IMG/VR virus record: IMGVR_UViG_3300017917_002992
Location: 1-25,744 of that record
DNA length: 25,744 nucleotides
From: a virus
Strand: one strand, 5' to 3'
Below are positions 1 through 25,744 of the stretch, piece after piece. The notes beneath the pieces were generated by a model. It did not search any database, was not told the DNA's origin, and worked only from the letters and a program-made list of their open reading frames with translations. A program made the position numbers and the translations under genes. Position 1 is the first letter of the stretch. Every line of letters begins with the position of its first letter.

Positions 1-207
1 AGCATGCATACGGGCAACATTGACCATGATGTCCTTTTGCTTGGTCACAGGAACCAAATCAAACTTGGGACCACCTACTTCGGTAGGATAGGCCGTGACA
101 TTTTTGTTGAAAAACTCAACCACAACATTGCCCACTTCGGCATCAAAACTGGTGCGTCCGTCGGCTAGATTGGATTTTTTCTTTTTGGTCAGAACACTAA
201 TTCCCAA
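1..207 (-). CDS. Partial conserved phage protein of unknown function (C-terminus beyond window)
   Basis: The minus strand is open from about 207 to the window edge. It reads a basic N-terminus (TKKKKSNLADGRTSFDAEVG) followed by VVVEFFNKNVTAYPTEVGGPKFDLVPVT and ending in IMVNVARMHA at base 1. Composition and frame make it a convincing coding region. The start is uncertain: no ATG is in frame, a TTG at 207 is the best candidate, and this would overlap the end of the upstream gene by 19 bases. The VGGPKF segment vaguely recalls DUF2452-type small proteins, but that is memory of a family pattern and not something I can verify. Function unknown. Confidence 0.6.
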   Translation of the reverse strand, partial: MGISVLTKKKKSNLADGRTSFDAEVGNVVVEFFNKNVTAYPTEVGGPKFDLVPVTKQKDIMVNVARMHA

Positions 208-947
208 GAAAACAGCTTGATACCTTTTTCATCATGAGGTCCATCGAAACCAACCAACTTGACGTAGGATTGTACTTGAATCTGAGGTTGCCAAAACAAT
301 CCACGCAATAGGCTCAACAACGGATCAGTACCTCGGCATTCAATCAGCACAGCATGACGGTCTTGATCACGATACCAAAACTGTACCATTTCTCCACTTT
401 TACGAGTGCGGAATATTTGTTTTACAGGAGTAAGTGTGTACCGGTCATGAGTCCTGTTCAAGGGCCTTTCATAGCTTTGAGTGGATTCAATTACTGAATC
501 AATGCCACAGTCTTCTGTATAAAAATAAGGCAACTTGTACAACAGGCCTAGTTCATCGGTTTTCAAGTGATGTAGGCCACTTAGAAACTGTGCTGTTTTT
601 TGTTGATACTCTGTAAGCTGACGTCCTTTTAGAGCCTGCATGGTGTAGCGTTGATTGTAATAGTCTCGAATGTTCTGTGCCATAGCACGATCTTCACTCG
701 AAGCTTTCACTACGTCAAGATTGGTCCAACGACGTTCGGGCGTATCTTTGAATATTCTCCAACTGGCACAGCTCAAGGACAACGGATCATCAGAAAATTT
801 GGCTATGGGTGTATCTTGGCGTTTTGATACGTTGCTGTATCCGTTGGCATAGGGATCTTTGTCGTAGTCAACTACCCATTCCCCTGAGCCAACATCCAAA
901 GATTCAAATAGATTTTTTAACTGGTTTGATAGTGTTGTCTTGTCCAT
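189..947 (-). CDS. Conserved phage hypothetical protein, 252 aa
   Basis: An ATG at 947 begins MDKTTLSNQLKNLFESLDVG and is preferred over an in-frame upstream codon at 995, which would run into the preceding gene. With 947 the spacing to the upstream stop (949-951) is tight, as is usual here. The protein is soluble, mixed alpha/beta and rich in Arg and Tyr. It has a charged central helix (SSEDRAMAQNIRDYYNQRYT) and a C-terminal beta-like half ending in KLFSWELVF. There is no signal peptide, membrane segment or catalytic motif that I recognise. It is the second-to-last visible gene of a long minus-strand operon of conserved small phage proteins. Confidence 0.8.
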   Translation of the reverse strand: MDKTTLSNQLKNLFESLDVGSGEWVVDYDKDPYANGYSNVSKRQDTPIAKFSDDPLSLSCASWRIFKDTPERRWTNLDVVKASSEDRAMAQNIRDYYNQRYTMQALKGRQLTEYQQKTAQFLSGLHHLKTDELGLLYKLPYFYTEDCGIDSVIESTQSYERPLNRTHDRYTLTPVKQIFRTRKSGEMVQFWYRDQDRHAVLIECRGTDPLLSLLRGLFWQPQIQVQSYVKLVGFDGPHDEKGIKLFSWELVF

Positions 948-948
948 G

Positions 949-1575
949 TTAATCCCATAAGTTTTGATAGTATTTTCCAAACAAACGGAAACCATTAGCT
1001 TTACGTTCTTGATGACGTTTTAGTCCTGCCCAGTCTACTTTACTCCGACTAAGATGTTTAGCAGGGTCTTTGGCAAAGTCTTTAATGTCTCCGCACTCGC
1101 TGTGATCAAAGAATTCACTTTCGTCATCGTCTTTGACTTTTTGCTCAAATGCCCAAATCATTTCTTCCAACACATAGTCCCAACGACGGAAGTGATTGTC
1201 ATCAGTATCCCATTCGTTTTCTTTAGGAGGTGCACTGGTAGATTTCAAACTCATTGGCACATCGTCATCATCTACATTAGGAGCACCGTGTTTGGTCGCA
1301 TGTAGTTGCTTTAACATAGGTAGTACAATTAAAGCCAATGTATAGTCCATTGACCAAGTGTCCCAACGGTCGATTTTTATGTAAGTGTATCTTGGATGTA
1401 TGCGTTGTCGTATCCATTGTAATGCTCGACATCCAGGCTCTAACCGATTGGCCCAGCGTTCGACCCAAGGTTCGTCGTAGCTGATGTTGTCCCAGTCTTT
1501 CCAGAACAAAATACGTTCTAGAATAGTATAGGGACTCAGCCAGTGGTTGCGATAGTTAGATATAATTACTTTCAT
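949..1575 (-). CDS. Conserved T4-like phage protein with WDTWSMD motif, 208 aa
   Basis: The protein starts MKVIISNYRNHWLSPYTILE and is acidic and tryptophan-rich. A central stretch reads DRWDTWSMDYTLALIVLPML, followed by KHGAPNVDDDDVP and then an EMIWAFEQK helix. I remember this combination (WDTWSMD, LPML, HGxPxVDDxDVP, WAFE) as a widespread conserved protein of environmental T4-like phages and some giant viruses, without assigned function. That statement is from memory, not a search. The ATG overlaps the stop of the upstream gene in an ATGA arrangement (1572-1575), so translation is probably coupled. No membrane segments. Confidence 0.85.
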   Translation of the reverse strand: MKVIISNYRNHWLSPYTILERILFWKDWDNISYDEPWVERWANRLEPGCRALQWIRQRIHPRYTYIKIDRWDTWSMDYTLALIVLPMLKQLHATKHGAPNVDDDDVPMSLKSTSAPPKENEWDTDDNHFRRWDYVLEEMIWAFEQKVKDDDESEFFDHSECGDIKDFAKDPAKHLSRSKVDWAGLKRHQERKANGFRLFGKYYQNLWD

Positions 1576-1757
1576 TGATTCAATCCAAAAGTTTCTTTGA
1601 TTACTTCAACAGTAGCCGGAGCCAATCCTGCTTGAGCTATTTTAGCACATTCTTCTGCTACAAGTCTAGCAAAAAGATCCAAACCTTCTTGGTCCGGATT
1701 ATAGTCAATACCAGCTTGTTGTTTGAGTTGTTGTACCAATTTATTCAAGTTATTCAC
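1572..1757 (-). CDS. Small conserved phage protein, 61 aa
   Basis: A 61-residue protein starting MNNLNKLVQQLKQQAGIDYN, followed by LFARLVAEECAKIAQAGL and a C-terminal helix ending ETFGLNQ. The pattern of a short helical protein with FAxLVxEECxxIA is common among small phage proteins of unknown role. It overlaps the downstream gene by ATGA (1572-1575) and the upstream gene by 8 bases, placing it firmly in the operon. Probably entirely alpha-helical and cytoplasmic; function unknown. Confidence 0.75.
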   Translation of the reverse strand: MNNLNKLVQQLKQQAGIDYNPDQEGLDLFARLVAEECAKIAQAGLAPATVEVIKETFGLNQ

Positions 1758-1956
1758 CTAATTCTTTTCTATTGGCCCATGCTTGTCTAACTTCTTCCAA
1801 CGGAGATTGATCTGGATTGGCTCTTAACCAATCTTTGGCCCAACGGATATGGTCATCTCTTTGTAAACGGATCTTATCGTGAGATAATTCAATATATTCG
1901 TTGGCTATGCATTCTATAAACTGTCGGGCTGTCAAGCTGTTCATGTAAGTGTTCAT
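1750..1956 (-). CDS. Small phage protein, 68 aa, unknown function
   Basis: Starts MNTYMNSLTARQFIECIANE and ends RQAWANRKELGE. It is charged and predicted helical, with two tryptophans in the second half. The start at 1956 has a good Shine-Dalgarno sequence (GAGGATTGC before ATG) and overlaps the upstream stop as ATGA. Another ATG four codons later is possible. No recognisable domain. Its position in a tightly overlapping series of small genes indicates a real, co-translated gene. Confidence 0.7.
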   Translation of the reverse strand: MNTYMNSLTARQFIECIANEYIELSHDKIRLQRDDHIRWAKDWLRANPDQSPLEEVRQAWANRKELGE

Positions 1957-2177
1957 TTTGCAATCCTCATTGATTCTTTTGTATAATCCAAAAAATCACC
2001 GTGTTTGTTTCTAATCAATTCAGCTGAATCATCCACAATCTCAATTTCACAATCGTAGTGTGTGATATCATAGTCCACAAAGTTATGATCGTCGTCATAC
2101 TGACGAAACCAGATCTGGCCATCCATGCCGCGGATTAGGAAGCCACGTTGCCCTTTAGCTGACTTGGTCATGCTCAT
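1953..2177 (-). CDS. Small conserved phage protein, 74 aa
   Basis: Reads MSMTKSAKGQRGFLIRGMDG, then beta-rich segments (QIWFRQYDDD, VDYDITHYDCEIEIVDD) and a basic C-terminal tail. Phage proteins with the pattern FLIRG-(6-10)-FRxY-(6)-DYDIxHxDxxxxIxD are familiar as conserved small early-type proteins without function. The start lies inside the end of the upstream gene (23-base overlap). The ATG at 2171 is an alternative. Ends in an ATGA overlap with the next gene. Confidence 0.72.
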   Translation of the reverse strand: MSMTKSAKGQRGFLIRGMDGQIWFRQYDDDHNFVDYDITHYDCEIEIVDDSAELIRNKHGDFLDYTKESMRIAK

Positions 2178-2352
2178 ATGTTTTAAAATATTGTGTTAAA
2201 CATTCTGCGGCATCATCATAGCCATTGGCATACAATGCTTTGACAGCATCTTCGGCTATCAGTTTTACAGTCAACGGCAAATAAGCACTGCTCACTGATG
2301 GATAGTGACTGCCACCCACTTGCAACGCTAAATCTTTTAGTTTTTTATTCAT
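2155..2352 (-). CDS. Small phage protein, 65 aa
   Basis: Begins MNKKLKDLALQVGGSHYPSV and continues with a helical segment (KLIAEDAVKALYANGYDDAAECLTQYFKTYEHD). I chose ATG at 2352 because it forms a TAATG overlap with the upstream stop and follows a GGGAG Shine-Dalgarno sequence. A TTG two codons earlier is also in frame but less likely. The LALQVGGSHYP opening recurs in small phage proteins of unknown function. No enzyme motif is visible. Confidence 0.72.
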   Translation of the reverse strand: MNKKLKDLALQVGGSHYPSVSSAYLPLTVKLIAEDAVKALYANGYDDAAECLTQYFKTYEHDQVS

Positions 2353-2567
2353 TACCAACTCCCATCATCGATCCAAATTCTAATCGTTACACCTAAGAAA
2401 CCCAAGGCCCAGGTACGTTCGGCTGAACCCCATTCACTGCTGGTTTCTTCTCGTGCCCAAGGCAACACCTTCCACCATAAAGGATTGAATGCTACAATAA
2501 CACTGATGCCACTGTATCTACAATAGCTCAATAACTTGGAGCTCAAACTCTTGTGCTCTTTGCTCAT
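2352..2567 (-). CDS. Small Trp-rich phage protein, up to 71 aa
   Basis: The conserved-looking part is RYSGISVIVAFNPLWWKVLP followed by RTWALGFLGVTIRIWIDDGSW at the C-terminus. The ATG at 2567 would make it overlap the phosphoesterase gene by 50 bases. A shorter form starting at TTG 2531 is possible, since the first dozen residues (MSKEHKSLSSKL) look less conserved. It contains a short hydrophobic stretch but no clear transmembrane helix. The stop codon is shared with the next start as TAATG. Function unknown. Confidence 0.65.
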   Translation of the reverse strand: MSKEHKSLSSKLLSYCRYSGISVIVAFNPLWWKVLPWAREETSSEWGSAERTWALGFLGVTIRIWIDDGSW

Positions 2568-3333
2568 ACTGAATATATCCTCTTGGGTTACATACTACTC
2601 GAGTACCGCCGATACCATAGTCAAATGGATCATGCATGTGTCCATGTATCCACAATTGAATCTGTGGGTTGTCTATGATAAACTGGTCCATGTTGGAATA
2701 AAAATTACCATTCATCAAGTCATCATTGGCATACTTTGGATGTATGCTGGATGGACTAGGAGCATGATGTGTGATTACAACGATCTTGTTGTCTGTACGG
2801 CCCGACTCCTTGTAATTGTCCATGCAGGTCTGCAAATAACCACGCATACGACTGTGATCACTCAAGGCATGCTTGGGCAAAAACTTCCAACTCACTGTGT
2901 CATTACTGTTCTTAACACCCTGATAGTCATTCATGGATCGTTCAGCGTTAAACATGGTAAATGAATCCATGTCATTGAAGTCGGTCCACAACGTACCGCC
3001 AATGAACTGATAACCGCCATAGTCAATGGTTTCTTTGTCCAACATTCGGATATTGGCAATTTGGTGATGATAACAAAAATTATTCCAACGCTCTACACCT
3101 TTAGCAAAGTCGCCTGAGTAGTGCTCGTGATTGCCCATGACATAAAAAGTCAAAGGAAAGTTGTTGCTTACTCTCTTGAAAAAGTCGCGAGTCCTGTCAC
3201 CACGTTCGCTTTGCTTGTCCAAGTCTTTGAGCATGCAGATATCGCCAGCAAGAATCAAGAGATCCACACCCGGGTTATCAAGTATGATGTCTCCAAATTC
3301 TATATGTAAATCACTGGCTACTGCTAGTTTCAT
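2518..3333 (-). CDS. Calcineurin-like metallophosphoesterase, 271 aa
   Basis: All signature motifs of the metallophosphoesterase (calcineurin-like) superfamily are visible in order: SDLHIE with D8 and H10, AGDI with D31, GNHEH with N68 and H69, THHAP near residue 190, and GHMHD near residue 230. These residues build a two-metal centre that hydrolyses phosphomono- or diesters. The substrate cannot be read from sequence. Phage relatives are usually annotated as putative phosphoesterases, and nucleic-acid or cyclic nucleotide substrates are possible. Length fits a single-domain enzyme with no signal peptide, so it is cytoplasmic. The start at 3333 overlaps the end of the upstream membrane protein gene by 23 bases. 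It is the only clear enzyme in this block. Confidence 0.92.
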   Translation of the reverse strand: MKLAVASDLHIEFGDIILDNPGVDLLILAGDICMLKDLDKQSERGDRTRDFFKRVSNNFPLTFYVMGNHEHYSGDFAKGVERWNNFCYHHQIANIRMLDKETIDYGGYQFIGGTLWTDFNDMDSFTMFNAERSMNDYQGVKNSNDTVSWKFLPKHALSDHSRMRGYLQTCMDNYKESGRTDNKIVVITHHAPSPSSIHPKYANDDLMNGNFYSNMDQFIIDNPQIQLWIHGHMHDPFDYGIGGTRVVCNPRGYIQYEQRAQEFELQVIELL

Positions 3334-3688
3334 CTTTTAGTCTCACAAATTCCTGTGTCAAATATTCTATTGCTCGTTCGTCCCCGCCGGCAAAGTAAGC
3401 ATTCTGCCCAGGACATCTTGCCAAAAATTTCTCTTTGATTTCTTCGGCTGTGGCACCTTGACAAATAAACGATTTATCTTTGGTATTATAAATGAAATAC
3501 TGGTTGTTGTCAACTTCAACGTCTAATCCAATGATACGGTCTTCTAGCTCTTTGACCAATTCGCCTAGTTGTTGTTCCAGCCTGTCGTTGAATCTACGTA
3601 GTATATACCAAACTACAACCAGACCTACCAACAATATCATACCTAGAATCATCATGACATTGCCCGCCCAAATCAACAATTCACTCAT
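3311..3688 (-). CDS. Membrane-anchored coiled-coil phage protein, 125 aa
   Basis: An N-terminal hydrophobic helix (about residues 5-30, including MMILGMILLVGLVVVWYIL) is followed by a charged coiled coil (RRFNDRLEQQLGELVKELED). A C-terminal globular part contains GLDVEVDNNQYFIYNTKDKS and ICQGATAEEIKEKF. The topology suggests a single-pass inner membrane protein with the bulk in the cytoplasm. I recall the second half (LDVEVxxxQYFxYN...FxCQGAT) as a recurrent protein of environmental T4-like phages without function. ATG at 3688 overlaps the upstream stop by 8 bases. Confidence 0.82.
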   Translation of the reverse strand: MSELLIWAGNVMMILGMILLVGLVVVWYILRRFNDRLEQQLGELVKELEDRIIGLDVEVDNNQYFIYNTKDKSFICQGATAEEIKEKFLARCPGQNAYFAGGDERAIEYLTQEFVRLKDETSSSQ

Positions 3689-4205
3689 TTTTGATCAATC
3701 CTTTTTCCTTTGCACCAGCAACATACCATTCAGTAAGTGGTTCTTCATCTTCATATTCAGCCATACATTCTGAAATGCCAAATTCTGCATCCAATTCTGT
3801 GGGCAACATGTCTGCTACTTCACTAGAAGTGCTACCAGAAAATTCATAGTAGTCGTCATCGCCGTTGTCGTACACGCCAGCATAGGCCATGCCCGATTCG
3901 TAGTACATACCATACACTCTAAAACCTTGTTCTACCAAACTATCATAGGCTATAGTTGGCGGGCTCCAGGCTGAGTCAAAATAGAAGCTGACTGCTGTGT
4001 CACTTTCAATCACAGGATCTGAATCCCCACCTACGTCCCACTTGGTTCCCCAGTTAGAACAACACCAATCGTAGTCCCATTCACCTGTGGGATTTGGTAC
4101 TAGAGTTTGAAAAAATTCTCTGTTCTTAAATCCTTCAACAGCTTTTTGAATCATAGCAGGATTTTCGTGTTCTAAACGAAGTGTATTTGAGCACCAATTG
4201 GGCAT
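3681..4205 (-). CDS. Api92-like / DUF1281-type phage protein, 174 aa
   Basis: Begins MPNWCSNTLRLEHENP and contains DWCCSNWGTKWDVGG and then FDSAWSPPTIAYDSLVEQGF. The order NWCxNxL, NWGTKWD, AWSPP is the hallmark of the DUF1281/Api92-like family (a ferredoxin-like fold) found in phages, plasmids and bacteria. Its biochemical role is not known. The C-terminal third is very acidic. I set the start at ATG 4205, not at an in-frame ATG at 4268. The 4205 start has a GGAGAA Shine-Dalgarno sequence six bases upstream and leaves room for the promoter at 4236-4264. It is the first gene of the operon running to the left edge. Confidence 0.88.
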   Translation of the reverse strand: MPNWCSNTLRLEHENPAMIQKAVEGFKNREFFQTLVPNPTGEWDYDWCCSNWGTKWDVGGDSDPVIESDTAVSFYFDSAWSPPTIAYDSLVEQGFRVYGMYYESGMAYAGVYDNGDDDYYEFSGSTSSEVADMLPTELDAEFGISECMAEYEDEEPLTEWYVAGAKEKGLIKNE

Positions 4206-4235
4206 AGAATTCTCCAAATTTCTTAATATACATAT

Positions 4236-4264
4236 ATTATAGCAAATTGAGTATTTCTGGTCAA
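4236..4264 (-). promoter_or_regulatory. Sigma-70-like early promoter (TTGACCAGAA class)
   Basis: Minus strand TTGACC (4264-4259), 17-base spacer, TATAAT (4241-4236) preceded by TGC, an extended -10. It drives the Api92-like gene and the long operon to the left. It shares the motif GGTTGACCAGAA with four other minus-strand promoters here. Confidence 0.9.
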
Positions 4265-4270
4265 CCAAAG

Positions 4271-4292
4271 AAAAAAGGGCCCTAAGGCCCTT
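4271..4292 (-). terminator. Rho-independent terminator after the HTH gene
   Basis: On the minus strand a 7-bp stem AAGGGCC / GGCCCTT with a 4-base loop (4292-4275) is followed by a T-rich run (TTTT continuing to TTCTTT). It ends the transcript of the 4349-4618 gene and lies only about ten bases before the -35 box of the next promoter, insulating the two units. Confidence 0.88.
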
Positions 4293-4348
4293 GAGTTTAC
4301 GGGGTGTCCAGTTTGAAGTAGACAGCGTGCCCGACTCTTTAAAGACTA

Positions 4349-4618
4349 TTAAAGAGTGATGCCCAATGCTTGAGCTTTGTAGCCTAACGCTACCAATTTA
4401 CGTGAAGGTTTGCCCAAAACGTATTCAGTTACAGTAACACCGTTGCCTGCTTTGCGTGAGTTTGTGTACACTGCAAAACCGTTAGAACGGATACGGCTAA
4501 CTTCAGCTGACAAGTTTTTTACGCCCATCTTTGAAGCTTGGCTAGCTGTCAATGCCTTGCCTGATTGTAGTGCTTGGAATACCTTAAAAGTCTTTGTTTC
4601 TGGATTAAAATGTTTCAT
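4349..4618 (-). CDS. Small winged-helix/helix-turn-helix-like phage protein, 89 aa
   Basis: Begins MKHFNPETKTFKVFQALQSG, then ALTASQASKMGVKNLSAEVSRIRSNGFAVY, a typical helix-turn-helix with a beta-wing (short helix, turn at MGVKN, recognition helix LSAEVSRIRSNG). It ends in a basic tail (KPSRKLVALGYKAQALGITL). Similar short HTH proteins are common in T4-like phages and are presumed DNA-binding regulators. Target sites are unknown. It is a one-gene transcription unit with its own promoter (4663-4691) and strong terminator (4271-4292), which fits a regulator or an abundant small protein. RBS AAAGG precedes ATG 4618. Confidence 0.75.
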   Translation of the reverse strand: MKHFNPETKTFKVFQALQSGKALTASQASKMGVKNLSAEVSRIRSNGFAVYTNSRKAGNGVTVTEYVLGKPSRKLVALGYKAQALGITL

Positions 4619-4638
4619 GTTTTTACCTTTCTAAAATA

Positions 4639-4654
4639 GCTGTTTATCAACAGC
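4639..4654 (-). promoter_or_regulatory. 5'-UTR hairpin of the HTH gene
   Basis: GCTGTT / AACAGC, a 6-bp stem with a 4-base loop, falls in the short leader between the predicted start of transcription (about 4656) and the RBS of the HTH gene. It could stabilise the mRNA or modulate its translation. There is no T-run, so it is not a terminator. Confidence 0.5.
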
Positions 4655-4662
4655 ATGATGCT

Positions 4663-4691
4663 ATTATTGCATAGTTTTTGACCATGAGCAA
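4663..4691 (-). promoter_or_regulatory. Sigma-70-like promoter of the HTH gene
   Basis: Minus strand TTGCTC (4691-4686), 17-base spacer, AATAAT (4668-4663). It lacks the CCAGAA extension of the TTGACC-class promoters, so it may be regulated differently. Confidence 0.6.
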
Positions 4692-4714
4692 CAGGCTTTG
4701 GCTAACAGTTTAGC

Positions 4715-4722
4715 CATAAATA
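4715..4722 (+). promoter_or_regulatory. Late-type promoter box CATAAATA before the tail fibre gene
   Basis: CATAAATA matches the NATAAATA consensus of cyanophage late promoters and is one base from the T4 TATAAATA box. By analogy with T4 the transcript would start near 4728, leaving an 18-base leader before ATG 4746. It stands back to back with the minus-strand promoter at 4663-4691. Confidence 0.7.
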
Positions 4723-4745
4723 ACAAAAAAGGCTAAATTCTACCT

Positions 4746-7700
4746 ATGGCAAATCAAATTATTATCGATATCGGCGCTGTTGCAAATGACGGCACAGGTG
4801 ATCCCTTACGCACTGCGTTCGGTTATGTAAACAATAACTTTTCCAATATTTGGGCAACCGGTGTTGCCAACTCAAACATTGCTTTTTCTGGAAATAAAAT
4901 CTTAACAACCAATACCAATGGTAATTTGGTACTGTCACCCAATGGCACAGGCAAAGTGCAAGCCAACGTAGACATCGTACCCAATGCTAATAACACATTA
5001 AATTTAGGTAGTTTAACCAACAAATGGAACACTGTTTATACACAGTATTTGGAAATCTCTGGCACACTAACCACCAGCGATTTAACAGTAGATGGCAATT
5101 TAACTGTCACAGGCAATGTTATTCAAATTGGCAATTTAGTAACAGACGCCAAGACTATTCAATTAAGTAACACTGCTAGCACTGCCAATGCCGCCAATGG
5201 ATCTGGTATCACAGTGGGTGCAAATGATAACATTGCCACAATGTTATACCGTTCTTCGGACAATGTTTGGGTTACAAACATTGGGTTAAATGTCAACGGT
5301 AATCTATTATTGGCCAACGGAGCTTCTCTTAAAAACACTGGCACTGATTTACTTAGAGTAAACAGTCCGGCTAATGGTGTTGCACGATTACAAGGTACCA
5401 ATGCCGACGGTAATAGCACAGGAGCTAGTTTTTCAGCCGATGGCGTGCTGTCACAAGCCAGTATAACCGCTTATGATGTTGCTAACTCTGTAGGGAAAAC
5501 ATGGTTCTTTAATAATGCCGGTGAACTTATTAACCCAGGCAACATTCTTGTTACAGCAGGTCATGGAATTATAGGAACCGGAGCTGGAACATTTTTGATA
5601 GGATTTACTACTCTAAATTCTGAAGAATCTTATATCACACGAGGAACATTCAGCGGTAATTCAACCACCGGCGATGGATCATTGTATGTAGGTTCACCAT
5701 CATACACCGATCTAGGCACGGATGTCATGGGACAGTTCACCGGCAACGTAGTGAATTATGCTCAGCTCAATCTACAAAATTATGGCAATAGTCCTACATC
5801 ATCTGGAGATTACATTATCACCGCCAACAACGGCACAGATTCAACACACTTCCTTAATCTAGGTCTAACTAATTCCAACTGGGATGGTACACAACCCAAC
5901 AGCCTAGGTAACAGACTAGGACCCAACGATGGCTACTTGTATGTTCAAGATGGTGACTTTACCATTGGTACTAGCAATGGCAACATTGAAACTTGGAAGT
6001 TCGGTCAAGATGGTACATTAACTGTGGCTGGCGATATTAATCCTACAGCCAACAACACCCAGAGTTTGGGCAATGCCACAAACCAATGGTCGGACTTGTA
6101 TGTGTCAAACGCTACCATCTTCATGAATGGTGTGCCCATCAGTTTGGGTGACGGCAATGTTCTTACTGTCAATGGCGAAGCTGTGTTAAGCAATGACTCA
6201 AACACCAGTATCTCTACTACTGGCAACGTCAGTGCTGAAATATTAACTGCAAATATAGCTGTTAATATTGGCACCGGAGCAATAGGAATTGGCGATGACA
6301 ACTATTTGGTAGTTGAAACTTTAGTACCAGGTGGACTACGACCCAGCAACGATGATACATACAATTTAGGAAATGTATCTCATCGCTGGTCAGAAGTACA
6401 CGCTAATGTTTACTATGGTGATGGTAGTCAACTTACTGGATTGAATCTTACATCAATCAGCAATGATGGATCGATTGTGGACATTGTTGTTCCCAATGGT
6501 GATGTCACAATCACAGCCAACAGCACACAAACTTGGGCATTTGGTACAGATGGTAGATTAACATTCCCTGGCACGCCCAGAATTGCCACTGACGCAAATA
6601 ATTTTGAAGTCCAGGCCGCAGAGTCCATTAACTTTGAAGCAAACGCTGTGGTCAACATCTACACTGATACCAGTGGAACCACATACCAATGGCAGTTTGG
6701 CGATAATGGTAATTTAAACTTGCCAGCAGGTGGTAGCATCATAGTAGATGGTGGAGTCGGGGCGGTTGGTCCCGTCGGTGACAACCTGGTCATTAGTTGG
6801 GACAATGAAGAACTAATTTTGCAATCTGTGGGCGGCGATGTTGATGTTGAAGCTGACCGTGATTTCAATATTCGAGTCAACTACGACGGCGGTGCCGGCG
6901 ACTACTTAACCAAATGGGTTTTTGGTCAAAATAACGAAATTGTCAACATTACTGGCAACAGTGCTATTGTCACAGAAGCCGGTAATCTCAATCTCCAAGG
7001 CGGTAGAAACACACTCAGCAGTGGCAATGTGCAGATCACAGCAGTTGACAATGGCGTGGCTGTAAACACCTGGACATTTGACAACACTGGTAATTTAACT
7101 GCTCCTGGAAACGTAATATTCGCCGACAACTATGTCTACAGCGGCAACACATTTACATCGCCTGAGACCAACGGCATACTAAAGAATTTCAAATGGGAAT
7201 TCAGCGATCTCTCATACGGTGCCGATACTGTTACACTACAATGGAATTTACTAGACACTACCTTCCCGCAATGGTATCTTACAACCAATAGCCAAGGCAA
7301 CACTTATGTGTTTGATGGCGATGCCAAGACACTGGGATTTCTCGACAACAGCATCAACTCAGGCACAGTGACATTTGGCACAGCCGCTAACAACGGTGCC
7401 GGCAACAGCAACGACATTGAACTCACTACTGTAACTGGCAATGCGTATGTACGAACCGGCAGTAATAGTTGGAAATTTGACAACACCGGTGTTTTAACCG
7501 TGCCAGGAAATATTGCCACTAGTTGGTTAGACATAGGCAACATTGGCAACATAGCAACACTACAAGCCGACGTGAGTTTGCAAATCACTGCCAACGCCAG
7601 CGGCTCAGCGCCATACTGGACATTCAACAGCGACGGTAACTTGTTTGTGCCTGGCAGTATCAATGGTGACAACAACGGACCTTTGCTTATTGATGGTGTA

Positions 7701-8411
7701 GGATCTGGTGAAGGTTATATCAGTTTACCTAGTGCCAGTTTTGGTGGAGAGCAAGTGTCCATTGTTAACCAGTTTAGTTTGGGCAATGGTATTTCGTTGG
7801 TTACCAACGGCGGAGAATGGCATTTTGGCAACAGCGGTGCGTTTACTTCACCGGGCGCTATTACAGCAAATGGAGATGTATCGGGTCAAGTCTTGATATC
7901 AACACAATCTGCAGCCAACGAGGGCGGCGAGATTCAACTAGCATTACCAAGTTCAGGAACCACGCTAACTGGCAATATAATCATTGACAGTTATCAAAAC
8001 TCAATTAGATTCTTTGAAAGCGGTAACAGTCGTGGCATGTTTGTTGATGTACCTAATGTGTCAGCATCAGGACAATATGCTATTGGTTACCGCGATGTAC
8101 CACAAATTGCATTGAGTGCCAATGTCACAGCCGACGGTTTATCGGCCGGTAAACATTTCTATTCAACCACAGCAGGTAACTTACAAGTTACTATACCAGA
8201 CAATGCCAACGTGGCATATCCAACAGGTGCTACTATTACCATTGTGGTTAATGCCGCAGGTAATGTCATAGTTGCACAAGGTACGGGCGTTTCATTGTAC
8301 ATGGCTGGCAGTAGCTCTACAGGTAACCGCACAGTGGGTGCATATGGTCTTGCATCTGTAATGAAAGTGGCTACAGATACTTGGATAATCAGCGGTACAG
8401 GAGTTTACTAA
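4746..8411 (+). CDS. Long repeat-built tail fibre / adhesin protein, 1221 aa
   Basis: The N-terminus (MANQIIIDIGAVANDGTGDP then LRTAFGYVNNNFSNIW) is the short attachment module seen at the start of many environmental T4-like structural proteins. The body is Asn/Gly/Thr-rich beta structure with two repeat families. About nine copies of a W-x-F-x-x-x-G-x-L-x-x-P-G-x-I motif lie near residues 252, 415, 595, 647, 723, 775, 909, 957 and 1024. Three copies of a P-x-x-N/D-x-T-x-x-L-G-x-x-x-x-x-W motif lie near 85, 440 and 535. The C-terminus (TGATITIVVNAAGNVIVAQG ... VMKVATDTWIISG) resembles the tip domain of phage fibres. It probably forms a trimeric fibre that binds the host surface. No chaperone or peptidase domain is visible. 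The downstream lectin-fold gene starts at the stop codon (TAATG). Confidence 0.85.
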   Translation: MANQIIIDIGAVANDGTGDPLRTAFGYVNNNFSNIWATGVANSNIAFSGNKILTTNTNGNLVLSPNGTGKVQANVDIVPNANNTLNLGSLTNKWNTVYTQYLEISGTLTTSDLTVDGNLTVTGNVIQIGNLVTDAKTIQLSNTASTANAANGSGITVGANDNIATMLYRSSDNVWVTNIGLNVNGNLLLANGASLKNTGTDLLRVNSPANGVARLQGTNADGNSTGASFSADGVLSQASITAYDVANSVGKTWFFNNAGELINPGNILVTAGHGIIGTGAGTFLIGFTTLNSEESYITRGTFSGNSTTGDGSLYVGSPSYTDLGTDVMGQFTGNVVNYAQLNLQNYGNSPTSSGDYIITANNGTDSTHFLNLGLTNSNWDGTQPNSLGNRLGPNDGYLYVQDGDFTIGTSNGNIETWKFGQDGTLTVAGDINPTANNTQSLGNATNQWSDLYVSNATIFMNGVPISLGDGNVLTVNGEAVLSNDSNTSISTTGNVSAEILTANIAVNIGTGAIGIGDDNYLVVETLVPGGLRPSNDDTYNLGNVSHRWSEVHANVYYGDGSQLTGLNLTSISNDGSIVDIVVPNGDVTITANSTQTWAFGTDGRLTFPGTPRIATDANNFEVQAAESINFEANAVVNIYTDTSGTTYQWQFGDNGNLNLPAGGSIIVDGGVGAVGPVGDNLVISWDNEELILQSVGGDVDVEADRDFNIRVNYDGGAGDYLTKWVFGQNNEIVNITGNSAIVTEAGNLNLQGGRNTLSSGNVQITAVDNGVAVNTWTFDNTGNLTAPGNVIFADNYVYSGNTFTSPETNGILKNFKWEFSDLSYGADTVTLQWNLLDTTFPQWYLTTNSQGNTYVFDGDAKTLGFLDNSINSGTVTFGTAANNGAGNSNDIELTTVTGNAYVRTGSNSWKFDNTGVLTVPGNIATSWLDIGNIGNIATLQADVSLQITANASGSAPYWTFNSDGNLFVPGSINGDNNGPLLIDGVGSGEGYISLPSASFGGEQVSIVNQFSLGNGISLVTNGGEWHFGNSGAFTSPGAITANGDVSGQVLISTQSAANEGGEIQLALPSSGTTLTGNIIIDSYQNSIRFFESGNSRGMFVDVPNVSASGQYAIGYRDVPQIALSANVTADGLSAGKHFYSTTAGNLQVTIPDNANVAYPTGATITIVVNAAGNVIVAQGTGVSLYMAGSSSTGNRTVGAYGLASVMKVATDTWIISGTGVY

Positions 8412-9145
8412 TGGCTGGTGCTATGGCAGTAGCATCTGCTCAACCTGGGCAGATTATTACAGATGGACTTCAACTGAGATTGGAACCTCAACTGTACAGC
8501 AGTTATCCTGATTCGGGTACCAGTGCTTATGACCTAAGTCCTAATCGTTATACTGCCACACTAGTCAACGGAGTAACATATTCATCAGCTAGAGCACCCA
8601 GCTTTGGGTTCAACGGTGCTACAAATTATAGACGTATCGACACCGGACAATATTTTAGTTACGAAACATTTACCCTAAGTTCCTGGTTCAAGAGTTCAGT
8701 GACTACAACTTACCAAATGCTGTTTTCAAAAGAAATCACAACTGGATCACCTTGGAATTACAGACTTTACCTAGATTTAACTACCGGACGCCTTGTAGCA
8801 GATTTTAACAATGTGTCATCTAATGCATCTATCGTAAACAGCACCAATCTCTGCGACGGTGTGTGGCACAACGGAGTTGTTGTTCGTAATGTGGCCGCAG
8901 ATACAATAACCCTATATGTCGATGGAGTTCAAGTAGCATCTCAAACCGATACCATTGTGGGGACTTTGGCCAACAATCAGAATGTGTGGATTGGTGTAAG
9001 TGCTTATACTCAAAATGGTAATCTTCCTAATGGAAGTTATCCTATGAATGGACAAATCGGACAGAGTTTAATTTACAATACCGCACTCACAGCCACACAG
9101 GTCAAGCAAAACTTCAATGCCATGCGTGGTGTGTATGGAGTTTAA
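8411..9145 (+). CDS. LamG/concanavalin A-like lectin-fold protein, 244 aa (tail-associated)
   Basis: From MAGAMAVASAQPGQIITDGL the protein shows the beta-sandwich pattern of LamG-type concanavalin A-like domains: GLQLRLEPQ, a DLSPNRYTATLVNG opening, FTLSSWFKSS, DGVWHNGVVVRN, ITLYVDGVQVA and a closing NGQIGQSLIYNTALTATQVK. The ending (LIYNxALTATQVxQNF) is typical of phage carbohydrate-binding virion proteins. I start it at ATG 8411, which overlaps the fibre stop as TAATG, and not at an upstream ATG (8381) inside the fibre gene. It is likely the adhesin partner or tip of the fibre, binding a surface glycan. A polysaccharide-cleaving function cannot be excluded, but no catalytic residues are evident. 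Its stop overlaps the convergent gene's stop (9142-9145). Confidence 0.83.
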   Translation: MAGAMAVASAQPGQIITDGLQLRLEPQLYSSYPDSGTSAYDLSPNRYTATLVNGVTYSSARAPSFGFNGATNYRRIDTGQYFSYETFTLSSWFKSSVTTTYQMLFSKEITTGSPWNYRLYLDLTTGRLVADFNNVSSNASIVNSTNLCDGVWHNGVVVRNVAADTITLYVDGVQVASQTDTIVGTLANNQNVWIGVSAYTQNGNLPNGSYPMNGQIGQSLIYNTALTATQVKQNFNAMRGVYGV

Positions 9146-9486
9146 GCTGTTTGTAATTCCTTTACGTGCTTACACTCCGATCTAAACTTAAATCCAGCAC
9201 AAGTACAAGCCCACTCTCCAGCATTCTCTGATACTGTATAACTATCGCCACGACTGCCGGCCACAGTCCAAGTACGACCTGGTGGTTGATCATCTACAGT
9301 ATAACCAAATGTGTTGGAGATCTCCCGAAACTTGCGGCCTGAAGTTTTGAACTTCATTGGTACCTTAAAACGTTCTACTTGCTTACTGCTTGCCTTAATG
9401 TAAGCGTAAATCTTGTCCTTACTATCGTTAGTAAAGTAGACGTGATTAGGCGTGTTCCAATCTGTGATTTCTTGTAGAACTTTCAT
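9142..9486 (-). CDS. SWIM-type zinc-finger protein, 114 aa
   Basis: Starts MKVLQEITDWNTPNHVYFTN. The C-terminal motif ACTCAGFKFRSECKHV gives C94-x-C96-x8-C105-x-H107, the SWIM zinc finger (CxCxnCxH), just before the end. SWIM fingers bind DNA or proteins. Here the finger follows a beta-rich half (RTWTVAGSRGDSYTVSENAG) that I recall as recurring in small phage SWIM proteins. ATG 9486 is chosen because it overlaps the upstream stop as ATGA; an in-frame start at 9501 is less likely. It is the last gene of its operon, converging with the lectin gene with overlapping stop codons and no terminator between. Confidence 0.85.
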   Translation of the reverse strand: MKVLQEITDWNTPNHVYFTNDSKDKIYAYIKASSKQVERFKVPMKFKTSGRKFREISNTFGYTVDDQPPGRTWTVAGSRGDSYTVSENAGEWACTCAGFKFRSECKHVKELQTA

Positions 9487-9707
9487 CTGCGTTTCTTCCA
9501 TTCGTAAGTGTTGCCATCAGGTAATACACCATCTTCTACACTGTCCACACCAGGCTGGCCCACTGAATCGGGATTTTCACTGGCTATAGTTACAAACCGA
9601 TTACCATTGTCTCTTAGTTCCGTGGCCCACCGAAGTGCGTCAGTTAATGTCAAACATTCCACAGCACCTGCTTCTCCAAATGGGTCAATAAAAAATACTT
9701 GATACAT
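9483..9707 (-). CDS. Small acidic phage protein, 74 aa
   Basis: Reads MYQVFFIDPFGEAGAVECLT, then a helix (TDALRWATELRDNG) and an acidic C-terminal stretch ending NTYEWKKRR. ATG 9707 forms a TAATG overlap with the upstream stop, and the end forms an ATGA overlap with the SWIM gene. The short alpha/beta layout has no recognised domain. Function unknown. Confidence 0.72.
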   Translation of the reverse strand: MYQVFFIDPFGEAGAVECLTLTDALRWATELRDNGNRFVTIASENPDSVGQPGVDSVEDGVLPDGNTYEWKKRR

Positions 9708-9997
9708 TAAGCACCTGCTACTAACGCACAAGCCGTAGCATCTGCTTCATTACGCAAGGCAATATAGTATGGGCGACCAGAATAATATAGATTCAAGTCC
9801 GCGTCATATAAACGACTTCTTGCGTTGCCAAAACAACTCATCCAAGCACCGTTAGATCTATAACCGTGATGACCGTAAGTACGAGTTAGATACTGTTCAA
9901 TTGTTGATCGGTCTCGATCGCTTGAGGTACCTCTAAAGGCCCAGGTAAAGCCCTTTTCGTACAAACTATATCTACGGTTTAACTTAATCAGTTTCAT
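9707..9997 (-). CDS. Small conserved phage protein, 96 aa
   Basis: MKLIKLNRRYSLYEKGFTWA begins a basic, tyrosine-rich protein with TIEQYLTRTYGHHGY, NGAWMSCFGNAR and RPYYIALRNEADAT. The pattern (K-L-x-x-R-Y-x-L-Y...G, then W, then YYIALR near the end) appears in small proteins of environmental T4-like phages as I remember them. No function is known to me. The start overlaps the preceding stop as ATGA (9994-9997). Confidence 0.75.
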   Translation of the reverse strand: MKLIKLNRRYSLYEKGFTWAFRGTSSDRDRSTIEQYLTRTYGHHGYRSNGAWMSCFGNARSRLYDADLNLYYSGRPYYIALRNEADATACALVAGA

Positions 9998-10335
9998 TTC
10001 TTTTTCAATCCTAATGCGTCTTTTTCTTCATCTGTTAGTCGAGCCAATGCTTGTTGTCTAAGTTCTGACTTTCTAACTCGTGCCTCAGCCGCTGCTTGCT
10101 GACGTATAACTTCCAACTTGCGTTCAGTCCACCAGTCACGAATATCATCGTGTTTGAGCAAAATAAAGTCTGCCATGTTGTTATCTTCAAGAGTCTGCAT
10201 GGCCAAGTGAGCAATACCTGCTAGATGATCACATTTCTTTTTCAAGCTGTAGGCACTGTCACTATCTCTACTGGTAAAATCCTTGTAGTAGAGTTTGTGC
10301 AGTTCTTTCACTAGGTCTTTTTTACTTACTGCCAT
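9994..10335 (-). CDS. Small helical phage protein, 113 aa
   Basis: MAVSKKDLVKELHKLYYKDF opens a fully helical, strongly charged protein. Its second half (KLEVIRQQAAAEARVRKSEL onward) is a likely coiled coil rich in Ala, Arg and Glu, ending DALGLKKK. A textbook AGGAGG ribosome binding site precedes ATG 10335, indicating high translation. It may act as an oligomeric scaffold or nucleic-acid-associated protein, but the sequence does not say which. Confidence 0.75.
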   Translation of the reverse strand: MAVSKKDLVKELHKLYYKDFTSRDSDSAYSLKKKCDHLAGIAHLAMQTLEDNNMADFILLKHDDIRDWWTERKLEVIRQQAAAEARVRKSELRQQALARLTDEEKDALGLKKK

Positions 10336-10336
10336 G

Positions 10337-10777
10337 CTATGCCTCCTGTTTCAACAGTGACACCATCAAGTCAGGTGTTAGTTCTTCAAAAGCATCACCC
10401 CTTGAATAGTACCAACGGTTGTCTTTGAACAAGTAGTAAAATTCTTCACCAGCTTCAAACTCGTCTACAAACTGTTGCTCACTTTGAAAAGTTCTAAACT
10501 CCGTATTTTCTTCGCCACGATCGCGAGCATAAAAGGTACATTGTTCAGCGATTCCATTGTCTAAGTAGTTGACTCTGTCATTGAACGCATGTTTGTTGCC
10601 AATTGCGGCACCAATACCGCTCATATCGCCCATAGAGATCAACTTGTTGACTTTGATACTATCCTGATAGTACAGGGTCAACACACGACCCATGTATTCC
10701 AAATAACCATCATAGTGACAGTAAATGGCTTTGATTACATCACCATGTTTGATGCCAATTGCTGATCTTGTGCCCAT
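10337..10777 (-). CDS. Conserved phage MGTRSAIG-family protein, 146 aa
   Basis: The opening MGTRSAIGIKHGDVIKAIYC followed by HYDGYLEYMGRVL, VNKLISMGDMSGIG, FYARDRGEE and a C-terminal GEEFYYLFKDNRWYYS is a family repeatedly found in T4-like and other phages and sometimes in bacteria. It has no established function. The fold is probably alpha/beta and the protein cytoplasmic. The start has a strong AAGGAGCGG ribosome binding site. It sits second in the operon read from the promoter at 11091-11119. Confidence 0.85.
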   Translation of the reverse strand: MGTRSAIGIKHGDVIKAIYCHYDGYLEYMGRVLTLYYQDSIKVNKLISMGDMSGIGAAIGNKHAFNDRVNYLDNGIAEQCTFYARDRGEENTEFRTFQSEQQFVDEFEAGEEFYYLFKDNRWYYSRGDAFEELTPDLMVSLLKQEA

Positions 10778-10787
10778 GTACCGCTCC

Positions 10788-11060
10788 TTATCTGCTCAAG
10801 TTAATTACACGACCTTGGTAGTCACGATTGGTTCTCCAAGGCACATACACAATCTCACCTACACGGCAACCGTTGCGACGTTCTGCGAACTCTTTGCCAT
10901 CGAACACGTCTTTGGTAACACGAATTTTGTATGCTTGGTAACCACGGCTTGTATCACCTGAATCCAAAACCTTGCCTTCTACAAAACAATCTTCACGACC
11001 CAACATTGGTTTGAAATCATATGCACGAATTGTATCATTATCGATCACTGTAAATTCCAT
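10788..11060 (-). CDS. Small phage protein, 90 aa, beta-rich
   Basis: I start it at ATG 11060 (MEFTVIDNDTIRAYDFKPML), with GGAGCTAAAA in front, not at an in-frame ATG at 11177 lying upstream of the promoter. Beta-type segments (CFVEGKVLDSGDTSRGYQAY, KIRVTKDVFDGKEF) and a closing RVGEIVYVPWRTNRDYQGRV suggest a small barrel or SH3-like fold. It is the first gene of the operon that continues to 9142. Function unknown. Confidence 0.78.
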   Translation of the reverse strand: MEFTVIDNDTIRAYDFKPMLGREDCFVEGKVLDSGDTSRGYQAYKIRVTKDVFDGKEFAERRNGCRVGEIVYVPWRTNRDYQGRVINLSR

Positions 11061-11090
11061 TTTTAGCTCCGTTTTTTGACTGTATATACT

Positions 11091-11119
11091 ATTATAACCG
11101 ATTTCGCTATTCTGGTCAA
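11091..11119 (-). promoter_or_regulatory. Sigma-70-like early promoter (TTGACCAGAA class)
   Basis: Minus strand TTGACC (11119-11114), 17-base spacer, TATAAT (11096-11091). The -35 box sits in a CTGGTTGACCAG near-palindrome. It lies directly behind the stop of the 11125-11436 gene. Confidence 0.9.
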
Positions 11120-11124
11120 CCAGC

Positions 11125-11436
11125 TTACATTGACCAGTAACTTTCAGAACTTGGCGAGCAAAAGTATGGTGTGTCACGACGTTCCATGTACTTTTTGCCT
11201 GACATCAAGTTAGTACGCTCAACCATTTCATCATCATATGGACCATCATACACTTCAACTTTGAGCATTTTGAGATTCATCTCAATGGCACAAAGACATG
11301 TACGGTGTTCACCAATGGTAATCCATGGCACTGTTTGACCAGCACCGTTTTCGCTTAACTTGATGTTGGTAATTGTACCTGACAAACGACCTGCGGCACT
11401 GACCCAAGTAATTTTTGTACCAATTTCTAATTTCAT
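11125..11436 (-). CDS. Small phage protein, 103 aa
   Basis: MKLEIGTKITWVSAAGRLSG opens a beta-barrel-like first half (TGTKITWVSAAGxLxGTI is a KOW/SH3-like rhythm), followed by ITIGEHRTCLCAIEMNLKML and a polar second half ending SYWSM. AGGAG stands before the ATG and a dedicated TTGACC promoter lies at 11466-11494. It could be a single-gene unit with read-through into the next. No catalytic motif is visible; function unknown. Confidence 0.78.
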   Translation of the reverse strand: MKLEIGTKITWVSAAGRLSGTITNIKLSENGAGQTVPWITIGEHRTCLCAIEMNLKMLKVEVYDGPYDDEMVERTNLMSGKKYMERRDTPYFCSPSSESYWSM

Positions 11437-11465
11437 TTTAGCTCCTATTTGTTTACTATGTTAAT

Positions 11466-11494
11466 AGTATAGCAAATTGGCTATTTCTGGTCAA
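11466..11494 (-). promoter_or_regulatory. Sigma-70-like early promoter (TTGACCAGAA class)
   Basis: Minus strand TTGACC (11494-11489), 17-base spacer, TATACT (11471-11466) preceded by TGC. Upstream lies an AT-rich stretch and the inverted-repeat element 11532-11581, an arrangement repeated at 12741-12847. Confidence 0.9.
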
Positions 11495-11531
11495 CCAAAA
11501 GACGGTATTTTGGTATGTTTTTTAGGTGCTG

Positions 11532-11581
11532 TAAGTCATTGATTTTGTTAAGAAAAAATATCCTTAAGAATCAATGACTTA
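11532..11581. repeat. 50-bp inverted-repeat element, copy 1
   Basis: TAAGTCATTGATT (11532-11544) and its exact inverse AATCAATGACTTA (11569-11581) flank a 24-base A-rich loop containing TTAAGAAAAAA. Copy 2 (12798-12847) has identical 13-bp arms and the same loop length. Neither copy is followed by a T-run on either strand, so they do not look like terminators. Confidence 0.85.
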
Positions 11582-11612
11582 GCGATTGTTGACTTTGTTC
11601 CTGGATTTAGGA

Positions 11613-11642
11613 CTTATAATACTCTGTATCAGCCCAAGTCAA
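11613..11642 (-). promoter_or_regulatory. Possible promoter reading toward the inverted-repeat element
   Basis: Minus strand TTGACT (11642-11637), 18-base spacer, TATAAG (11618-11613). A mirrored TTGACT lies on the plus strand at 11589-11594 with TATAAT at 11615-11620, a 20-base gap, which is poor. The two -35-like sites form an 8-bp inverted repeat (GTTGACTT / AAGTCAAC). If used, the minus promoter would give a leader or small RNA carrying the hairpin. Confidence 0.35.
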
Positions 11643-11676
11643 CACCAGGTTGGAGTTTCACTATGACGTGATTTGT

Positions 11677-11838
11677 TTATGCAAACATTGTTCTGTTGTA
11701 CAGTTCATCTTCCAACAACGTCAACATAATTTCATCACGCACACCACGACTTTGTGATGTGCGATATTGATCGTACTCTGTCTGTAATTCAGAATCCGAC
11801 ATCTGCTCTATACTCATGCGTAAATCTGCTACAGTCAT
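11677..11838 (-). CDS. Small acidic phage protein, 53 aa
   Basis: ATG at 11838 reads MTVADLRMSIEQMSDSELQT, then EYDQYRTSQSRGVRDEIML and ends YNRTMFA before TAA. It is short but credible: the start overlaps the upstream stop as ATGA, and the composition (charged, helical, with DSEL and DEIMLTLLEDELY) is protein-like. It is the last gene of the operon from the 12741-12769 promoter. Function unknown. Confidence 0.68.
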   Translation of the reverse strand: MTVADLRMSIEQMSDSELQTEYDQYRTSQSRGVRDEIMLTLLEDELYNRTMFA

Positions 11839-11981
11839 TGTGCTGTTTCCTTTTGTTCAAAAATTTTTACAAGTTGTTCCATGTCAATATAGTCTTTGAA
11901 GTAGACGTAAGTATCTTCGATACTATGGCCGCGATCGCGCCACTCGCGTATTTCTAAGTCAATGTTTTTGAAAAAGCCCAT
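11835..11981 (-). CDS. Small phage protein, 48 aa
   Basis: MGFFKNIDLEIREWRDRGHS continues with IEDTYVYFKDYIDMEQLVKI and ends EQKETAQ. The start shares a base with the preceding stop (TAATG at 11979-11983) and the end overlaps the next gene as ATGA (11835-11838), so it is embedded in a coupled series. It is amphipathic helical and cytoplasmic. Function unknown. Confidence 0.68.
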   Translation of the reverse strand: MGFFKNIDLEIREWRDRGHSIEDTYVYFKDYIDMEQLVKIFEQKETAQ

Positions 11982-12256
11982 TATACTGTCTCCAACAAGT
12001 TTGCTGGTACATTGTAGCGACCTTGGGCGGTATCAACCAAGATGTATTTTTGTTTAATACGATTCACAGTTCCTGTGATATCGCGACCTTGACGTGGGTG
12101 ATAAAACTTAACTGCCACACCAGGAGCCATAGAACGTTTGGCTTCTTTGCTGAGTTGAGTTCTACGATACTTGACAGCTTGAGTAATAGCATTCAACTGT
12201 TCGTTGTCAAAATCACCAAACATGATAGCTTGGGTAACGTCGTTAATTGTGGTCAT
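11981..12256 (-). CDS. Conserved phage protein with SH3/KOW-like C-terminus, 91 aa
   Basis: MTTINDVTQAIMFGDFDNEQ leads to NAITQAVKYRRTQLSKEAKR, then a basic beta segment VAVKFYHPRQGRDITGTVNRIKQKYILVD and ends NVPANLLETV. I remember this layout as common in environmental T4-like phages: a MFGDF helix region, an ITQAVKxRRxQL helix, then a small barrel with GxxxTGTVxxIxxKxxxV and VPANxLxxV at the end. The barrel and positive charge suggest RNA or DNA contact, which is only inference. It overlaps both neighbours by a base or two. Confidence 0.8.
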   Translation of the reverse strand: MTTINDVTQAIMFGDFDNEQLNAITQAVKYRRTQLSKEAKRSMAPGVAVKFYHPRQGRDITGTVNRIKQKYILVDTAQGRYNVPANLLETV

Positions 12257-12711
12257 TATACAGACTCCACTTGTGTCTTACGGCTACGACGTTTCTTGGC
12301 TACACGGTTACATAGTAACTCTAACTCACGCTCTGGTGTGATTTCTTTTAATGTGGCCAGTACACGAGCATTGGCTTCTTCAATGCTGAGTTTCTTTTCA
12401 ACTGTGACTCGCTTACCTTGCATTTCTACTGCAAAACGAGTTGGAACAGTTACTCGAACTTGGCGTTTGATTGCTTTTTTACCAGCTACTGATTCTAACA
12501 ATGCCTGAACGTCAGCACGTCCGTTAGCAAAGTTACGAGCAAGTAATTCTTGAGCGGCTTCTGCTTTAGTTTCGGCCTTGAGATTGATCATTTCAACGTC
12601 TGTGTCACCTAGCTTGACCAACTGCGCCATACGCTTGTCATCTGTGGCAGTACGAAACTTTAGTTCACCTGCTACACGACTGATACCTGCGAAGTAAATT
12701 GCTTTGCTCAT
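12256..12711 (-). CDS. Conserved phage hypothetical protein, 151 aa
   Basis: MSKAIYFAGISRVAGELKFR opens with a small beta module (TATDDKRMAQLVKLGDTDVE), then helices (KAEAAQELLARNF, VQALLESV) and a very basic C-terminus (NRVAKKRRSRKTQVESV). A good ribosome binding site (AAGGAG) and the TTGACC promoter at 12741-12769 make it the first gene of a four-gene early unit. The basic tail suggests nucleic acid binding, with no known motif to confirm it. Confidence 0.8.
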   Translation of the reverse strand: MSKAIYFAGISRVAGELKFRTATDDKRMAQLVKLGDTDVEMINLKAETKAEAAQELLARNFANGRADVQALLESVAGKKAIKRQVRVTVPTRFAVEMQGKRVTVEKKLSIEEANARVLATLKEITPERELELLCNRVAKKRRSRKTQVESV

Positions 12712-12740
12712 GTAAAACTCCTTGTTGTTTAAGTTTTATT

Positions 12741-12769
12741 AGTATAGCAAAACGGGTGTTTCTGGTCAA
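12741..12769 (-). promoter_or_regulatory. Sigma-70-like early promoter (TTGACCAGAA class)
   Basis: Minus strand TTGACC (12769-12764), 17-base spacer, TATACT (12746-12741) preceded by TGC. The region upstream, including an ACCAAAAAT-type stretch and the hairpin element, matches that of the 11466-11494 promoter. Confidence 0.9.
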
Positions 12770-12797
12770 CCGTTTGAGGCATTTTTGGTAGGCGTGC

Positions 12798-12847
12798 TAA
12801 GTCATTGATTATTAAGAAAAAAAATATTCAATAAAATCAATGACTTA
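12798..12847. repeat. 50-bp inverted-repeat element, copy 2
   Basis: TAAGTCATTGATT (12798-12810) and AATCAATGACTTA (12835-12847) with a 24-base loop carrying TTAAGAAAAAAAA. The arms are identical to copy 1. It lies three bases past the stop of the 12851-13330 gene and about 29 bases upstream of a TTGACC promoter. Confidence 0.85.
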
Positions 12848-12850
12848 CGT

Positions 12851-13330
12851 TTAGCTATAAATCCAGCCTAGATTTTCTGTTTGATGTATCCAAGTAAAGA
12901 TGGGCATGCTAAAAGTTAATGTCCACTTACCATTCCATCCTAGGTGATTGCAGTTTCGTAAATGTGATTCTAAAATAATACCCTGAGATTCTTGCTCTGT
13001 AGCCCACAATTTTGGGTACACAGGTGTGTATATTCCAGACCAGATAAATTTAGGACTCTCAATTGAATTAAACACTATTTTTTCAACAATGACTAGTTTA
13101 TCTTTGTTGTTTACTAAATCCGTATCAGAGTCTGTCTTGTTTGTGAATTCCACAGTTAAATTATAATTACCAGGAGGTAAATGTTGGTCAACATTGAATG
13201 TAGTGGTTTCAGATAACTCACCAGAATACACAATATTATTGTTGAAAGAAACTACAACATCTGGTACACTAGAGTGCCAAACTGGTTTCAAAGTTAGCTG
13301 ACAATCTAAATGATAGATTTTAGTATCCAC
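12851..13330 (-). CDS. Beta-rich protein at the end of the radical SAM operon, 159 aa
   Basis: A GTG at 13330, ten bases after AGGAG, is the best start ([20 protein letters not shown]). A longer in-frame ATG start at 13441 would run over 120 bases of the radical SAM gene. The protein looks like an Ig-like or carbohydrate-binding beta sandwich. It has strands around PDVVVSFNNNIVYSGELSE and PPGNYNLTVEFTNKTDSDTD and an aromatic C-terminus (GWNGKWTLTFSMPIFTWIHQ, then GWIYS). There is no signal peptide or catalytic motif. Its place downstream of radical SAM, ClpP and glycosyltransferase-like genes suggests it is a substrate, a glycan-binding partner or a virion decoration protein. I cannot choose among them. 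Confidence 0.75.
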   Translation of the reverse strand: MDTKIYHLDCQLTLKPVWHSSVPDVVVSFNNNIVYSGELSETTTFNVDQHLPPGNYNLTVEFTNKTDSDTDLVNNKDKLVIVEKIVFNSIESPKFIWSGIYTPVYPKLWATEQESQGIILESHLRNCNHLGWNGKWTLTFSMPIFTWIHQTENLGWIYS

Positions 13331-14639
13331 GAGAGACCAACTCCTGCTGTAGTTCTGGATACAAATCCAACGCATTATATCCATGTACCTTATCCCAGCG
13401 TTTGCACCAAGACACAAGTTCGTCGAGCAACTCAGAGGCATTGGATAAACGAGGTGCCGATAACAAGTTTATACATTGTTGAACCTGATTTTTAATTATC
13501 AACGGCAATTGATTCACATCGCTCTCATTGTAGTCTCCAGAACAATCAACAGAGGAAAGCCCTAGTTCATTAATAAGTTTGTGATATTTCTGTTGATATA
13601 AATCACAAACATAATTGGGTAGAGCTCTTATATCAAGATATGCTGGTTCAAATACTGGAAGACATTTAACAATCAGTTGCTTTTCATAACAGTACTTTAA
13701 AAGAGTATCGTATGTACCTATGGTCAATATACTAACAGCAGGTCGTACAGTAAGTGTAATATTGTCTTTATTGCAGTGGGTTAGATATTTGTCTATATTT
13801 GACAATACCAAGTCAGTGTCGGTTCCTTGCCTTTGATAGGCATTGTGTGCTGTAATGGTTTCGATACTAACTTCAATGCCAACTCTTTTGAATTTTTTTA
13901 GCTTGTTAATTAAACTTTCATTGAATGTTGTACCATTGGTAACAAAACTAAAACTAAGATCGAATCGTCTGTGATCAATCATAAAATCTACAAAATCTTC
14001 AAATCGAGGTGTTATTAAAGTTTCACCTCCCATGAAGTGTACATTAGATAGATTTGGAATATTAACTAGTTCGGTAAGAACACGATTCCAAACCCTGTTG
14101 TCTCTTGTCCAATCGTTTCCTAAATATTGTTTTGCATCTTGTATGCCCCACTTGACATATTGAGCCGCAATACTTGAGCTGGCCTGTGGTATACACATTT
14201 TACAAGTTAGATTACAATAATTGCCTAAGTCAATGTGCAAATCAATTGGCATGCCTGAATAGGCTCCCTGATTTAATCTTGAATGTTCAAAATTGTTCCA
14301 TCCAGGAGATTGATCGTAGCTTCCATGAAAATTCTTGTTGGTAAAGATTACACTTTTTTGATTGGAACGATGACGTCTACTGGTGTCTCCGTGTTCTTCT
14401 TCAAAATAGCATCGTTGGCAGATACTTAATTTTTTATCCTCTAGCATATCAGCACGGACCTGACGCATAGGTGCACTATCAAACCATTGTTTGATGCTCA
14501 TAGTACGAATATTGTATTCATTGCTCTGATTGTTAGGATATATTTTATGATTTTCTTGACAGCAGAAACCTAAACTTCCGTCCCAATAAATTTGTAGTTC
14601 GTACCACGGAGCATTACAAAATATTTGTTGATTAGGCAT
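13320..14639 (-). CDS. Radical SAM protein with N-terminal twitch/SPASM-like cysteine module, 439 aa
   Basis: The radical SAM core is at about residues 130-330. It shows [11 protein letters not shown] (C142-x3-C146-x2-C149, the 4Fe-4S ligands), MGGETL (the GGE motif that contacts SAM), then FVTNGT and VEVSIET-type strands. Unusually, a cysteine-rich module precedes the core: C8 in [21 protein letters not shown] (C26, C27), then [12 protein letters not shown] (C74, C77). This arrangement is known as a twitch-domain radical SAM protein and is common in environmental phages. It could hold a second iron-sulfur cluster. Substrate unknown; relatives modify peptides or sugars. It starts at ATG 14639 inside the ClpP end and overlaps the following gene by 11 bases, so all are co-translated. 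Confidence 0.9.
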
Positions 14640-15228
14640 TTCGTTTGGTAATTATTCGATCTGCTAAACCGTAATCTACAGCTTCTTGAGCACTCATAAA
14701 AAAGTCACGTTCCATGTCTTGTGCTAACTGCTCAAAGGTTTTACCTGCTGAATTGTGGTCAACATAGATTTGTGTTAGATACTTTTTCATCTTTAATATT
14801 TCTTGTGCTTGAATTTGAATGTCTGTTGCTTGTCCACGAGCGCCACCACTGGGTTGGTGAATCATGTGTCGTGCGTTAGGTAAAATTAAACGTTTACCTG
14901 CTGTACCAGCCTGGGCTAAACAACTGCCCATTGAACACGCTTGCCCCATGACAATAGTACTTACATCACATTTAATAAACTGCATGGTATCATAGATAGC
15001 CATACCTGCTGTAACTACACCACCTGGGCTATTGATGTAAAATAAAATATCGCGATCAGGATCTTCGGCTTCTAAGAACAACATCTGTGCTACTACTAGA
15101 CTAGCACTGTGTTCGTTAACGTCTGTATCTAGCATTACAATACGTTCTTTTAGCAGTCTGCTGTATATATCATAACTGCGTTCACCTTTTGATGTTTGTT
15201 CAACCACAATAGGTACTAAATTTGGCAT
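14632..15228 (-). CDS. clpP: ATP-dependent Clp protease proteolytic subunit (ClpP), 198 aa
   Basis: A complete canonical S14 peptidase. The catalytic triad is visible as S99 in GQACSMGS, H124 in HMIHQP and D175 in [11 protein letters not shown]. The N-terminus [20 protein letters not shown] equals the mature N-terminus of bacterial ClpP, so the phage enzyme is made without a propeptide. The [20 protein letters not shown] segment and the [10 protein letters not shown] handle region are preserved, so tetradecamer formation and docking to a host ClpX or ClpA are plausible. It would supply proteolysis during infection or mix with host ClpP. It lies between glycosyltransferase-like and radical SAM genes with overlaps on both sides. 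A RBS (AAGGAAT) precedes the ATG. Confidence 0.95.
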
Positions 15229-16196
15229 TTGATTCCTTGTTTTATTTGATTGTTAATCGATGTTACATACTTTTGAAAGTTATTGTTATTGTACATGATT
15301 TTATCAAGTAGAGCAACAAATTTCATTTGCCAATATTGCCGAGGTTGCTGACACAAAACCAAAAGAAACGGTGCTATGTTTTCTGGATTAGTTAAATCCA
15401 AATCTGAAATATCATGAAAATCTTGTGTGTAATTTTCAAACCCTCTAGTAGATAGCCAATCAACCGCACCATCAGTGGCATACACCAAAAAAGGCCTACA
15501 ACCTAATATAGGTTTGTATATTTTTTCGCTAACAAAATAACTTTGCTTGATATCAAACTGAGTTTCGGTTACTACATTCAAAAAGCATCGTTGCCAATTA
15601 TCCGGATGCCCTAAACTCATGATGTCATTGGGAATGCCATTTTGCTCTATGCCGGCATTGGGTGCTAAATTGCATTCTCCTTGATCCTGTTCTAACAACA
15701 GTTCAGGGGGTGTATTGTTGCCTCCCATACTTACAATACCCTGACTGACAATATTCAACAATTTCAATTGGCTATATAATCTTTTACGATGCCAGTGAGG
15801 TTTACGATTTAAACACATATATGCTCGATCAATAGTTTTACTATCTATAATATCATATTTAGGCATATCAAAATATTGACTGGCTGTCAGTGCCCAAAAA
15901 TCTATACAATCATCACTGTTGTAATAACCAAGAGCATGAACCGGTTTATTAAACTCTGTATACCATCCAGGACCTGGTATAGCAGAATCCAACATACTGA
16001 CTAATACTATTCTGTCAAAATCCAATTTAGTTAATTCCGACAATACCCAACTATGAAAATCGTTGGTATACCAGGTACTGTTAATTACCACTGTGCGATC
16101 AACTAACGGTGACAAGTATTGTGATACAATCTTGTTCTCTAGTTGTTTTAACGGTACATCGTTTCCCCATCCATTGTCAAATATTTTAACTATCAT
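15216..16196 (-). CDS. Glycosyltransferase-like phage protein, 326 aa
   Basis: [20 protein letters not shown] opens the N-terminal half. The C-terminal half has [20 protein letters not shown] then [20 protein letters not shown] and [10 protein letters not shown]. This TE...FxSEKxxKPIxxxRPFxxxxxxGxxxxLxxxGFxxY pattern is the C-terminal signature of fucosyltransferase/GT10-like and related phage enzymes, where it forms the nucleotide-sugar site. Donor and acceptor are unknown. The upstream gene encodes a distant relative with the same signature. Together they may glycosylate a virion or host surface component. The stop overlaps the ClpP start by 13 bases. No membrane segment. Confidence 0.72.
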
Positions 16197-16203
16197 TGGT
16201 CAC

Positions 16204-17103
16204 TCATGAAATATTTTTAGGTGGCGTAAGTCGATGCCATTGTTTTAAGTGTTCTTGATTGTGCTGTGCTATTTTTTTTGCTAAATCAACATCATAGTAA
16301 TCAATAATGTTATCAATATTTTTTTTAATAGCGGTCCATCGTTCATTGCCTTCTAGCCGGTCATAGCTTTCACTCCAACATAAATCGTATGTTTGAAATC
16401 CTAGTTTTTGTAAATTTGTTAGAAAATTAACAGGGCCAAATATCAAAAATGGTCTGCCTGCTAACAACGGTCTGATGGTTTTTTCTGTAGGGAAAAATGT
16501 TTCGCCGCAACACATGGTTTCTGCAACAAGCTCAATTTGAAATTTTGTGTAATGAGTTAATAGACTTAAATTAGTGTCTATTTTACCAGTATACTGATCA
16601 CTTACAAAGGTATCGTCGATAGATGGAATGTCTCTAGCATAGTCAGTCCAGGGGTTGGTATTAAACCGAGATTTCATAATACTCAGTATAAAATGTTTAC
16701 GATAGTGCTCAACAACATCATTGATCATTTGATTACGCATAGTCGTGTGACGTCCAACAAAAAATCCAAATTTAGTAACAGATGAATCAATTTGAGGAAC
16801 TATAGTTTGATAGTGACCGCTCATTGGAAAAAAGTGGTTGGCAACGGTGCTACTACAGATATTTTTATAAATGGTTTTTTCATAGGTGTTTGGATTATTA
16901 ATGACTATGTAATCAGCAGGAATGCCAGTGTTTTCTGCCCATTGATTAATAAAGTCTAAAATTCCGCTGTGTTTTAAGCTGATTCCTTCTGCACCTGTAT
17001 CAAAACATACCCAATCATTGTCTTGAATATCTTTAAGTTGTTCCTCAACCTGAGTTTGATTTAGCCAAGTATCTCCACTGACCCTAACTGAAATAATTTT
17101 CAT
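16204..17103 (-). CDS. Glycosyltransferase-like phage protein, 299 aa
   Basis: Starting MKIISVRVSGDTWLNQTQVE, it carries AETMCCGETFFPTEKTIRPL followed by LAGRPFLIFGPVNFLTNLQK and LGFQTYDLCW. The FPTEKTxRPLLAGRPFLIFGP signature is the same as in the neighbouring gene and is typical of phage glycosyltransferase-like proteins. An earlier GTG at 17106 is in frame, but ATG 17103 is more natural. There is no Shine-Dalgarno sequence. The late-like AATAAGTA box ends eight bases before the ATG. It is the first gene of the five-gene operon. Sequence similarity to the next protein suggests an old duplication. Substrate unknown. Confidence 0.75.
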   Translation of the reverse strand: MKIISVRVSGDTWLNQTQVEEQLKDIQDNDWVCFDTGAEGISLKHSGILDFINQWAENTGIPADYIVINNPNTYEKTIYKNICSSTVANHFFPMSGHYQTIVPQIDSSVTKFGFFVGRHTTMRNQMINDVVEHYRKHFILSIMKSRFNTNPWTDYARDIPSIDDTFVSDQYTGKIDTNLSLLTHYTKFQIELVAETMCCGETFFPTEKTIRPLLAGRPFLIFGPVNFLTNLQKLGFQTYDLCWSESYDRLEGNERWTAIKKNIDNIIDYYDVDLAKKIAQHNQEHLKQWHRLTPPKNIS

Positions 17104-17109
17104 CACTTT

Positions 17110-17139
17110 TTACTTATTGCCCAAAATAATCATAAGTAA
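17110..17139. promoter_or_regulatory. Divergent pair of late-like boxes forming an inverted repeat
   Basis: TTACTTAT (17110-17117) and ATAAGTAA (17132-17139) are exact inverse copies separated by 14 bases. Read outward they give AATAAGTA toward the glycosyltransferase operon and CATAAGTA toward the 17163 gene, one substitution away from the NATAAATA late box. Distances to the start codons are about 8 and 25 bases. Confidence 0.5.
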
Positions 17140-17162
17140 TAAAATACACAAAGAAAACAACT

Positions 17163-18731
17163 ATGCGCAACTTAATAGATCTAATTAAAAATCTCGAAGA
17201 AGCCCGAGGACTTAGTGCCCGTAAACCTGGCGAAGTATACAGCCGTGGAGAAACCGACGATGACAAAATTACCTTTCAAAATTTAACATTTTATCCTGAA
17301 GTTGGTAGTTTTACCAGTGGGGAAGAAATGATGACTGCGTTTGATGCTGTACAAAAACAAGTGGGTCATCCTATTGAAATGGTTAATCAACCCGGTTCTA
17401 ATCGTGCGTTTGGTGTGGCTGCATTTGATACTGCTGTGGGCACACGTTACTTGGCCAAGTTTGCCAAAGAGATCAAACCAGTTAGAGCACAAAATACATT
17501 TTTTCAAACCAAGGATATTCCAGGCGGGTTTAGTCAAACTGATGCTCGCGGTTCAAAAGAAAAAGTTGGTTACAAACCCAGTGATGTGTTGACTAATTTT
17601 AAAAGTCAAACTCCGGCGAGTATTTTAAAACAAATCGAAGAAAAGTTTGGTACAGATTCAGACGAATATCAAGCAGCCGTAATTATTACATCAGCAGAAT
17701 CATTTCCGGTAGCAGTGCCAGCAGGCAACATGGACTTTGCTGGTTTCCGTGACTATTTCTGTGAAATGCTACAGCCTATTATTTTGATCAACGGGCAACC
17801 AGTTAAAGGAAATGCTGCAGAGGCAGCCGCAACATTCATGGGCAAAAGTGGATTTGCAGGCAGCGTTGTAAGTTTCAATGAAGGTGCCACAGGTGGATTA
17901 TATGACAGTTTGTTGGTCAGTCCCAACGGTAAACAAATCAAACTATCCAGTAAAGGTGCCAAAGGTGCCATGGCGTCCAGTGTGAACTTGTTGCGTAGTG
18001 CAGAAGAACTCAAGTCAGCTGGGCTAGGCCGGATAGTTGACCAATATCCTGAAGTAGTTGGCATATTAGAAACCATTGACAAAGGTGACCATAATTCGGG
18101 TCCGTTGAATCTTGCAGTGGAATTAGGCATGATTGAACCAGGAGAAATTGCTCAAGTGATGAGTCTCAAAAAGTATGCAGGTGCTCAAGATTTTGATATT
18201 GATCGTACAGACCTAAGTAGCAATCTCAAGAAAATCTACAAAGAACGCACAGCTGAAGATCCTAGCAAGATTATTCCATTGAATCACATGGTATCCAGTA
18301 TTGCCTACAAAGTGTGTAACGAAATCAATACTAACACCAACTTTTCAGATGCAGCCGCAGATATTTTAAACAACTCAGCGTTTGTACAAATGTACACAGA
18401 TGCTAAAAAAGGCAAAGATGAATTTGTTATTCAAGGCTTTACTACAGTATGGCCTTCAAAGCTGTTTACAGATGTAACCTTGGAAGCACAGAAGAGTTAT
18501 AGTAGTACTGCCAGTTCAGGCGGTAAGTTAGTGTTCAACATCAACAAACAACCCAAAGCTGTGGCCAACAAAGAACTCGGCGCTACTACAGATGCTCCGG
18601 GTTCCAGCCAAGCAGGTGAATTAGTTGATTATATTCCACCACGTAGCAGTGTAACCGCTCGTGCCGGAGGCCTAGAAGAACCTAAAAAATTAGGGTCCGA
18701 AAAGACCCTTGGGCGTAAACGTCAGAAATAA
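17163..18731 (+). CDS. Large phage protein with capsid-targeting-like N-terminus, 522 aa
   Basis: The N-terminus MRNLIDLIKNLEEARGLSAR resembles the capsid-targeting sequence of T4 internal head proteins (MKTYQEFIAEA), and LEE|A fits the L/I-x-E cleavage rule of the gp21 prohead protease. After it comes KITFQNLTFYPEVGSFTSGE and an alpha/beta body including GNAAEAAATFMGKSGF, GGLYDSLLVSPNGKQIKLSS and KGAKGAMASSVNLLRSAEEL. A disordered basic C-terminus ends LGRKRQK. I recognise no enzyme family. The N-terminus, length and late-strand position suggest a protein packaged in the head and perhaps injected. It lacks a Shine-Dalgarno sequence. It converges head-on with the second ClpP gene, with adjacent stop codons. 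Confidence 0.8.
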   Translation: MRNLIDLIKNLEEARGLSARKPGEVYSRGETDDDKITFQNLTFYPEVGSFTSGEEMMTAFDAVQKQVGHPIEMVNQPGSNRAFGVAAFDTAVGTRYLAKFAKEIKPVRAQNTFFQTKDIPGGFSQTDARGSKEKVGYKPSDVLTNFKSQTPASILKQIEEKFGTDSDEYQAAVIITSAESFPVAVPAGNMDFAGFRDYFCEMLQPIILINGQPVKGNAAEAAATFMGKSGFAGSVVSFNEGATGGLYDSLLVSPNGKQIKLSSKGAKGAMASSVNLLRSAEELKSAGLGRIVDQYPEVVGILETIDKGDHNSGPLNLAVELGMIEPGEIAQVMSLKKYAGAQDFDIDRTDLSSNLKKIYKERTAEDPSKIIPLNHMVSSIAYKVCNEINTNTNFSDAAADILNNSAFVQMYTDAKKGKDEFVIQGFTTVWPSKLFTDVTLEAQKSYSSTASSGGKLVFNINKQPKAVANKELGATTDAPGSSQAGELVDYIPPRSSVTARAGGLEEPKKLGSEKTLGRKRQK

Positions 18732-19319
18732 CTATTTTCTTAGATCGCTAATGTAGTCACAAATGCCTAGAGCTAATGCTTCATCGGCTGTGAGCCATAC
18801 ATCACTAGGAGGTAACAATGTTACCTTGATTTCTTCTTCGCTTAATCCGGTACATTCTTTGTAGTGTTCAACCATTCTAGCTTGAGTAAGATTAAATTCT
18901 TTAGTAATAGAAAATAGCTCGTGTGCTTTGCCATCACTGCCCCAACTGTACTGATGACTTAGAATTGACGTGTTTGGTGTAAGTATTCTATGACCTCGGT
19001 GCCCGGCCATGAAAATAAGCAGGCCGCAAGAAGCAATTGATCCTAAGCCCACAGTTTTAACAGGAATTGAGCTGGCACGCATAACATCAATCAAAGCAAA
19101 CGCATCAGCAACACTTCCACCATCGCTACAAATCATCAGCAACAGTTCTTTTTTCTTTTTCTTGGTCACATGATTTTCTACCAAGATCCATTCAACAATG
19201 GGCTTGATACTTTCGCTGTTTACGTCGTCCATAAACACATACATACCAGCATCTTGTAACAGCTGACTGTGTGTTTTTTCTGCGGACAGTTCTTCTTGTG
19301 CGGGCATTTTTTCAGACAT
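18732..19319 (-). CDS. Second, divergent ClpP-like serine protease, 195 aa
   Basis: A ClpP-fold protein clearly different from the canonical copy. The triad can be placed at S97 (GSIASCGLLIF), H122 (SILSHQYSWG) and D173 (PPSDVWLTADEA), with the oxyanion segment CSDGGSVADAFALIDVM. The N-terminal ~25 residues (MSEKMPAQEELSAEKTHSQL) are charged and unlike the ClpP axial loop. There is a lysine run (KKKKK at 53-57), and the hydrophobic ClpX-docking features are less obvious. It might form its own ring, mix with the canonical ClpP, or act without an unfoldase. It has its own extended -10 promoter (19351-19379) and RBS AAAGGATC, so it appears to be expressed separately from the first ClpP. Confidence 0.9.
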   Translation of the reverse strand: MSEKMPAQEELSAEKTHSQLLQDAGMYVFMDDVNSESIKPIVEWILVENHVTKKKKKELLLMICSDGGSVADAFALIDVMRASSIPVKTVGLGSIASCGLLIFMAGHRGHRILTPNTSILSHQYSWGSDGKAHELFSITKEFNLTQARMVEHYKECTGLSEEEIKVTLLPPSDVWLTADEALALGICDYISDLRK

Positions 19320-19350
19320 TTTAGTTGATCCTTTAACTGCGTATATAAAG

Positions 19351-19379
19351 ATTATAACACAAGTATCAGGATATCATAA
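19351..19379 (-). promoter_or_regulatory. Extended -10 promoter of the second ClpP gene
   Basis: Minus strand TTATGA (19379-19374), 17-base spacer, TGT then TATAAT (19356-19351). The -35 box is weak, but the TGnTATAAT extended -10 is perfect. It lacks the TTGACCAGAA signature of the other early promoters. Confidence 0.65.
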
Positions 19380-19392
19380 TACTTATGGCAAA

Positions 19393-20367
19393 TTAACAAT
19401 CTTTTTGTGACAGAATTTTTACCTGAATTCTATCCACTTGTTTTAAACGTTCGGTATTTTGCCCAAAATTTAGGCTTAAATCTCCGCCCACACTGTATCG
19501 GGTGTCAAAAAACACTGAGTCTCGGTGCCAAAGTAACAGATATCTTGTGGGTCTGTGAAATCCAGTAGCGTCTGGACTGATTGTAAACCCTTGACACTCT
19601 TTTTGTAGTACAGTACCGTGACTGTCCACAGCTGAAATTTGAATAGTGGGTTCTCGAATCACAGATTGTTGGTAAACCCAGGCATGCTTGGCTGGATCTC
19701 TAGTGCGTTTTAGTGTATCATTAACAGCATCTACAAACCGAGTATCCCAACGTATGGTTACGTCTGTGGTAATAACGGCTCGTCGGTATTCGTCAAACTT
19801 GACTTGACTGCGTCCTACCCGGACATCAAATGCTCTGTGTGGATAATCCTGCATGATTGTTTGGATCAAACGATCACCTTGCTGGCGCTCATCTAACAAG
19901 GTTTCAACTTGAGCACCAATGCGGTCACCGGGTATTTGTTGACTGTCATAGCTTTGTCCTAATAACCGATGGGCTAATCGACTTTCAGCCACCCAGACAC
20001 GCATCTTTAATCTAACGCCGGTGCCCAAAGACTGCTGTTCCAAAATTTCAAAACGATCAACAAATCCTGAACTGTAGTTTATGACTTCGTCCCGGATGAC
20101 TCGTTGGTTTTGTGTTTGAGTCTGTGTGGCCACAACTGATCCTATGGCTTGATTTACCGCGGTTCGAAAGCCTTCCATCCGGGCCTGTTCTGCTGTAGCA
20201 CCTTCTGTGACCACATCAACCTGTGTGTAGTCTTGTTTTCCGGATCCTAGATTGATAGCAATACGAATCACACTAAGCACCACACTGGCAGTGCTCATTG
20301 GTGTAGTTTGAGCTTGAACTGGCCCACAAAGAGCCAGCACAATGGCCAGAGCTACTGCTTTACGCAC
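19393..20367 (-). CDS. Secreted FlgT N-domain-like periplasmic protein, 324 aa
   Basis: A signal peptide (MRKAVALAIVLALCGPVQA, cleavage after AQA near residue 20) exports it. Residues about 50-135 (VVTEGATAEQARMEGFRTAV, GFVDRFEILEQQSLGTGVRL, MRVWVAES) follow the pattern of the FlgT N-terminal domain and related folds: a helix with QAR-x-x-A-x-x-A-V-x-Q-A-I-G, then SSGFVxxxxI and a strand with V. The rest is beta-rich and ends IQVKILSQKDC. FlgT works with the lipoprotein FlgP on the flagellar H-ring in Vibrio. Here the partner gene just upstream encodes an LPP20/FlgP-type lipoprotein. The start is GTG 20367, two bases after that gene's stop, so the two are coupled. The role in infection is unknown. 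Confidence 0.75.
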   Translation of the reverse strand: MRKAVALAIVLALCGPVQAQTTPMSTASVVLSVIRIAINLGSGKQDYTQVDVVTEGATAEQARMEGFRTAVNQAIGSVVATQTQTQNQRVIRDEVINYSSGFVDRFEILEQQSLGTGVRLKMRVWVAESRLAHRLLGQSYDSQQIPGDRIGAQVETLLDERQQGDRLIQTIMQDYPHRAFDVRVGRSQVKFDEYRRAVITTDVTIRWDTRFVDAVNDTLKRTRDPAKHAWVYQQSVIREPTIQISAVDSHGTVLQKECQGFTISPDATGFHRPTRYLLLWHRDSVFFDTRYSVGGDLSLNFGQNTERLKQVDRIQVKILSQKDC

Positions 20368-20369
20368 TG

Positions 20370-21065
20370 TTACATTGACATCAAGTTACGCAACACAGGA
20401 CGTACAGCGTTGCTTTTACGATCCCAACGATAGACCACACGCACATTCTTGCCGTCGTTGATCACAGTGCCTTCCACAAGATACAATCCACCAATAATAC
20501 CACGGTTGTTTACTGTGATTGTGGTTTTCACTTGGCTGGCAATGCGTAGTGCATCATTGCGAACTGCTGTATTTTCTTCTTTGTTCACTTCACCATCAGC
20601 TTTGGCCTGTGCTTCGACTTCTTCGTCTGTGGCAATGGCTGCTACTTGATCACGATTTTTGTTTGTGGCAAACTTGTTGGTTTTGTTGTCACGAGCCTGT
20701 TCAATATTTTTGCTAATCATTGTTACTGACTTTGAACTAGCAATGGTTTCCTTATTGATAAAATCATTAAGTGATTTCTTTGCTTCAAGTTCGGCCACAC
20801 GGAATGCTTCGCGAGCGGCGTTTTGACTGTTACCCCATACAGGTGCATAACCAATGGTTTCAATAGCATCCACTTCACCACCTAATGTGTAGATAATTTT
20901 TACACCTTCACGTTTGAAATCATTTTCTAATCGTTGTTCAGAGATTGCTTGCTGTGGACCAGCTGGCAATGTTTGACCAGGACCAACGCTTGAAACTTTG
21001 GTTGAGCTACAAGCACTCAATCCCAAAGCGGCCAAAACAGCTAAACCTAATACGGTTCGTTTCAT
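20370..21065 (-). CDS. LPP20/FlgP-like outer membrane lipoprotein, 231 aa
   Basis: MKRTVLGLAVLAALGLSACS is a perfect lipoprotein signal with lipobox LSAC (Cys19). The residues after it (SSTKV) lack Asp at +2, so Lol sorting to the outer membrane is expected. The middle (IETIGYAPVWGNSQNAAREA then FRVAELEAKKSLNDFINKET) matches the LPP20-domain pattern GYAP...ARxxAxxxAxxxLxxxI. Near residues 180-220 a beta part (TTITVNNRGIIGGLYLVEGT) follows. ATG 21065 with GAAGGAAAT is chosen over an in-frame ATG at 21260 inside the phasin gene. It pairs with the FlgT-like gene downstream. The phage may add an envelope complex, perhaps for superinfection exclusion or lysis, but this is speculation. Confidence 0.85.
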   Translation of the reverse strand: MKRTVLGLAVLAALGLSACSSTKVSSVGPGQTLPAGPQQAISEQRLENDFKREGVKIIYTLGGEVDAIETIGYAPVWGNSQNAAREAFRVAELEAKKSLNDFINKETIASSKSVTMISKNIEQARDNKTNKFATNKNRDQVAAIATDEEVEAQAKADGEVNKEENTAVRNDALRIASQVKTTITVNNRGIIGGLYLVEGTVINDGKNVRVVYRWDRKSNAVRPVLRNLMSM

Positions 21066-21080
21066 GATATTTCCTTCATT

Positions 21081-21119
21081 AAAAAATCCAGTATGTGTAA
21101 TATAACACAATACTGGATT
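21081..21119 (-). terminator. Intrinsic terminator after the phasin gene, overlapping the lipoprotein promoter
   Basis: Minus strand arms AATCCAGTAT (21119-21110) and ATACTGGATT (21094-21085) are extended inward by GTGT/ACAC with one bulged base, giving a 14-bp stem. A T-run follows at once (21084-21081). It starts 20 bases after the phasin stop. The stem contains the -10 box and most of the spacer of promoter 21099-21127. Confidence 0.85.
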
Positions 21120-21127
21120 CTGGTCAA
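21099..21127 (-). promoter_or_regulatory. Sigma-70-like early promoter (TTGACCAGAA class) of the lipoprotein operon
   Basis: Minus strand TTGACC (21127-21122), 17-base spacer, TATATT (21104-21099) preceded by TGT. It keeps the CCAGAA extension and sits inside the terminator hairpin of the upstream gene. Confidence 0.88.
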
Positions 21128-21138
21128 GCTGTTTTGGA

Positions 21139-21393
21139 TTACTTGCTTGCTGTTGCTGTTTTGAAGTTCTTTTGAGCTTGTTCAGCGGCTGTTTGGAAAG
21201 CCTTGCCAAAACTCTTAGCAGCAACCAAATTGGCGCGAGCAAAGTTTGCGTTTGCGGCATTCAAAGTCAAAAGAGTTTCTTTGACATCAGCCTGTGGCAA
21301 ATATGTCAATACACTTGCTACAGTCTTTTCTGTTTGATCTACCAATGCGTCTACGTTGAACATCTGTTCGAATTGTTTGAAATTTAATTCCAT
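21139..21393 (-). CDS. Phasin-like small amphipathic protein, 84 aa
   Basis: MELNFKQFEQMFNVDALVDQ is followed by long amphipathic helices (TLLTLNAANANFARANLVAAK, then FGKAFQTAAEQAQKNFKTAT). This resembles phasins, which coat polyhydroxyalkanoate granules: an N-terminal FEQMFxVDALV, a central LNAANANFARAN and a terminal SFGKAFQTAAEQAQKNF. It is shorter than bacterial phasins (commonly over 140 residues). A host PHB-granule target is therefore an inference; another helical bundle protein is possible. AAGGAG precedes ATG 21393, with a clear promoter at 21481-21509 and a strong terminator behind, so it is a monocistronic, probably abundant product. Confidence 0.6.
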   Translation of the reverse strand: MELNFKQFEQMFNVDALVDQTEKTVASVLTYLPQADVKETLLTLNAANANFARANLVAAKSFGKAFQTAAEQAQKNFKTATASK

Positions 21394-21471
21394 TTTGCTT
21401 CTCCTTAAGTTAAGCGAGTTTTAAAGTTGCTACTGCCCGGCCTATCCAGCACAGTATTTCTTTAACAAGTT

Positions 21472-21479
21472 TATTTATC
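21472..21479 (-). promoter_or_regulatory. Possible late box GATAAATA upstream of the phasin-like gene
   Basis: GATAAATA on the minus strand (21479-21472) fits NATAAATA and lies two bases from the -10 box of the sigma-70-like promoter, suggesting tandem early and late starts. The leader would be about 73 bases. Confidence 0.35.
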
Positions 21480-21480
21480 A

Positions 21481-21509
21481 ATTGTAACAGATTTTATGCT
21501 GTATTGCAA
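21481..21509 (-). promoter_or_regulatory. Sigma-70-like promoter of the phasin-like gene
   Basis: Minus strand TTGCAA (21509-21504), 17-base spacer, TACAAT (21486-21481). It lacks the TTGACCAGAA signature. Confidence 0.7.
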
Positions 21510-21541
21510 CATAAATTATACCTCAATTTGTCCAAAATCTC

Positions 21542-21549
21542 TATAAATA
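21542..21549 (+). promoter_or_regulatory. Late promoter TATAAATA before the HNH gene
   Basis: Exact T4-type late box. By T4 geometry (-13 to -6) the +1 would be 21555, the A of the ATG itself, implying a leaderless mRNA. The 12-base string TATAAATAATAT recurs before the next gene. Confidence 0.75.
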
Positions 21550-21554
21550 ATATT

Positions 21555-22007
21555 ATGAAATGTGCTTTACCAGAATGTGATAATTTAGTAACCAGTTATA
21601 GAACTGTTTGTTGCTGTGTTGCCCATCAACGGCGTTATGCAGGGCTACGCTCAAGAGGATTAGTTCCAGCTGTTGAGAAACCTAAGATTGACCCAATCAA
21701 AAGAGGCAAATCTCCTAAGTTAAAATATAAAGACTGGGATCCTGTTAAAAAAGGAGCTTGGATTGCATATCTTGTAGAACGTCGGAAGAAACGAGATAAG
21801 TCTATGCCGACTTGGGCTAACAAAGAAGCTATCAAAGAACTCTATATCAAAGCCAGACAACTAACAGCAGAAACAGGTATAAAACACGAAGTTGATCATA
21901 TAATACCATCTAATCATCCATTGGTATGTGGTCTACATGTCGAATCCAATCTTCAGATCCTAACTGAGTTTGAAAATATATCTAAGAACAACAAGTTTAC
22001 AATATAA
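21555..22007 (+). CDS. HNH endonuclease, 150 aa
   Basis: The N-terminal MKCALPECDNLVTSYRTVCC with C3, C8, C19-C21 and H24 looks like a small zinc ribbon. The C-terminal HEVDHIIPSNHPLVCGLHVE then SNLQILTEFENISKNNK is a standard HNH nuclease core: H115 in DHIIP, the catalytic and metal-binding Asn region at NLQ (N132), and the final N of ENISKNNK. The enzyme should nick or cut DNA, as homing endonucleases or phage HNH proteins do. I start it at ATG 21555, directly behind the late box and the zinc ribbon, and not at an in-frame ATG at 21504 whose extra residues look like untranslated leader. The stop lies inside the next late promoter (22003-22010). It is flanked by near-identical promoter sequences, as in a mobile cassette. 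Confidence 0.88.
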   Translation: MKCALPECDNLVTSYRTVCCCVAHQRRYAGLRSRGLVPAVEKPKIDPIKRGKSPKLKYKDWDPVKKGAWIAYLVERRKKRDKSMPTWANKEAIKELYIKARQLTAETGIKHEVDHIIPSNHPLVCGLHVESNLQILTEFENISKNNKFTI

Positions 22008-22010
22008 ATA
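22003..22010 (+). promoter_or_regulatory. Late promoter TATAAATA before the capsid-targeted protein
   Basis: Exact TATAAATA. The +1 predicted by T4 geometry is 22016, two bases before ATG 22018. The box contains the HNH stop codon. Confidence 0.75.
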
Positions 22011-22017
22011 ATATACT

Positions 22018-22431
22018 ATGAAAACACTTCGTGAAATGATGGATTTGGTTGAGTCTGCACAAGCGGAAGAACCAGTAGAAGAAGGAATCAAAAGTGCTTT
22101 AGCAGGAGCGGCATTGGCTGGGTCATTGGCAATGAATCCTGCTCAAGCACAAGAACCACCAAGTTGGCAGGATCAAGTTGTAGCTGCTATGAAAGCCGGT
22201 GACATTCCTCAAGCCAGTAATGTTAAACTAACACGTCAAGCTGGATGGGTCACAAGTGTTACTATCAATGGACAAACTTACGATATATCTCATAGAATAC
22301 CGCAACAACAAAAACAACAGTTAGCTCAAATGCGTAACGTATCATCACTAATGCAAAACGAACAACAACTCGAAGAAACACCAGAAGATCCTATTGCTAA
22401 GATAGACGCACTGTTTAGGGACAAACAATAA
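22018..22431 (+). CDS. Putative internal head protein with capsid-targeting N-terminus and internal signal-like segment, 137 aa
   Basis: MKTLREMMDLVESAQAEEPV has the form of T4 capsid-targeting sequences, and LVE|S fits the L/I-x-E prohead protease cleavage rule. Directly after it, residues about 23-45 (GIKSALAGAALAGSLAMNPAQA) form a hydrophobic stretch ending in AQA, like a signal peptidase I site. The rest is polar with a helical tail rich in Gln (PQQQKQQLAQMRNVSSLMQN) and no enzyme motif. A packaged protein whose second signal directs it to the inner membrane or periplasm after injection is a possible reading. The gene has no Shine-Dalgarno sequence and shares its stop with the next start (TAATG). 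Confidence 0.78.
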   Translation: MKTLREMMDLVESAQAEEPVEEGIKSALAGAALAGSLAMNPAQAQEPPSWQDQVVAAMKAGDIPQASNVKLTRQAGWVTSVTINGQTYDISHRIPQQQKQQLAQMRNVSSLMQNEQQLEETPEDPIAKIDALFRDKQ

Positions 22432-22796
22432 TGGCAACACAAGCAGAAATCAATCAACTATTAGGAACTTGGGTAGCAAATTATCAAGCTATTTTTAATC
22501 TATTAAAAGGACAAGACGGTACTAAAGAATTGTCAAGTTGGTTTTCCACTTATATAAGTCCGTTGTCTGTTCAGACTGGAACAGCAACAATTAGATTGTT
22601 GACACAATCCCAGTGGGAAAATAGATATCGTGGTAGAAGAACTAAAGAAACTTATATAAGTTATCTAAAAACAGAATTGCAATCTATAGTCCCTCAATTA
22701 GAATCTTCATTGGCTACTATTGGTGTAAAAAATTATATCACAATAGTTCAAGAATATAGAAGATTAGTGTCTCGACTCAAACCAAGAACAAGATAA
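22431..22796 (+). CDS. Phage protein of unknown function, 121 aa
   Basis: MATQAEINQLLGTWVANYQA opens a helical protein with a polar middle (KELSSWFSTYISPLSVQTGT) and a basic C-terminus (YRRLVSRLKPRTR). The start overlaps the stop of the preceding head-protein gene as TAATG, so they are translated together. A virion association is a guess from context. No domain is recognised. A bidirectional terminator follows. Confidence 0.72.
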   Translation: MATQAEINQLLGTWVANYQAIFNLLKGQDGTKELSSWFSTYISPLSVQTGTATIRLLTQSQWENRYRGRRTKETYISYLKTELQSIVPQLESSLATIGVKNYITIVQEYRRLVSRLKPRTR

Positions 22797-22799
22797 AAC

Positions 22800-22821
22800 A
22801 AAGCCCCAATCAAGGGGCTTT
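22800..22821. terminator. Bidirectional rho-independent terminator
   Basis: AAAGCCCC (22800-22807), loop AATCAA, GGGGCTTT (22814-22821). On the minus strand the stem is followed by a T-rich TGTTTTATC. On the plus strand the T-run is short. It separates the convergent late gene and the desaturase operon. Confidence 0.85.
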
Positions 22822-22824
22822 ATG

Positions 22825-23529
22825 TTATGTTCTGAGTTTGGCCAAACCTAGCACACGCAAAATTTGGATATAAAACCAACCTATGTCAAATTCCCACCAA
22901 CGTTGACTAAATTTGGCATTGGCACCATCTGCGTGATGATTGTTATGGAGCTCTTCGCCACCTATCCAAAATGCAATAGGCCACAAGTTACGTGAAGTAT
23001 CTTTGGTATCAGTATTTCTATAACCCCACCAGTGTGCAAGTCCGTTGATAACCCCGGCGGCAAAAAACGGCACCCAGATCATTTGAATACCCCAAATAAG
23101 CAATCCCCACCAGCCAAAACAAAGTAGATTTATGAGCAATAACAAAGAAATTCCTAAGCGACTGTGTGGTGCGTATACGTTATTTTCCAACCAATCGTTG
23201 GGAGTACCTACACCTAATTTTTCCACCATTTCTTTGTCTTTGCTGGCTTGGTGATACAAAAATGCTCCACCAAACAACACACGACGAATACCATAAATTT
23301 GTGGGCTATGCGGATCAGATTCTGTGTCTGATGCTTGGTGATGTTTGCGGTGTATAGCTACCCATTGCTTTGTGACCATACCAGTGGTTAACCATAACCA
23401 AAATCTCATAAAATGATTAATTGCTGGATGAAATGTTACTGCTCGATGTGTTTGACCTCTATGCAAATATAGGGTAACACAGGCTATGGTGATTTGAACC
23501 ATCACCAGGGTATAGATTAGTTCAGTCAT
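22825..23529 (-). CDS. Membrane fatty-acid (acyl) desaturase, 234 aa
   Basis: The three histidine boxes of di-iron membrane desaturases are present: HRGQTH (H23, H28), HRKHH (H60, H63, H64) and HNNHH (H195, H198, H199), plus the extra NGLAHWWGYRN. Four hydrophobic spans (about residues 3-22, 40-55, 125-142, 143-165) fit the delta-9 acyl-lipid/acyl-CoA desaturase fold. The enzyme would put double bonds into membrane acyl chains, using oxygen and host electron carriers. It is somewhat shorter than bacterial homologues (about 250-300) but has all ligands. Desaturases occur in some cyanophages. It follows the GNAT gene by three bases and is the last of a four-gene minus operon. Confidence 0.93.
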   Translation of the reverse strand: MTELIYTLVMVQITIACVTLYLHRGQTHRAVTFHPAINHFMRFWLWLTTGMVTKQWVAIHRKHHQASDTESDPHSPQIYGIRRVLFGGAFLYHQASKDKEMVEKLGVGTPNDWLENNVYAPHSRLGISLLLLINLLCFGWWGLLIWGIQMIWVPFFAAGVINGLAHWWGYRNTDTKDTSRNLWPIAFWIGGEELHNNHHADGANAKFSQRWWEFDIGWFYIQILRVLGLAKLRT

Positions 23530-23532
23530 ATT

Positions 23533-24078
23533 TTACTTAGCAACTTTCCATCCAGTTTCCAATATTCGGGTAAAAATGTTGCGATTCATTGACGCAAACT
23601 CTTTTCCTACTGAAATCATGCTAGGAGGTGGTAACTCAACATTAACTTCTCCCGATCCGTCACGTTGATGTATTTCCAATCCGTATTTTCTACACAAGTG
23701 TTTGATGGGTTGATTCCAGCTTAGACAATGCAAGTATAATCGTTGATATCTACGATTTTGTGCCCAAGTCACTGCTTCGTCCATGAGGCGGTCTGCAATG
23801 CCTTGTCCACGGTGTTCCTTGGATACAATTATTCCAAATTCAATGTCTGTGTTCAAGTGAGTGGCCATGTGTAGTGCTCCAACCCACTCTGCGTCGTTGA
23901 ACGCAATCAAAAACTGATGTTTGCCAGGATTAAATGCAATTTGATCCACAAGATTTCTCACGAAACCATGGGTGACTGTGACTCCAAAATAGTTTTTTAG
24001 AGTATCGGCATCTTGCCGTAACAGCCAATCCCCGTACATGTCATACTCTCCACGGGGCAAAAACATTGTGGTTATCAT
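23533..24078 (-). CDS. GNAT-family N-acetyltransferase, 181 aa
   Basis: The acetyl-CoA binding region of the GNAT fold is clear: DIEFGIIVSKEHRGQGIADR (motif A with R90-x-x-G-x-A), then LMDEAVTWAQNRRYQRLYLHCLSWNQPI and KHLCRKYGLEI (motif B). The N-terminal MITTMFLPRGEYDMYGDWLL leads into a DTLKNYFG segment. The C-terminal tail (PPPSMISVGKEFASMNRNIF) is longer than in minimal GNATs. The substrate (protein amine, tRNA or small molecule) is not readable. The start forms an ATGA overlap with the upstream micro-gene. It is followed closely by the desaturase. Confidence 0.88.
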   Translation of the reverse strand: MITTMFLPRGEYDMYGDWLLRQDADTLKNYFGVTVTHGFVRNLVDQIAFNPGKHQFLIAFNDAEWVGALHMATHLNTDIEFGIIVSKEHRGQGIADRLMDEAVTWAQNRRYQRLYLHCLSWNQPIKHLCRKYGLEIHQRDGSGEVNVELPPPSMISVGKEFASMNRNIFTRILETGWKVAK

Positions 24079-24164
24079 TGCTGACGTTTATATTCCAAAT
24101 AGCGTTTGCGACCTTCGATCCAGGCTTCTAACATATCTACAAAAAATTTTTGTATGCTTTTCAT
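24075..24164 (-). CDS. Micro-gene, 29 aa
   Basis: ATG 24164 reads MKSIQKFFVDMLEAWIEGRK then RYLEYKRQQ and a TGA overlapping the GNAT start (ATGA). A strong GGGGAG ribosome binding site stands six bases in front. The peptide is a single amphipathic basic helix. It is short, but spacing, RBS and coupling make it credible. It resembles the next micro-gene in style (MxxIxK... basic helix). Confidence 0.6.
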   Translation of the reverse strand: MKSIQKFFVDMLEAWIEGRKRYLEYKRQQ

Positions 24165-24265
24165 CTGTAACTCCCCTGTGTATACTGCTGTACATGCTGT
24201 CTAGCACGTTCTAAATCTTGTTGTTCCATTACCGCTAACCATCTTGCAATTAGTTTTTTGATCAT
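24161..24265 (-). CDS. Micro-gene, 34 aa
   Basis: ATG 24265 reads MIKKLIARWLAVMEQQDLER then ARQHVQQYTQGSYR and TGA, overlapping the next micro-gene as ATGA. It is an amphipathic helix with an N-terminal hydrophobic face, perhaps membrane associated. The GAGAGAA ribosome binding site lies partly in a small hairpin (24273-24292). It is the first gene of the operon leading to GNAT and desaturase. Confidence 0.58.
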   Translation of the reverse strand: MIKKLIARWLAVMEQQDLERARQHVQQYTQGSYR

Positions 24266-24272
24266 GGTATTC

Positions 24273-24292
24273 TCTCAGTGTTTCTACTGAGA
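24273..24292 (-). promoter_or_regulatory. Hairpin over the ribosome binding site of the first micro-gene
   Basis: TCTCAGT / ACTGAGA, a 7-bp stem with a 6-base loop, just before ATG 24265. On the mRNA it takes in part of the GAGAG ribosome binding site, so it could limit translation. Confidence 0.4.
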
Positions 24293-24307
24293 TATTTAGT
24301 GCAAAAA

Positions 24308-24321
24308 TGTGCAGATGCACA
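24308..24321. promoter_or_regulatory. Possible operator: TGTGCA palindrome with GTGCA repeats
   Basis: TGTGCA-GA-TGCACA (24308-24321) lies among further GTGCA copies (from 24299 and 24330) in the 119-base gap between the divergent micro-gene operon and the 24385 gene. It is a possible binding site for a regulator of both directions. Clear -10 and -35 boxes are not obvious on either side. Confidence 0.4.
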
Positions 24322-24384
24322 AAATCAGGTGCAATTTTAATCTATTTGAATAATATTGGGTTAAATAAAAGCAAGGAGATTTAT

Positions 24385-24642
24385 ATGTTAAACTTTATCA
24401 AGAAACTTTTTGGAACATCAGCAACAACAGAAGTCAAAGGTGTAGAAGCAAAAACTACGTTGGAATTTCACGAAGAAATTCGTCAACAAGTTGAAGCTGA
24501 AAAATCATTTCCGGCGCCAGACATGAAGCCAGCTGTAAAGGCCAAGTCTGTAAAGGCAAAAAAACCGGCAGCATCTAAAGCTCCGGCTAAGATCAAAGCT
24601 GAATCTAAAAAAGCACCAGCTAAGAAATCAAAAAAACAGTAA
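24385..24642 (+). CDS. Lys/Ala-rich histone-H1-like tailed phage protein, 85 aa
   Basis: MLNFIKKLFGTSATTEVKGV begins with an amphipathic helix. The middle (EFHEEIRQQVEAEKSFPAPD) is acidic. From residue about 50 the chain is a Lys/Ala/Pro tail (KAKSVKAKKPAASKAPAKIK, ending KKSKKQ), like histone H1 or bacterial Hc1/HU-tail proteins. Likely a DNA- or RNA-binding or membrane-charged protein. The start is ATG 24385 with AAGGAG in front, not an upstream ATG at 24307 that lies in the palindrome. Its Shine-Dalgarno sequence sets it apart from the other plus-strand genes, so it may be early. Converges with the following gene (15-base overlap). Confidence 0.75.
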   Translation: MLNFIKKLFGTSATTEVKGVEAKTTLEFHEEIRQQVEAEKSFPAPDMKPAVKAKSVKAKKPAASKAPAKIKAESKKAPAKKSKKQ

Positions 24643-24909
24643 TTTAATCAAGGCCACTGTGTCTACTGCTACTAAAAAGGCATAGTTGGCCAAACCCCCT
24701 AGACTGTTTCTAGTCCATAGTGCCCAGGCAAATATGGCGCTGGATGTCACAGTCAAACTCAAGAACCAAACAAACGGTACGTCGGGAACAGTCCACATAA
24801 ACATAATGTTGGCTGCTACACTCATAGCCCAGCCCAGAATTTCTACAACGCAACGAACAGGGTGTTCACGATAGTCGCGAGCTATCCAACCAAAAATATT
24901 TTCAATCAT
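24628..24909 (-). CDS. Small integral membrane protein, 93 aa
   Basis: MIENIFGWIARDYREHPVRC then VVEILGWAMSVAANIMFMWT, VWFLSLTVTSSAIFAWALWT and a last hydrophobic helix (ANYAFLVAVDTVALIKLLFF) give three transmembrane segments. The HPVRxxxExxxWxxS opening and AxAxWTRxSxGxLxNYxxLxxxDxxxLI ending recall a small membrane protein common to marine and freshwater T4-like phages, function unknown. ATG 24909 overlaps the upstream stop by eight bases. Confidence 0.8.
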   Translation of the reverse strand: MIENIFGWIARDYREHPVRCVVEILGWAMSVAANIMFMWTVPDVPFVWFLSLTVTSSAIFAWALWTRNSLGGLANYAFLVAVDTVALIKLLFF

Positions 24910-25306
24910 TGATACTCAATGTTCTTAGTAACTTGTAGTTGTTCCAGGCTTCTTTAACTGCCACAGGATCGCTGATACGATCTAACGACATAGGTTCAGT
25001 GTCTACCCAGATTTCACTGGCTCTCGAGTAATGCATACCAAACCTACGTGGTTGGTGCAATTTGCCAGTTTCCCAAAGTTCAATGCTCACAGTGCGTAAT
25101 CGATCTTCATCTTCGTCTTTGTAGTCGATCCATTCAGGCTGACTCCAACCCGAATGTTGACGATATCCATTCCAAATACTTTTCCATTGATCATCGTTGC
25201 GAGGATCAAAGTCTGTGCGAGCAATGATCACCAACACATCTTTGATATCAACTACACCGTCTACAATGTCTCGGATGCAACGGCTATAACTAAATCCAAT
25301 TTTCAT
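24902..25306 (-). CDS. Conserved phage protein, 134 aa
   Basis: MKIGFSYSRCIRDIVDGVVD, then IKDVLVIIARTDFDPRNDDQ, W-rich middle (WKSIWNGYRQHSGWSQPEW) and LWETGKLHQPRRFGMHY. I recall this GFSxSRCxRDIxxGxVxxxDVLVIxARTDFDP pattern as a frequent uncharacterised protein of T4-like phages. The start is ATG 25306 (MKIGF), which forms an ATGA overlap with the upstream stop. An in-frame start at 25321 is weaker. No enzyme motif is clear to me. Confidence 0.82.
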   Translation of the reverse strand: MKIGFSYSRCIRDIVDGVVDIKDVLVIIARTDFDPRNDDQWKSIWNGYRQHSGWSQPEWIDYKDEDEDRLRTVSIELWETGKLHQPRRFGMHYSRASEIWVDTEPMSLDRISDPVAVKEAWNNYKLLRTLSIND

Positions 25307-25744
25307 TGTGAGTCTTTCCACTGATTGTACAGCATTTCACTGGCCAAGTTTTTGCCTTTGGCCTCGCACTGTATATCAAACTCAGGTGAGAATGTCAATG
25401 CCCATTCGTTAACTGCTGTGTTCCACATAAAATCTGAATGCGCTCGTAGCTTTTGTTTTTTCAAACCTTGACCAAGAAGTGTTGCAAGATCAGGTCTAGT
25501 TCGGGTGCAATGGCCCACAACAACGTCCTCGCGACTAACACTGTAATGCATAGCAGGGCGCACACCACGCCAACTGTCAATAACCCGCCGTACGCGATCG
25601 TCCGACGGAGTGATGTATTCGCCCGTGTGGACCCAGTGGTGGTGAATATCCAGTACAAGAGCGACATGCTCGCCCACAGCAAGAGTAGTGTCCAAACCAT
25701 TTGATATCTCGTCGTTTTCTATAGTTATGAGATTGCGAGCCTCG
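25303..25744 (-). CDS. uvsE: UV damage endonuclease UvdE/UvsE, C-terminal part (5' end outside the window)
   Basis: The frame is open to the right edge and reads ARNLITIENDEISNGLDTTL, then VALVLDIHHHWVHTGEYITP, RPAMHYSVSREDV, LRAHSDFMWN and FDIQCEAKGKNLASEMLYNQ. These match the metal-binding and active-site blocks of the UvdE TIM-barrel family in order: ENDE, DIHHHW, MHYS, AHSD and the final CEAKxK. UvdE nicks DNA 5' of UV photoproducts and some other lesions, starting an alternative excision repair. The visible 146 residues cover roughly the second half. It is the most upstream gene of this minus-strand run and overlaps the next gene as ATGA (25303-25306). UV repair fits a sunlit-water phage. 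Confidence 0.9.
   Translation of the reverse strand, partial: EARNLITIENDEISNGLDTTLAVGEHVALVLDIHHHWVHTGEYITPSDDRVRRVIDSWRGVRPAMHYSVSREDVVVGHCTRTRPDLATLLGQGLKKQKLRAHSDFMWNTAVNEWALTFSPEFDIQCEAKGKNLASEMLYNQWKDSQ

Follow-up and report, generated by a model that had tools for sequence, protein, structure and literature searches.

The stretch of DNA analysed here (the window) is a 25.7-kb IMG/VR virus record, whose minus strand carries two adjacent genes for secreted proteins, a lipoprotein and a periplasmic protein with a FlgT_N domain. The pair and its surroundings comprise the following features:

21139-21393, minus strand: small phasin-like open reading frame, by synteny the left border gene of the slot, outside the cassette
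21099-21127, minus strand: sigma70-type promoter for the pair, TTGACC-17-TATATT with a TG extension, a consensus match
21085-21119, minus strand: inverted repeat with the -10 element in its loop and T's directly behind it; RNA folding gives -18.8 kcal/mol and z -6.8
20370-21065, minus strand: lipoprotein gene, ATG start, 231 aa, lipobox LSAC followed by S, with Cys19
19393-20367, minus strand: gene of the FlgT_N-domain periplasmic protein, GTG start, 324 aa, signal peptide at about residues 1-20
19957-20217, minus strand: FlgT_N-like domain, residues 51-137, delimited by hhalign
19396-19596, minus strand: C-terminal stretch bounded by Cys258 and Cys324, both invariant in 40 sequences
18732-19319, minus strand: ClpPa, a divergent protease of the ClpP type that borders the slot on the right, outside the cassette

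The two open reading frames lie where a previous reading of the letters alone (the sequence-only reading) had placed them, and are separated by 2 nt between the stop of the lipoprotein gene and the start of the FlgT-like gene. The coupling that it had proposed recurs throughout the family: IMG/VR searches yielded 41 non-redundant loci with the pair, on incomplete contigs in records of up to 349 kb, and the genes are adjacent in 41/41, spaced by -4 to +4 nt. Since this adjacency and spacing, together with a lipobox in the first protein and a signal peptide in the second, are kept in all 41 loci, the pair is not a chance arrangement. One broken copy was seen (L086, 4228-6810), consisting of a truncated lipoprotein, ~1.5 kb of other open reading frames and a 5'-truncated FlgT-like gene.

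Relatives outside this set were scarce. None of 50,697 INPHARED phage records matched the pair, the FlgT-like protein had no match among plasmids (PLSDB, tblastn), and the lipoprotein had no relatives in GTDB genomes, where the search with the FlgT-like protein returned a single match, a Geobacter FlgT_N protein. Three FlgT-like relatives are present in BFVD, all annotated as uncharacterized and derived from uncultured Caudovirales. Neither window protein, searched singly, matched a Pfam family; a PDB sequence search with both family profiles gave nothing relevant, the window proteins had at most one, chance-level match in PHROGs, and scans of NCBIfam and PHROG yielded weak matches at chance level. 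The comparisons below use alignments and profiles of 40 relatives per protein, and their pairwise hhalign E-values are without database calibration.

FlgP/LPP20 lipoproteins build the basal disk of C. jejuni and the H-ring of Vibrio, and include Lpp20 of H. pylori. The phage lipoprotein is mostly 51-67% identical between relatives and the window copy. Its lipobox, as had been read from the window, is genuine and has an invariant Cys19; the +2 residue is S, G, A or T, with Asp in 0/40, from which the enterobacterial Lol rule predicts sorting to the outer membrane. The LPP20-type domain that had been assigned to it fared less well. Pfam LPP20 matched none of the 40 family members, and a direct hhalign comparison with bacterial LPP20 failed (13%). 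Against A10, the phage LPP20 family of the alternative module described below, the profile reached 89-93% over only ~30 columns, with most decoys at <=2% and one self-reverse decoy at 64%. The structural model (pLDDT 61) has a core of the order beta-alpha-insert-beta-beta-alpha, in which the insert of ~90 residues is disordered. Tip-alpha, Lpp20 (5ok8) and FlgP (9hmf) appear in the first 25 of 350,542 chains, at non-significant E-values of 0.7-2.9, and no match of this fold search passes E 0.001. FlgP shares this order, with a long insert that correlates with ring formation in a 2025 study (PMC12222027), and the phage insert falls at the same place. With low confidence, then, the topology is SHS2/LPP20/FlgP-like; the LPP20/FlgP likeness is weak by sequence and becomes plausible through three weak lines, so that profile and fold lend the claimed domain indirect support while the Pfam match is missing.

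FlgT is an H-ring protein of Vibrio and Aeromonas whose N-terminal domain defines the family PF16548. The second phage protein evolves faster than the lipoprotein (mostly 24-32% identity to the window copy) and has a signal-like N-terminus in 40/40 sequences by inspection. Its predicted FlgT N-domain was borne out. A profile of the 40 phage proteins aligned with one of 16 bacterial FlgT_N proteins at 98.6% (E 1.3e-15) over residues 51-137, with reversed decoys at most at 5%. The clearest signal for LPP20 or FlgT_N also lies in this second protein, at about residues 51-137 only. Both families are among the top Pfam families over the 40 members, each in 4/40, with best E-values of 0.0023 for FlgT_N, which is not among the curated-cut-off matches, and 0.0072 for LPP20. 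When its AlphaFold2 model (pLDDT 77) is compared with PDB folds, the C. jejuni scaffold protein FlgP (9hmf_A, prob 1.00) ranks best at E 5.5e-3, together with the Vibrio LPHT ring (8z5n); neither passes E 0.001. Because the profile match ends at column 137, with no Pfam FlgT_M or FlgT_C in the remainder, this is a FlgT_N-domain protein and not a FlgT. It resembles FlgT in being secreted, in its N-terminal domain and in its similar length, whereas its C-terminal half is unlike the middle and C domains of FlgT and contains the two invariant cysteines, which probably form a periplasmic Cys258-Cys324 disulfide.

The fold matches to FlgP and a Vibrio ring, together with the FlgT_N domain, would suit a pair that mimics FlgP/FlgT ring parts and thereby interferes with the flagellar motor, as the sequence-only reading had suggested, or hijacks it. 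The confinement of the alignment to columns 51-137, without middle or C domain, argues against such mimicry, as does the phage-encoded context, in which the neighbourhood of the pair holds no flagellar genes. In Desulfobacterota genomes, proteins matching LPP20 are repeatedly encoded immediately before FlgT_N genes (G020, G040 and G058 are examples), the same gene order as in the phages, and the short stretches read around these genes contained no flagellar genes either. Bacterial FlgT_N genes thus often stand beside an LPP20-type gene, and FlgT_N need not mean flagella. Moreover, the LPP20 module that replaces the pair in other phages (see below) has no FlgT_N partner. We therefore regard a flagellar role as improbable.

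The TTGACC promoter of the pair, likewise proposed from the letters, is real as a consensus match, the basis on which all promoters are identified here. In the window it reads TTGACC-17-TGTTATATT (21127-21099), and TTGAC-N16-18-TATAAT-like sites stand upstream of the pair in 30/40 relatives; in L015 such a site lies above an additional, entericidin-like gene. Strict sites of this kind are strongly strand-biased in two large contigs, with 40 on the plus and 0 on the minus strand of G002 (~1 expected per strand) and 51 versus 1 in G003 (~0.5 expected). None occurs between 123 and 232 kb of G002, the stretch holding the T4-type major capsid gene gp23. This places the pair in a host-type promoter class that is absent from the structural (capsid/tail) block of G002, and this class suggests that it is probably expressed early, as had been supposed.

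The hairpin that encloses the -10 element has a homolog in a relative (L040; fold -20.8, z -7.25). In the window it could stop read-through from the upstream gene and spare transcripts that start at the promoter, because transcription starting inside the hairpin would cut it. That promoters of these phages generally lie within hairpins was rejected, strong hairpins around the -10 being rare among other promoters; the sole other strong case in G002 (~47868-47890) precedes a DnaJ-like gene.

The position of the pair is constant: it is preceded by the phasin-like gene and followed by ClpPa, ClpX or, at three loci, a metallopeptidase-like gene. In most relatives the phasin-like protein is conserved beside the slot, and the window copy matches no Pfam family above its cut-off. 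Among 79 ClpPa loci fetched independently of the pair, the pair is immediately upstream in 28, partial in 2 and missing in 49. Two close relatives with flanks 90-91% identical on both sides differ by a single block, 1,907 bp with the cassette (L018) and 69 bp without (L197). In a phylogeny of 82 non-redundant ClpPa proteins (38 with the pair, 26 with an alternative module, 18 with neither), the pair label changes 17 times, 13 of them forced by well-supported branches, a count that ClpPa recombination could inflate. A FlgT-like gene was not detected elsewhere in 11 large records that lack the pair in the slot, in a search without its own positive control, and no pair lies beside the ClpPa gene of those cultured phages whose ClpPa is nearest (Sinorhizobium Phosso, Synechococcus BUCT-ZZ01). 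Given its own promoter, its clean absence between near-identical flanks and its repeated gain and loss, the pair is an accessory cassette of the moron type, self-contained and ~1.9 kb long, in T4-like jumbo phages.

The slot can hold a different set of envelope proteins, and six relatives extend the pair itself:

L242 3939-5878: example of the alternative module, between the phasin-like and ClpPa genes; homologous slots in ~26 loci
L002 4877-4999: entericidin-like lipoprotein, upstream of the FlgP-like lipoprotein
L007 4840-4962: the same
L014 5882-6004: the same
L017 5837-5959: the same
L078 5229-5360: the same
L015 ~5870-5992: the same

The alternative module encodes a small lipoprotein, a secreted protein resembling 17-kDa surface antigens (a weak match that stays under the cut-off, with a best E of 4e-5) and a further lipoprotein that, by its 95.9% hhalign match to bacterial LPP20, qualifies as a genuine LPP20. 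It fills the slot in 26/82 loci, shares the promoter class of the pair cassette and was never found together with the pair in any stretch examined (82 loci). The entericidin-like genes (40-43 aa) have a best Pfam E of 1.1e-4, just under the curated cut-off, and that of L007 overlaps the start codon of the lipoprotein gene.

The phages that carry the cassette are giant lake-water phages, and T4-like jumbo phages because the gp23 gene is present in 5/8 large contigs. Some T4-like jumbo phages, certain carriers of the cassette among them, also encode a curli (T8SS) cluster of the type CsgF-CsgG-CsgA/B-FecR-like, which we observed at L026 1866-4705 and in G001, G006 and G069; CsgG passes the Pfam cut-off in 4/14 records. 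Such modules, known from pelagiphages (CsgG/CsgF; PMC9599517), resemble the pair in being phage-encoded outer-membrane lipoprotein machinery, and differ from it in consisting of separate genes whose presence is uncorrelated with the pair. A cluster ~1.7-4 kb from the pair in G003, and CsgG in G001 and G006, could suggest that the pair is part of a curli/T8SS-like secretion machine, and the Clp genes found nearly always downstream that it belongs to a Clp-linked proteostasis unit. Yet the pair occurs without CsgG in G002, G004, G005, G007 and G008 and CsgG without the pair in G069, so a curli accessory was rejected for lack of consistent co-occurrence. Likewise, ClpPa has its own upstream -10-like element, TGTTATAAT, and such a promoter-like site persists where the cassette is absent, on which ground a Clp operon was rejected as well. 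Membership in either system is very improbable. As to the Clp genes themselves, the window contains two of the ClpP family, a canonical one (14632-15228, minus strand) and ClpPa (18732-19319, minus strand), whose catalytic-type Ser, His and Asp are kept in 17 relatives.

A lipoprotein with a periplasmic partner, joined in six relatives by an entericidin-like lipoprotein of 40 aa upstream, also recalls a lysis function at the outer membrane, and spanin-like disruption was among the roles proposed earlier. In contrast to a two-component spanin, the pair has no transmembrane i-spanin and no short o-spanin lipoprotein; its proteins, of 231 and 324 aa, are both secreted, and neither the promoter class nor the accessory distribution fits lysis. 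G002 furthermore has lysis genes of its own 290 kb from the pair; they encode a GH19-like endolysin together with a TM/coiled-coil protein resembling an i-spanin and, at 43898-44179, a lipoprotein resembling an o-spanin. The pair was thus rejected as a spanin, a role largely refuted for G002 by this separate cassette, and a lytic function is exceedingly improbable.

The anatomy of the pair is well supported. We show its gene structure, coupling, FlgT_N homology, promoter class, the gain and loss of the cassette and the mutually exclusive alternative module; its function we infer. The sequence-only reading had taken the genes for a co-expressed envelope pair of the FlgP/LPP20-FlgT_N superfamily, which holds, with membership plausible for the lipoprotein. 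From the strong sigma70-type promoter, host RNA polymerase would, probably early, produce one transcript for two secreted proteins. The lipoprotein would be delivered to the outer membrane, on its inner side, and the partner would reside in the periplasm; its FlgT_N domain is of a type from which flagellar motors build rings associated with the outer membrane. By analogy, the pair probably assembles beneath the outer membrane into an oligomeric ring or scaffold. The altered envelope of the infected cell would then most likely serve to block rival phages from adsorption or injection.

Superinfection exclusion is a frequent role of envelope-altering phage cassettes that can be exchanged and have their own promoter. 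Because the pair is an exchangeable cassette with a promoter of its own, exclusion or takeover is the most likely class of function, and the best explanation, which we advance tentatively, is an early outer-membrane-associated ring or scaffold used most likely for superinfection exclusion or for remodelling of the envelope. Precedents are T5 Llp (PMC9586334) and Rtp45 (PMC12685063), early phage outer-membrane lipoproteins that act in exclusion and block receptors from the periplasmic side. Like these and Cor, the pair is predicted to supply a phage outer-membrane lipoprotein, probably early; unlike them, it is a much larger two-protein module with unrelated domains. Indeed, the exclusion lipoproteins examined are small and act alone (Rtp45 ~6 kDa, PMC12685063), which speaks against exclusion by a pair of 231 and 324 aa.

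The main rival, somewhat unlikely in our judgement, is envelope maintenance, in which the pair braces or repairs the outer-membrane barrier during jumbo-phage infection. FapH, a lipoprotein of the H. pylori flgP operon, and FlgP-linked outer-membrane rings protect this barrier (PMC11756786), and the alternative module in the same slot also encodes envelope proteins (the LPP20 lipoprotein and the protein weakly similar to 17-kDa surface antigens). The cassette, however, is often gained or lost among near-identical relatives, which argues against a need common to all these phages.

Exclusion by a ring or scaffold can be extended to a more general proposal, that phages repeatedly took up LPP20/FlgP and FlgT_N ring-forming proteins as interchangeable cassettes of one slot; we consider this unlikely. 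The same doubt attaches to its second part, that phages use them to build a ring or lattice of their own beneath the outer membrane of the host, which excludes rivals and constitutes a new class of superinfection exclusion. We found no description of LPP20- or FlgT-type proteins in phages in the open literature, and the pair as a self-contained accessory cassette in T4-like jumbo phages is new here. If correct, the proposed function would link the evolution of flagellar outer-membrane rings to envelope takeover by phages, define, for abundant, uncultured jumbo phages, a system of exclusion or remodelling that can be tested, and identify a genomic slot in which envelope modules are swapped.

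Two further loci of the window lie outside the slot. On the opposite strand, 17163-18731 (plus strand) encodes a protein of ~520 aa that belongs to no known family and is conserved in position but very variable in sequence (E 0 to 1e-5). At 22825-23529 (minus strand), a fatty-acid desaturase (PF00487, E 1.8e-13) is encoded beside a GNAT acetyltransferase and is kept in many relatives.
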